The notes: generated from the letters alone by a model not told the origin. DNA of 57,748 nt from Gammaproteobacteria bacterium (GCA_021773245.1 JAJFKK010000125.1:1-57748), one strand, 5' to 3'. Shown: positions 1 through 57,748, counted from the stretch's first letter. Made by a program: numbers and translations.

Positions 1-144
1 TTGTTCAGCGCGTAAACGCGCTTCTTCTTCGGCTTTAGCTTTCGCTTCTTGTTCAGCGCGTAACCGCGCTTCTTCTTCGGCTTTAGCTTTCGCTTCTTGT
101 TCAGCACGTAACCGCGCTTCTTCTTCGGCTTTAGCTTTCGCTTC
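1..144 (-). repeat. Three tandem copies of a 48-bp (16-aa) coding repeat, EAKAKAEEEARLRAEQ
   Basis: Near-identical 48-bp units begin at 1, 49 and 97 (ttgttcagcRcgtaaMcgcgcttcttcttcggctttagctttcgcttc); the array may continue upstream of the window. Confidence 0.93.
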
Positions 145-1332
145 TTGTTCAGCTTTGGCTTCAATTGCTGTAGCAATTTTTAAAGCGGACTCAGCCTTTT
201 CTTTTGCTTCTTCAGCTATCTTAAGTTCAGTTTCAAGTCTTTTTTTATCTTCTTGTTCGGCTATTATTTTAGCTTCAGCTTTTTCTTTTTCTTCAGCAAT
301 TGCCTTTAATTCAGTTTCAAGGTTTTCTTTTTCTTCAATTGTTTTTAGAATTATTTCGTTATCATCTGGAACGTTTTTCGTTTCTTCTAAAAATTCAGAT
401 TGTTTTGGTATTACGTCAGTTTCTTTCCAAATATAATGGGAATTACCTTTAGTTTTACTAGCGTGTTCACAAGCTAAGGAAGCGATGTAAATTAATCGTT
501 CAGCAGGTTCATTGTATACACCAAGTTTTAGTACGCCTATGCTCACTGAAAACTTATATTTTTCTTCTGAAAATTTAAATGTGCATTTAGAGAGGTGTTT
601 TGATAAACCTTGCATATTGAAATCTAGAGTTTCTAAATTAATGGGGTAATCTATTTGTACTCCAATTTCTGTATCACTAATTTTTGTTATATTGGGGTTG
701 CATGCACCAAGTTTAAAAACTTCAAAACTATTTTTGGCAATATGATTTATTAAGTTATCTCTGCCAATAATACCTATTTCTTCTTCTAATATGTCTATGT
801 CGTCTGGTTTTATTACAACGAGTGCTCGTTCAATTTCCTTTCGGCTGAAGGCTTGCTCAAGATTTTCATAAAAAACTTCTTTGCTAAATGATCTATTATG
901 CTGAGTAATTTCCTGTTGTTTTACACGTGCAGATTTTTTTTCTTCCCATGCGTGAATGATTGATTGCTTTAATTTGTCTTTGGTTAATGACTGTTTTGGT
1001 TGGTATTCATGAATACCTAAGTTAATAGCTCGGATGGCAATTTCTTCCGTTCCTGCACCAGTAAGCATAATTGTTGCCGGAAATGAATGTTTTTTATGGT
1101 GTTTGTGAAGAATATCAAGTCCAGTTGTGCCTACAATTGATAGATGATAATCAAGTAATAAAACATCTATTTCCGACCAGTCAAAATCATCATCCGGGAC
1201 ACCTTCAAAAACAGGGTCGTATTCAATAGTTTCTATGCCGGGCAACAGTTTATCAATAAAGGTCTTTATTAATTTACGATAATCAGAATTATCATCGATG
1301 ATTAATACTTTTTCTAAGTTTGAGTCAGACAT
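1..1332 (-). CDS. Response regulator: N-terminal REC domain, degenerate GGDEF-like domain, long E/A/K/R-rich coiled-coil with 16-aa repeats (partial, runs off the window start)
   Basis: Translated by hand from ATG at 1332-1330: MSDSNLEKVLIIDDNSDYRKLIK...DVLLLDYHLS..TIMLTGAG...; then FSKEVFYENLEQAFSRKEIERALVVIKPDD...KFSVSIGV; then EAKAKAEEEARLRAEQ repeats. No stop before position 1, so absent from the ORF track. Confidence 0.82.
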   Translation of the reverse strand, partial: MSDSNLEKVLIIDDNSDYRKLIKTFIDKLLPGIETIEYDPVFEGVPDDDFDWSEIDVLLLDYHLSIVGTTGLDILHKHHKKHSFPATIMLTGAGTEEIAIRAINLGIHEYQPKQSLTKDKLKQSIIHAWEEKKSARVKQQEITQHNRSFSKEVFYENLEQAFSRKEIERALVVIKPDDIDILEEEIGIIGRDNLINHIAKNSFEVFKLGACNPNITKISDTEIGVQIDYPINLETLDFNMQGLSKHLSKCTFKFSEEKYKFSVSIGVLKLGVYNEPAERLIYIASLACEHASKTKGNSHYIWKETDVIPKQSEFLEETKNVPDDNEIILKTIEEKENLETELKAIAEEKEKAEAKIIAEQEDKKRLETELKIAEEAKEKAESALKIATAIEAKAEQEAKAKAEEEARLRAEQEAKAKAEEEARLRAEQEAKAKAEEEARLRAEQ

Positions 1333-1407
1333 AGATATAGTGTTTTTTTAGATTCTTGCGACAATTTAATTATTCTTCGGGATTACTTTATGTGTATATA
1401 ACTATTA

Positions 1408-2040
1408 TTAATTATCAGAGTCTTTTAATCTTTCATTCGTTTCTGCTTGTCGACGATTAATAACCTCTAAAAAGGAATGAGCCACATGAGGAACATGTTC
1501 GAAATAATGAGTCAAGTTTTTATATGGTGCTGATAGAAGTTCTGTAGGAACAATTGTTCTTACCGATGCGGTACGAATACCGCCTTGAAAATAACCCATT
1601 TCACCGATAGGTTCTACCGGGCTTACAAAAGCGATATGAATTTCATCACCATTATCATCTTTTGTAAAAACTTCCAGCTTTCCCTCAACTAATATATAGA
1701 GTGTCGGGTCATTCTCTCCTTCAAAGATAAACTGTTTATCAGCACTTAAACTGATTTCAGTAAATTGATTTCCGATGGCAGATAATTCAGACCTATTGAG
1801 TGATGCAAAAACGGGGCATAAACCCAGTCTATCAGCACGTTGTTGACGCAACGCATTTTTTAGCTCTTCTTCATCAATAATTTCCAGTTCGATTAATAAC
1901 TCACCAATACGTTTTTGAGTTTTTCCAGAGACTTTGTCATCACGTTTTTTTTGCATCGCTATTCTGATAGAGCCACGTGAGCACGATAAATACTCTCCTA
2001 ACAAGCGTGGATGTGGTTTTTCTTCTTTATTATCAGTCAC
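1408..2040 (-). CDS. Cyclic nucleotide-binding (cNMP/CRP-like sensor) domain protein with an MshEN/GspE-N-like N-terminal segment
   Basis: FEGENDPTLYILVEGKLEVFTKD...PIGEMGYFQGGIRTASVRT is a cNMP-binding pattern; KRIGELLIELEIIDEEELKNALRQQ resembles a type II secretion ATPase N-terminal motif. Confidence 0.75.
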   Translation of the reverse strand: MTDNKEEKPHPRLLGEYLSCSRGSIRIAMQKKRDDKVSGKTQKRIGELLIELEIIDEEELKNALRQQRADRLGLCPVFASLNRSELSAIGNQFTEISLSADKQFIFEGENDPTLYILVEGKLEVFTKDDNGDEIHIAFVSPVEPIGEMGYFQGGIRTASVRTIVPTELLSAPYKNLTHYFEHVPHVAHSFLEVINRRQAETNERLKDSDN

Positions 2041-2354
2041 AGGAATAGTTCCTTAACGTAAGTTATTAATGTATTTAGAAATTTTAGAAGATACGACAGC
2101 TTATGGCAAAATAAATTCAGGTAAATTTAGGGGACTGTTCTCATTTTAAGTAATTATGGATAATATCTAATTGATTCTTGGTCGAAAGCAACAAATTGTT
2201 CGATTAAGCGAATGTGGCTGAAATATGGGGTTATTAAGCTTTTTTGAACCAATATGTATGAATGCTAGCCCAATAGTGAGATAGATATTTTGTAGTTACT
2301 GTATTACTTGCTGAAATATAAACAAATATTAATAGATTAGGTTAAATTAAACAG

Positions 2355-2720
2355 ATGAATAGAATTATTATAACGGCATTGCTGACGTTTTTGGCACTAC
2401 ATGTTTCTGCGCAGGGCTTGCCCGGTCGACATGAGTTAAAACAAAATGACCTAGGCGAATATTACGTGGTGAACAAGGATGGCATCACGATGATTGAGGC
2501 TTCGATTTTGAAAATGGGGTTTAGTGGAAAAAGGATTCTCGCGTGTATTAAGCATGTTTCAGTGGACACTGAACTAAAGCGTTGGGTTTTCGTTGATGTT
2601 AAAACAGGTGGAACAGTTGATAGTCTAAATAAGGAAAACTGGCTATATTTTCGAGATGAGGCCTATCCTGATTTAAAAGAAATAAAGTTAAAGAATTTCA
2701 GTGAAGAGAGTTGTCCGTAA
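2355..2720 (+). CDS. Small secreted hypothetical protein
   Basis: ORF with N-terminal signal peptide (MNRIIITALLTFLALHVSAQG). Confidence 0.6.
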   Translation: MNRIIITALLTFLALHVSAQGLPGRHELKQNDLGEYYVVNKDGITMIEASILKMGFSGKRILACIKHVSVDTELKRWVFVDVKTGGTVDSLNKENWLYFRDEAYPDLKEIKLKNFSEESCP

Positions 2721-2748
2721 AAAGCGAATTCAACCCATATATTAGTAA

Positions 2749-3099
2749 ATGACTAGAGGAACCTTAGATTTATTTCATTTCAAAGAGCTTCTTAATAATA
2801 AATGGAGTGAATTAGATTTACTTAATGAAACTGGTGATAAAGCTGCACAACCAGTTGAGCTAGACCAAACAAGGGTAGGTCGTTTATCAAGAATGGATGC
2901 GATGCAAGCCCAGGCTATGTCAGTTGAGGTTAAGCGTAGAAGGGAAATCGAGTTAACTAAAATTAAGTCAGCTTTAGAACGCATCGAAGCAGAAAACTAT
3001 GGCGAATGTCTCGGATGCGCAGAAATGATTCATATTGCGCGTCTAGAACATAATCCATCTGCAACGCTTTGTATTAAATGCGCAGAACTAAAAGAATAA
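2749..3099 (+). CDS. TraR/DksA-family zinc-finger protein
   Basis: C-terminal CLGCAEMIHIARLEHNPSATLCIKCAE four-cysteine finger and coiled-coil N-terminus. Confidence 0.8.
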   Translation: MTRGTLDLFHFKELLNNKWSELDLLNETGDKAAQPVELDQTRVGRLSRMDAMQAQAMSVEVKRRREIELTKIKSALERIEAENYGECLGCAEMIHIARLEHNPSATLCIKCAELKE

Positions 3100-3131
3100 A
3101 GCCTTGTTTATACTAAGTATAAACAAGGCTT
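3099..3131. terminator. Perfect 15-bp-arm hairpin between convergent genes, probable bidirectional terminator
   Basis: aagccttgtttatac-taa-gtataaacaaggctt. Confidence 0.7.
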
Positions 3132-3161
3132 ATAAGGCTATAAGTATTTTGGATAGTAACT

Positions 3162-3977
3162 TTAGGCAGAAGGATGCCAGCCGGCATCTGCCCATAGATT
3201 ACCACTAACAGCAGAGTTAGAAATCATAAAGCATATTGCTTCAGCAATTTCTTTAGGTTGAATTAATCGACCTAATTGCGTGTCAGGTAAAATATTTTTC
3301 TCGATGTAATCTTCTCCCATTGCTCTGACCATAGGCGTATCGGTAAAGCCAGGATGAACAACAGCACATCGAATTCCATGAAAGATGGCCTCTTTGGTTA
3401 AAGTTGATGCCGCACCTTCAAGTCCTGCTTTGGTAGAAGCATAAGATACTTGACCTTTATTACCTTGAGATGAAACCGAGCCAATAAATACAATCGTACC
3501 TCGGACACCCTCATCGGAATCCCATTTTTTTAAACCACGTTGAGCTCGATCTTCTGCTATTTCAGCAATCATATGCATTGCCCAATAGATTGGTGCGATA
3601 AGATTGACATTAACCACGAGTTGAAATTTTTCGAGTGGATAAACGTTTGCTTTTTTTGTTTCTCTATCAACTTTAACCGCCAGCGCATCTCGTGTAATAC
3701 CTGCTGCAGGTACACATATACTAACGGTACCATGTTCTTTTTTCATAGTTTCGAATACTCGATTTCGAAAAGCTTCGTCAGTAACATCTCCTTGAAAAGG
3801 GAAAGCAACTTTTGCGTCAACTTCGTTATTGACTTGTTCTGCAGCAATTTCAGCAGCGTCAGTTAAATCAACTATAGCAATAGCTTTTACGCCACGTTGT
3901 GCAAGTTCCAATGCAACAGCACGACCAATACCACCCGCAGCACCTGTTACTATTGCAACTCTATCTTTAATTTCCAT
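3162..3977 (-). CDS. Short-chain dehydrogenase/reductase (SDR)
   Basis: TGAAGGIG cofactor motif, YASTK active site; start placed at MEIKDRVAIVTG, downstream of the longer ORF start. Confidence 0.88.
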   Translation of the reverse strand: MEIKDRVAIVTGAAGGIGRAVALELAQRGVKAIAIVDLTDAAEIAAEQVNNEVDAKVAFPFQGDVTDEAFRNRVFETMKKEHGTVSICVPAAGITRDALAVKVDRETKKANVYPLEKFQLVVNVNLIAPIYWAMHMIAEIAEDRAQRGLKKWDSDEGVRGTIVFIGSVSSQGNKGQVSYASTKAGLEGAASTLTKEAIFHGIRCAVVHPGFTDTPMVRAMGEDYIEKNILPDTQLGRLIQPKEIAEAICFMISNSAVSGNLWADAGWHPSA

Positions 3978-4125
3978 TGAGAACCTCTTAATGTTTAGTG
4001 TAAATAATATTATTACCTCATTGTATCGTAAATTTTGTGCGCCGCAACATGTTATTGTGTTTATAATTAACTTTATATATATCAATGCCTTAAAAATTAA
4101 ATCAAGTAAGAGGAGAGTTGTTTTT

Positions 4126-4854
4126 TTAACTTAATATCGCTTTAACAAGCATAACTACTCCACAAAAGAACATTAATGTGAGGGTATAAATCCTGAATTG
4201 GCTCGGATCAATATTTTCCAGATGTTTTCTAGCCATAAACACACCAAAAACGGCTCCTAGACCTAGTATCAAGCCATATCCAGCAATTTGTATACTGAGC
4301 ACACCAAAAGTCCCATAGCTGATCAATTTTGTTAATTGCATGACTAATGAGTTAATTGCTTTTGTTCCTACAAGCCTTTCTTTTTGTAGTCCATAACTAA
4401 GCATAAAAGGGTTATGTACAGGGCCGGTTGCGCCAATTAGCCCAGAAAGTAGTGAAACACTAAAGCCCAAGGGAAAGAACCAGGCCCGTTTCATTTTAAT
4501 CATAAGTTTTGATTTGCTAAATTTGTCTTGTAAAACATAACTTATTAAAAATAAACCAAGCAATATCTGGATAAATTGAATATTCATCCGAGTTAATAGC
4601 CAAGATCCTATCACTGCACCAATAACACTACCGGGCAATAAATAAATAATAACTTGCCAATCGATATGACGTCTGAATAGATAAGCACGTGAGGGATTTG
4701 CAAACAACGCTGCGATGGAAATGATAGGTGCTACCATTTGAGCTCCAAACAAGAAAGTAATGATTGGAATCAATAGTGTTGCAGCACCACCAGCAGCAAC
4801 AGTACTAAAAAACCAGGCTAGTAGGCCTAATATAAATAATAATAAATAGGTCAT
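4126..4854 (-). CDS. TauE/SafE (DUF81) family membrane transporter
   Basis: Multi-TM protein with GGAATLLIP...GSVIGAVIGS and SGLIGATGP motifs. Confidence 0.8.
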   Translation of the reverse strand: MTYLLLFILGLLAWFFSTVAAGGAATLLIPIITFLFGAQMVAPIISIAALFANPSRAYLFRRHIDWQVIIYLLPGSVIGAVIGSWLLTRMNIQFIQILLGLFLISYVLQDKFSKSKLMIKMKRAWFFPLGFSVSLLSGLIGATGPVHNPFMLSYGLQKERLVGTKAINSLVMQLTKLISYGTFGVLSIQIAGYGLILGLGAVFGVFMARKHLENIDPSQFRIYTLTLMFFCGVVMLVKAILS

Positions 4855-4936
4855 AGTATAAATCTAACAGAATGACTATTCTGCTAATAGTGTTAGTAAT
4901 TTTGAACTCTAGCGACTCTTAATATTCAAACAGACT

Positions 4937-5575
4937 ATGTTTTTTGGATTAGACAAAAAAAAGCAACTTCCGGATGCTAATGAAGCATCACCAGGTCGCG
5001 ACACACCTATGCCAATTGAAAATAGACATTATGTTAATGGTAATCCAATCGCTCCCCCGTTTTCTGAAAATACAGAAAAAGTTATATTTGCATTAGGTTG
5101 CTTTTGGGGTGCTGAAAGGCGGTTTTGGCAGCAGTCAGGTGTTTATTCTACGGCTGCTGGCTATATTGGCGGTATGACGCCTAATCCAACTTATGATGAA
5201 GTATGCACAGGTATGACCGGACATACTGAAGGAGTCCTTGTAGTATTTGAACCCAAAAAGATTTCTTTCTCGACTTTATTAAAAACTTTCTGGGAATCAC
5301 ATGATCCAACGCAAGGAATGCGACAGGGAAATGATACGGGTACACAATATCGATCAGGTATTTATGTATTTACTGAAGAACAAAAAATGTTAGCAGAAGC
5401 TTCTAAGCTAGAGTACGAATCAAGGCTTATTGAGAAAGGTTTCTCTTCTATTACAACGGAGATATCGATTGCACCTGAATTTTATTATGCTGAAACATAT
5501 CATCAACAGTATTTAGCAAAAAATCCAGCAGGGTATTGTGGATTGGCTGGTACAGGAGTGAGTTGTACTGATTAA
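4937..5575 (+). CDS. msrA: Peptide methionine sulfoxide reductase MsrA
   Basis: [40 protein letters not shown] motifs. Confidence 0.95.
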
Positions 5576-5615
5576 TATTTTCAATATTAATCTTTAAAAG
5601 GCAAAGGAAAATTAT

Positions 5616-5744
5616 TTAGTTCGTGGTGATGCTTTCTTTGTTTTTCTTGCAGGTTTTATTTCTGTAGTTTGTTTTTTTTCTAAAACTAATTCGCTTCTCT
5701 TAATTGGCATCATGCCACCAGATGATGTTCTTACATAATTCATA
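5616..5744 (-). CDS. Short basic ORF of 42 codons with a good SD (MNYVRTSSGGMMPIKEKRISFRKK...), possibly frame-disrupted
   Basis: ATG at 5744-5742 preceded by caggagagagat; hand translation. Not in the ORF track (below length cutoff). Confidence 0.4.
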
Positions 5745-5765
5745 TCTCTCTCCTGTTCCTTATTA

Positions 5766-6302
5766 TTAACTGGCCGGAAAACTGCTTGCAAAACGGTTAA
5801 TCCATTCTTCGGTTAGTCTTTCTTTACTCAAAAAAGGGCCTTCTTTATATCGTTTGTCATTTAAGTAGAGTTCGATATGACAAATTTGTTCAACAATTCG
5901 TAGCTTTGGAGCGTCTTCCGGATGCAGTAACCATAGTCCTATTTCATAATAGTTATCAGATTCTTTTACCATGACAACTTTCCCCATGAACTGATGAAAT
6001 TCTTTACGAGTTGGTATGGTCACTTCTATTATGCTGCCCGGTTTTTGATATTCTTTGGAAGAGAAGGTCAAACCGATATTAGAATTTTGATTCATTTCGA
6101 TTTTTGAGCTTTGCCAAAATCGTAAACGTCTAAATTTAAGTGGAAATCGTTCAGGATGTTTAATAAATCCCTGTAGTAAATCACTCTCGAAATCGGCAGG
6201 CTGACCGGTAAAATCAGGTGGAATAGTTGCCCCAATAGCTGAATAGCGTTGAGTATGACTTAGACTAACATTGGCTAACATTATGATCTCCCAATTAATC
6301 AA
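5766..6302 (-). CDS. PilZ-like domain protein
   Basis: KFRRLRFWQSSKIEMNQNSNIGLTFSS..PGSIIEVTIP...FMGKVVMVKESDNYYEIGLWL resembles a PilZ beta-barrel; short probable start at MLANVS. Confidence 0.55.
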   Translation of the reverse strand: MINWEIIMLANVSLSHTQRYSAIGATIPPDFTGQPADFESDLLQGFIKHPERFPLKFRRLRFWQSSKIEMNQNSNIGLTFSSKEYQKPGSIIEVTIPTRKEFHQFMGKVVMVKESDNYYEIGLWLLHPEDAPKLRIVEQICHIELYLNDKRYKEGPFLSKERLTEEWINRFASSFPAS

Positions 6303-6611
6303 GTACTTATGAGTTGCAATTTTAGAACATTATTTAATAAAATCAAGTAAAAATATATAAATATCATGTATTTATAGTTTTTATCTAAAAAATATATTAG
6401 ATATAGATATCGTAATATTAATATAAGTCATTGATATATATGTATATTATGATATTTTATCAGGCTTAATTCATGTTTAGGTCTAGCGCTATTCCTGTAT
6501 AATAAAAAAACGAAATTAGTCTTTTATAAGCGATGTGTGAGTTACTCGGATCACTTTCAAAGTCGTTTTTTATTATTCAAAATTATGGAGCAGTTAAATG
6601 AGGTGTTGTAA

Positions 6612-7121
6612 ATGAAAGCAATGGTAGGTTTGATTTTTGCCATCCTGATTATTTTTGGTTTTAGACTATTCTGGCCGTCATCCGAACCTGAAATAAACGA
6701 TGCCGCTCAAAACGAAGTATTTAATGATAAAAAAAATGAACAAGTTCAAACAGCGATTAATGCAAGTGATTCATTAACGTCTGAATTAGGCATGCCTAGT
6801 GATGAAGAAAAAACGAAGTTAATGACTATGGAGTATGAAGCTCTTGAGCAAGCACGAAAAAAGTTAAAACGACATGTTTCTCAATTAAAACATGAAATGT
6901 GGGGACTTAAATTTCCACCGGAGATAGCTAAAGAGATAAGTACGGCAGTGTTGAGTGCATCCAAGTTGTTAAAGAATCCGCATATGTTAGGTGCTTTTTC
7001 AAATGTTGAAGGAATAAAAGATGAAGTTGCAAAAGTTAACTTTGCAGAAAAGTCGTTAGAAAAGGTAGATGAAATAATTAAAGCGAACAAAGACGAGGAG
7101 AGCGGGGTTAATTCAGGTTAA
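6612..7121 (+). CDS. Hypothetical membrane-anchored protein
   Basis: Single N-terminal TM (MVGLIFAILIIFGFRLFW) followed by a charged helical region. Confidence 0.6.
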   Translation: MKAMVGLIFAILIIFGFRLFWPSSEPEINDAAQNEVFNDKKNEQVQTAINASDSLTSELGMPSDEEKTKLMTMEYEALEQARKKLKRHVSQLKHEMWGLKFPPEIAKEISTAVLSASKLLKNPHMLGAFSNVEGIKDEVAKVNFAEKSLEKVDEIIKANKDEESGVNSG

Positions 7122-8392
7122 ATCAACTCAACAATGCAATGCTCTGCATTTTTAGAAACATGAGTTATTTTTACCTTAGAAATTTGATTTTCAAATTCTG
7201 TTGCAGATTCATTATTTAATTCAACACGCATAAAATTTTCTGTGTAACCCACCCAGGCATTATTATTTTTTGTTTCCCACAATACAGCATGTGTTGTTCC
7301 AATATTATTAGTCAATTCTGTTTTTCGCATTGAATTACTAAGGGCATGAAGTTGTTTGCTTCGTTGTTTTTTTATGGCTGAATCAACTTGATTACTCAAT
7401 GTTGCTGCTTTTGTTCCATCACGTTTTGAATATGTAAAAATATGAATATGTGAAAATGAAATTTCTTTTATGAAGTTGATAGATTCTTGCCATTCTTCTT
7501 CTGTTTCACCAGGGAATCCAACAATAATATCAGTTGTAAGGTTGAAGTTAGGTATCTCATTTCTTGCTTGTTGAACTAATTTTTTAAAATCATTTGTTTT
7601 GCAACGTCGTGCCATTCGTTTCAATACAGAATCGCTGCCGCTTTGTAGTGGAAGATGCATATGTGGCATTAGTCGAGCATCGGAAAATAATGAAAAAAAG
7701 TTTTCAGGTAAATCCCACGGTTCTAATGAAGCAAGGCGTATTCTGGGAATATCTGTATTAGATAATATTGATTTTATAAGCTTATAAAGACACGAATCAA
7801 TTTCGCTTCCATACCCACCAAGATGAACGCCGGTTAATACAATTTCTTGAATGCCTTGTTGTTGAAATAGATTGATATCATTAATGATATCGGCTTCCGT
7901 TCTGCTGCGTTCTTCACCTCTTGCAACAGTTACAATACAAAATGTGCATCGATAACGACAGCCATCTTGTACTTTTATAAAAGCTCTGTTTCGACCACGT
8001 TTAAAAATACTCGCTTCGCCTGGTTCTGTTGATATTGCAGGCATAGATTCGAAATTTAATTCATTTAAAGTTATATCAACGAGTTGATCTTTTTGCTGAT
8101 TATTTATAAGGAGATCAATACCAGGGATGTCTTGTTTTATTTTTTCATCAAGACTAGCATAACAACCACTAACGACAAGCTTAGCCTTATTATTGTTGCG
8201 ATGTATACGTCTTATAATTTGTCGTGATTTTTTTACAGCTTCTTGAGTTACAGCACAAGTGTTAACGACTAATAGATCGGCATTTTCTACTGAATCAGTT
8301 AAATGGTGTCCTTTTGCTTGAAAGCCTTCTGCCCATGACTCAAGTTCAGCCTCATTTAATCGGCAGCCTAGGGTTTTTAGATGAATTTGCAT
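7118..8392 (-). CDS. mtaB: MiaB-like tRNA methylthiotransferase (MtaB type)
   Basis: LKTLGCRLNEAE...VNTCAVT...VSGCYA plus radical-SAM CRYRCTFCIV and C-terminal TRAM-like region. Confidence 0.88.
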   Translation of the reverse strand: MQIHLKTLGCRLNEAELESWAEGFQAKGHHLTDSVENADLLVVNTCAVTQEAVKKSRQIIRRIHRNNNKAKLVVSGCYASLDEKIKQDIPGIDLLINNQQKDQLVDITLNELNFESMPAISTEPGEASIFKRGRNRAFIKVQDGCRYRCTFCIVTVARGEERSRTEADIINDINLFQQQGIQEIVLTGVHLGGYGSEIDSCLYKLIKSILSNTDIPRIRLASLEPWDLPENFFSLFSDARLMPHMHLPLQSGSDSVLKRMARRCKTNDFKKLVQQARNEIPNFNLTTDIIVGFPGETEEEWQESINFIKEISFSHIHIFTYSKRDGTKAATLSNQVDSAIKKQRSKQLHALSNSMRKTELTNNIGTTHAVLWETKNNNAWVGYTENFMRVELNNESATEFENQISKVKITHVSKNAEHCIVELI

Positions 8393-8421
8393 GGCGCGAA
8401 CTATATCAACGGAGTGAAAAT

Positions 8422-8784
8422 CTAAAGCTTTGCGCGCTCTAATATCATTGCGGGCATCTCTTCAGACATGCCAATGCAACTTGATACTTTAAATTTACAA
8501 TCAGGATGTTTTTCAGTTGCGGTTTCAATAATTGCAGGAATGTCGCGCTCGACATGGATACCGGAATTTAGAAAGTAGGGTAATACAGTAATTTCAGTCA
8601 TACCTTTTTCTACCGTTTTATCGATACAATAAAGTAAATTAGGTTCCGCTATTTCGAGATAGGCGTAATCAACGACGCTATAGTCAGACTCAGCTAGTGT
8701 TTTGACTTTCTCAGCTAGCTTTTTAATTTCAAGGTTAGATTCTTTTCTACGGCTACCATGAGCAAGAATGATGAGAGCATTCAT
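8422..8784 (-). CDS. CbiX/sirohydrochlorin chelatase-family protein
   Basis: ALIILAHGSRRKESN..YAYLEIAEPNL..LPYFLNSGIHVERDIP. Confidence 0.85.
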   Translation of the reverse strand: MNALIILAHGSRRKESNLEIKKLAEKVKTLAESDYSVVDYAYLEIAEPNLLYCIDKTVEKGMTEITVLPYFLNSGIHVERDIPAIIETATEKHPDCKFKVSSCIGMSEEMPAMILERAKL

Positions 8785-8787
8785 TTG

Positions 8788-9468
8788 CTATGACCTACTA
8801 TTTAAGTCATTTAGTAATGACGAGTCAATTTTGCCACCAAGTCTTTTCGATTGCTCTACCATCTCTTTCGACCTTGTAATGTTTTTTTGAAGAAAATATG
8901 ATTTTGCCCATGAGTGATAGATATAGGCTAATAATCTGTTATTAGAAGTTTGTAATGCTGTTTCATATATATCATTTGACATCTCAAATAGCTTTTCTTT
9001 TTCATCTTTATCTTTCAATACTGCGCATTGACTTGTTGTGAGCGCATAATCTGCAAGAAAACCATTTTCTTTTAATCCTTTTTCATTAGCTAACTTAAAC
9101 ATCTTATAGGCGTCACAAGATTTATTTTCTTGATTCATAAGTAATCCAAAGCCAAGGTAAGAATATGCGTTTTCCGGATTTAATAACCATGCCTGATTGA
9201 AACGCTCCATTGAATGTTTAAATTCATTTTTAGAATAATGATCAAACGCACGTTCAACATATCCTTCAGATGCATGTTCACGAGTACCGAAAGTACGAGT
9301 TGCTTTTGCTATTAATTCATTATCTATAGTTTGTAATTCAGGATTATTGCTTCTGTCTATTCCCTCATACATAGGACGTTCTTGTTTGATTTGTTCAGCA
9401 AAGGGAGATATAGAAAGTAAAGTGAAAGTTATAAAAACAATATTTCTTAAAAAATTGCTAATCTTCAT
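8788..9468 (-). CDS. TPR-repeat exported protein
   Basis: Signal peptide, then HYSKNEFKHSMERFNQAWLLNPENAYSYLGFGLL TPR-like motifs. Confidence 0.7.
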   Translation of the reverse strand: MKISNFLRNIVFITFTLLSISPFAEQIKQERPMYEGIDRSNNPELQTIDNELIAKATRTFGTREHASEGYVERAFDHYSKNEFKHSMERFNQAWLLNPENAYSYLGFGLLMNQENKSCDAYKMFKLANEKGLKENGFLADYALTTSQCAVLKDKDEKEKLFEMSNDIYETALQTSNNRLLAYIYHSWAKSYFLQKNITRSKEMVEQSKRLGGKIDSSLLNDLNSRS

Positions 9469-9556
9469 TATGCTGCCTTATGGTAATAATGTTTGTTTGC
9501 ATTCATTTGGGTATATTATACGCAACTAGAAAAATAAATTTACAAGATTATCTGAT

Positions 9557-11488
9557 ATGACAAAAAAACAAAAAGCAGCCTTTGGTTCTTGGAAGTCAAA
9601 TATCACCACAGATTTAATGCTCGCTGATAGCGTAGGCTTAGGTGAGATTAGTGTTTTTCAAGATGATGTTTACTGGATTGAAATGCGTCCTCAGGAAAAA
9701 GGTCGTTACGTCATTGTAAAACAAACCCCTGATGGGCAGCAGATGGATGCTATCCCTTCTGAATTTAGTGCACGGACACGTGTGCATGAATACGGCGGTG
9801 GATCTTATTTGATGACAGAAAAAGGTTTGGTCTTTATTAATTTTAGTGATCAAGCTTTGTATCTAGTAGACACAAATAATGATTGTATCAAACTTACGGA
9901 CAATGCCACTTGTCGTTATGCAGATTTAGAGTATGACAAAAAACGTCAACGACTAATCTGCGTGAGAGAAGATCATTCGAATCAAAATGCTGAAGCAATA
10001 AATACTATTGTCGCTATTTCTTTGTCTAGATCAGAGGACGAAGTTGTCTTAGTCAAAGGCGCTGATTTTTATTCTAATCCGAGGCTTAGTAATGATGATG
10101 AACAACTATGTTGGATTAGTTGGCAGCATCCGAATATGCCTTGGGATAATACAAGTCTTACACTTGCCAATATTAAGGATAAAGGTGAACTAGAAGTTCC
10201 TAACCAAATTGCTGGTGGTAATAATGAAAATGTAGCGGTTTGTCAGCCATTATGGTCGCCGGATAGCATACTTTATTTTATTTCAGATCAAAGTAATTGG
10301 TGGAATTTATATCGTGTCATTAATAATAAAGTCGAATGTGTCTTTGAGATGGAAGCGGAGTTTGCTGTTCCACAGTGGTCATTCCGTGAATGTAATTATG
10401 ATTTCGTAAATGAAAATACGATTCTAGCTAACTATCGCCAGAATGGTTTGGCTTATCTTTCGTTAATTAATATTTATGAAAAAAAAATTGATACTTTGGA
10501 ACTGCCTTATACTGATTTTGAGTCCATAGTGACAAATGGCAATAAGTCATGGTTTCTTGCCGCATCGCCAATTCAATTTCCTTCAATAATGGAATATAAC
10601 ATTGAGAAAAAGAGAACGAGTGTACTTCGACGAGCAAATAATTTAACGCTGGATGAAGAAAATATTTCTATTGGTGAGTCTTTAAGTTTTCCTGTTGACG
10701 AAGAAAATAATGCGTATGCGTTTTTCTATAGACCTAAAAATGAATTGTTCATGGGATTAGATAATCAAAAACCACCATTAATTGTTATGAGTCATGGTGG
10801 ACCAACAGGCGAATCACATAATGGAATAAAAATGGTAGCTCAGTTTTTTACTAGTCGTGGTTTTGCAGTATTAGATGTTAATTATGGTGGGAGTAGTGGT
10901 CATGGTCGATCTTATCGACAACGATTAAATAAGCAATGGGGCGTTGTAGATGTTAATGATTGCAGCAAAGCTGCGTTATATGTAGCTGAGCAAGGTTGGG
11001 TTGATAGAGACCGTTTAGCCATACGTGGTGGTAGTGCAGGGGGCTTCACAACATTAGCAGCTTTAGCATTTACAGATGTTTTTAAAGCGGGAGCAAGTCA
11101 TTATGGTGTGAGTGACTTGGAAGCGTTGGCAAAAGAGACGCATAAATTTGAATCTCGTTATCTCGATTCTTTAATCGGAGCATATCCAGAGGAACAAGAC
11201 TTATATAAAGAACGTTCACCAGTACATAATGTGGATCAACTATCTTGCCCCGTTATTTTCTTTCAAGGACTCGAAGATAAAATCGTTTTGCCCAATCAGG
11301 CAGAGATGATGGTTGATGCGTTAAAAGAAAAAGGAATCCCTGTTGCCTATATTGCTTATGAAGGAGAACAGCACGGATTTCGACAAGCAAAAAATATTAA
11401 ACGTACACTTGAAGCAGAACTCTATTTTTATTCAACGATATTTAACTTTGAATGTTTTGAAGAGATCGAGCCGATAACTTTTCTGTAA
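9557..11488 (+). CDS. S9-family peptidase (prolyl oligopeptidase/acylaminoacyl peptidase-like)
   Basis: Beta-propeller N-terminus and catalytic GGSAGGF, HGGPTGE, EGEQHGFR motifs. Confidence 0.9.
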   Translation: MTKKQKAAFGSWKSNITTDLMLADSVGLGEISVFQDDVYWIEMRPQEKGRYVIVKQTPDGQQMDAIPSEFSARTRVHEYGGGSYLMTEKGLVFINFSDQALYLVDTNNDCIKLTDNATCRYADLEYDKKRQRLICVREDHSNQNAEAINTIVAISLSRSEDEVVLVKGADFYSNPRLSNDDEQLCWISWQHPNMPWDNTSLTLANIKDKGELEVPNQIAGGNNENVAVCQPLWSPDSILYFISDQSNWWNLYRVINNKVECVFEMEAEFAVPQWSFRECNYDFVNENTILANYRQNGLAYLSLINIYEKKIDTLELPYTDFESIVTNGNKSWFLAASPIQFPSIMEYNIEKKRTSVLRRANNLTLDEENISIGESLSFPVDEENNAYAFFYRPKNELFMGLDNQKPPLIVMSHGGPTGESHNGIKMVAQFFTSRGFAVLDVNYGGSSGHGRSYRQRLNKQWGVVDVNDCSKAALYVAEQGWVDRDRLAIRGGSAGGFTTLAALAFTDVFKAGASHYGVSDLEALAKETHKFESRYLDSLIGAYPEEQDLYKERSPVHNVDQLSCPVIFFQGLEDKIVLPNQAEMMVDALKEKGIPVAYIAYEGEQHGFRQAKNIKRTLEAELYFYSTIFNFECFEEIEPITFL

Positions 11489-11580
11489 CTTTATATTAGG
11501 TAGTCCTATCAAGGACTAATTAGACGTATATTAAATGTTAAAGGGATAAAGGGTGTCCTTTTAAATCAGAAATAGCTCAT

Positions 11581-12603
11581 TCATCCCAAATGACTTATAA
11601 CCGCTGCCGTATACTCTTTTGTATTTGCAGTTCCTTTTAAATCTCCGGTACGTGTTTCAGGTTTTTCTAAAGCTTTTTTAATTGCATCACGTAGACGATC
11701 TCCCATTGGTTTTTCATCTATGTGATCTAACATCATTGCTGCTGCAAGCAATAATGCGGTTGGGTTGGCTATACCTTTACCTGCAATATCGGGTGCTGTT
11801 CCATGCACGGCCTCAAAGATTGATGCGTCTTTTCCTATATTACCTCCAGGTGCGAGTCCTAAACCGCCAATCAATCCAGCAATTTCATCGGAAAGGATAT
11901 CTCCAAACATATTTGTTGTTAGAATCATATCGAATTGTTGCGGGTTGGTAACCAGTTGCATCGCTGTGTTATCGACGATGCGATCTTCAATGATCAATTT
12001 TCCTTTATATTTTTCACCTACTTGTAATGCGGTTTCAAGAAATAGACCAGTTAGTTTTTTTAGTATATTTGCTTTATGAACAATAGTGACTTTTTTTCGA
12101 TTATTCTTAATTGCGTAATCAAAGGTATATTCGGCAATACGACGACATCCCGCACGTGTAATAATTCCTGAAGCTTCAGCGACGGCCTTAGGATCGTCAT
12201 CAATCGGAATATAATGTTCTACACCGACATACAAGCCTTCTGTGTTCTCACGGATTAAGACCAAATCTATATTGTCGTATTGACGACGATTATGTAGATA
12301 GGAAATAGCAGGACGGACATTTGCATAAAGTTTAAATTCTTCTCGCAAGCGAACGTTTGCAGAACGAAAACCTTCTCCTATTGGCGTTTCTAAGGGAGCT
12401 TTTAAAGCAAGTTTGGTTTGGTGGATATCATCAATCATTGCTTGAGGTAATGCGTCACCTTCTTTTTCATAAGCAGACATGCCTGCTTTGAATCGATGCC
12501 ATTCAAATTTTGCACCGAGTGCTTCAAGAATTTCTACTGTTGCATCAAGTATTTCTGGGCCAATACCGTCGCCTTCTATTAATGTTGCTGGTGTAGTTTT
12601 AAT
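11581..12603 (-). CDS. NAD-type isocitrate dehydrogenase (isocitrate/isopropylmalate dehydrogenase family), apparent ATT start
   Basis: ORF track starts at an internal Met (12480), but the frame upstream encodes the conserved IKTTPATLIEGDGIGPEILDATVEILEALGAKFEWHRFKAG with SD gggagag before ATT at 12603-12601; also IRENTEGLY, NMFGDILSDE, HGTAPDIAGKGIANP. Confidence 0.88.
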   Translation of the reverse strand: MKTTPATLIEGDGIGPEILDATVEILEALGAKFEWHRFKAGMSAYEKEGDALPQAMIDDIHQTKLALKAPLETPIGEGFRSANVRLREEFKLYANVRPAISYLHNRRQYDNIDLVLIRENTEGLYVGVEHYIPIDDDPKAVAEASGIITRAGCRRIAEYTFDYAIKNNRKKVTIVHKANILKKLTGLFLETALQVGEKYKGKLIIEDRIVDNTAMQLVTNPQQFDMILTTNMFGDILSDEIAGLIGGLGLAPGGNIGKDASIFEAVHGTAPDIAGKGIANPTALLLAAAMMLDHIDEKPMGDRLRDAIKKALEKPETRTGDLKGTANTKEYTAAVISHLG

Positions 12604-12628
12604 AACAACTCTCCCTTTGTGTTCTTTT

Positions 12629-12649
12629 GAATCAGAAATGCTCTGATTC
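12629..12649. other. Inverted repeat with 8-bp perfect arms between prc stop and the isocitrate dehydrogenase start
   Basis: gaatcaga-aatgc-tctgattc. Confidence 0.7.
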
Positions 12650-12657
12650 AGTATTTT

Positions 12658-14793
12658 TTAATTAAGGTTGTTCAATACGGCCGGTTTTTTAGAATTAACC
12701 GTTCTTGTATCTACTTTTTCACCTGAAGGTGGTTTTATTAAGTCGTTTAATATTTCTGCCGTTTCATTTAGCAAAATATCGATAGGATCTTCTTCTTCAC
12801 TTTCTTCATCAGTTGATGAAAGTTCTGTGTCTTCATCGTCTTTTAAAGGAGGCAAGCCTTTTTCGGCACGCATGGCATTCTGAATTTCTTTTTTTGCGGC
12901 TAATATTTTTTCGCGTTCAGCTTTACGTTTACTTTCCAATAAAGGAATTTCTTTTCGGTCACTGGCTTCACGTTTTAAATACAAATCATCCATTAATAAT
13001 TGGAATAATTTATTTTCTTTTATACGTTTCTCATGTTCTTTTTTTGCAATTACAAAGCTATCAATAGGTGCGCTTGCGGGATAGTACTTTGCTGCTTTCA
13101 CTTGGTCCCAAGGAAGTGCGTTTTCATATGCGCGTTCACCCTGGTCTGAAGAATCTTCTGCTGTCGGAAAAATAATATCCGGGATGACACCTTTAAACTG
13201 GTTGCTTCCACCACTGACACGAAAGAATTGAGCAATAGTTGTTTTGAGACGGCCATGATCTTCATTGTTTTCTTTTATAAAACGGTTTAAATCAATAACA
13301 TTTTGTACTGTACCTTTACCAAAGGTAGGTTCACCAACAATGATACCTCTATGGTAATCTTGGATAGCGCCAGCAAAAATTTCAGAAGCAGATGCGCTAT
13401 TACGATCAACTAATACGGCTAAAGGACCTGGGTAGCTTATGCCCGGTTCAGGATCATAATTAATATCAACTCTACCTGATGCATCTTTGGTCTGAACAAC
13501 CGGACCTCTATCAATAAATAGACCGGTTAATTCCAAAGCTTCTGATAGGGAACCACCACCATTGTCACGTAGATCTATAATCAAGCCGTCAATGTTTTCT
13601 TTTAACATTGCTTTAATTAATTTACGTACATCACGAGAAGTACTTTTATAATCTTTTTTACCTTCTGCCTGAGCAGCAAAATCAATATAGAACGTCGGTA
13701 GATCAATAACACCTATCTTTGTATTACTCTCAGGAATATCAATAATGCTGGAGCTTGCATCTTGTTCTTCTAATTTAATTTTTTCACGTACCAAGGTGAC
13801 TATTTTGGAAGGTCCCTCTGGACCAACGCCTTTAGGCAATACCTCAAGTTTAATAGTAGTGCCTTTAGGGCCTCGTATTAGATCAACAACATCATCAAGA
13901 CGCCAGCCAATAACATCTACGATCTTTCCATCTTTGTCTTGACCTACACCAACAATTCGATCATCTGCACCGACTTGACCACTTAATTCAGCCGGACCAC
14001 CAGTAATAACTTTAACAACTTGGGTATAATCGTTATCACCACGTAAAACGGCACCAATGCCTTCTAGTGATAAACGCATACTTATGTCAAAGTTTTCAGA
14101 AGTGCGAGGTGAAAAATAAGCCGTATGTGGTTCTATCGAAGTTGTATAAGCATTTATAAATGATTGGAAAACATCATTTGAATTTAGTTGAAAGGTGCTA
14201 CTCAATATTCTTTCATAACGTTCAGATAATGTTTTTCTAATTTCATCTGTTTCTTTTTTTGTTAGTTGCAAATTTAAAACATCATTTTTTACACGTTTGC
14301 GCCATAGGCTATCTAAATCTGCTTTGTTAGCTGCCCAATCATCTTCACGACGATCAAATCGATAAGATTCATCTAAACTAAAGTCAAAGTCTTGCTGTAT
14401 CGCTTTAAGAGCAAATGTAATTCGTTCATCAACACGTTGCCGATATCGTTTGAAAATATCGTAAGCTGGACTTAAATCGGATCTCATAATTGCATCATCA
14501 ATTTTAAATCGATAACGCTCGAATTCTTGAATGTCCGTTTTAAGAAAATAAGCTTTATTCTGATCCAGATTTTCCAGGTAATGTTTATATATTGAGCTAG
14601 ATAATTGGTCATCCAACTCGGTTTTTTTGTAATGGTAGGTTGTTAATATGTGGGTAATTAATTCACTTGCTCTGATGTGCTTACCTTCTGGTTCCAATTC
14701 AGAAATAGAAACAGTGCGGACATCGGCACTCACATTCGATAGTGGAAAGAGAAGTGCTGCCGCAAATAGAACTTTTAATTTAGTATTTATCAA
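12658..14793 (-). CDS. prc: Carboxy-terminal (tail-specific) processing protease, S41 family
   Basis: PDZ region, DLRDNGGGSLSEALELTGLFI, RNSASASEIFAGAIQDYHRGIIVGEPTFGKGTVQ. Confidence 0.93.
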   Translation of the reverse strand: MINTKLKVLFAAALLFPLSNVSADVRTVSISELEPEGKHIRASELITHILTTYHYKKTELDDQLSSSIYKHYLENLDQNKAYFLKTDIQEFERYRFKIDDAIMRSDLSPAYDIFKRYRQRVDERITFALKAIQQDFDFSLDESYRFDRREDDWAANKADLDSLWRKRVKNDVLNLQLTKKETDEIRKTLSERYERILSSTFQLNSNDVFQSFINAYTTSIEPHTAYFSPRTSENFDISMRLSLEGIGAVLRGDNDYTQVVKVITGGPAELSGQVGADDRIVGVGQDKDGKIVDVIGWRLDDVVDLIRGPKGTTIKLEVLPKGVGPEGPSKIVTLVREKIKLEEQDASSSIIDIPESNTKIGVIDLPTFYIDFAAQAEGKKDYKSTSRDVRKLIKAMLKENIDGLIIDLRDNGGGSLSEALELTGLFIDRGPVVQTKDASGRVDINYDPEPGISYPGPLAVLVDRNSASASEIFAGAIQDYHRGIIVGEPTFGKGTVQNVIDLNRFIKENNEDHGRLKTTIAQFFRVSGGSNQFKGVIPDIIFPTAEDSSDQGERAYENALPWDQVKAAKYYPASAPIDSFVIAKKEHEKRIKENKLFQLLMDDLYLKREASDRKEIPLLESKRKAEREKILAAKKEIQNAMRAEKGLPPLKDDEDTELSSTDEESEEEDPIDILLNETAEILNDLIKPPSGEKVDTRTVNSKKPAVLNNLN

Positions 14794-14940
14794 AATAAGT
14801 ATTACTCAATATTATTGATTTAGTTAGACTTTTTTATCATCGATACATTATGCCAATTAATATATATATTAGTATGAATCATCATTCATTGACCATCCCT
14901 GTATAGAGTAATATGCAATATATGTTCATTTTTTATCTTA

Positions 14941-15399
14941 TTATTGACTTTCAAGAGACAATTTTTCGATTAAAGCTTTGATTTCATCACCTTTTTTGGT
15001 GTCTCCACCTAAAAACCCTGGGGCTTCATGGTAAAAATCCATTAAATCATCAAGAATTTCGAGATTATTAGGATCTAATTCATTTGACCTTTCAAGGTGG
15101 CTTAGCGTTCTTTTTGCATAATCCATCGCTTTGAACCAATTTACATTTTCAGCTTCTCTGCCATAACTCACAGCAAGAATATGGTGGTATTTAGCGACAT
15201 CAGGTTTTTGTACAACTGCTGATTGAAGCAATTTTATTGCTTCTTCGTAATTCTTTTTTTCGTAATAGGCTAGACCCGATAGATAGAGTGTTTCAGAATC
15301 TTCGAGAACAGCTTCATCAGCTAAAGCAACGTTATAATTGAATAAACAAAAAAGCGTTAAAAGACTGCTAAAGAGATATATTTTAATTTTTTCTATCAT
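14941..15399 (-). CDS. TPR-repeat exported protein
   Basis: Signal peptide and AYYEKKNYEEAIKLLQSAVVQKPDVAKYHHILA. Confidence 0.7.
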   Translation of the reverse strand: MIEKIKIYLFSSLLTLFCLFNYNVALADEAVLEDSETLYLSGLAYYEKKNYEEAIKLLQSAVVQKPDVAKYHHILAVSYGREAENVNWFKAMDYAKRTLSHLERSNELDPNNLEILDDLMDFYHEAPGFLGGDTKKGDEIKALIEKLSLESQ

Positions 15400-15494
15400 T
15401 ATTTCTTAGAGCTTAAATTATAGAGTTTGTTCTGATACTAAGCATTATCCTTTTTGCTTGTATATGACAAATTGGTAAGGAACTATTAAATTTC

Positions 15495-15530
15495 AAAGCC
15501 TCTTCTTTAAAGAATAAAAGAAGAGGCTTT
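15495..15530 (-). terminator. Hairpin downstream of the FKBP gene
   Basis: aaagcctcttct...agaagaggcttt, 12-bp arms, starting about 17 nt beyond the stop codon. Confidence 0.65.
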
Positions 15531-15546
15531 CGATAAAAATTAAAGG

Positions 15547-16218
15547 TTATTTGATTGCGATAAGCTCGATATCAAATAATAAGGTTGAGTTTGGTTTTAT
15601 TACTCCACCTGCACCACGCTCTCCGTATGCCAGGTATGAAGGGATGACGAGCTGCCATTTAGAACCGACAGGCATCAGTTGTAATGCTTCTTGCCAACCT
15701 TTGATTACTTGTGAAACACCTAATTCGACCGATTCACCTCGTGCGTATGAACTATCAAATTCAGTGCCATCAATTAATGTGCCGCGATAATGAACATCAA
15801 CTTTACTGTCGACACCAGGTTTTTTGCCTTCACCAGCCGTAATAACTTTGTATTGCAGACCGCTTTCAAGTGTAGTCACGCCTTCTTTGGTTTTATTTTC
15901 TGCTAAATATTTTTCTCCCTCCACTTTATTCGTGACCGCATGCGCAGCTTGATCTTGTTGTTCTTTTTTCTGGAAGTCAGCCAGAATTTGCTGCATTTCT
16001 TCTTTGTCCATTTTAAGTTCGCTGTTATTAAGGACATCTTCAACAGCTTGTAAAAATGCGGGGTTATCAAGATCCATTTTTTGTCGGGAAATACTTTGTC
16101 CGAAAAAAATACCCATTGAATAACTTAATTTTTCTAAGTCAGATTCAACTTTCGCTGCATAAGCTGGCATTAATGCAAAACTTAAAATTAAAGCGAGTGT
16201 GGATTTAAATATATTCAT
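15547..16218 (-). CDS. FKBP-type peptidyl-prolyl isomerase (FkpA/Mip-like)
   Basis: VDVHYRGTLIDGTEFDSSYARGE, VIKGWQEALQLMPVGSKWQLVIPSYLAYGERGAG. Confidence 0.93.
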   Translation of the reverse strand: MNIFKSTLALILSFALMPAYAAKVESDLEKLSYSMGIFFGQSISRQKMDLDNPAFLQAVEDVLNNSELKMDKEEMQQILADFQKKEQQDQAAHAVTNKVEGEKYLAENKTKEGVTTLESGLQYKVITAGEGKKPGVDSKVDVHYRGTLIDGTEFDSSYARGESVELGVSQVIKGWQEALQLMPVGSKWQLVIPSYLAYGERGAGGVIKPNSTLLFDIELIAIK

Positions 16219-16305
16219 AAAAGCCTCATGTTACTGTGATTATTAGTTTGGAAGGATTATGTAATGATCCCATAAAACTCAGAGTTCGCCAAGTTGCTAT
16301 TAGTT

Positions 16306-17307
16306 CTATTTTTTTTCAATTTGAGGAGTATGAGTTGTAATAGATTCAATAATATCATCAAGAAATTTAATATTATTCTTATCTTTAGGAACTGCTGCTG
16401 AAAGTAATTGACGATAGTGTCTTGCACCGGCTTGACCTTGAAATAAACCAATAACATGACGTGTTAAATTCTTAATGCGTTCGCCTTTTAATATTTGTTC
16501 AGCTACATAATCCCGATATTTATCAAGAATACTTTCTCGTGTTGGAGCAGGATCAGTATTTTCAAATAAAATGTTATCAGCTTCGGCTAGTATGAATGGA
16601 TTTTGATAAGCAACTCGGCCGACCATAACACCATCAACATGCTGTAGTTGTGATTTAATTGACTGCAACTCAATAAAACCACCATTAATAGTGATGTTTA
16701 AATTAGGGAAATCCTGTTTAATTTTATGTACACGTTCATAGTTTAGCGGTGGTATTGCTCTGTTTTCTTTTGGAGTCAAACCGCTCAATATTGCTTTTCT
16801 CGCGTGAATGATAAAAGTATCGCAACCGGCGTCATGTGTAGTTTTAATAAAATCATATAAAAAGTCATAGGAGTCCATGTTATCAATACCAATACGGGTT
16901 TTGATAGTGACAGGAATTTTTACGTTATCTTGAATCTTGTTAACACAATCAGCAACAAGATTTTTGTTAGACATTAAACATGCGCCAAACTGCCCATTCT
17001 GTACTCGATCGCTAGGGCAGCCAATATTTAAATTAACTTCATCATAAGCTTCGTTCTCTGCGATCTTCGCACATTCTGCAAGATCATTTGGGTTGCTTCC
17101 GCCCAATTGAATAGCGATAGGGTGTTCAATATCATTAAAATCAAGAAAACGTTGTCGGTCGCCATGAATAAGAGCGCCAGTCGTAATCATCTCTGTATAA
17201 AGTACAGCATGCTTGGATAATAAACGCATGAAATAGCGAAAATGCTTGTCAGTATGATCCATCATTGGGGCAATACTTAGGCGACGATCAATATTATTTT
17301 TATTCAT
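16306..17307 (-). CDS. dusA: tRNA-dihydrouridine synthase A
   Basis: SIAPMMDHTDKHFRYFMR, NIGCPSDRVQNGQFGACLM, HARKA; start placed at MNKNNIDRRLSIAPM overlapping the mutH stop. Confidence 0.92.
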   Translation of the reverse strand: MNKNNIDRRLSIAPMMDHTDKHFRYFMRLLSKHAVLYTEMITTGALIHGDRQRFLDFNDIEHPIAIQLGGSNPNDLAECAKIAENEAYDEVNLNIGCPSDRVQNGQFGACLMSNKNLVADCVNKIQDNVKIPVTIKTRIGIDNMDSYDFLYDFIKTTHDAGCDTFIIHARKAILSGLTPKENRAIPPLNYERVHKIKQDFPNLNITINGGFIELQSIKSQLQHVDGVMVGRVAYQNPFILAEADNILFENTDPAPTRESILDKYRDYVAEQILKGERIKNLTRHVIGLFQGQAGARHYRQLLSAAVPKDKNNIKFLDDIIESITTHTPQIEKK

Positions 17308-17980
17308 GAGAATACTTGTTGTTTGACGTAACAATGGAGTGGGTAAATGATGGGCGTAAGTAGAAGCCACGTGGCAATGTTAATGAGTTTGCTTCTGATT
17401 GATTCTTATCTATTGTCAAACTTGCAGCATTTGCGGCTTTTGGCCTGATTTGTAAACAGGTTCCCATGGATGCACTTATTTTATCAACTTCGCCCAAGAC
17501 AATCATATCGCAAAGCTCTTGCCAGTCTTCTTTTAATTGTTTTTTTTGACGTGTATCGGGTTTCCATAGGACAGGTGTACCTATTCGACGTAATGCAATA
17601 GGAATGGTTTTGCTTGCTTCAAATGGAATCCAAAGTACATGTGCCAGTTTATGATGTACGAGTGAATTTTCCCATGAGGATAAAGCAATAGGATCTAGTT
17701 GGGCGACGCAAATATATGTGGATTCTTTAGGTTTTCCATTCTCATCAATAGGAATCGTTTTTAATTCTATGTCTAAGTTAATAAAATCGGGTTTAGGTGC
17801 ACTTGCTGCTTCGGCACCAAGATACTGCTCAAGTAAAGTACCAAACCAACCTTTTGCATGAACTAATGATTCGGGAACATCAATATTCATTTTATTGGCG
17901 AGTTGTTGAATGGTCATGCCAGCTAAACTATTTGCTCGTTCCATTAATTCTTGCTTATTAGTCGGCGCTAAATTTTGCAT
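17300..17980 (-). CDS. mutH: DNA mismatch repair endonuclease MutH
   Basis: AKGWFGTLLEQYLGA, DLDIELKTIPID, LRPSFT motifs. Confidence 0.92.
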   Translation of the reverse strand: MQNLAPTNKQELMERANSLAGMTIQQLANKMNIDVPESLVHAKGWFGTLLEQYLGAEAASAPKPDFINLDIELKTIPIDENGKPKESTYICVAQLDPIALSSWENSLVHHKLAHVLWIPFEASKTIPIALRRIGTPVLWKPDTRQKKQLKEDWQELCDMIVLGEVDKISASMGTCLQIRPKAANAASLTIDKNQSEANSLTLPRGFYLRPSFTHSIVTSNNKYSHE

Positions 17981-17999
17981 TATTCTATTAAGAAAAAAA

Positions 18000-20645
18000 T
18001 TAGGAAAGCGCGGCTAAAATCGAATTTTTTAAACATTCAAATTTTAGCGGATCGTCAATTGCCTTGTCTTCATCATTTCGTAAATAAAAAATATCTTCTA
18101 CGCGTTCACCATAGGTTGCTATTTTTGCACCTTGCAGTTTAGAACCACATTGTTCCATTGCTGTACTAATTCGTGAGAGAACACCTGGGCGATCCATAGT
18201 GCTAACTTCCATGATGGTACGATTATTTTTTTCATCTGTTTCGAAAAAAATACGAGTTGGTAATGTAAAACTTTTTAATTGCCTGTTTTCTATCCATTTA
18301 CTATGTTGCGGTATGCCTGTAGTTGATATTAAGTCGTTTAATATATTTGTCTTGATTTCTTTACAACGTTCTTTTGTTTTTATTCTTTCCCCATCATTTT
18401 TAAGCACAATAAAGGTATCGAGTGTAAAACCTTTACGATTAGTAATAATCCTTGCATCAAGAATATTCAAGCTCAGACGCTCGATTGTTTTTGTTATTGT
18501 CGCAAAGATATTTTTTCTGTCATGCATATAAACGAAGATTAGGCTTCCACCACGCGTGGATTCTCGATGAGCCATAATTAGAGGTTCGTCTACCTTCTTA
18601 TGATTAAGGATACCTTCTGTATGCCATGCAATTTCATCAGGCGAATGCCTTAAAAAATAATCGTTGCCAACTGATTTCCATAAATCAAGAATGCTTTGTT
18701 CATCTAGATTTTTTTCAGAGAGTAGTGCAAGTGACTCTCGCCTTATGTCTTTTATCTTTTCGTTTCTAAGAATAGGTTTTTCTTTTCCGCGTCTTAGTTC
18801 TTGTAAGGTTCTGTGATAAAGCGTTGTGAGTAATGTCGCTCGCCAACTGTTCCAGAGTTCGGGGTTGGTTCCACAGATATCAGCTACAGTAAGAATATGT
18901 AGATAGTTGAGATGAAGTTGGTCTCGGACTTCATTGGCAAACTCGGTAATAGTTTCAGGGTCGTCTATATCTTTACGTTGAGCCGTTTTGCTCATCAGTA
19001 AATGTTTTTCAACTAACCATGCGACTAGTTTTGAATCGTAGTCGCTTAGTTGATGCAGTTTACAAAATTCGAGAGCATCTTTGACGCCCAGTTTTGCATG
19101 GTCACCGCCACGACCTTTAGCAATGTCATGAAATAAACCTGCAAAATATAATAACTCGAGTTTTGGTAATCTCTTTATAATGTCATTACAGTTTGGAAAC
19201 TTGGTTTTATATTCGTCAGTGCCTAACAACCGCATTTGTTGTATGACGGTCAGAATATGTTCATCTACAGTGTAGACATGAAATAAATCAAACTGCATTA
19301 AACCTTCTATACTAGCGAACGAAGGTATATAAGCACCTAGAACACCGTAACGGTGCATCATTCTTAATTTATGACCAACTAAATTGGGTTGTTTCATTAT
19401 TTCCAGAAATAAGCTTCGGTTTCTGATGTCATTTCGAAAATTATCGTCTATTAAATAAAGGCTTTTTCTAATTAGACGTATCGTGCTGGCCCTAACGCCT
19501 TTTATCTTAGGATCTTGTTGAATTAATAAGAAGATTTCAAATAGAGCAAAAGGCTGTTTTTTGAAGACATTTTTGTTTGCGACTTCTATAAAATCATTTC
19601 TTTTTTGAAAACGTGAATTAATAGCTATGATTTTTTCTTTTCTTTTGCTATAGATTATTTCTTCTTCAAAATGCTGCAATAATATTTCATTTAAACGACT
19701 TATTTCACGAATTGTTTTGAAATACATCTTCATGAATTCTTCAATGCCTTTATTTTCTTTGCCCTTAAAACCAAGCAATTCAGCTACACTTCTTTGGTAA
19801 TCGAATAGCAGTCGATCTTCTCGTCTATTGGTCGTCATATGTAAAGCAAAACGAATGCGCCACAAAAGATTTTGACCTGTCTTGAGAACCATGTATTCAT
19901 CACGAGATAGAAACTTGTGTTTAATGAGGTTGCTAATATCGATATTATCGAATTGCCGTTCTGCTACCCAAGCGATCATTTGTATGTCGCGTAAACCACC
20001 GGGCGATTCTTTTATGTTGGGCTCAAGCTTGTTTGTTGAGTCGCTGTATTTTTCATGCCTTATTTTTTGTTCAAGTAATTTTTCTTCAAAGAACTTTTTA
20101 GTTGACCATATCTTTTTGGGGCCGGTTGCTTTACGCATATCTTCATGAAGTTTTTCATCTCCACAAATTAACCGTGATTCCATAATATTAGTAATGACAG
20201 TAATGTCATTCTTAGCTTCAAACTTACATTCTTTTACTGTTCTAACACTGTGACCAACCTCGAGACCAAAATCCCATAAGAAAGTAAGGAAAGATTGCAG
20301 CTGTTGCTCAACTTCTTTTTTTAATCTTGGTTTTTGCAACACCATTAGATCAATATCTGAAGCAAGCAAAAGTTCATTACGGCCGTAACCGCCAACCGCA
20401 ATTAAGCTCAGTTGGTCAGAATTAATAAACTGTTTCCAAGCAAAAATGAGGAGTTGGTCTATGAGCCAACCCTGTTGTCTCACTAATATCTCAATATCTT
20501 CGCCTGAGTTAAAATGATCAGTAAGATATTCGTAACCATCTTGAAGTGCTTTTTTGAATAAGGTTAGAGGTGCGTGATTCTGTTTGAGACTTTTACTGAA
20601 ACTGTTTTTATCAAACAAATATTTATCGGCAATTATTTTTTCCAT
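18000..20645 (-). CDS. glnD: PII uridylyltransferase/uridylyl-removing enzyme
   Basis: VGGYGRNELLLASDIDLMVL nucleotidyltransferase, FHDIAKGRGGDHAKLG HD motif, C-terminal ACT domains. Confidence 0.96.
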   Translation of the reverse strand: MEKIIADKYLFDKNSFSKSLKQNHAPLTLFKKALQDGYEYLTDHFNSGEDIEILVRQQGWLIDQLLIFAWKQFINSDQLSLIAVGGYGRNELLLASDIDLMVLQKPRLKKEVEQQLQSFLTFLWDFGLEVGHSVRTVKECKFEAKNDITVITNIMESRLICGDEKLHEDMRKATGPKKIWSTKKFFEEKLLEQKIRHEKYSDSTNKLEPNIKESPGGLRDIQMIAWVAERQFDNIDISNLIKHKFLSRDEYMVLKTGQNLLWRIRFALHMTTNRREDRLLFDYQRSVAELLGFKGKENKGIEEFMKMYFKTIREISRLNEILLQHFEEEIIYSKRKEKIIAINSRFQKRNDFIEVANKNVFKKQPFALFEIFLLIQQDPKIKGVRASTIRLIRKSLYLIDDNFRNDIRNRSLFLEIMKQPNLVGHKLRMMHRYGVLGAYIPSFASIEGLMQFDLFHVYTVDEHILTVIQQMRLLGTDEYKTKFPNCNDIIKRLPKLELLYFAGLFHDIAKGRGGDHAKLGVKDALEFCKLHQLSDYDSKLVAWLVEKHLLMSKTAQRKDIDDPETITEFANEVRDQLHLNYLHILTVADICGTNPELWNSWRATLLTTLYHRTLQELRRGKEKPILRNEKIKDIRRESLALLSEKNLDEQSILDLWKSVGNDYFLRHSPDEIAWHTEGILNHKKVDEPLIMAHRESTRGGSLIFVYMHDRKNIFATITKTIERLSLNILDARIITNRKGFTLDTFIVLKNDGERIKTKERCKEIKTNILNDLISTTGIPQHSKWIENRQLKSFTLPTRIFFETDEKNNRTIMEVSTMDRPGVLSRISTAMEQCGSKLQGAKIATYGERVEDIFYLRNDEDKAIDDPLKFECLKNSILAALS

Positions 20646-21413
20646 TTAAATACTTTCATCTGAACGTTGGGTGAGAACATCATAACCACTTTCGGTAACA
20701 AGAATTGTATGTTCCCATTGTGCTGATAGACTTCTGTCTTTTGTAACAACAGTCCATTCATCAGCAAGTAATTTAACCTGACGTTTTCCAAGGTTGATCA
20801 TCGGTTCGATAGTAAAAGTCATGCCTGCTTCCAACTTTAGTCCGGTATTCGGTTTACCGTAATGCAGGATCTGTGGATCTTCGTGAAATTCCTTACCAAT
20901 TCCATGTCCACAATATTCTCTAACAACTGAACAATGATTAGTTTCTGCTAATGATTGAATGCTATAGCCAATATCTCCTAAACTAACTCCTGGTTTAACC
21001 ATTTCTATACCTTTTTTCATGCAGTCATAGGTTAGCTCGACCAGACGTTTTGCTCGAATGGAAGGTTCTCCAATAAAAAACATCTTACTAGTATCACCAT
21101 GATAACCATCCTTAATGACAGTAATATCAATATTGATAATATCGCCGTTTTTGAGTTTTTTATCCCCAGGGATACCATGACAGACAACATGATTTATCGA
21201 AGTACAGATAGATTTGGGAAATCCGCGATAATTTAGTGGCGCAGGTATCGCTTTTTGCTCATTTACGATGTAATTATGGCAAATTTGGTCTAATTCGTCG
21301 GTTGTTACGCCACTTTGTACTGTAGAGCCAATCATTTCGAGTACATCGGCCGCTAGGCGTCCAGCAACGCGCATTTTCTCGATTTCATCAGCTGTTTTGA
21401 TTGATACAGACAT
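20646..21413 (-). CDS. map: Methionine aminopeptidase type I
   Basis: FPKSICTSINHVVCHGIPGD, GHGIGKEFHEDPQILHYG, FTIEPM. Confidence 0.96.
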   Translation of the reverse strand: MSVSIKTADEIEKMRVAGRLAADVLEMIGSTVQSGVTTDELDQICHNYIVNEQKAIPAPLNYRGFPKSICTSINHVVCHGIPGDKKLKNGDIINIDITVIKDGYHGDTSKMFFIGEPSIRAKRLVELTYDCMKKGIEMVKPGVSLGDIGYSIQSLAETNHCSVVREYCGHGIGKEFHEDPQILHYGKPNTGLKLEAGMTFTIEPMINLGKRQVKLLADEWTVVTKDRSLSAQWEHTILVTESGYDVLTQRSDESI

Positions 21414-21521
21414 ATTTTATAGTTTGGTATGGTTGTCGTTGTTGTGGTAATTGTTCTATGGTATAAAGCGCTCGCGATTTTCGCAAATACTTAAATTTTA
21501 ACTGTCACACGCACGCTTCAA

Positions 21522-21573
21522 CCATATATGGGGTGCCTGATTTCAAGTTGTTAGATATCAGGTTGTTATATGG
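21522..21573 (+). promoter_or_regulatory. Nested stem structure in the rpsB 5' leader
   Basis: CCATATA (21522-21528) pairs with TATATGG (21567-21573); inside it CCTGAT (21536-21541) pairs with ATCAGG (21557-21562). Confidence 0.6.
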
Positions 21574-21612
21574 GGAGTGCGGAGGCTTAACCCTACACTA
21601 GGAGATACAAAC

Positions 21613-22584
21613 ATGTCTAACGTCACCATGCGTGAAATGCTGGAGGCTGGTGTTCATTTTGGCCACCAAACTCGATACTGGAATCCCAGTATGGCACCAT
21701 TTTTATTTGGTCAGCGCAATAAAATCCATATTATTAACTTGGAAAAAACTCTTCCTTTGTACGAAGAAGCGATGAATTTTGTCAGTAAAATGGCTTCAAA
21801 GAAGGGCACTATATTATTTGTCGGTACTAAACGAGCTGCGCAATCAATTGTGGCCGAAGAGGCTGCACGATGCGGCATGCCTTATATCAATCGTCGCTGG
21901 TTAGGTGGTTTATTAACCAACTTTAAAACAGTTAAAGGTTCGATTAATCGATTGAAAGAAATCGAAACTATGCAAACTGATGGTAGTTTTGAACGTATTA
22001 ATAAGAAGGAACAACTCATGCTCAGACGCGAGTTGGATAAATTGAAAGCCAATCTATCTGGTATTAAAGATATGAGGGGCATTCCTGACGCTATATTTAT
22101 TGTTGATGTTGGTTATGAAAATATTGCAGTAAATGAAGCGGTGAAGCTTGGCATACCTGTTGTCGGTATTGTTGATAGTAATAATAGCCCTAAAGGCGTT
22201 GATTACGTTATTCCAGGCAATGATGATGCGATTCGTTCTATTACGCTTTATGCCAAAGGCATAGCAGATGCAATTCTAGATAGTCGTCAATCGATCGCCC
22301 ATTTAGGTGGCACCGATGAAAATAACGATGATCTAGTTGAAATTGATGATTCAGGTGCGCCTGTTGTAGCAACTGAAGCCGTGGCCAAGCCTAAAGTAGC
22401 CAAGAAAACAACTAAGAAAAAGGTTGTAAAGAAAGCTGAATCAGCTGAAGCAGAAAAAACACCTGCTGCTGAAGGTGATAAAGAGGCAGTTAAAAAGAAA
22501 GCTACGGCCAAGAAAAAAGTTGCTAAGAAGAAAGTAGCAAAAAAAGTTACTAAGAAGACAGCTGCTAAGGCTGATGACGAATAA
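21613..22584 (+). CDS. rpsB: 30S ribosomal protein S2 with a long Lys/Ala-rich C-terminal extension
   Basis: [27 protein letters not shown]; tail ...[14 protein letters not shown]...[30 protein letters not shown]. Start taken at the SD-preceded ATG at 21613. Confidence 0.96.
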
Positions 22585-22629
22585 CAAGCTGTTGTTATTT
22601 AGTTTAGAAAATTTTAGAGGATTTATTAG

Positions 22630-23499
22630 ATGCAAATTACTGCTTCATTAGTTAAAGAGCTTCGCGAACGTACTGGCGCGGGCATGATGGATTGTAAAAA
22701 GGCTTTGCAAGAAGCTGATGGTAATATAGAAGTCGCCATTGAAGAAATGCGTAAATCAGGTGCAGCAAAAGCGGCTAAAAAAGCGGGTCGTATTGCTGCT
22801 GAAGGCGTTATCTCCATTAAGCAAGATGGAAAGGATGTCACGATTTTAGAAACCAATTGTGAAACTGATTTTGTCGCTAAAGATGAAAATTTTCTTTCAT
22901 TCACTAACGGTGTTATCGATGTCGTTAACGCACAAAACCCAAGTGATGTTGATGAATTAATGGGACTAAGTTTGGGTGATCAGACCGTTGAAGAAGCAAA
23001 TCAACAGTTGGTTACCAAGATTGGAGAAAAAATTACAGTTCGTCGTTTTGAGAAACGAACAGCTGCAGATCAAGTTGGCACTTATTCTCATGGAACACGT
23101 ATAGGTGTTGTTGTTGAACTAGAAGGCGGTGATGAAGCATTAGCTAAAGATTTAGCCATGCATATTGCGGCTAGTAAACCTGTTTGCGTTAGTGAAGATC
23201 AAGTCTCCCAAGATGTTCTTGATAAAGAAAAAGAAATTTTTTCAGCACAGGCTGCAGAAAGTGGTAAGCCTGAAGATATTATTGAAAAAATGGTTTCTGG
23301 TCGAATAAAGAAGTATTTAAAAGAAATTACTTTACTAGGTCAGCCTTTTGTTAAAGATCCTGATCAAACAGTAGAAAAACTTCTTAAAGCTGCAAATGCT
23401 TCAGTTACCTCATTTATTCGTTATGAAGTAGGTGAAGGTATTGAAAAGAAAGTGGATAACTTCGCTGAAGAAGTTATGTCTCAGGCCCAAGGAGACTAA
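22630..23499 (+). CDS. tsf: Elongation factor Ts
   Basis: [30 protein letters not shown]. Confidence 0.97.
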
Positions 23500-23502
23500 T
23501 TG

Positions 23503-24234
23503 ATGTCTAACCCGTCCAATAAAATAAAATATAGACGGGTTTTGTTAAAACTTAGTGGTGAAGCACTGATGGGCGATGAGTCTTATGGCATCGACCCTAA
23601 AGTTATTGACCGTCTTGCTAATGAAATTGCTGAGCTTTGTAAACAAGGTACTGAAATTGCCATTGTTATTGGTGGTGGCAATATTTTTCGTGGAACAGGT
23701 CTAGCAGCAGCAGGTATCGATCGTGTCACAGCTGATCATATGGGTATGCTGGCGACGATTATGAATTCACTTGCGATGCAAGATGCTCTGGAGCGAGTTA
23801 ACCTACATGCTAGAGTTATGTCGGCTCTAAAGATAAATGAAGTGTGTGAAGATTACATTCGTCGGCGTGCCGTACGCCATCTTCAAAAGGGACGAATTGT
23901 TATTCTTGCTGCTGGAACAGGTAATCCATTTTTTACTACAGATTCTGCAGCAAGCTTACGCGCAATAGAACTCGGCGCTGAATTATTAATCAAAGCGACT
24001 AAGGTCGATGGCGTTTATTCTTCTGACCCCGTTAAAGATAAAAGTGCTGTTCGTTATGAATCATTAAATTATGATGAAGTCATTGAACGTAAACTTGGGG
24101 TCATGGATACAACTGCTGTTGTACTTTGCCGTGATAACCATATGCCTTTAAGAGTTTTAGATATGACAAAACCAGGGTCACTTTTGAAAGCGGCACAAGG
24201 TGAAAACGAAGGAACCTTGGTAAGTAACGCTTAG
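23503..24234 (+). CDS. pyrH: UMP kinase
   Basis: [26 protein letters not shown], start at ATG 23503. Confidence 0.97.
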
Positions 24235-24251
24235 CCTGAGGAAATTAGAAA

Positions 24252-24809
24252 ATGATCGAAGATATTATTAGTGATGCAAAAAGTCGAATGACAAAAAGTT
24301 TCGAATCGCTGAAAACTGAAATGTCTAAAATTAGAACAGGGCGCGCTCATCCTAGTTTGTTAGAACAGGTTAAAGTGAGCTATTACGGTAGTGAAACTCC
24401 GTTAAGTCAAGTAGCGAGCATTAATGTTGTCGATGCCAGAATGCTCGGTGTTAATGCCTTTGATAAGAGTAGTGTTCCTGATATTGAAAAGGCTATTATG
24501 AATGCTAACTTGGGATTGAATCCAGTTACGACGGGAGATTTGATTAGAGTACCTTTACCTGCTTTAACTGAAGAAAGAAGAAAAGACCTCATTAAAGTTG
24601 TCCGTGGTGAAGCAGAAAAAGCACGTGTGGCGATTCGTAATATTCGTCGTGATGCAAATTCATCATGTAAAGAACTAGTCAAAGAGAAAATGATATCTGA
24701 AGATGATGAACGGAAAGCGGAAGATCGAATTCAAAAGTTAACAAATGAAAACATTGCAACTATAGACAAAAGTCTTGAGCAAAAAGAAGCAGAGATGCTT
24801 GAAATATAA
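24252..24809 (+). CDS. frr: Ribosome recycling factor
   Basis: [32 protein letters not shown]. Confidence 0.97.
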
Positions 24810-24858
24810 ATCGTATATTTAAGATTTCAGTTTTTAAGTGCGCTAATTAATTAGACAG

Positions 24859-25602
24859 ATGAATACTGAGTCTAATCAAATCAAGCCAAATCATATTGCC
24901 ATTGTCATGGATGGTAACGGCAGATGGGCAAAAAAAAGAAATATGCCTCGAGTAGCGGGTCATCGTGCTGGTGTTAAAGCTCTTAGAAAGTTAATAGAAC
25001 ATGCTGTCAAAATAAAATTGAAAGCAATGACTGTATATGCTTTTAGTCGTGAAAACTGGCAGCGGCCTGAAAAAGAAGTTGGATTGTTAATGGATCTTTT
25101 TATGACGGCATTACAGTCTGAAGTAAAAGATCTGCATAAAAATAATGTTCGCTTAAAGTTTATTGGTGATAAAGCGGCATTCAGTGACAAACTACAAGTC
25201 GCTATTGCTGATTCTGAATCGCTAACAGCTTCAAACTCAGGTTTATCTTTAAATGTTGCTGCAAATTACAGTGGTCGGTGGGATATTACCCAAGCTTTAC
25301 AATCGATCGGCCAAGAGCTTGAAGCAAAAACAATAAATGCAAAAGACATAGATGAATCACTCATAAATGGGAAGTTATCATTAGCTAATAATGACGAGCC
25401 TGACCTTTTTATTCGCACAGGTGGAGAGCAGAGAATAAGTAATTATCTATTGTGGCAAATAGCTTATACCGAGTTGTATTTTACTGATACCCTCTGGCCA
25501 GATTTTGATTCTGTACAACTAGATGGCGCTATAGAATGGTTTTCTAGTCGACAAAGAAGATTTGGAAAAACATCTGAACAAATAGAACAGGGCAATATTT
25601 AA
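24859..25602 (+). CDS. uppS: Undecaprenyl diphosphate synthase
   Basis: HIAIVMDGNGRWAKKRNMPRVAGHRAG, YAFSRENWQRP, LFIRTGGEQRISNYLLWQ. Confidence 0.97.
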   Translation: MNTESNQIKPNHIAIVMDGNGRWAKKRNMPRVAGHRAGVKALRKLIEHAVKIKLKAMTVYAFSRENWQRPEKEVGLLMDLFMTALQSEVKDLHKNNVRLKFIGDKAAFSDKLQVAIADSESLTASNSGLSLNVAANYSGRWDITQALQSIGQELEAKTINAKDIDESLINGKLSLANNDEPDLFIRTGGEQRISNYLLWQIAYTELYFTDTLWPDFDSVQLDGAIEWFSSRQRRFGKTSEQIEQGNI

Positions 25603-25608
25603 AACCTT

Positions 25609-26430
25609 ATGCTTAGAAATAGAATAATAACTGCTGCAGTCTTAATACCTATTGTTGTCGCCTTTATTTTTTTAGCTGATTTAAAATGGTTTGCATTATT
25701 ATTCTCTGTTTTTGCTGTTATTGGTGCTTGGGAATGGGCAGGGCTATGTAAATTAAAAGAAAAATATAAGTATCTGTACAGTTTATTTGTTTTGCTTATT
25801 TTAGCCGGGATATATTGGCTTGATAGTCGTTCCTTATATGAGAGTGTTATTTTTTTTGGCGCTGTGTATTGGCTCATCGCTGTTGTTCTGATTGTGTCAT
25901 ACCAGAAGCAATATAATTTGTTACCAAATTTCCCTTTAATACTCATTCTAGTTGGTCTATTTTTACTTATTCCAATGTGGTCTAGTTTGATATTATTAAA
26001 ATCTTCTACTGCGCATGGCGCTTCTTTAATTATGTGTCTTATGTTGCTTATCTGGGGTGCAGACACAGCCGCATATTTTGCAGGTAAAAAATGGGGTAAG
26101 CGTAAGCTCGCGAGCCGTGTTAGTCCTGGTAAAACATGGGAAGGTACTATCGGAGGTGTTCTTTCAACTGTTGTTATAACAATATGCTATGTTGTATTTT
26201 CGAATGAAAATATAAGTGATGGTTTAATGTTTATTGGTTTAGCAATATTGACAGTGATTGCTTCAGTATTTGGCGATTTAATGGAAAGCTTGGTAAAACG
26301 CGAAGCAGGTCAAAAAGATAGTGGCAGTATACTTCCTGGACACGGTGGCGTTATGGATAGAATAGATAGTTTAACTGCAGCTAGTCCGATTTTTGTATCG
26401 GGTGTTATTTATTTAGGATTGATTGGATGA
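25609..26430 (+). CDS. cdsA: Phosphatidate cytidylyltransferase
   Basis: [29 protein letters not shown]-terminal [16 protein letters not shown]. Confidence 0.95.
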
Positions 26431-27608
26431 AAGGCATTACTGTACTTGGTTCTACTGGCAGCATTGGCGTTAATACCCTCGATGTAATTTTGCGGCACCC
26501 TGATAAATATCATGTCAAAGCGTTAACAGCTAATACTAATGTTGGAACTTTATTAGAGCAGTGTATTAAACATGAACCTGAATATGCCGTCATGGTGAAT
26601 GAAGAGGCCGCATCAAAATTAGAAAAAGAGTTAAAGAATAAATCTTCATCTATTACTGTATTAAGCGGCGTCGATGGATTATTAAAAGTAGCCGAACTTG
26701 ATGATGTTGATTATGTTATGGCTGCAATTGTTGGTGCAGCAGGGTTATTACCAACATTAGGTGCAGCTAAAGCAGGTAAGCGGGTCTTACTTGCCAATAA
26801 AGAAGCATTGGTTATGTCTGGTAAATTATTCATGGACACTGTAGAAGAGAATAATGCAGAATTATTACCTATTGATAGTGAGCATAATGCAATTTTTCAA
26901 TGCATGCCGACGGATTTTGGAAAAAATGTAGAAGCTTTAGGTGTTAAAAAAGTTTTATTAACTGCATCAGGCGGCCCTTTTCGAACAACACCTTTAAATG
27001 AATTATCTTCTATGACCCCAGATCAAGCTTGCGCGCATCCGAACTGGGTCATGGGCAGGAAAATATCAGTAGATTCTGCAACGATGATGAATAAGGGATT
27101 AGAAATTATTGAAGCTTGTTGGTTATTTCATGTACAAGCTGATTTCATTCAAGTCGTTATTCATCCCCAAAGTGTTATTCATTCATTAGTTGAATATAAT
27201 GATGGCTCAGTGTTGGCGCAGTTAGGTAATCCAGATATGCGCACTCCTATTGCCTATGGTATGGCTTGGCCGGAAAGAATTGATGCAGGTGTAGAGCGAC
27301 TTGATTTATTTGATATTGCCCAGCTTGATTTTTTGGCGCCAGATGAACAACGATTTCCTTGTTTAAGGCTTGCTCGAGAAGCTATGCAACAAGGAGGAAC
27401 AAGTAGTGCTATTTTAAATGCTGCAAATGAGATAGCTGTAAATCAATTTTTAGAAAAGCAAATTCAATTTACAGATATCGCTCGTGTTATTGAAGCAGTA
27501 TTAGAGAATGTGACACAACATGAAGCGGATTCACTTGATATTATTCTTGATGACGACAAATTGGCACGGGAATACGCATTAACTTTTATAAAAGGGTTGG
27601 CAGCATGA
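26427..27608 (+). CDS. dxr: 1-deoxy-D-xylulose 5-phosphate reductoisomerase
   Basis: [53 protein letters not shown]. Confidence 0.97.
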
Positions 27609-28972
27609 TTGATGTATTGCAGTCCATTATTGCCTTTATTGTTGCGTTAGGCGTTTTAATCACATTTCATGAGTTTGGACACTATTGGGTAGCACGCCGT
27701 TGTGATGTGAAAATTTTACGGTTTTCAATTGGCTTTGGTCGAGCGATTTATAAGAAACAATTTGGTAAAGATAATACAGAGTTTGTCATTGCTGCTTTAC
27801 CTTTAGGTGGTTATGTAAAAATGTTAGATGAACGTGAAGGTGAAGTTAAAGAAGAAGAGTTACCTCGTTCATTTAATTACAAACCATTATGGCAACGCTT
27901 TGCTATTGTCTCCGCTGGCCCACTATTTAATTTTATTTTTGCAATATTCGCTTACTGGTTGATTTTTATAGTAGGTGTGAACGGTCTTAAACCATATGTT
28001 GGTGACATAGAACCGACATCAATAAGTTCACGAGCAGGATTGGTTTCAGGGCAAGAAATAATATCAATAAATGAAATGATAACGCCGACATGGGCAACTG
28101 TGCTTGATAAGTTGGTCAATCATACTGTTAATGGCGATGTTATTAAGATAAGTGTTATTGATAATGATGGTGTTGAGAAAAAAGTAGATATTGACCTTTC
28201 TCAAGTTTCAATAGATGAAATGGCAGAAGGAAAATTATTGGAAGCATTAGGTTTAAGTATTATTGAATTAAAGTTGCCTGCAATTATTGGAGAGGTGTTG
28301 CCAGGAGGTGCCGCTGAAAAGAGTGGCTTACTTCAGTATGATGAAATAATAAATGTAGATGGCAATCCTATTATGTCATGGGGGAAATGGGTAGAGATAA
28401 TTAGAGAAAATCCAGGTGAATCTTTGCATGTTGAAATATCACGTGGCGATTCAAAAGTAATGCTAGAAATGATTCCTGAGCACATTGAGTCTGAAGGTGA
28501 AATGATTGGTCGTATAGGTGCATCAGTATATCAGCCGAACGATTTGTTTGATTCTTACTTTACAAAAGAAAGTTATAGTTTGCCGACTGCCTTTATAAAG
28601 GCAGTAAAAAAAACATGGGAAATGTCAGTGCTAACTCTTCGAGTACTTGGTAAAATGTTAGTAGGGGAGGCATCAGTAAAAAACTTAAGTGGGCCAATTA
28701 GTATTGCCCAGTACGCGGGTCAATCAGCAGGGATTGGATTAGTCGCATTCTTAAGCTTTATGGCTATTGTTAGCGTGAGTTTGGGAGTGTTGAATTTATT
28801 GCCCGTTCCACTATTAGATGGTGGGCACTTGATGTATTACCTTGTAGAATTTGTCATAGGAAAACCGGTTTCTGAAGCAGTACAAATTGTAGGTCAGCAG
28901 ATTGGCGTTGTATTGTTGTTAGGCTTAATGAGTATTGCACTTTATAATGATGTGGCTCGATTGATAGGATAA
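27605..28972 (+). CDS. rseP: RIP metalloprotease RseP
   Basis: [14 protein letters not shown] (HExxH), PDZ domains, [14 protein letters not shown]. Confidence 0.95.
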
Positions 28973-28978
28973 GTTGTA

Positions 28979-29140
28979 AAACTATAAATAACAATTATAT
29001 GGAAATAAAACTTAATAAATTACTTTAAGTGATAATGCATCTTTGTCTCTATTTTAGCAAGAACAAGTCATTATTATAAAAAACTATAAAAATAAAAGTA
29101 ACAATCACATGCGAATAAAAGTTAATAAACTACTTTATGT
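28979..29140 (+). repeat. Imperfect direct repeat in the rseP-bamA gap; the first copy is a decayed bamA start region encoding MEIKLNKLL*
   Basis: taacaattatATGgaaataaaacttaataaattactttaagt (around ATG 28999) versus taacaatcacATGcgaataaaagttaataaactactttatgt (around bamA ATG 29109). Confidence 0.85.
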
Positions 29141-31409
29141 TTTACTATTGTCCTTGTTTATGGCAATTCCATTGCAGGCAGCCCAAGAATTTGTCATCGA
29201 AGATATTCGAGTCGAAGGCTTAGAACGAATTACACCTGGAACGGTTTTTAACTACCTCCCTATGAAAGTAGGAGATACATTTGATGATACCCGTTCATCT
29301 GAAGCGGTCAGAGCATTATTTAAAACGGGGCTTTTTGATGATGTAAGGCTTGAGAGAGACGGCAGCATTCTTGTCTTCGTTATAAAGGAACGTCCTGCTA
29401 TTGGATCTATTACGATGACAGGTAATGAAGATATTGATACGGATGATTTATTGGAAAACCTTAAACAATTTGGTTTTGCTGAAGGGCGAGTTTTTGTTCA
29501 GTCTCAATTAGATCAAACAGAACAGGAACTGGAACGACAGTATTATTCCTTAGGTAAATATGCAGTCAAAATCGAATCAACTGTAACGGAGCTTGATAAT
29601 AATCGCGTAGGAATTGTAATAGATGTTTCTGAAGGACTGGCGGCTAAAATTAAAAAAATTAATATTGTCGGAAATACAGTTTTTGAAGAAAAGAAATTAC
29701 TAAAGCAATTCAAGTTAAGCACGCCGACATGGCTTTCTTTTTATACAAAGAACGATCAATATTCTAAACAAAAACTTTCAGGTGATCTTGAAGCATTACG
29801 TTCTCACTATTTAGATAGTGGTTATTTAAATTTTAATATTGATTCAACCCAGGTTTCCATCACGCCTGATAAAAAGGATATTTATATCACAATTAATATT
29901 AGTGAAGGTGAACAATACACTGTTACAGATGTTAAATTGGCAGGTGATTTGATTTTGCCAGAAGAGAATTTGTTTAAACTAATCTCTATTGGCAGCGGCG
30001 AGCTTTTTTCTAGAAAAGAAGTGACAGGTAGCAGTAAAAGATTAACTGAGCGATTAGGTGAAGAAGGTTATTCGTTTGCAAATGTGAATTCTATTCCTGA
30101 TATAAATAAGGATGATAAAACGGTCTCAATTACCTTTTTCGTCGACCCGAGTAAACGTGTTTATGTTAGACGTGTTAATTTTTCTGGTAATTCAAAAACC
30201 AGAGATGAAGTTTTGCGTCAAGAAATGAGACAGCAAGAAGCCGCGTGGATATCTACAACTCAAGTTGAAAGAGGTAAGTTACGATTACAAAGAACAGGTT
30301 ACTTTAAGGATGTTAATGTAGATACTCCAGCAGTTCCAGGTACAACTGATCAGGTAGATGTTAATTATACTGTTGAAGAAGCACCAGGTGGACAAATAGG
30401 CTTGGGACTTGGCTTTTCTCAAGGCCAAGGAATAATACTTAATGCGAGTATTAGTCAGGATAATTTTTTAGGTAGTGGTAAAAGTATTAATTTTGGTTTT
30501 AATAACAGTAGTGTCAACACACGATACCAATTAGGATATTTTAATCCATTCTATACTGCGAGTGGTATAGGTCGTGGATTTAACGCATTCTATCGAAAGG
30601 TTGATGCCCAAGATGCTAATTTAGCAATTTATGAAACTAAAGAATTTGGCGGTTCAATGAGTTTCCGATTACCTGTTACAGAAAATAATTCGATAGGAAC
30701 TGAATTTTCATATACAAATACTGAACTTGATCTTGAGGGTTCTTCATCATCACAAATTAGTAATTTTGTTGCTCTAAATGGCGATACGTATGATTTATTA
30801 AAATTTGCCCTTAGTTTTTCGCACGATACTCGTAATAAAAGAGTTTTACCAGATAAAGGAGCATTACACAGTATTAGCACAGAAGTTTCATTGCCAAGTT
30901 TTGGCGACTCATTGCAATTTTATAAAATTGATTTAAAAACCCAATGGTTTAAAGACATATATAAAGATTTGGTCCTAACGTTAGGCGCGAATATTGGTTA
31001 TGGCGATAGTTATGGTGACACTACAGAACTTCCATTTTTCGAAAACTTTTTTGCTGGAGGTCCTCGTTCTGTTCGTGGATTTGAAGAGAATACGCTTGGC
31101 CCAAGAGATAGTGCAAATAGGCCATTAGGTGGAGACAGAAGGATTATTGCAAATGCAGAAGTAATTGTCCCTGTTCCTTTTCTAGCTGAATTTAAGAAAT
31201 CAGTTCGAGTATCTGGATTTGTTGATGCTGGTAATGTCTATGGCCCGGATGAAGATCTTGAATTTTCAGATATACGTTATTCAACAGGAGTTAGTGCTAT
31301 ATGGGTTTCTCCTTTTGGAGCTGTGAGCATGAGTATGTCACTGCCTGTTAACGAAAAGCCGACTGACGAAGTGCAGAACTTTCAATTCACATTTGGAACA
31401 TCATTTTAG
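29109..31409 (+). CDS. bamA: Outer membrane protein assembly factor BamA
   Basis: POTRA repeats (FVIEDIRVEGLERITPGTVFNYLP) and C-terminal barrel (GGPRSVRGFEENTLGP, terminal Phe). Confidence 0.96.
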   Translation: MRIKVNKLLYVLLLSLFMAIPLQAAQEFVIEDIRVEGLERITPGTVFNYLPMKVGDTFDDTRSSEAVRALFKTGLFDDVRLERDGSILVFVIKERPAIGSITMTGNEDIDTDDLLENLKQFGFAEGRVFVQSQLDQTEQELERQYYSLGKYAVKIESTVTELDNNRVGIVIDVSEGLAAKIKKINIVGNTVFEEKKLLKQFKLSTPTWLSFYTKNDQYSKQKLSGDLEALRSHYLDSGYLNFNIDSTQVSITPDKKDIYITINISEGEQYTVTDVKLAGDLILPEENLFKLISIGSGELFSRKEVTGSSKRLTERLGEEGYSFANVNSIPDINKDDKTVSITFFVDPSKRVYVRRVNFSGNSKTRDEVLRQEMRQQEAAWISTTQVERGKLRLQRTGYFKDVNVDTPAVPGTTDQVDVNYTVEEAPGGQIGLGLGFSQGQGIILNASISQDNFLGSGKSINFGFNNSSVNTRYQLGYFNPFYTASGIGRGFNAFYRKVDAQDANLAIYETKEFGGSMSFRLPVTENNSIGTEFSYTNTELDLEGSSSSQISNFVALNGDTYDLLKFALSFSHDTRNKRVLPDKGALHSISTEVSLPSFGDSLQFYKIDLKTQWFKDIYKDLVLTLGANIGYGDSYGDTTELPFFENFFAGGPRSVRGFEENTLGPRDSANRPLGGDRRIIANAEVIVPVPFLAEFKKSVRVSGFVDAGNVYGPDEDLEFSDIRYSTGVSAIWVSPFGAVSMSMSLPVNEKPTDEVQNFQFTFGTSF

Positions 31410-31430
31410 TTTTTTTGGAGTAATATATTA

Positions 31431-31937
31431 ATGAATAAATCGTTTAATTTTTCAATCTTAATTTTGTGCCTTTTTGTTTTTAATACACAAGCTTACGCAG
31501 AAGGTGTCCTGAAAATAGGCGCTGTACAAGTATTAAAAGTATTGCAGCAATCTCCTCAATATCAAGCGGCAGGAAAAGCGCTAGATAAAGAATTTGAACC
31601 AAGAAGTAAAATGCTTATTGCTGAACAAAAGAAAATTAAAGACCTTGAAGACAGGCTAGCTAAAGATAGAGCTATCATGTCAGAAGCAGAAGTTTCAAAA
31701 ATGGAAAGAGATGTTTTATCAAAAAGACGTGACACTAAACGCAGTCAGGATGAGTTTCGAGAAGATGTAAATTTCCGTCGTAATGAAGAATTAGCAAAAA
31801 TTCAAAAAACTATTTTAGAGGCTATCCAAAAAGTAGCTAAAGATAATAATTATGATGTTGTGCTGAGTGAAGGTGTTATTTATGCCAGTGATAAAGCTGA
31901 TATGACTAATTTAGTTATTGAATCATTGAATAAATAA
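31431..31937 (+). CDS. skp: Periplasmic chaperone Skp/OmpH
   Basis: Signal peptide, KIGAVQVLKVLQQSPQYQAAGKALDKEF, position between bamA and lpxD. Confidence 0.92.
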   Translation: MNKSFNFSILILCLFVFNTQAYAEGVLKIGAVQVLKVLQQSPQYQAAGKALDKEFEPRSKMLIAEQKKIKDLEDRLAKDRAIMSEAEVSKMERDVLSKRRDTKRSQDEFREDVNFRRNEELAKIQKTILEAIQKVAKDNNYDVVLSEGVIYASDKADMTNLVIESLNK

Positions 31938-31989
31938 TCTAATAGTAACTTATTGCATAAATAACTGATAACCATCGAGTAATGTTTTT

Positions 31990-32985
31990 ATGTCAGCAAC
32001 ACTTGGAGAATTATCAGAAATAAGCGGAGCAAAGTTGGAAGGTGATGCTGACTGCGTAATCAATGTTGTAAATACGCTACGGATGGCAAAGAAAGGTGAA
32101 ATATCATTTTTATCTAATCGACATTATGCTCATCAATTACCTCTGACTAATGCCTCAGCAGTTATTTTAGCAGAAGAAGATTTAAAAAATTGTCCAACCA
32201 GTTCTTTAGTTACCGAAACGCCCTATTTAGCATATGCTAAAATTGCAAATTATCTTTACCCAGCTATTGAGTCCTCAGGTTCCATTGATAAAAGTGCGGT
32301 AATTGGCTCAGAGAGCAAAATTGATGATTCAGTAATAGTTTCAGCTAATGTTGTTATAGGTGACAACGTAATAGTCGGTGCTGGAACATTCATTGGACCC
32401 GGATGCGTAATAGAAGACAATGTTGTTATTGGTGAAAATACTTCGTTACTAGCAAACATATCAATACGCTATGGCGTTGTTATCGGAAAATATGTAACTC
32501 TCCACCCTGGTGTTGTTATAGGCGCAGATGGTTTTGGTATGGCGCAAGAAAATGGAGAATGGTTAAACATACCGCAAATTGGTTCAGTCAAAATTGCTGA
32601 TAAAGTAGATGTTGGCGCAAACTCGACAATTGATCGAGGAGCGATAGAAGATACTATTATTAGTAAAGGGGTGAAGATTGATAATCAGGTTCAAATAGGA
32701 CACAACGTGATTATTGGTGAGCATACAGCGATCGCAGGCTGTACAGGTATTGCCGGAAGCACTGTAATTGGAAAACGCTGTATGATTGGCGGTGCTGTAT
32801 CTATTAGCGGTCATATAAAAATAGCTGATGATGTCATGATAACGGGAATGTCGGGTGTTGCGAATTCAATAAAATCTCCAGGTGTTTATTCTTCTGGAAT
32901 TCCTATTACAGAAAATAAGGTATGGAGAAGAAATGTTATTCGTTTTAAAAACCTTGATGCACTCTTTAAAAAATTAATGAAATAA
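31990..32985 (+). CDS. lpxD: UDP-3-O-acylglucosamine N-acyltransferase
   Basis: Hexapeptide repeats, [50 protein letters not shown]. Confidence 0.96.
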
Positions 32986-32999
32986 AGGTAGAAATATTC

Positions 33000-33455
33000 A
33001 TGCAAGATGCTTCATCCATAATTGATATTGAAAAAATAAAAACTATTCTGCCTCATCGCTATCCTTTTTTATTAGTTGACCGTGTGTTTGAAGTAGAAGA
33101 AGGCAAACGAATTAAAACATTAAAGAATGTAACTATTAATGAGCCATTCTTCCAAGGGCACTTCCCAAATAAATCTGTCATGCCAGGAGTTTTAATTATC
33201 GAAGCTTTTGCTCAATCTGCTGCTCTGCTTGGTGCGTTAGGTTTTGATGAAAACAGAGTATCTGAAGATGATTTATATTATTTAGTTGGTGTGGATAAAA
33301 CGCGATTTAGAAAACCCGTTGGTCCCGGTGATCAATTAATTATGGATGTCGAGTTTTTAACAGTGAAAAGAAATATTTGGAAGTTTCATGCTTCTGCATA
33401 TGTAGATTCAAAGTTAGTAGCTTCAGCTGAGTTATTAACGACACTCATGGAATAG
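33000..33455 (+). CDS. fabZ: 3-hydroxyacyl-ACP dehydratase FabZ
   Basis: [36 protein letters not shown]. Confidence 0.97.
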
Positions 33456-33459
33456 ATCC

Positions 33460-34233
33460 ATGATTCATCCAACAGCTATTATTCATCCTGATGCTAAATT
33501 ACATTCAGATGTAACTATAGGCGCTTATTCAGTCATAGGTGCTAATGTATCAATTGATTCAGGAACGAAAATAGAATCCCATGTAGTTATTAATGGCCCA
33601 ACTAAAATAGGATCGAATAATGAGATCTTTTCTTTTAGTTCCTTAGGTGGTGATCCTCAAGACAAAAAGTATCAAGGAGAAATTGATTCAATATTGGAAA
33701 TAGGATCAAATAATACCATCCGTGAATATGTTTCAATTAATAGAGGTACGGGTGATGGCGGTGGTAAAACGGTTATAGGTAATGATAATTGGATTATGGC
33801 TTATGTACACATTGCTCATGACTGCATTGTTGGCAATAGTACAATATTTGCTAATAATGCAACGCTTGCAGGACATGTAACGATAGATGATTTTGCCATT
33901 CTTGGTGGTTTTACAGGTGTACATCAGTTTTGTCGCATCGGTAGTTATAGTTTTTCCGCAATTTCATCTGTAATCGTTAAAGATGTCCCACCTTATGTTT
34001 TAGTTTCCGGAAATACAGCAAAGCCATCAGGTCTTAACCGTGAAGGTTTGAAACGACATGGCTTTAATTCAGAAACGATCAATATTTTACGAAAAGCGTA
34101 TAAAGCGATATATCGTGAAGGCTTAATTCTTAAAGATGCATTGGATATCTTATCTGAACTCTCAGCTGAATCAGACAAAGTAGATATAATGCGTTCGTTC
34201 ATTGCTTCCTCAGAACGCGGAATTGTCAGATAA
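33460..34233 (+). CDS. lpxA: UDP-N-acetylglucosamine acyltransferase
   Basis: MIHPTAIIHPDAKL, GGDPQDKKYQGE, EYVSINRGT. Confidence 0.97.
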   Translation: MIHPTAIIHPDAKLHSDVTIGAYSVIGANVSIDSGTKIESHVVINGPTKIGSNNEIFSFSSLGGDPQDKKYQGEIDSILEIGSNNTIREYVSINRGTGDGGGKTVIGNDNWIMAYVHIAHDCIVGNSTIFANNATLAGHVTIDDFAILGGFTGVHQFCRIGSYSFSAISSVIVKDVPPYVLVSGNTAKPSGLNREGLKRHGFNSETINILRKAYKAIYREGLILKDALDILSELSAESDKVDIMRSFIASSERGIVR

Positions 34234-34258
34234 CGACATATTCATTAAAAATAATTCA

Positions 34259-35395
34259 ATGATACGTATAGGTCTAGTCGCAGGTGAAGCATCAGGCGAT
34301 ATTTTAGGCGCAGGTTTAATAAATGAAATAACTAAGAATGTAGAAAACCTTTCTGTGGAAGGGATAGGCGGGGAAAAACTTACCTTAACAGGAATGAAAA
34401 TATTATTTCCAATGGAACGTTTATCAGTTATGGGCTTTACCGAAGTGTTAGGCCGATACAGAGAGTTAAAAGGAATTAGAAATAAACTTAGAGATCATTA
34501 TATTAAAAATCCTCCTGATGTGTTTATAGGTATTGATGCCCCTGATTTTAACTTAGGTTTGGAAAAAGAATTACGTGAAGCTGGAATTAAAACAGTGCAT
34601 TACGTTAGCCCTTCCGTTTATGCATGGCGTGAATATAGAATAAAAAATATAAGTAAAGCAGTGGATTTAATGTTAAGCCTTTTTCCATTCGAATCAGAAA
34701 TATACAATAAATATAATGTTTTAAATCGATATGTCGGTCATCCTCTGGCAGATGATATAAGTAGTAACATTAATGTAGATGAAGCAAGGCAGGCATTAAA
34801 GCTGCCTAGAGATAAAAAAATTGTTGCTCTTTTGCCAGGTAGTCGATTATCAGAAGTTAAAAAAATAGCTGCACCATTATTAAAAGCTGCGGAGCTTTCA
34901 AGTAAAGTAAATAATAACCTTTATTTTGTAAGTAGCTTAATAAATAAAAAAACTCTTAACAGTTTTAATGAGATAAAAAAACAAGTCGCCCCCAATTTAA
35001 ATATTGATGTGCACCTCGATAAAACACATCGTGTGATGGAGGCAGCAGATATTATTATGCTAGCTTCTGGTACAGCTACACTTGAAGCGATGCTGTTTAA
35101 TAAACCAATGATCGTTACTTATCGGCTATCTTGGCTAACACATGTGATTGTCAAAATGTTAGCTAAAATCCCTTATGCCTCTTTGCCTAATATATTAGCG
35201 GGTAAGAGAATTGTTCCTGAATACCTGCAATATGAGTGCACAGCAGAAAACTTATCTAATGAATTGAATAGTTTGCTATCTTCAGATGAAAAAATTGAGA
35301 AGATGAAAGTGGCGTTTACTGGATTATCTAAACAACTTAGAAAAGGTGCGAATAAACAAGCAGCGATTGCTGTAATGGAGTTACTTAACCGTTGA
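34259..35395 (+). CDS. lpxB: Lipid-A-disaccharide synthase
   Basis: [48 protein letters not shown]; start chosen at [13 protein letters not shown]. Confidence 0.95.
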
Positions 35396-35991
35396 TGAAA
35401 ATGCCAGATCTTTCATTTCTAAATAGTGTTGAATTATTGGCGGGAGTTGATGAAGTAGGAAGAGGGCCGTTGGCGGGTCCAGTCGTTGCTGCCGCCGTGA
35501 TTCTTGATCCGGAAAAATCAATTATGGGATTAAATGATTCGAAAAAAATATCAGCAAAGAAGCGTGAGTCAATTTCAAATGAAATAAAAGCTAATGCTTT
35601 GGCATGGTCATTAGGACGAGCCGAAGTTGAGGAAATTGATGAAATAAATATTCTTCAGGCAAGTCTGTTAGCAATGAAAAGAGCGGTTGAACTACTAAAA
35701 ATCTCTCCAAATATTGTTGCAGTTGATGGGCAATACACGCCAGATGTTAATTATGAAAAAATTGCTATTATTAAAGGTGATAGCCTGGTTCCAGCGATTA
35801 GCGCTGCATCAATCATTGCAAAAGTAGCACGAGACAATGAAATGATACAATTTGAAGATGTTTATCCAGGCTATGGGTTTTCATCTCATAAAGGCTATCC
35901 AACAAAAAAACATATTGAAGCATTACAAAAATTAGGAATTACTGATATTCATCGTCGAAGCTTTTCTCCTGTTGCTAAATACATTTCGTAA
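35395..35991 (+). CDS. rnhB: Ribonuclease HII
   Basis: [55 protein letters not shown]. Confidence 0.96.
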
Positions 35992-36002
35992 TATTTACTA
36001 AT

Positions 36003-39000
36003 ATGAGTTTTGTGCATTTACATCTTCATTCAGAATTCTCATTAATTGATGGGATGATTAAAGTTGATCAGCTGGCCAAAAAAGCAGCACAACTGTCTAT
36101 GCCTGCGATGGCTGTCACAGAACAACATCATACATTTTCTGCGGTGAAGTTTTATCGTGCAATGCAAAATGTAGGTGTAAAACCGTTAATTGGATCTGAG
36201 ATAAAGGTTGTCGATGAGAATATTAAAGAAGCATTTAATCTTATCCTTATGTGTCAACATTTCGAAGGTTTTCAAAGTCTATCTCGACTAATAACGAAAA
36301 GTTATACCGAAGGACAACGGCGAGGAATCCCTTATGTAAATTACGAATGGCTTAAAGATAATAGTGAAGGACTTATCGCTATTGATTGTGCTGATAACGG
36401 TAGTTTTTCAAATTTAATTCCATTACAAGATGAATCTAAAATAGAAAAAAGCTGTGAAAGTATCATGTCTATTTTTCCTGATAGATATTATTTTGAGTTA
36501 CAGAGAATAGGTGCAAAAGGACAAAATAATCATATAAGCCAAGCTATAAAATATGCTGAGAAATTCAATATTCCAGTTGTGGCGAGTAATAATTCACGAT
36601 TTCTTGATGAAGATGATTTTGATGCTCATGAAACACGCGTCTGTATCAATCAGGGTTATACATTAAATGATGCCAGACGGCCTAAACAATATACACCTCA
36701 ACAGTACGTTCGCTCTTCTGAAGAAATGCATGAGCTCTTTTCTGATATTCCTGAAGCTATAGAAAACACTGTAAAAATTGCACAACGGTGCAATATAGAA
36801 TTTTGTTTAGGTGAAAACTTCTTGCCACATTTTCCAGTAAATGAAAATGAAACAGAAGATGAAAGATTAATTGCTGATGCAAAGTCAGGCTTGTTAAAAA
36901 TCATTGAAGATGAACAACGGATAACTGAAGAAAATAAAGCAGAATACTTTTCAAGATTGGATATAGAAATTGATGTTATTACCAAAATGGGTTTTTCGGG
37001 TTATTTTCTCATCGTTGCTGATTTTATTCGCTGGGCAAAAGAACATGGCATTCCTGTTGGCCCAGGACGAGGATCTGGTGCTGGTTCGCTTGTCGCATAT
37101 GCCTTGGATATAACTGAGTTAGATCCTCTTGAGTATGATTTACTATTTGAGCGTTTTTTAAATCCAGAACGCGTATCTTTACCTGATTTTGATATCGACT
37201 TCTGTATGGACCGACGAGATGAAGTTATTGAGTATGTTGCTATGAAATATGGTCGTGACCATGTTTCGCAAATTATTACTTATGGCACCATGGCAGCAAA
37301 AGCAGTGATCAGAGATGTTGGCAGGGCATTAGGTTTTCCTTACGGATTTGTCGATCAAATAGCGAAGCTTATTCCATTTGATTTAAACATGACGCTTGAA
37401 AGAGCAATGGATGAGGAGAAAGAACTAAGTCGACGTTATAAGTCAGAAGAGGATGTTAAATCCTTATTTGATTTAGCGAGAAAACTTGAAGGATTATCAC
37501 GAAATGCGGGACGTCATGCTGGAGGTCTTGTTATTGCTCCTAAACCTTTGTCAGATTATATGCCGTTATATTGTGAAGAAGGATCTCAATCAACAGTAAC
37601 ACAATTTGATATGGGTGATGTTGAATCTATAGGACTAGTTAAATTTGATTTTCTTGGATTAAGAACGTTGACTATCATAAATTGGGCTCTTCGAGATATT
37701 AATAGAATAAAAAAACAAAATAATGAAAAAGAAATAAACATAAGAAAAATACCACTTGATGATTCTGCAACATACGCATTAATTCAACGTATGGATACTA
37801 CTGCTGTATTTCAATTGGAATCGGATGGTATGAAAAAATTAGTAAGCCGTTTGAAGCCAGATGTCTTTGATGATCTCATTGCGCTTGTCGCGTTATTCCG
37901 ACCAGGACCATTACAGTCTGGCATGGTTGATGATTTTGTTGATAGAAAACATGGTAGAGCACGCGTAACGTATATGCATGATGATTTAGAGTTTGCTCTT
38001 AAGCCTACTTATGGCGTTATCCTATATCAAGAACAAGTAATGCAAATTGCTCAGGTTTTAGCAGGTTATACATTAGGTTCAGCGGACATGTTGCGTCGTG
38101 CTATGGGTAAAAAGAAACCAGAAGAAATGGCAAAACAAAGAGAAATATTCACTCAAGGTTCAGTGAATAGAGGTGTAGATGAAAGACAGGCAACAATGAT
38201 TTTCGATCTAATGGAAAAGTTTGCTGGTTATGGTTTTAATAAATCTCATTCTGCCGCTTATGCTCTTGTCGCATATCAAACAGCTTGGTTGAAAGCACAT
38301 TATCCTGCTGCATTTATGGCTGCAGTATTATCTTCCGACATGGATAACACAGATAAAGTTGTTATGTTATTCGAAGAGACACGCAGAATGAAAATAGATG
38401 TTGTGCCACCATCAGTTAATGAAAGTTTTTATAGTTTTACGATTATAAATGAAAAGAGCATTCAGTACGGTTTAGGTGCAATAAAAGGAGTAGGCGCTGC
38501 AGCAATAGATAACATTATTATAGAGCGCGAAGAAAATGGACCTTATGAAAACTTATTTGATCTGTGTAAGCGAATCGATCTTAGAAAAGCAAATAAGAGA
38601 GTGCTCGATGCATTAATAAAGTCTGGCGCGATGGATTCACTTGGCGCAGGTAGAAGTACCTTGAATGAAAACTTGTCAAAAGCAACTTCTATGGCCGAGC
38701 AGCATAATAAAGATATCGATAGTGGTCAAAATGATATGTTCGGTTTAGAAGCGACATCTAATGCGAATGAGAAAGAGGATTCTTCTTCAGCATATGACGT
38801 TGTTAAAGAATGGGATGATAAGCAGCGGGTCATGTTTGAAAAAGATACTCTAGGATTCTATTTGTCTGGTCATCCGATTAATCGATATAAGCAAGAACTT
38901 TCAAAGATAACACGTAAGTTATATGGTTTAAAAACTGGTGAGGTAAAAGTTGCTGGATATATTATGAGTATTAGAAAGTCAGGAATGAGAGAAGAGTATG

Positions 39001-39485
39001 ATGTCAAAATTGATGATAATACTTCTCGAAAAGTTGTCGTTGTTAAAGCAGGTGATTATGAAAAATACAGGAATTATTTAATCAAAGATCATTTGATTAT
39101 AGTGAATGGTCGAGCCAGAAATGATGAATATTATGAAGGCGGTATTAAAATTTTAGCAGATTCTATTTTTACAATAGAGGATGTTCGTAAATCAGATAAC
39201 CCCTTTAATCTTTCAAGTTCGCTGAAGTTAACATTATATGAGTCGCAAATGACTAACGGGATGATTAATAATATAAAGAATATATTGCAGAAATATAATC
39301 ACGATGTTTCAAATGTAATAGTAAAATATGTGAAGTCAGATGCTGTCGGATTAGTGCCATTTGGCAAAGAGTGGAATGTAAGAATCAGTGACGATCTGAT
39401 AGACGATTTAATGAATATACTTGATATGAAACAGGTTGAAATCGAGTATAATCCAAAAGCTAAAAATAATAACGATTTGATTTAA
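36003..39485 (+). CDS. dnaE: DNA polymerase III alpha subunit
   Basis: [18 protein letters not shown] domain, [32 protein letters not shown]. Confidence 0.98.
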
Positions 39486-39487
39486 AT

Positions 39488-40441
39488 ATGAATTTCCTTG
39501 ATTTTGAACAGCCTATTGCCGAACTCGAAGCCAAAATTGAAGAGCTGCGACATGTCGGTAATGATAAAGAAATAAATATTAACGAAGAGATTTCTCGGTT
39601 AAAAAAGCGTAGTTCTGAGCTAACCGAGTCGATATTCTCATCTTTGAGTTCCTGGCAGGTATCACAGTTATCCAGGCATCCTCAGCGCCCATATACGCAG
39701 GATTATATTAATAGAATTTTTACTGATTTCGAAGAATTACATGGGGAAAGATATTTTGCAGATGATGCTGCCATTATCGCTGGGATAGCGCGTATTGATG
39801 ATATCCCGGTTGCGGTCATAGGACATCAGAAAGGTCGTGATACGAAGGATAGAATTAAGCGAAATTACGGAATGCCTAAACCGGAGGGTTATCGTAAAGC
39901 TTTGAGAATTATGAAGTTGGCTGAACGATTTGGCTTGCCGGTATTAACTTTTATTGATACACCCGGTGCTTATCCTGGTATTGATGCCGAGGAACGTGGA
40001 CAAAGTGAAGCAATCGCAAGAAATTTAATGGAGATGTCTGAATTAAAAACTCCGATTGTTGCAACGGTGATAGGAGAAGGTGGTTCAGGCGGGGCATTAG
40101 CAATTGGAGTCGCAGATCGATTATTAATGCTTCAATACAGTACTTTTTCAGTTATTTCACCAGAGGGCTGTGCTTCTATTCTTTGGAAAAGTGCTGATAA
40201 AGCAAAGGATGCTGCAGAGATCATGGGTATAACAGCGCCGCGCTTAAGTGAACTTGGACTAATTGATCGCATTGTAAATGAACCACTGGGTGGTGCGCAT
40301 CGGAATTTTGATGAAGCAGCAAAAGAAATGAAGAGTGTTTTACTCGAAGAGTTGAAGCAATTAAATCAATTTCCAACTAGTGAAATAGTAAGTCAGAGAC
40401 AAGAGAAGTTAAGAAAAATTGGTGAGTTTAAACAAAATTAG
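39488..40441 (+). CDS. accA: Acetyl-CoA carboxylase carboxyltransferase alpha subunit
   Basis: [61 protein letters not shown]. Confidence 0.97.
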
Positions 40442-40495
40442 TTTTTAACATGTTTGGGCTTGTTAAAACTAAATTTAGTTGAGCCATATAAGCAC

Positions 40496-41857
40496 ATGAA
40501 TAAACCTGCGTCGACGACATCCCTTAGTAAAGATAATTTACTGTCTGTATTAAATCAGATATCTAATTCAAACAAGTATTGGCTTGCCTGCAGTGGCGGC
40601 ATGGATTCCTGTGTTCTATTACACCTCTTTTATTTAATCAAAGACGAAATAAAGCAAGATATAGAAGTGTTGTACGTTAATCATGGTCTGCAAGAAGATG
40701 CTGATAAATGGGCAATTTTTTGTGAAAAGCAATGTAAGGATTATGACTTTAATTTCTCTCATCTTCGAGTTGTTGAAGATTGTCCAAAAGGAAGAAGTGT
40801 TGAAGAATGGGCAAGGGAAAAGCGTTATAAATTAATTGAAGAAGTAATGGGAGATAATGAGGTGCTTTTTACTGCTCATCATCAAGATGATCAAGTTGAA
40901 ACATTTTTTCTTCAAGCTTTGAGAGGTGCAGGGCCAAGAGGTTTAGCGTCTATGCCTTTGATTAAGAAAAAAGAAAAAATAATTCATGTAAGACCATTAT
41001 TAGATTATTCGCAAGAATATTTAAAGTCTTATGCCGAATACCATAAGTTAATTTGGCAGACTGACAAGAGTAACTCAGACTGTCGATATGATAGAAATTA
41101 TTTCCGGCACAAATTAGCACCATTAATTGAAGAAAGATGGCCTGCCTACAGAGAAACGATAGGTCGCTTAATAAATAACCAAAAAGAATATAAAATATTA
41201 CTTGATGAAATAGCTTCTGAAGATTTAAAACTTGCACAACATAAAAGCTTAAATATGCTTAATCTTAATGCTGTTCAAAAATTAACGGCAGAAAGACAGA
41301 AGAATCTCATGTTTTTCTGGTTGAAAGAAATAAGTTTAGATATTCCTGGTTCTCGACATGCTAAAAAAATAATTTCTGACATTATTACTTCCCGAGAAGA
41401 TAGTTCGCCTTGTCTAAATTGGGCAAATACAGAGGTAAGACGCTATAAGAATATTTTGTATGCATCAGAGCTTACTGTAGAACATGATATCGATATTGAA
41501 TATAAATGGAACCTTAAAGAAGATTTGGCTGTTTTAAATGGGATACTTATGGCTAAGTCAGAATATGGTGTAGGGATATCTCAAAAAAAAGTTGCTGGCG
41601 CTGAATTTATTGTTCGTTATAGAAAAGGTGGTGAGAAAATTCAGCCAAGGAATTCTTCTCATACGAAAACAGTGAAACAATTATTTCAGGAATCTTCGGT
41701 ATTACCCTGGTTGCGTGATACGGTACCTCTTATTTATATTAATGGTGAATTAGCCGCAATTCCTGGCTTTTGTATAGGCGAACGTTATTCAGCCGGTGAA
41801 GATGAAACCTCATGGAATATACATTGGTCTGGTTATGAAAACGTGGTTCAGAATTAA
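40496..41857 (+). CDS. tilS: tRNA(Ile)-lysidine synthase
   Basis: ACSGGMDSCVLLHL, YVNHGL, TAHHQDDQVETFFLQALRGAGPRGLASM. Confidence 0.93.
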   Translation: MNKPASTTSLSKDNLLSVLNQISNSNKYWLACSGGMDSCVLLHLFYLIKDEIKQDIEVLYVNHGLQEDADKWAIFCEKQCKDYDFNFSHLRVVEDCPKGRSVEEWAREKRYKLIEEVMGDNEVLFTAHHQDDQVETFFLQALRGAGPRGLASMPLIKKKEKIIHVRPLLDYSQEYLKSYAEYHKLIWQTDKSNSDCRYDRNYFRHKLAPLIEERWPAYRETIGRLINNQKEYKILLDEIASEDLKLAQHKSLNMLNLNAVQKLTAERQKNLMFFWLKEISLDIPGSRHAKKIISDIITSREDSSPCLNWANTEVRRYKNILYASELTVEHDIDIEYKWNLKEDLAVLNGILMAKSEYGVGISQKKVAGAEFIVRYRKGGEKIQPRNSSHTKTVKQLFQESSVLPWLRDTVPLIYINGELAAIPGFCIGERYSAGEDETSWNIHWSGYENVVQN

Positions 41858-42652
41858 GTGGATAATATATTCTACTTAGCACATCAGTGCCTTAGAGAAT
41901 CAAATCTTGCTGATAAAATCTTATTGTCGATAAATGCCGCAAAAAAAATAAATGACGGAGATATTAACTTTGATTATTATAAAGTTGATATCGAATCATC
42001 TAATCCAGGTCGGCCAGAAAAACCTGTTTTAATTTCTCCTAAAAATGTGCCGAAACGAAATATACAAACGATTGAGGGTAGAGCAGCAATGATTCATTCG
42101 TTTGCCCATATAGAATTTAACGCTATAAACCTTGCATGGGATCTGGTTTTTCGTTTTCAGGATATGCCCAAAGAGTTTTATCATGATTGGTCTCAGGTTG
42201 CGGTTGAGGAAACAAAGCACTTTAATATGTTACGAGAAAACCTAATTAGCCTAGGATATGATTACGGTGATTTCCCAGCACATGATGGTCTTTGGACTAT
42301 AGCTGAAAAGACACAGCATGATATTTTACTACGATTAGCTGTTGTGCCGCGTATTATGGAAGCGCGAGGTTTGGACGTGACTCCAAATTTAATAGCGCGC
42401 TTTAGAAGCATAAAAGACGATGATACGGTTTCTATCCTGGAGTTAATTCTTAAAGAAGAAATAGGGCATGTTAATTTTGGATCAAAATGGTTTCACTATA
42501 TGTGTCAAAAAAACAATTATAATCCAGAAGAAAAATTCATGGAAATTGCAGATGAATTCCTACCTGTATCTAAAACAAAAAACATAAACTATAAAGCGAG
42601 ATTGTTGGCTGGTTTCAGTGAAACAGAATTAGAATATCTAGCGGCAACTTAA
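41858..42652 (+). CDS. DUF455 ferritin-like protein (GTG start)
   Basis: AMIHSFAHIEFNAINLAWDLVFRF, VAVEETKHFNMLRENL, EARGLDVTPNLIARF. Confidence 0.85.
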   Translation: MDNIFYLAHQCLRESNLADKILLSINAAKKINDGDINFDYYKVDIESSNPGRPEKPVLISPKNVPKRNIQTIEGRAAMIHSFAHIEFNAINLAWDLVFRFQDMPKEFYHDWSQVAVEETKHFNMLRENLISLGYDYGDFPAHDGLWTIAEKTQHDILLRLAVVPRIMEARGLDVTPNLIARFRSIKDDDTVSILELILKEEIGHVNFGSKWFHYMCQKNNYNPEEKFMEIADEFLPVSKTKNINYKARLLAGFSETELEYLAAT

Positions 42653-42664
42653 TATAGAGATAAT

Positions 42665-43390
42665 ATGAAAATATTAGAAAAAATAAAATCTTCCTCTTTT
42701 TTTAAAAATAACAAAGATGCAATGCCTGTTGCAGATATTCCTTCACTATCAATGAGTGAACGGGAAGATAAAATATATGAAAAGGAGCAATTGTCATTAC
42801 AAAAGCTGTATGAACGATGGTCCTGCAAAGAAAAATGGTTGCTACATGATGAAGGTATTCCATTGCTTTTTGCAATCAATCCAAATGACAGAGAAAATTT
42901 GGAAGATGAGGCTTTAAATAAAATAGAAAATCTTTGGGAGCATGCGCAAGATTGTGTGAAGAAAAAGCTATTGCCAGTTATTAATATAGAGAGCTCCAAA
43001 GCAGAATGGGAAGTAAGACCGATAGATCTTTATTCTTGGGGAACAGTCAGCCGAATAAATATGCCTGATGAATTTAGTATGTTAATGACATTTGTTGCAC
43101 AAACAATAAAACCTATACAAACAAATTCAAATGCTAATCTAGGTGATAGCGCTGAAGACATGTTGTATCAAAAACATAGAGAGATTGTTTTAGGTGCAGC
43201 GACATCACTTTTAGTTAATGCGGCTGACTTATGTAAAAATAAAAAGGGGAAAATTGTTAGTAATAAAATAGCAAAGAATATTATTGAAAATGAAAGTCAA
43301 TGGTTTGGTGATGATAGACCTTTGTTGACTGAGTCAACGATGACAGATTTGATAAATGAATATTTAAAATTAACTCGGCCTACAGTTTGA
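42665..43390 (+). CDS. Conserved-looking hypothetical protein
   Basis: Full-length ORF following the DUF455 gene; no recognised domain. Confidence 0.6.
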   Translation: MKILEKIKSSSFFKNNKDAMPVADIPSLSMSEREDKIYEKEQLSLQKLYERWSCKEKWLLHDEGIPLLFAINPNDRENLEDEALNKIENLWEHAQDCVKKKLLPVINIESSKAEWEVRPIDLYSWGTVSRINMPDEFSMLMTFVAQTIKPIQTNSNANLGDSAEDMLYQKHREIVLGAATSLLVNAADLCKNKKGKIVSNKIAKNIIENESQWFGDDRPLLTESTMTDLINEYLKLTRPTV

Positions 43391-43406
43391 AATATAAAAA
43401 ACATAA

Positions 43407-44915
43407 TTAGTGAGTAGGTGTTCTTGTTTTTTGCATAACAGTTGATTCTTCAAGTGAGTAATCAGATGCAAGTTGGGTAAAATGTAGAAAAAAATCACCT
43501 ATTTCAAGAATATCTCCTTCATGTAATTCTGCTTTGCCGACCTTTTCGTTATTAATATAAACACCATTCATTGAATTCATATCTATGATATCGAAAGTGC
43601 CATCACTATTCCTGTGAATTTCGGCATGACGCCTTGATATAGAAGTGTCATCCAAACTTAATTCATTATCTTTACTTCTGCCTATTCGACAGATAGTCCT
43701 AGTGATAGGGTATCGTTTATCAGAACCATCATTGGATATTAAATATGCATACGGTCTGTATTCATTTTTTGAATTGTTAGTTTGTTCTGGTTTTCTCCAT
43801 AGGAGATAGAGCGTGATTAATATGAAAATTATAATAATAATGAAGGCAGCAGGAAGACCATACCAGATCCATAAATTGATAGGTTGAATAGGATTCTGTT
43901 TTGTTATTATTTGTATCGGAGCATTATTTACAGCAGGTTTTATTAAAGGCGATGAAATAATATTTTCTTCATTCATTATAGGCTTATTTACAGGCTCTTT
44001 AGTGAAATTCTTTTTTATTTTTATATTAATAGGAACTTGAATACGTTTTACACCGGCGTTGCTAGAAAAAGATAATGTTACAGAATTTACTGGTTTTTCA
44101 CTTTGATATAGTTCGTTCAAAGGGATGGAAAAAGAGCCTCCATTATCAATATTGCGGAACATTTTTTTAAGGTCATTGATAGCTAAATTATAAGTCGAAT
44201 CTGTTTCTAAATAAGAACCACCTGTTTCTTCACTTAATCTTCTTAATGTTTGTAAGGCAACGGATAAGGAAACAGAACGGGGATAGCCAATAGAATTTAT
44301 TACTATACTTTGTTTTCTGGCCATTTTAATGATGTCGGAATGAAAGTAAGCTTTATCCTCAGCTTGACCATCAGAAAGCAAAACAATTACTTTTCTTTTC
44401 GCTTCAATTGAATTGAATTGCTCCATCGCTTTCAGGAGGTTTCGATATAACTCAGTGGTTTTCCCTGCTGCTTTTATATTATCTAGTGATTTTAATAATA
44501 AAAATGATGATGTGCCAATTGAAGACTGCATGTTAAGTGACTTATCAAATGAGGCGAGTCCGGCTTTATGATGAGGTTTTAAAGTCGAGAGTATTTCCTT
44601 TATGTGAGCTTTATTTTTTTCAATTACATTTTGTCTAGCCGGGTCACTCGTGTCGATTAAAAATAAAATTGCGGTTGTGTCATTAGTTTCCGGATAGGCA
44701 TAATTATCGGTAATTTCTAACTTTATTTTATTTGAATTCGCCTCGATTGAAGTTACATTATCTTGAGTTAATGTTCTGTATTCACAATGAAGCATTGCTT
44801 CATCTTGTTGGCAGCTAACATCGAAGTTACCTGTTAAAACACTCCATGCAAACAAAGGAATTGAATATAAAATCAAACATAAACAAATCAAGAATGATTT
44901 TTCTTTCAAAAACAT
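43407..44915 (-). CDS. VWA domain - TM - FHA domain protein
   Basis: AILFLIDTSDP..VIVLLSDGQAED (VWA), TM WYGLPAAFIIIIIFILITLYLLW, C-terminal CRIGRSKDNELSLDDTSISRRHAEIHRNSDGTFDIIDMNSMNGVYINNEKV (FHA). Confidence 0.88.
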   Translation of the reverse strand: MFLKEKSFLICLCLILYSIPLFAWSVLTGNFDVSCQQDEAMLHCEYRTLTQDNVTSIEANSNKIKLEITDNYAYPETNDTTAILFLIDTSDPARQNVIEKNKAHIKEILSTLKPHHKAGLASFDKSLNMQSSIGTSSFLLLKSLDNIKAAGKTTELYRNLLKAMEQFNSIEAKRKVIVLLSDGQAEDKAYFHSDIIKMARKQSIVINSIGYPRSVSLSVALQTLRRLSEETGGSYLETDSTYNLAINDLKKMFRNIDNGGSFSIPLNELYQSEKPVNSVTLSFSSNAGVKRIQVPINIKIKKNFTKEPVNKPIMNEENIISSPLIKPAVNNAPIQIITKQNPIQPINLWIWYGLPAAFIIIIIFILITLYLLWRKPEQTNNSKNEYRPYAYLISNDGSDKRYPITRTICRIGRSKDNELSLDDTSISRRHAEIHRNSDGTFDIIDMNSMNGVYINNEKVGKAELHEGDILEIGDFFLHFTQLASDYSLEESTVMQKTRTPTH

Positions 44916-44925
44916 AAGTCAAAAT

Positions 44926-45444
44926 TTAGCCTTTGTCAGGGAACAAGGGATCGGGTAAATCGTAAAATTCGATTTCAACTGATTTCACACCACGGCGCTG
45001 TTCATTAATTTCAACCATCGTTTTGTCATCAGGTTCTTTAAATTCACCCATCTGAGCAATATCTTTATCTAATTTAGCTTTCACATTAATTATTTTTTCA
45101 TGTAACTCATTCGAGTATTGTAGTTCATATGCTCTAGGTTTGGATGAATCGGACATATTTTTAATTTCAGTTAGCCAAAGAAAAATAGAACCGTTTTTAC
45201 CCATTTCTTTATCCGGTTGAGAAACATGTGCAGCAATTAGACGGAATTGCGCAGGAGGATTTTGAGATGTGGGCCAACCGAGCAAAGGTGGAAAAGAATA
45301 ATAACTTACAAGGTAAAAAATCGACGTGATAATAATTGTTGAGGCTTTAACAGGCCAAGACCATTTTGAATAAAGATTAATACTGAGAAGTAGTAGTCCA
45401 AGTATAATATAAGCGGCAATAATGCCCGTTATGCCCAATATCAC
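44926..45444 (-). CDS. Small membrane protein of unknown function
   Basis: Two N-terminal TM segments, then a soluble domain; same strand as the VWA-FHA and ExbB/D-like genes. Confidence 0.65.
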   Translation of the reverse strand: MILGITGIIAAYIILGLLLLSINLYSKWSWPVKASTIIITSIFYLVSYYSFPPLLGWPTSQNPPAQFRLIAAHVSQPDKEMGKNGSIFLWLTEIKNMSDSSKPRAYELQYSNELHEKIINVKAKLDKDIAQMGEFKEPDDKTMVEINEQRRGVKSVEIEFYDLPDPLFPDKG

Positions 45445-45464
45445 AATAATTTCTCCATTGTTAT

Positions 45465-46058
45465 TTAGCCAAGAATCACAAGAGATTTTGGTAGAAAATT
45501 GATTCCAAAAATTTCGCCTTCACGTCCAATGGAAAAACGAATAACTGTTTTCTCGTCGCCTTTTTTTTCCATTGTAACCGTTCCGTAATACACTATTTCT
45601 AATTTTGGATTAACCTTTGCAAGCCTGACCTTCACGTCAACAGGTTTACCTGTTTCAGAAGCGTAATAGTGTAGATTAACTACGTATTCACCTTTCACAA
45701 CACCTCTTAACGTAACAACTTCTTGGTTAAGCGGATTTTGAATTTCCTCGCCGTTAATCGTGATAGTGTCATTTACCAAACCGCGATCATCACGATCAAG
45801 ATGTAACAAACCAGCTTCGGGTGTTCTAAACCAGACGATTTGTCCCTCTGGATCTTCAACATAGACATCAACATCATCTGGGCTATCATCTTCCCAGGTA
45901 ATGGTCAGAATATATTCTGCTTTAGGGTCAATAATTCCTGTCTTTGCTTCAGGGTTCATGAACATGATGGCGACCAAAAATAAAAAGGTAAAACCTAAAA
46001 GCGCATTGAACAATAAATCTGTGAAAGGGTCTGAGCGGAGTCGATCTTTAACTCGCAT
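45465..46058 (-). CDS. ExbD/MotB-like stator-type TM protein with a C-terminal beta domain (DDVDVYVEDPEGQIVWF)
   Basis: DPFTDLLFNALLGFTFLFLVAIMF contains an Asp at the start of the single TM, as in ExbD/MotB; located directly after an ExbB/MotA-like gene. Confidence 0.65.
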   Translation of the reverse strand: MRVKDRLRSDPFTDLLFNALLGFTFLFLVAIMFMNPEAKTGIIDPKAEYILTITWEDDSPDDVDVYVEDPEGQIVWFRTPEAGLLHLDRDDRGLVNDTITINGEEIQNPLNQEVVTLRGVVKGEYVVNLHYYASETGKPVDVKVRLAKVNPKLEIVYYGTVTMEKKGDEKTVIRFSIGREGEIFGINFLPKSLVILG

Positions 46059-46060
46059 TG

Positions 46061-46804
46061 TTAAACACCATTCAGTTTTGGAATTACATGTATTTGAGTT
46101 AAATGTCGCGTTAGTTCAATGAGTTCGTCAACATGTCTATCTATCATGTGATATTGCATTGCAGACAAAATACTGCAAATTAGTCCAGCAAGTGTTGTAT
46201 ACAATGCAGTACCCATCCCGTTACTCATGTGTTGCAGGATTTTCTGCATATTACTGACATCAAAGTCAGCAATATTAGCAACAGAACCAAGCATGAAGAT
46301 AAACCCGATAATGGTGCCAAGTAGACCGAGTTTCAACATCATGTCAGAAACAAACCAACCAATTTCTTGAGGTCCTTTTAAACGCGACTCATAAACATCA
46401 ATTAGATCTGACGGTGAGGTTGCTTCTTCAGAACTCGTGGTATTCATATTTCTATAATATAGGTCGCCGATATAATCAGTCATAAAACAATCCGGCAGCT
46501 TTTTGTCAGAACTAATAAAAATATCTTCATCATCAATTTTTAAGTCGAGCTTATCTTCATTCTTTATCATGCCGTCTACTTTTCTTGATAGATTAGTTTG
46601 TAAAGAAATAATGTAAGTTAGTCTGGCACAATGCAATGTGACCAGTAGGTAGATTAATGCGATGATGGATGAGATGCGGCTTTTATCGATGCTGAACAGT
46701 AAAGAAAAAACACCTTCGTTCCATGCAACGATGAGAGAAAAAGCGATAAGGCCGGTTAATATTAGCCATCTGAGTAATAGGCTGTGTTCTGGTTGTTCCT
46801 TCAT
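46061..46804 (-). CDS. MotA/TolQ/ExbB-family proton channel protein
   Basis: KLGLLGTIIGFIFMLGSVA...MSNGMGTALYTTLAGLICSI. Confidence 0.85.
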   Translation of the reverse strand: MKEQPEHSLLLRWLILTGLIAFSLIVAWNEGVFSLLFSIDKSRISSIIALIYLLVTLHCARLTYIISLQTNLSRKVDGMIKNEDKLDLKIDDEDIFISSDKKLPDCFMTDYIGDLYYRNMNTTSSEEATSPSDLIDVYESRLKGPQEIGWFVSDMMLKLGLLGTIIGFIFMLGSVANIADFDVSNMQKILQHMSNGMGTALYTTLAGLICSILSAMQYHMIDRHVDELIELTRHLTQIHVIPKLNGV

Positions 46805-46845
46805 TTTTCTGTTTATACCTTACAGTTGTAGCTTCCGTGCTGTAA

Positions 46846-47319
46846 TTAATTTTGCTCTAGAATAAATGGGTCTTCAGATGCCGTATATTCTACCATTGAA
46901 CGCAATATTTTATTAATATTTTTTGCAGTTTCGTCCATTTGTATGTCACCAGTTTTTTCTGGTAAGAGACGAGTTCCGACGAGGATTTCTCCATCAAGTT
47001 CTGTTGCCGTTAATTTATAGGGACAATAATTAATATAGTGAGGTTCAATCTTTAACATTTCTTCTGCTATCGTAAGATTACAAAATAAAATCACTTCATT
47101 TTGAGGGAACGCAGTATTACCCCGTTTTTGGATAGCCTCGCCAATATGAAGTCGATTAGTAATACGGAAATTATTTTCACTAATGCTGAATTCTGCATCC
47201 TGAATGACATCAATGAATGCTTTTTTTGTGTGTCGTTCGTGAATCTGATTGGATTCTTTTGAGCATGCAGTAAGCAGTATCAATATAACTAAGAAGGGAT
47301 ATATCCTGAGTTTTTTCAT
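46846..47319 (-). CDS. DUF302-like lipoprotein
   Basis: Lipobox LLTACS; HIGEAIQKRG...VILFCNLTIAEEMLKIEPHYINYCPYKLTATELDGEILVGT resembles DUF302. Confidence 0.65.
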   Translation of the reverse strand: MKKLRIYPFLVILILLTACSKESNQIHERHTKKAFIDVIQDAEFSISENNFRITNRLHIGEAIQKRGNTAFPQNEVILFCNLTIAEEMLKIEPHYINYCPYKLTATELDGEILVGTRLLPEKTGDIQMDETAKNINKILRSMVEYTASEDPFILEQN

Positions 47320-47876
47320 TCTTTGATGATGACAGCTGTGCCTACATCGACAAATTTTCTCAAGTCATTTATTTCTGCATTGGTCAGAGCAATACAACCT
47401 TCTGTCCAGTTTATTTCTTCATGGATGGTTAGCTTTTCATCATTTTCTACGCCTAGTCCATGGATGCCGATAAAACCTCCCAGTTCTGTATCTTGAGGCG
47501 GTGCTTCTCGTTTTTTGTAGGCGCTAGCAATACGTTTGAAATCCTTTGCATCAATAGTCTTATTTTTATAGCCATACCAGGCATCAATCAGATTTGGATA
47601 GTCGAGTTGAATGAAATAATGAAAACGACTACTTTCCTTGAATTTTGATATACGATAAACCCCTAAGGGTGTTTTACTGTCTCCCTGGCGACGTTTTGTA
47701 CCTTTACCGCCTTTTCCACTGGCAATATGGAATTTTTTTACAATTTCGCCAGATTTCTCAACAACAAGTTCCTTATTTTTTTTAGAAATTAATATTTGGT
47801 ACTCACTGGCTTGTACCAGTGGGCCTAATAGTAAAAGCAAGAATACCAATAGAAATTGAGTGGACAACTTACGCAT
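47316..47876 (-). CDS. L,D-transpeptidase (YkuD family), exported
   Basis: Signal peptide, KTPLGVYRI, GIHGL and TEGCIAL catalytic motif. Confidence 0.9.
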   Translation of the reverse strand: MRKLSTQFLLVFLLLLLGPLVQASEYQILISKKNKELVVEKSGEIVKKFHIASGKGGKGTKRRQGDSKTPLGVYRISKFKESSRFHYFIQLDYPNLIDAWYGYKNKTIDAKDFKRIASAYKKREAPPQDTELGGFIGIHGLGVENDEKLTIHEEINWTEGCIALTNAEINDLRKFVDVGTAVIIKE

Positions 47877-48045
47877 AATTGTAATGTTTTTAGATTATTA
47901 TATTTTCAAACTTATAATTCAGAAACGATAGGCAATTTACTGCCAAAATTTATTGTAAGGTAGTATTATCCTTAGAAAAATGCGTGAAAGCTAGCCTGAT
48001 TAGTTAATCATTAATGATCTCATACGATTTCGAGGTAAAAGTTTT

Positions 48046-48576
48046 ATGGAAATACAGAAATACAATTCCACTGCAATTATTATCCATTGGCTTATGGCTA
48101 TTATGATTATTGCGATGATTGTTTTAGGACTCTATATGACAGGTTTAGAAAAAGGCAGCGATGAGCGAACTTGGTTTTTTACTCTACACAAATCAATTGG
48201 CCTAACATTGGCATTATTAGCGATTACCCGCTTAATTTGGAAATTGTGTTCAACTTCACCGGCATTACCTGAATATGTTGCGCCACGACAAAGAAAAATG
48301 GCCACTGCAACGCATCACTTATTGTATTTGATGATGTTTATCCAACCCGTTTCAGGTTACATCTCATCCTCATTTAGCGGCTATAAAACGAAGTTTTGGG
48401 GAATACCCCTACCACATTGGGGTTCAAAACAACCTGAGTTAAATGAATTGTTTACAGAGATTCACGAAATTAGTGCTTTTTGCCTAATAGCACTACTTGT
48501 CTTACATATTGCTGGGGTTATTTATCACTTACGCAAGAAAGAAAGTGAACTGTTCAAGAGAATGTGGTTTTCATAA
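48046..48576 (+). CDS. Cytochrome b561 family protein
   Basis: Four TM segments with conserved His (IIHWLMAIMI, LHKSIG, ATHHLLYLMMFIQPVSGYI, EIHEISAFCLIALLVLHIAGV). Confidence 0.88.
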   Translation: MEIQKYNSTAIIIHWLMAIMIIAMIVLGLYMTGLEKGSDERTWFFTLHKSIGLTLALLAITRLIWKLCSTSPALPEYVAPRQRKMATATHHLLYLMMFIQPVSGYISSSFSGYKTKFWGIPLPHWGSKQPELNELFTEIHEISAFCLIALLVLHIAGVIYHLRKKESELFKRMWFS

Positions 48577-48601
48577 AGATTAACTTGTCTATAGATTCTC
48601 G

Positions 48602-48644
48602 GCTGCTTGCTCGGAGCGCAGCTCTACCGCCTACATCCCTGTAG
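48602..48644. other. GC-rich pair of small stem-loops downstream of the cytochrome b561 gene
   Basis: gctgc...gcagc (48602-48622) and ctaca-tccc-tgtag (48631-48644). Confidence 0.45.
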
Positions 48645-48649
48645 ACGTA

Positions 48650-48679
48650 AAAAAAGGGAGTCTAAGACTCCCTTTTTAC
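48650..48679 (-). terminator. Rho-independent terminator of pqqA
   Basis: On the minus strand: gtaaaaagggagtc-tta-gactccctttttttac, GC stem followed by a T run. Confidence 0.85.
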
Positions 48680-48696
48680 TTCAGCTAAGACAACAA

Positions 48697-48771
48697 TTAC
48701 TTGTTGTTGATGTACATGGTGACTTCGAAGCCAAAACGAATGTCACTGTATTCTGGAGTTTCCCATTTCAT
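48697..48771 (-). CDS. pqqA: PqqA, ribosomally made precursor peptide of pyrroloquinoline quinone (24 aa)
   Basis: Hand translation: MKWETPEYSDIRFGFEVTMYINNK*, with the E-x3-Y core (FEVTMY); SD atgaggagagttagc before ATG. Missing from the ORF track because of length. Confidence 0.93.
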   Translation of the reverse strand: MKWETPEYSDIRFGFEVTMYINNK

Positions 48772-48803
48772 GCTAACTCTCCTCATATAGTTATTAAAAG
48801 AAA

Positions 48804-48820
48804 CTCGGACTTAATCCGAG
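48804..48820 (-). promoter_or_regulatory. Stem-loop in the pqqA 5' leader
   Basis: ctcgga-cttaa-tccgag, about 32 nt upstream of the pqqA ATG. Confidence 0.5.
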
Positions 48821-48972
48821 ACACATAAATTTAGTGCAATATATCTAATTCACTGATCGTGCCAGATAATAAAAAAAACTAATAATATTAATGAAAACAT
48901 ATATATAGAAATTATTTCAGCCAGTTAATGAACTGTATAAATAAATAATTTGGTTAATAACATCCATTATTT

Positions 48973-48988
48973 TGGTTCATTTGAACCA
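48973..48988. promoter_or_regulatory. Dyad TGGTTCA-TT-TGAACCA in the pqqA/kinase divergent region
   Basis: Perfect 7-bp arms located about 21 bp upstream of the kinase ATG, upstream of a TATACT -10-like hexamer (48998-49003). Confidence 0.6.
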
Positions 48989-49009
48989 TGACTAGGTTAT
49001 ACTCTATCA

Positions 49010-50482
49010 ATGTCCTTAAGACACCCTAAGTCATTAAAAAACCTGATATTTCGCCACGAAATTGCGATTTTATTTTTGGTTGCAGTGACTGGTTTGATAG
49101 GTGGAGTATCAGCTTATTTTTGGCAACATAATTCTGCCGAATCCGTTCGAATTAACTCTATGTTTTACCTTACAGAACAAATCAGAGGTGAGCTTTATGC
49201 TCAAATTCAGGAAATGATACGTGCTCGTATACTTGAAGATGAACGTGCACTGGAAGCCTATCCTGAATATTCACGCAGTATTTCTGAACGTTTCAATGAA
49301 CTGAGAAGACGCTCTAGATCGCGCCAAGAAGATATTGCTATTCAGGAGCTAAATCTTTCTTACCGAGAAATCCAAGGTGATATGAATAAGATTTTTGATG
49401 ATCCTTATGCTGCTAATCGCTTGACTAGAATACAAATTTTAAATCCGGCATTTGGACAACAAATGGTAGGAAAATTCGAAAATCGTTACATTACATTTAA
49501 GCAAATTTTATCTAAACAACATGAAAAACTGGATGAGACCTTGGAAATGTGGACGAAGTTTGCGCCGTTCGTTATTCCTATTCCGTTAATTATTGCTTTC
49601 ATTATTGTTTTTTACACACGCCAGGTTATGCGTTCCGATTTTATTAAACCTTTAGCTAAAATTATTAAAGGTGCAGGTGAAATTAGACATGGCAAACTGG
49701 ATTATCATATTGAAGAAGAAGGCGTAGAAGAAGTATCTGAGTTAGCAAAAGGTATTAACTCTATGGCAGAAGAATTAGCAGAGAGTAGAGACGCGTTACT
49801 TGAGAATGAAAGACAAGCGGCATTAGGTTCGTTAATTCCTGTCGTTGCACATAATATTCGAAACCCTTTAGCGAGTATTCGTGCCACAGCACAGTTACTT
49901 GAACATGCTGAGAATCAGGAAGAAATTAGTGAATCAAGTCATGCCATTATCGAAACAACTGATAGATTAGGACGCTGGGTGAGTTCGCTTGTATCTTACT
50001 TACATCCGTTAAAACCAATTTTAGTTTATGTTAATGCACCTGATTTAATTAATGCAGCGCTAAGTTTGTTGAACAGTAAAATTGATGAAAAAAAGATTGA
50101 AATAATTAAAGAGGGTTGGGATATATCGCAATTACTTAGTGTCGATTCTGATCTTATGGAACAAGCATTTTATTGCTTATTAGCAAATGCTGTTGATGCC
50201 TCCCCAATATCCAGTTCAATAAAGGTAAGCTTGGCCAAAACAGAAGATTATATTGATTTTCGTATTCTTGATAGTGGCCCTGGCTTGCCATTTGAACCAA
50301 CGCCTGGAAATTTAGAACCGGGTCCATCAACAAAAAAATTCGGAACCGGGCTAGGTATTCCTATTGCATTTAAAATATGCCAGAAACATGGTTGGGAATT
50401 AAATTTTAATGTAATAGATGGACAGGGAACTGAAGTAAAGATTATTGCACCAATAGATAAAACAGATGAAGGTAATGTATAA
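49010..50482 (+). CDS. Membrane sensor histidine kinase (HAMP-HisKA-HATPase)
   Basis: Two TMs, LGSLIPVVAHNIRNPLASIRATAQLL, EQAFYCLLANAVDASP, DSGPGLP, GTGLGIPIAFKICQKHGW. Confidence 0.92.
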   Translation: MSLRHPKSLKNLIFRHEIAILFLVAVTGLIGGVSAYFWQHNSAESVRINSMFYLTEQIRGELYAQIQEMIRARILEDERALEAYPEYSRSISERFNELRRRSRSRQEDIAIQELNLSYREIQGDMNKIFDDPYAANRLTRIQILNPAFGQQMVGKFENRYITFKQILSKQHEKLDETLEMWTKFAPFVIPIPLIIAFIIVFYTRQVMRSDFIKPLAKIIKGAGEIRHGKLDYHIEEEGVEEVSELAKGINSMAEELAESRDALLENERQAALGSLIPVVAHNIRNPLASIRATAQLLEHAENQEEISESSHAIIETTDRLGRWVSSLVSYLHPLKPILVYVNAPDLINAALSLLNSKIDEKKIEIIKEGWDISQLLSVDSDLMEQAFYCLLANAVDASPISSSIKVSLAKTEDYIDFRILDSGPGLPFEPTPGNLEPGPSTKKFGTGLGIPIAFKICQKHGWELNFNVIDGQGTEVKIIAPIDKTDEGNV

Positions 50483-51886
50483 ATGCAAGATCCCTTAGTA
50501 ACTTCTGCAGAAGTACCCATTTTAGAAAAACGAATTCTTTTAGTTGAAGATGAAACTGTTTTTGCAAAGGCGGTAAAAAAGCATTTGGAACGTTCAAGTT
50601 ATAAAGTTGACCTTGCAGGTGATTTGGCAACTGCAAGAGAACGTTATAAAAATAATCAGCCTGACTTGGTATTGCTTGATATGCGTTTACCAGATGGTTC
50701 AGGACTCGATTTTCTTTCAGAAATAAAATCATCAATGACGAGTACATCAATTCTTGTTATGTCTGCTTATGGTGAATTAGAAGATGCAGTTTCTGCTATG
50801 AAACTTGGTGCATCAGATTATTTGAAAAAACCAATCGATCTTGAAGAATTGATTATCAATGTAGAAAAGGTACTTGATAAAAATGAACTAACACAAAAGC
50901 TAACTAACTCCGCTAAAAGAGAACAACATGCAGCAGAGACAGTCGACTTTTTAGGAAAATGCCAACAAATTAAATCAGTACGTGAACAAGTCGAACGTAT
51001 TTCAAAACTATCTCAATCAACAGAGGTCATCCCGCCAACAGTATTAATACTAGGGGAAACAGGCACAGGTAAAGATGTTGTTGCGAGATTACTTCATGAA
51101 AAAAGCAGTCGAAATCAAAAACCGTTTGTGCATGTTGACTGTGCTTCTTTACCAAAGGATTTAATAGAATCCGAATTATTTGGACATGAGAAAGGTGCTT
51201 TTACAAATGCACATGTTGCACGTACAGGTTTAATAGAAGCGGCTGAAGATGGTGTATTATTTTTAGATGAAATAGGAGAGTTGCCACTCGATCTACAATC
51301 AAAATTACTCGCTGTATTAGAAAGAAGAACGTTGAGACGAGTAGGTACAACACAAGAGCGCCCTGTTGCTGCATGGATTGTTGCCGCGACAAATAGAGAC
51401 ATTGAATCTTTATCTGAAAGCGGTGAGTTTAGATCAGATTTATATTATCGATTGAATGTAATGTCACTTTCTATGCCTCCTTTACGAACACGAGGAAATG
51501 ATATTTTATTATTAGCAACACATTTTGCTAATCATACAGCGCGCAGATATGGATTACAGTTCGAAGGTTTCTCAGACGAAGCAGGAGATACGTTATTAGA
51601 TTACCCCTGGCCTGGTAATGTTCGTGAGATGAAACACTTATTAGAACGGGCAGTTTTGTTGAGCGGTGGTGGTGAGCTTGATGCGAGCATTCTAAGTCTC
51701 GATAAGAAGCTAGGCTCAAAATCAGAAGAGAAAGAAATGAATGATGATCTAACCTTGGGTGAAGCTGAGTTACATTTGATTAAGCAAGCTTTAGAACGCA
51801 CTAATCGCAATGTATCTAAAGCATCAAGAGAGTTAGGGATTACTCGAATGGCATTACGCTATCGAATTAAAAAATACGATTTATAA
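50483..51886 (+). CDS. Sigma-54-dependent response regulator (REC-AAA+-Fis HTH)
   Basis: LLDMRLPDGSG receiver, LGETGTGKDVVARLLH Walker A, GAFTNA loop, C-terminal NVSKASRELGITRMALRYRIKKY. Confidence 0.94.
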   Translation: MQDPLVTSAEVPILEKRILLVEDETVFAKAVKKHLERSSYKVDLAGDLATARERYKNNQPDLVLLDMRLPDGSGLDFLSEIKSSMTSTSILVMSAYGELEDAVSAMKLGASDYLKKPIDLEELIINVEKVLDKNELTQKLTNSAKREQHAAETVDFLGKCQQIKSVREQVERISKLSQSTEVIPPTVLILGETGTGKDVVARLLHEKSSRNQKPFVHVDCASLPKDLIESELFGHEKGAFTNAHVARTGLIEAAEDGVLFLDEIGELPLDLQSKLLAVLERRTLRRVGTTQERPVAAWIVAATNRDIESLSESGEFRSDLYYRLNVMSLSMPPLRTRGNDILLLATHFANHTARRYGLQFEGFSDEAGDTLLDYPWPGNVREMKHLLERAVLLSGGGELDASILSLDKKLGSKSEEKEMNDDLTLGEAELHLIKQALERTNRNVSKASRELGITRMALRYRIKKYDL

Positions 51887-51898
51887 AGCAGTAATGAA

Positions 51899-51991
51899 AT
51901 GGCAAAAGTAAATATGACAACTGATCTTGATGTTATAGCCGGTATATTTCAGGCAGGTTTTGATAATTTAAAAAAGATGTATGGTGGATAA
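51899..51991 (+). CDS. Candidate 30-aa microprotein MAKVNMTTDLDVIAGIFQAGFDNLKKMYGG
   Basis: Short ATG-TAA ORF directly after the sigma-54 regulator; weak or no SD. Confidence 0.3.
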   Translation: MAKVNMTTDLDVIAGIFQAGFDNLKKMYGG

Positions 51992-52079
51992 AAATAAATT
52001 ATATTTTATATCTGATAATAAAAATGGTTAAAGATAAACAAATGCTTTTTATAAGTATAAGGGCAAGAAGGAGCTCCAA

Positions 52080-53015
52080 GTGAAGGGATTGCTGAAAAAA
52101 ATATTTTTAATTATGTTGTTTTATCCGGCGATTACTTTTTCAGAGCAAAGTAGTGATGACAGTTTTCAATTTAAAAATGATATTCCGGCATTTCTAGATA
52201 ATGACGGGCCTAATGTATGTATAGATGAGGCTCATAATAATTATCATACTGCTGAAGGTCGTTACAAACCGTTTGCCAATATGCTTCGCCATGATGGTTT
52301 TAATGTGTCGCGGTTTACCAATAAATTTTCTCAAGAAAATTTAAAAAAATGTGATGTTTTAGTCATAGCAAATGCATTATCGCCTATAAATGAAAAAGAA
52401 TGGCGATATCCACATTTTTCTGCGTTTAATGGTAATGAAATCATTGATGTTAAGAATTGGGTGAGGAGTGGAGGTAGTCTTTTAATATTTGCAGATCACG
52501 CACCACTCGCAGGGGCGGCACGTGATTTAGGAGCAGTGATAGGACTTCTAATGGCGGATGTGTATGCGCTTAATGACCCTCATGGGAAAGGAAAGGATAT
52601 TTATAGTAAAGAACAAAATACGTTACACGATCACTCAATCACGAGAGGCCGCAATTCTAAAGAAGCTATTGACCAAGTGACAACATTTACAGGGCAACCA
52701 GCGTTGATATCTCAATTTTGGAAACCGTTATTAACATTTAGAGAAAATGCACTTGCTTACATAGATCCTGATCAGGCTAGTTTACAATTAGCCACAGGAG
52801 AAGATCCTCCCATATTTTCATTAGCAGGATGGAGTCATGCTGCAACCAGAGAATGGGATAAAGGACGCATTGTCTTCATCGGTGAAGCTGCTTTATGTTC
52901 TGCTCAATTATCAGAAGATGATAATGAGCCTATGGGAATGAATTCCCCATTAGCTAAGCAAAATCCGCAGTTTTGTCTTAATGTAGTTAGGTGGTTGACC
53001 CGTATTCTAAACTAA
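52080..53015 (+). CDS. Exported DUF4350/GATase-like domain protein
   Basis: Signal peptide; VCIDEAHNNYHTAEGRYKPFANMLRHDGF..LVIANALSP..VKNWVRSGGSLLIFADHAPLAGAA. Confidence 0.65.
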   Translation: MKGLLKKIFLIMLFYPAITFSEQSSDDSFQFKNDIPAFLDNDGPNVCIDEAHNNYHTAEGRYKPFANMLRHDGFNVSRFTNKFSQENLKKCDVLVIANALSPINEKEWRYPHFSAFNGNEIIDVKNWVRSGGSLLIFADHAPLAGAARDLGAVIGLLMADVYALNDPHGKGKDIYSKEQNTLHDHSITRGRNSKEAIDQVTTFTGQPALISQFWKPLLTFRENALAYIDPDQASLQLATGEDPPIFSLAGWSHAATREWDKGRIVFIGEAALCSAQLSEDDNEPMGMNSPLAKQNPQFCLNVVRWLTRILN

Positions 53016-53050
53016 AGACTTAATAAACAAGCAATAAAAGGCTGCTATAT

Positions 53051-53740
53051 ATGTCAAATATGCTCTGTCCTAAATGTGGCAAATTTCAAGAAAAGGCTGA
53101 TATATGCGATTCATGTGGTATTGCGGTTGCAAAATTTAATCTCAAATCAACTGAACAACCAATCAGAGTTCATAAAGCTGCTAAGCAAAACAACGGTGTG
53201 AATATGCTTCAAGTCTTCTTTGGCATAGCGTTTATTATTGGTGTAATAATTTATTTTCCTGAGATTCTTAGCGGTGGAAGCCCTGGAGTAGCATACAAAG
53301 ATCTACCAACATTAGAAAAGACAAGAAAAGGTAAGGGGGTCAAAGAGTATGAGTTTATGCCATTGTTTGATGCTAATAAACCATTCAGTAGTCTGGCAAA
53401 AGAAAATTACTATACCGTTGTTGAAGGTTACACTAACACATGTTCAATTTGTAAACGTATGGAAGCAAGGTTTCCTGCTTTTCTAAAAGCACGTAAAGAT
53501 GTACTAATTCGTCGAGTTCATTTTCCAGAAGGCGGTATGAAATTTTCTTTTAACGGAGGAAGTCGAGCCGAAGTAGAAAAACAAGCTGAAGAATTAAACC
53601 AAAGAATAAAGTCATATGATTTTTGTGGTACACCTCATATTCAAATATACGATGCGAATAAACAATTGATTGTCAGCGACACTTGCAGAAAGAGAGCGGG
53701 CACAGATTTCTTACGGAAATGGATGTCAGCTGAGGCATAA
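53051..53740 (+). CDS. Zinc-ribbon + TM + thioredoxin-like protein
   Basis: CPKCGKFQEKADICDSCG ribbon, one TM, EGYTNTCSICKRMEARFPAFLKARKDVLIRRVHFPE with CSIC. Confidence 0.65.
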   Translation: MSNMLCPKCGKFQEKADICDSCGIAVAKFNLKSTEQPIRVHKAAKQNNGVNMLQVFFGIAFIIGVIIYFPEILSGGSPGVAYKDLPTLEKTRKGKGVKEYEFMPLFDANKPFSSLAKENYYTVVEGYTNTCSICKRMEARFPAFLKARKDVLIRRVHFPEGGMKFSFNGGSRAEVEKQAEELNQRIKSYDFCGTPHIQIYDANKQLIVSDTCRKRAGTDFLRKWMSAEA

Positions 53741-53881
53741 TAGATTATTAGTACCTTCTGTTAACGAGCCAAAGTTGTCATCTGTGGTTTATTTGTTAGC
53801 TACAGAGGGTATATTTCCGACCCATATAATTTGCATATATTTAGCAGGTTTATCTCAATCCTATATACCAATACCTCCGTA

Positions 53882-54010
53882 AGGACAGTCTTTAATCATC
53901 CCTTTGCAGAACAGGCTTTGATGCTAGGTGCCTGCCAACAAATCGCCCTCATTGATTTTGATACCACTATCTCCACTCGAGAAATTGTCGTTCAAACTTT
54001 CAGAGAATAA
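53882..54010 (+). pseudogene. Probable C-terminal gene remnant (...RTVFNHPFAEQALMLGACQQIALIDFDTTISTREIVVQTFRE*)
   Basis: Protein-like frame ending at TAA 54008-54010 with no plausible start; family not recognised. Confidence 0.45.
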
Positions 54011-54037
54011 TGCCGCTTAACCCATTGGAACTTCAGT

Positions 54038-54421
54038 CTACGTCAGCGAATCCTTGTCAGCTCTAGGATTTAGAATAAAAGCATCTTTGCCCATATCGTG
54101 ATATGTTGTCCCAAAGCCGACTAGAATTTCTTTGGAACCGGCGTTGGGTTTTCCCCAGCACTGACAGGTGATCTTGTTGCTCATTTCAATGAGTTTACCT
54201 AGTGGTTCCTTACCCTTCTCGTTGGCAAGGTGTGCTGCAAACGCTTCGTCGGTTGCATATAGTTCTGTCCACTGGCTGACATTTTCCGATGGATAATCAA
54301 CGTGGTAGCAGATCACCCCGGGGTGATCTAGCATTACCTTGCACAATGCCTCTTGATTTTTTCTGAAATCGTCTTCGCGTCCATCCATAATGTCCCACTG
54401 AATTTTAAGCATAAATGACAT
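54038..54421 (-). CDS. Antibiotic biosynthesis monooxygenase (ABM)-like small protein
   Basis: KIQWDIMDGREDDFRKNQEALCKVMLDHPGVICYHVDYPSENVSQWTELYATDEAFAAHLANEKGK. Confidence 0.65.
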   Translation of the reverse strand: MSFMLKIQWDIMDGREDDFRKNQEALCKVMLDHPGVICYHVDYPSENVSQWTELYATDEAFAAHLANEKGKEPLGKLIEMSNKITCQCWGKPNAGSKEILVGFGTTYHDMGKDAFILNPRADKDSLT

Positions 54422-54632
54422 TTTTATATCTCCTGCTGGTTAAATAATATTTGTTAACTATTTTGGATCTTCCTAAGGTCGATTGGATAGATTACTGTAA
54501 GGTCTATGAGAGATAAAGAACTGTAGCAACAAATTATAGATCGTCATTGGATAGTGATCCATTTTTAGCTATCTCTTAGTGAACTAGATATTTATTCGAA
54601 TGAGGTGAACTGATGAAGTCTACTCAATTATT

Positions 54633-55964
54633 TTAATGTAACTTCATTCTCGGCTTTATTTTTTGTGTTAAGAAATTTGCAATCGTTGTCAGTGTGACAC
54701 GGATGAATCCTTGAATAACGACTTGATGCATTTTATAGAGAGACAGGTAAACAAACCTAGCTAATATACCTTCAATCATCATGCTACCTGCTTTTTTTCC
54801 TAGAAGGTTGCCCATCATGTTTCCAACGGTGCTGTAACGACTTAGGTTAATCAAAGAACCATAATCAACATAGGTATATGTTGGAAGAGCTTTGTTATTA
54901 ATTCGGTTCTTTATTGATTTAGCTAACATTGTAGCTTGTTGGTTAGCAGCCTGGGCTCTAGGGGGCACTGTGTTGTCAGTTCCCTTCATAGGGCATGCCG
55001 CACAATCACCTAATGCAAAAATATTTTCATCGCGTGTTGTTTCTAATGTTTCTTTAACAACAAGCTGATTAATTCTGTTTGTTTCAAGCCCATCTATTTC
55101 AGCAAGAAAATCGGGGGCTTTGATGCCTGCGGCCCAGACTTTTATTTCTGAAGGAATAAGTCCGCCTTTGTCAGTTACAAAACCTAATTCAGTTGCTTCA
55201 GACACTCGATGCTCGGTTAAAACTTCGACATCTATTTTATTGAGTGCATATTGCGTTTTTTCTGAAAGGTCGGGTGGTAGGGCAGGTAGTATTCTTTCCG
55301 CTGCCTCAATGATTGTAATCTTTACTTCTTCTTTGGGCAGGCCATCAAGACCAAATTCTACTAAATGATTAATTGCTTCGTGCAATTCAGCAGACAATTC
55401 AACACCGGTTGCACCAGCTCCGGCAATGGCAATTTTTAATTGCCCTTCACGTAAAGGCGCTGTTTGTGCATGTGCTGTATAGGCATTTCTAAAAAAATGT
55501 TGATGAAATGCGTCTGCTTCTATTCGTGTGTCGAGAAACATACAGTTTTCTTTTACACCTTCAATACCAAAGTCATTGGTTTGACTACCTACGGCAAAGA
55601 CTAAAGTGTCGTATTTAAACGTACGTTTTGGAATGTATTCTTCGCCGTTATGATCAAGTGTCGCTTCAGTAGTAATTTCCTGTTTTTGACGGTCTAGAGA
55701 ATCCATGCGGCCAAGTCGGAACCTAAAGTGATTTTTATGTCCTAATGCCAGGTAGCTTAATTCGTCTTCATAAGAATTTAAGGTGCCTGCAGCAACTTCA
55801 TGCAGGAGTGGTTTCCAAATATGAGTCAAAGTTGCATCAATAAGGGTGACCTCGGCTTTTTTCTTTTTCCCAAGCTTTTTTCCGAGCCTTACTGCTAATT
55901 CAAGTCCGCCAGCACCGCCGCCGACGACAATAATTTTATGAACTGTATCGTTATTATCCGTCAT
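54633..55964 (-). CDS. ndh: Type II NADH dehydrogenase
   Basis: IIVVGGGAGGLELAVRLGKKLG, IAGAGATGVELSAELHEA, FALGDCAACP. Confidence 0.92.
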   Translation of the reverse strand: MTDNNDTVHKIIVVGGGAGGLELAVRLGKKLGKKKKAEVTLIDATLTHIWKPLLHEVAAGTLNSYEDELSYLALGHKNHFRFRLGRMDSLDRQKQEITTEATLDHNGEEYIPKRTFKYDTLVFAVGSQTNDFGIEGVKENCMFLDTRIEADAFHQHFFRNAYTAHAQTAPLREGQLKIAIAGAGATGVELSAELHEAINHLVEFGLDGLPKEEVKITIIEAAERILPALPPDLSEKTQYALNKIDVEVLTEHRVSEATELGFVTDKGGLIPSEIKVWAAGIKAPDFLAEIDGLETNRINQLVVKETLETTRDENIFALGDCAACPMKGTDNTVPPRAQAANQQATMLAKSIKNRINNKALPTYTYVDYGSLINLSRYSTVGNMMGNLLGKKAGSMMIEGILARFVYLSLYKMHQVVIQGFIRVTLTTIANFLTQKIKPRMKLH

Positions 55965-56055
55965 ACTTGATCCGATCTATATAATAATGGAATTAAACGC
56001 TATCATAACTGATGTTGCATCGCACATAAAACATATATTGAGAGGGTTAAATTAA

Positions 56056-56355
56056 GTGGACGAACAAACTAGAATTGAACTTGAAGCTGCGGCGTTTCGC
56101 CGTTTAGTACAGCATTTTAGAGAACATACCGATGTACAAAATATTGATTTAATGAATTTGGCTAGTTTTTGCCGAAATTGCTTATCAAAATGGTATCGAG
56201 CTGCTGCAGAAGAGAAAGGCGTTGAGATGGATTATGATCAAGCCAGAGAGATTATATATGGTATGCCGTATTCAGAATGGAAAGAAAAACATCAAAGTGA
56301 AGCGAGCACAGAACAAAAAAATAAGTTTAAAGAAGTGACTGGAGAAGAAGCTTAA
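56056..56355 (+). CDS. DUF1244 family protein (GTG start)
   Basis: FRRLVQHFREHTDVQNIDLMNLASFCRNCLSKWYRAAAEEKG...IIYGMPYSEWKEKHQ. Confidence 0.85.
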   Translation: MDEQTRIELEAAAFRRLVQHFREHTDVQNIDLMNLASFCRNCLSKWYRAAAEEKGVEMDYDQAREIIYGMPYSEWKEKHQSEASTEQKNKFKEVTGEEA

Positions 56356-57317
56356 AAAATTTGAGTGATGATATAGGATTTTTTGTTTAACTCATTTAAT
56401 AAGCCTTTTTCATCAGCAAGGTGTGAAGCGCCGACGGCAACAAATACATTGCCTACTTTAAATTCTTTTTCGATTCGTTCAAGCATTCGAGTATTTCGGT
56501 CGTACAATATTCTTGATATGAATCGTTGAAATACGGCTTCGTCGTGATGTGGTTGGTTGTTGAACTCAATTATGCCTTCTAAATCACGGTCGACATACAA
56601 GTCGACCAGTATTTTTGTATCACGAATGATTTGTTCATGATTACAAATAGTATCTTTTAATATATCAACTTGGTCATCCATCGCTAAACCATCTAATGCG
56701 GACAATATTTCTTCCATGGTTTCCAAAGATTTAATTTGAAGCATGCTTTGTTGTGCTACTTGAAATAAGTTACTTTCAAGAGTCGGTGCTCTAATTGGTT
56801 TCGGTCTGCCAATTAAACTGAATGCTGCCCAGGGTTTGACAAAGTTTGTGTGTTCTTTTGCAATGCCATAGTTTTGGATTATTATTGTTAATGCTTCCAA
56901 TAATTCAGGTTCTAACAAAGTATCAAGACGTTGTTTATCTTTAAAATACATCATATTTAAAAAAGCTTGATTCGCTTCTTCATTGGGAATGGTTTCCATT
57001 AATAAGGTTTTACTTTTAACCAAAGCCAATCGGACTTGTGGTGGAATTCCGCTTACGGCGTAATCCTGTGAATGCATGGTGCCGAATAAATAATTTATTT
57101 TTCCTTCCGGACTTTCAACTTTCCAGAGCAAGCCTTTTTTAAATCGATTATTTTTGCTTTGCTCAGTATTTGAGGTCTTTTTTTCTAGCACTGCTCTGAA
57201 ATCTGTACAAGTTTCAGATAAATAGTCATTTGACTGGTTACCAGCTGAGGCAAAACCGGGAATTATTATCAGGCAAAGCAGACAAGTTAGGTAAATAGCT
57301 ATATTATTCATGAACAT
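56352..57317 (-). CDS. TraB/GumN-family (PDGLE-type) exported protein
   Basis: LLWKVESPEGKINYLFGTMHSQD and VGNVFVAVGASHLADEKGLLNEL; start placed near MFMNNIAIYL signal peptide rather than the ORF start. Confidence 0.85.
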   Translation of the reverse strand: MFMNNIAIYLTCLLCLIIIPGFASAGNQSNDYLSETCTDFRAVLEKKTSNTEQSKNNRFKKGLLWKVESPEGKINYLFGTMHSQDYAVSGIPPQVRLALVKSKTLLMETIPNEEANQAFLNMMYFKDKQRLDTLLEPELLEALTIIIQNYGIAKEHTNFVKPWAAFSLIGRPKPIRAPTLESNLFQVAQQSMLQIKSLETMEEILSALDGLAMDDQVDILKDTICNHEQIIRDTKILVDLYVDRDLEGIIEFNNQPHHDEAVFQRFISRILYDRNTRMLERIEKEFKVGNVFVAVGASHLADEKGLLNELNKKSYIITQIF

Positions 57318-57389
57318 AAAAACGGCAGGCGCTAAGATCTGCTTTTTCGAATAGCTGCGGGAAGCAGTTAAATAACAAAAATTACTCAT

Positions 57390-57748
57390 ATGTCTTATTT
57401 TTTTACACAACGGTTCAGGTTTATAACTTGTAGTGTGATTATATCTTTACTCTGTGTCTCATTGCAGGGTTGTGTTAATCATAGCTATAAAGCAGAGCCA
57501 ATTAATACTAAGACGGTATTAAATGAAATTAATTCATGGAATATAAACAATTCTGATTTAAATCAATTTCTTCAAGTAAATGGACTTTCCTTGGAAGAAT
57601 TTAATAGCAATGTCTTTTCAATAGAGCGCCTGTATTTAACCAGCTTATATTACGATCCTGAAATGCAGGTTGCCTATAGCAAATGGAAAAAAACACAAGT
57701 TGCTGCTAAGCATGCTGACTATAAAATTAATCCTGAATTTTCGATTCC
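57390..57748 (+). CDS. TolC-like outer membrane efflux protein, lipoprotein type (partial, runs off window end)
   Basis: MSYFFTQRFRFITCSVIISLLCVSLQGCVNHSY...FSIERLYLTSLYYDPEMQVAYSKWKKTQVAAKHADYKINPEFSI. Confidence 0.7.
   Translation, partial: MSYFFTQRFRFITCSVIISLLCVSLQGCVNHSYKAEPINTKTVLNEINSWNINNSDLNQFLQVNGLSLEEFNSNVFSIERLYLTSLYYDPEMQVAYSKWKKTQVAAKHADYKINPEFSI

Follow-up and report, generated by a model that had tools for sequence, protein, structure and literature searches.

What kind of envelope machine, if any, is encoded by a run of four tightly spaced genes in a gammaproteobacterial genome (GCA_021773245.1), and which of the four genes belong to it? Of the ion-driven motors of the MotA/TolQ/ExbB kind, only a small number are, to our knowledge, understood, and the main difference among them is how the axle acts in the periplasm. 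The earlier note on this DNA, a 57,748-nucleotide stretch (JAJFKK010000125.1:1-57748; the window), had described four same-strand genes with small gaps, and reading of the ORFs in the window confirmed four minus-strand frames at 46804-43407, separated by 2, 20 and 10 bp. These frames and their upstream neighbors were as follows.

46061..46804, minus strand: gene A, 247 aa; channel subunit of the MotA/TolQ/ExbB superfamily (PF01618, 1.3e-10; TM scan; invariant residues)
45465..46058, minus strand: gene B, 197 aa; one N-terminal transmembrane segment (TM) and a predicted periplasmic all-beta domain; signature protein of the set
44926..45444, minus strand: gene C, 172 aa, GTG start; two TMs and a small periplasmic alpha/beta domain
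43407..44915, minus strand: gene D (accessory), 502 aa; signal peptide-VWA-TM-FHA (PF00092, PF00498)
46846..47319, minus strand: DUF302 lipoprotein neighbor (PF03625, 4e-9), adjoining the operon in 30 of 53 loci
47316..47876, minus strand: YkuD L,D-transpeptidase-like neighbor (PF03734, 4e-20), adjoining the operon in 37 of 53 loci

The DUF302 and YkuD genes lay just upstream of gene A on the same strand as A-B-C, and the housekeeping genes accA and tilS were neighbors of the operon in the window's lineage, with synteny kept.

Sequence comparison placed A firmly among the homologues of the MotA/TolQ/ExbB superfamily, as it scored 41.6 bits against the Pfam family MotA_ExbB, which has a curated cut-off of 22.9, and the channel signature that had been read in it, GLLGTIIGF...GMGTALYTTLAGL, was present. 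The TM scan indicated a 2+2 arrangement of four TMs with a cytosolic stretch of approximately 90 residues between TM2 and TM3; TM4 of the window's A scored below threshold, and four TMs were scored in several homologues. Thr203-Thr204, which we take to be the pore-side Thr pair expected from TolQ and ExbB, occurred in all 94 aligned bacterial homologues, and Thr204 in all eight aligned phage copies. The conserved positions of A and B were located as follows.

46193..46198, minus strand: Thr203-Thr204 of A, putative pore-side Thr pair
46017..46019, minus strand: Asp14 of B, in PFTD; candidate ion-carrying residue
45498..45920, minus strand: periplasmic beta domain of B (residues 47-187; AF2), distantly related to DUF2135
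45843..45875, minus strand: DDVDVYVEDPEG, part of the conserved periplasmic site of B; D62 and D64 invariant
45780..45803, minus strand: HLDRDDRG, part of the conserved periplasmic site of B; R89, D90, D91 and G93

Gene B starts with DPFTDLLFNALLGFTFLFL, in which PFTD matched, by eye, the P-x-x-D that opens the ExbD/TolR helix. Because of this correspondence, Asp14 is the candidate ion carrier, presumably at the position of ExbD Asp25 and TolR Asp23. It was Asp in 80 of 97 bacterial loci and in 15 of 15 phage loci, with V or A in its place in the remaining 17 bacterial loci. Asn18 was likewise changed to Lys in 17 loci, and the printed segments showed both changes together. Since the two changes go together, the pore may have been rewired or silenced in those lineages with the periplasmic site kept, and members lacking Asp14 would either not conduct ions or conduct them by different means. 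It is this loss of Asp14 that speaks most strongly against an ion-driven mechanism throughout the family.

An AF2 model of B (pLDDT 79) gave a TM helix at residues 11-34 followed by an all-beta domain with strands at 47-187, so that the earlier description of an Asp-bearing N-terminal TM joined to a beta domain with DDVDVYVEDPEG agreed with the protein. The conserved periplasmic site was firm across the family: D62 and D64 were found in 97 of 97 bacterial and 15 of 15 phage loci, and R89, D90, D91 and G93 in 96 of 96 aligned bacterial and 15 of 15 phage loci. Together with W55, E113 and R118, these were the most constant periplasmic residues of B, shared by all aligned bacterial and phage copies. 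No family of Pfam, NCBIfam or PADLOC matched B. Neither did the Pfam model of DUF2135 (PF09906) match it directly; a profile of the B family aligned with a DUF2135 protein at E 1.9e-8, overlapping that protein's own PF09906 match. The likeness to DUF2135 (YfaP-like) extended over the motifs D-x-D-x-W-V-x-D-P-x-G and G-x-Y-V-V-x-x-H-Y-Y, whereas B, unlike DUF2135, is anchored in the membrane by a pore-type helix and lacks the Pfam match. Foldseek comparison of B with the PDB returned no solved relative at E<=0.001 and only weak beta-sandwich matches, and a sequence profile search of the PDB returned none.

Gene C was likewise without a match to any Pfam, NCBIfam or PADLOC family. Its small periplasmic alpha/beta domain carried an LLGWPT...PRAY motif, and its AF2 model (pLDDT 78) found no solved relative in the PDB by Foldseek at E<=0.001.

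The earlier note had proposed examining co-occurrence of the genes across genomes, and the A-B-C core was not scattered in relatives. In nearly all of approximately 100 loci, from two classes of Pseudomonadota, B was flanked directly by gene A upstream and gene C downstream, with A-B gaps mostly of 2-8 bp. As this order was kept in about 100 further loci, the linkage of A-B-C is far beyond chance, and the real unit is these three genes. The exceptions were L050, with no detectable C, L128, with no detectable A, and the very diverged L076; in L062 the frame called for C overlapped that of B and gene order was unreadable, and L078 was a DUF2135 protein and not a member. A search for B in one genome per GTDB species gave 53 loci. 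The B profile matched 18 of 399 genomes sampled across the phylum, 40 of the 53 genomes of the window's family, 42 of 369 sampled gammaproteobacterial genomes (31 of 271 genera; two of the 42 matches being of DUF2135 type, in long frames), and 50 of 61 genomes of one genus in another class, mostly with genomes of 6-10 Mb. The plasmids searched yielded none.

Gene D did not share this constancy. Its domains matched Pfam VWA (PF00092, 1e-11) and FHA (PF00498, 2e-20), and hydropathy placed a signal peptide at residues 9-27 and a TM at 354-372, with the FHA domain after the TM, in the order that had been claimed for the last gene.

44187..44669, minus strand: VWA domain of gene D, with a variant MIDAS
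43497..43691, minus strand: FHA domain of gene D, with phosphopeptide-site residues

Among the 43 loci testable for gene D, defined as those with at least 2 kb beyond C, it was present in 23, starting 0-72 bp after C, and absent in 20; none was found in the phage operons read. Elsewhere the set stopped at C or ran on into a weakly DUF3108-like lipoprotein (L044, L046). Because it was present in only 23 of the 43 loci, gene D is a lineage accessory of one broad gammaproteobacterial group, outside the core, and we rejected it as a core subunit. It also missed the equivalog cut-off for GltG of the GltG/AglRQS gliding motor (60 versus 650 bits), the match covering the FHA domain only. The possibility that all four genes form one functional unit, a phospho-signaling envelope machine, drew on the close placement of gene D where it is present, on a MIDAS that read DTSDP instead of DxSxS in 25 of 25 copies, on FHA phosphopeptide-site residues (GR, S-x-S-R, H, NG) invariant in the same 25, and on a genome with 18 Ser/Thr kinase and 9 FHA matches. 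The 20 loci and the phage operons lacking gene D weakened it, and we considered it improbable. The proposed link between the envelope and phospho-Thr signaling would thus hold only for part of the gammaproteobacteria and failed as a description of the core. A vWA protein is also encoded with a TolQ-like motor in the vWA force transducers found near tolQR-like motors, where the vWA domain lies C-terminal to a TM that carries an SHLS motif or a pore Asp (PMC12204202). Gene D differs from these in its order of signal peptide, VWA, TM and FHA and in a TM (LWIWYGLPAAFIIIIIFILITLYLLW) with neither the SHLS motif nor a pore Asp, the pore Asp here being supplied by B.

Among 50,697 phage isolate records, 27 matched B (GenBank/RefSeq duplicates counted), all of them Rhizobium or Sinorhizobium phages. 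The genome types comprised Pootjesviridae of approximately 155 kb, RHph_I1_18 of 171 kb, a 68-kb group, and 16-3-like phages of 59-69 kb, and uncultivated viral contigs added further types (L084 and L086, and the marine-looking L108-110 and L167). This occurrence in phages had not been foreseen by the earlier note. In the phage loci read, the genes ran in A-B-C order, in some cases interrupted by a small gene or one for a homing endonuclease. Phage A proteins were mostly 138-178 aa long and lacked most of the cytosolic loop, and several copies still matched PF01618; phage B kept the periplasmic D-x-D...R-D-D core together with the pore Asp in 15 of 15 loci. Bacterial and phage versions were homologous for B (tblastn, 4e-16), A (hhalign, 5e-15) and C (hhalign, 2e-9), and carriage of the set by phages is a firm result. 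The genes were annotated as hypothetical in the isolate records, and PHROGs had families for neither phage A nor phage C and gave partial matches only, for one phage B. A VWA protein 2 kb from the RHph_I1_18 operon was not gene D, as it belonged to an RNA-binding protein family (phrog_850, 4.6e-127).

A trypsin-like protease, p036 in phage 16-3, adjoined the phage set in the 16-3-like phages and related contigs. In L108-110 and L167, the set was paired with an SbmA/BacA family protein (1e-77 in L108, 7e-124 in L167) and stood beside an ORF that we read as SppA/ClpP-like, with a protease PHROG match in L167 only. The association with proteases therefore recurs, and the proteases of the two types are unrelated. 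Endolysins were also found: an endolysin preceded the set in L164 and in the prophage L096, along with a small membrane protein of one shared family; in L084, an endolysin lay 0.9 kb downstream; and in RHph_X2_25 and TM3_3_14B, one lay within about 5 kb. None was seen near the set in the stretches read of Pootjesviridae, N3_19, L108-110 and L167. That the phage set acts on the envelope is a reasonable reading; that it takes part in lysis itself is no more than a lead. Tentatively, tailed phages of several unrelated lineages may carry their own miniature ion-driven membrane motor, often with a periplasmic protease, that would work on the envelope of the host in the course of infection or lysis, with the bacterial operons as full-size relatives; we held this as possible, somewhat short of an even chance.

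The likeness of A and B to established motors made it necessary to consider whether the set is an ordinary TolQR or ExbBD pair with a diverged output domain. Like those systems, it has the PF01618 core, the Thr pair, the A-B gene order and a P-x-x-D at the start of the B helix, PFTD resembling the PFVD/PLVD of ExbD/TolR (compare the ORFs of L001). However, A missed the TolQ and ExbB2 equivalog cut-offs by a wide distance (16.4 versus 221 bits and 19.9 versus 135 bits) and, by the TM scan, has four TMs in place of three, and Pfam found neither an ExbD nor an OmpA-like domain in B, where the DUF2135-related beta domain replaces the ExbD/TolR domain and is joined by the near-constant third gene C. 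The operon has no TonB, TolA, TolB or Pal alongside; tolA, tolB and pal were not found beside it in the window, and the genome separately encodes tolQRA (on another contig than A-B-C), exbBD-type sets and two motAB sets (L003 and L005). With MotAB, the set shares the superfamily core, the 2+2 arrangement of four TMs with a cytosolic loop, and a B protein with one Asp-bearing TM, but the OmpA/peptidoglycan-binding domain is absent from B. In a tree of 33 sequences, the A family stood apart from TolQ, ExbB and MotA at 93/96. Orthology to TolQR, ExbBD or MotAB was rejected from the cut-offs, the domains, the separate genomic copies and the tree, leaving a diverged TolQR or ExbBD a very remote prospect, and the distinction from Ton, Tol and flagellar stators drawn in the earlier note held firmly at this level of comparison. 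The generic ion transporters have been described as a broad class, made up of non-flagellar homologues of MotA and TolQ whose domains vary, and the available part of that source makes no mention of the B domain, protein C or phage members (PMC12505986).

Partial PADLOC matches raised a further alternative, in which the set is a Zorya-like anti-phage defense system and the copies in phages are morons for keeping out competitors. Carriage by phages and a prophage would fit it. Zorya ZorAB shares a PF01618 motor of the non-flagellar type, and the partial PADLOC matches of A that scored best included ZorA models (4e-6). The ZorA2 reference fell on a long branch among the phage members of the A family in the 33-sequence tree, in which a single clade for the A family was not rejected (p-AU 0.35), without strong support, and the placement of ZorA relative to the family was not firm. 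Against this, the best ZorA score of A was 20.7 bits, versus a curated cut-off of 500. B has no OmpA domain, A no long ZorA tail, and ZorC and ZorD were not adjacent among the neighboring ORFs; B, C and gene D gave no OmpA or Zor matches, and no further operon gene was present on that side. A ZorA1 search of 229 genomes returned no matches, its controls likewise being without any, and it speaks neither for nor against Zorya. The context was one of housekeeping genes with synteny kept and not one of defense, the set is near-universal in one genus, unlike a defense island, and large virulent phages carry it too. Zorya identity was therefore rejected on the ZorA cut-off, the missing OmpA domain and the lack of ZorC/ZorD among the neighboring ORFs, and a looser Zorya-like defense role appeared improbable.

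The findings in this study suggested that A, B and C probably form one inner-membrane ion-driven machine of the MotA/TolQ/ExbB kind, most likely a new family of envelope motors within that known kind. In the proposed mechanism, A would form the ring of the ion channel and is most likely a pentamer, and B would be the axle, most likely a dimer (a 5:2 assembly). The single TM helix of B would bring Asp14 to face the Thr pair of A, and in the periplasm the beta domain of B would stand where an ExbD or OmpA domain would be. Ion flow would turn or shift B, so that the beta domain may act through its conserved face (D62, D64, R89, D90, D91, R118) on a partner in the periplasm, the peptidoglycan or the outer membrane, with C as a fixed subunit that could hold, gate or couple this domain. 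The VWA-TM-FHA protein of this gammaproteobacterial lineage may link the machine to cytoplasmic Ser/Thr kinases. The version found in phages of several lineages is a reduced one, in which the membrane core and the beta domain were kept and the cytosolic loop of A was dropped. A different reading is that the set is a sensor or gated scaffold and no motor, with B reporting the periplasmic state through A and ion flow being non-essential. The face of B just named varies less than the pore Asp, a residue that has been lost from some lineages, B is more conserved than A, and one lineage attaches an FHA protein, all of which are consistent with sensing. Yet most bacteria retain both Asp14 and the Thr pair, and every phage copy examined retains the Asp, even where A is reduced to approximately 140 aa; we considered a sensor unlikely, albeit somewhat less so than a Zorya-like defense system.

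A search of the open-license literature found no description of the A-B-C set or of a phage-encoded motor of the MotA/TolQ/ExbB kind, and we know of no such phage motor described. As an ion-driven motor, A-B-C would be a widespread, unnamed member of this kind that differs in its axle domain and has a third subunit in nearly every locus. What is surprising is that phages carry it. Because the laboratory phages 16-3 and RL38J1, as well as cultured isolates such as Methylohalomonas lacus with loci L041 and L044, carry A-B-C, its function is open to direct testing, and the phage sets, with a channel of approximately 140 residues, would mark the minimum with which the machine can work.

The candidate ion-carrying aspartate of B, the single-TM partner of the channel protein, was replaced by valine or alanine at position 14 in loci L065-L075, L050, L127, L129-L131 and L135. 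The replacement was accompanied by a change of Asn18 to lysine; the periplasmic site of B was unaltered. The record of L050 is titled as a Klebsiella pneumoniae MAG; because its B is of this V/A14-K18 type, which otherwise occurs in other gammaproteobacteria, that assignment is probably wrong.

Several genomes of the same genus (G437, G440-G443, G445, G446 and others) carried an extra, diverged copy of B, which in the profile search of the window's family gave an E value of about 1e-93, versus about 1e-112.

Many gammaproteobacterial loci retained two neighbours of the operon (window 46846-47876): one encodes a DUF302 lipoprotein, the other a YkuD protein that partially matches LdtF/DpaA. In L044, L046 and L064 the place of VWA-FHA after C was taken by a gene for a lipoprotein-like product; it was weakly DUF3108-like in L044 and L046, and L046 held several tandem copies. 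In the window, synteny with DUF455, tilS and accA was kept for the following gene:

42665-43390, convergent to and adjoining the operon: 241-aa protein of no known family

Phage and viral sets were adjoined by other genes, and a trypsin-like protease also lay just upstream in phages L090 and L093:

L091 (phage), 7625-8524: trypsin-like protease, just upstream of the set
L096 (prophage), 11988-12632: trypsin-like protease, lipoprotein-like, just upstream
L164, 2981-3688: trypsin-like protease, lipoprotein-like, just upstream
L108 (viral contig), 8657-9682: SbmA/BacA-family transporter adjoining the set (PF05992, 1e-77)
L167 (viral contig), 6010-6975: SbmA/BacA-family transporter adjoining the set (PF05992, 7e-124)

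All isolate phages with the set (L087-L095 and the 27 isolate records, GenBank/RefSeq duplicates counted) had Rhizobium or Sinorhizobium as host, and these phages spanned several unrelated genome types.
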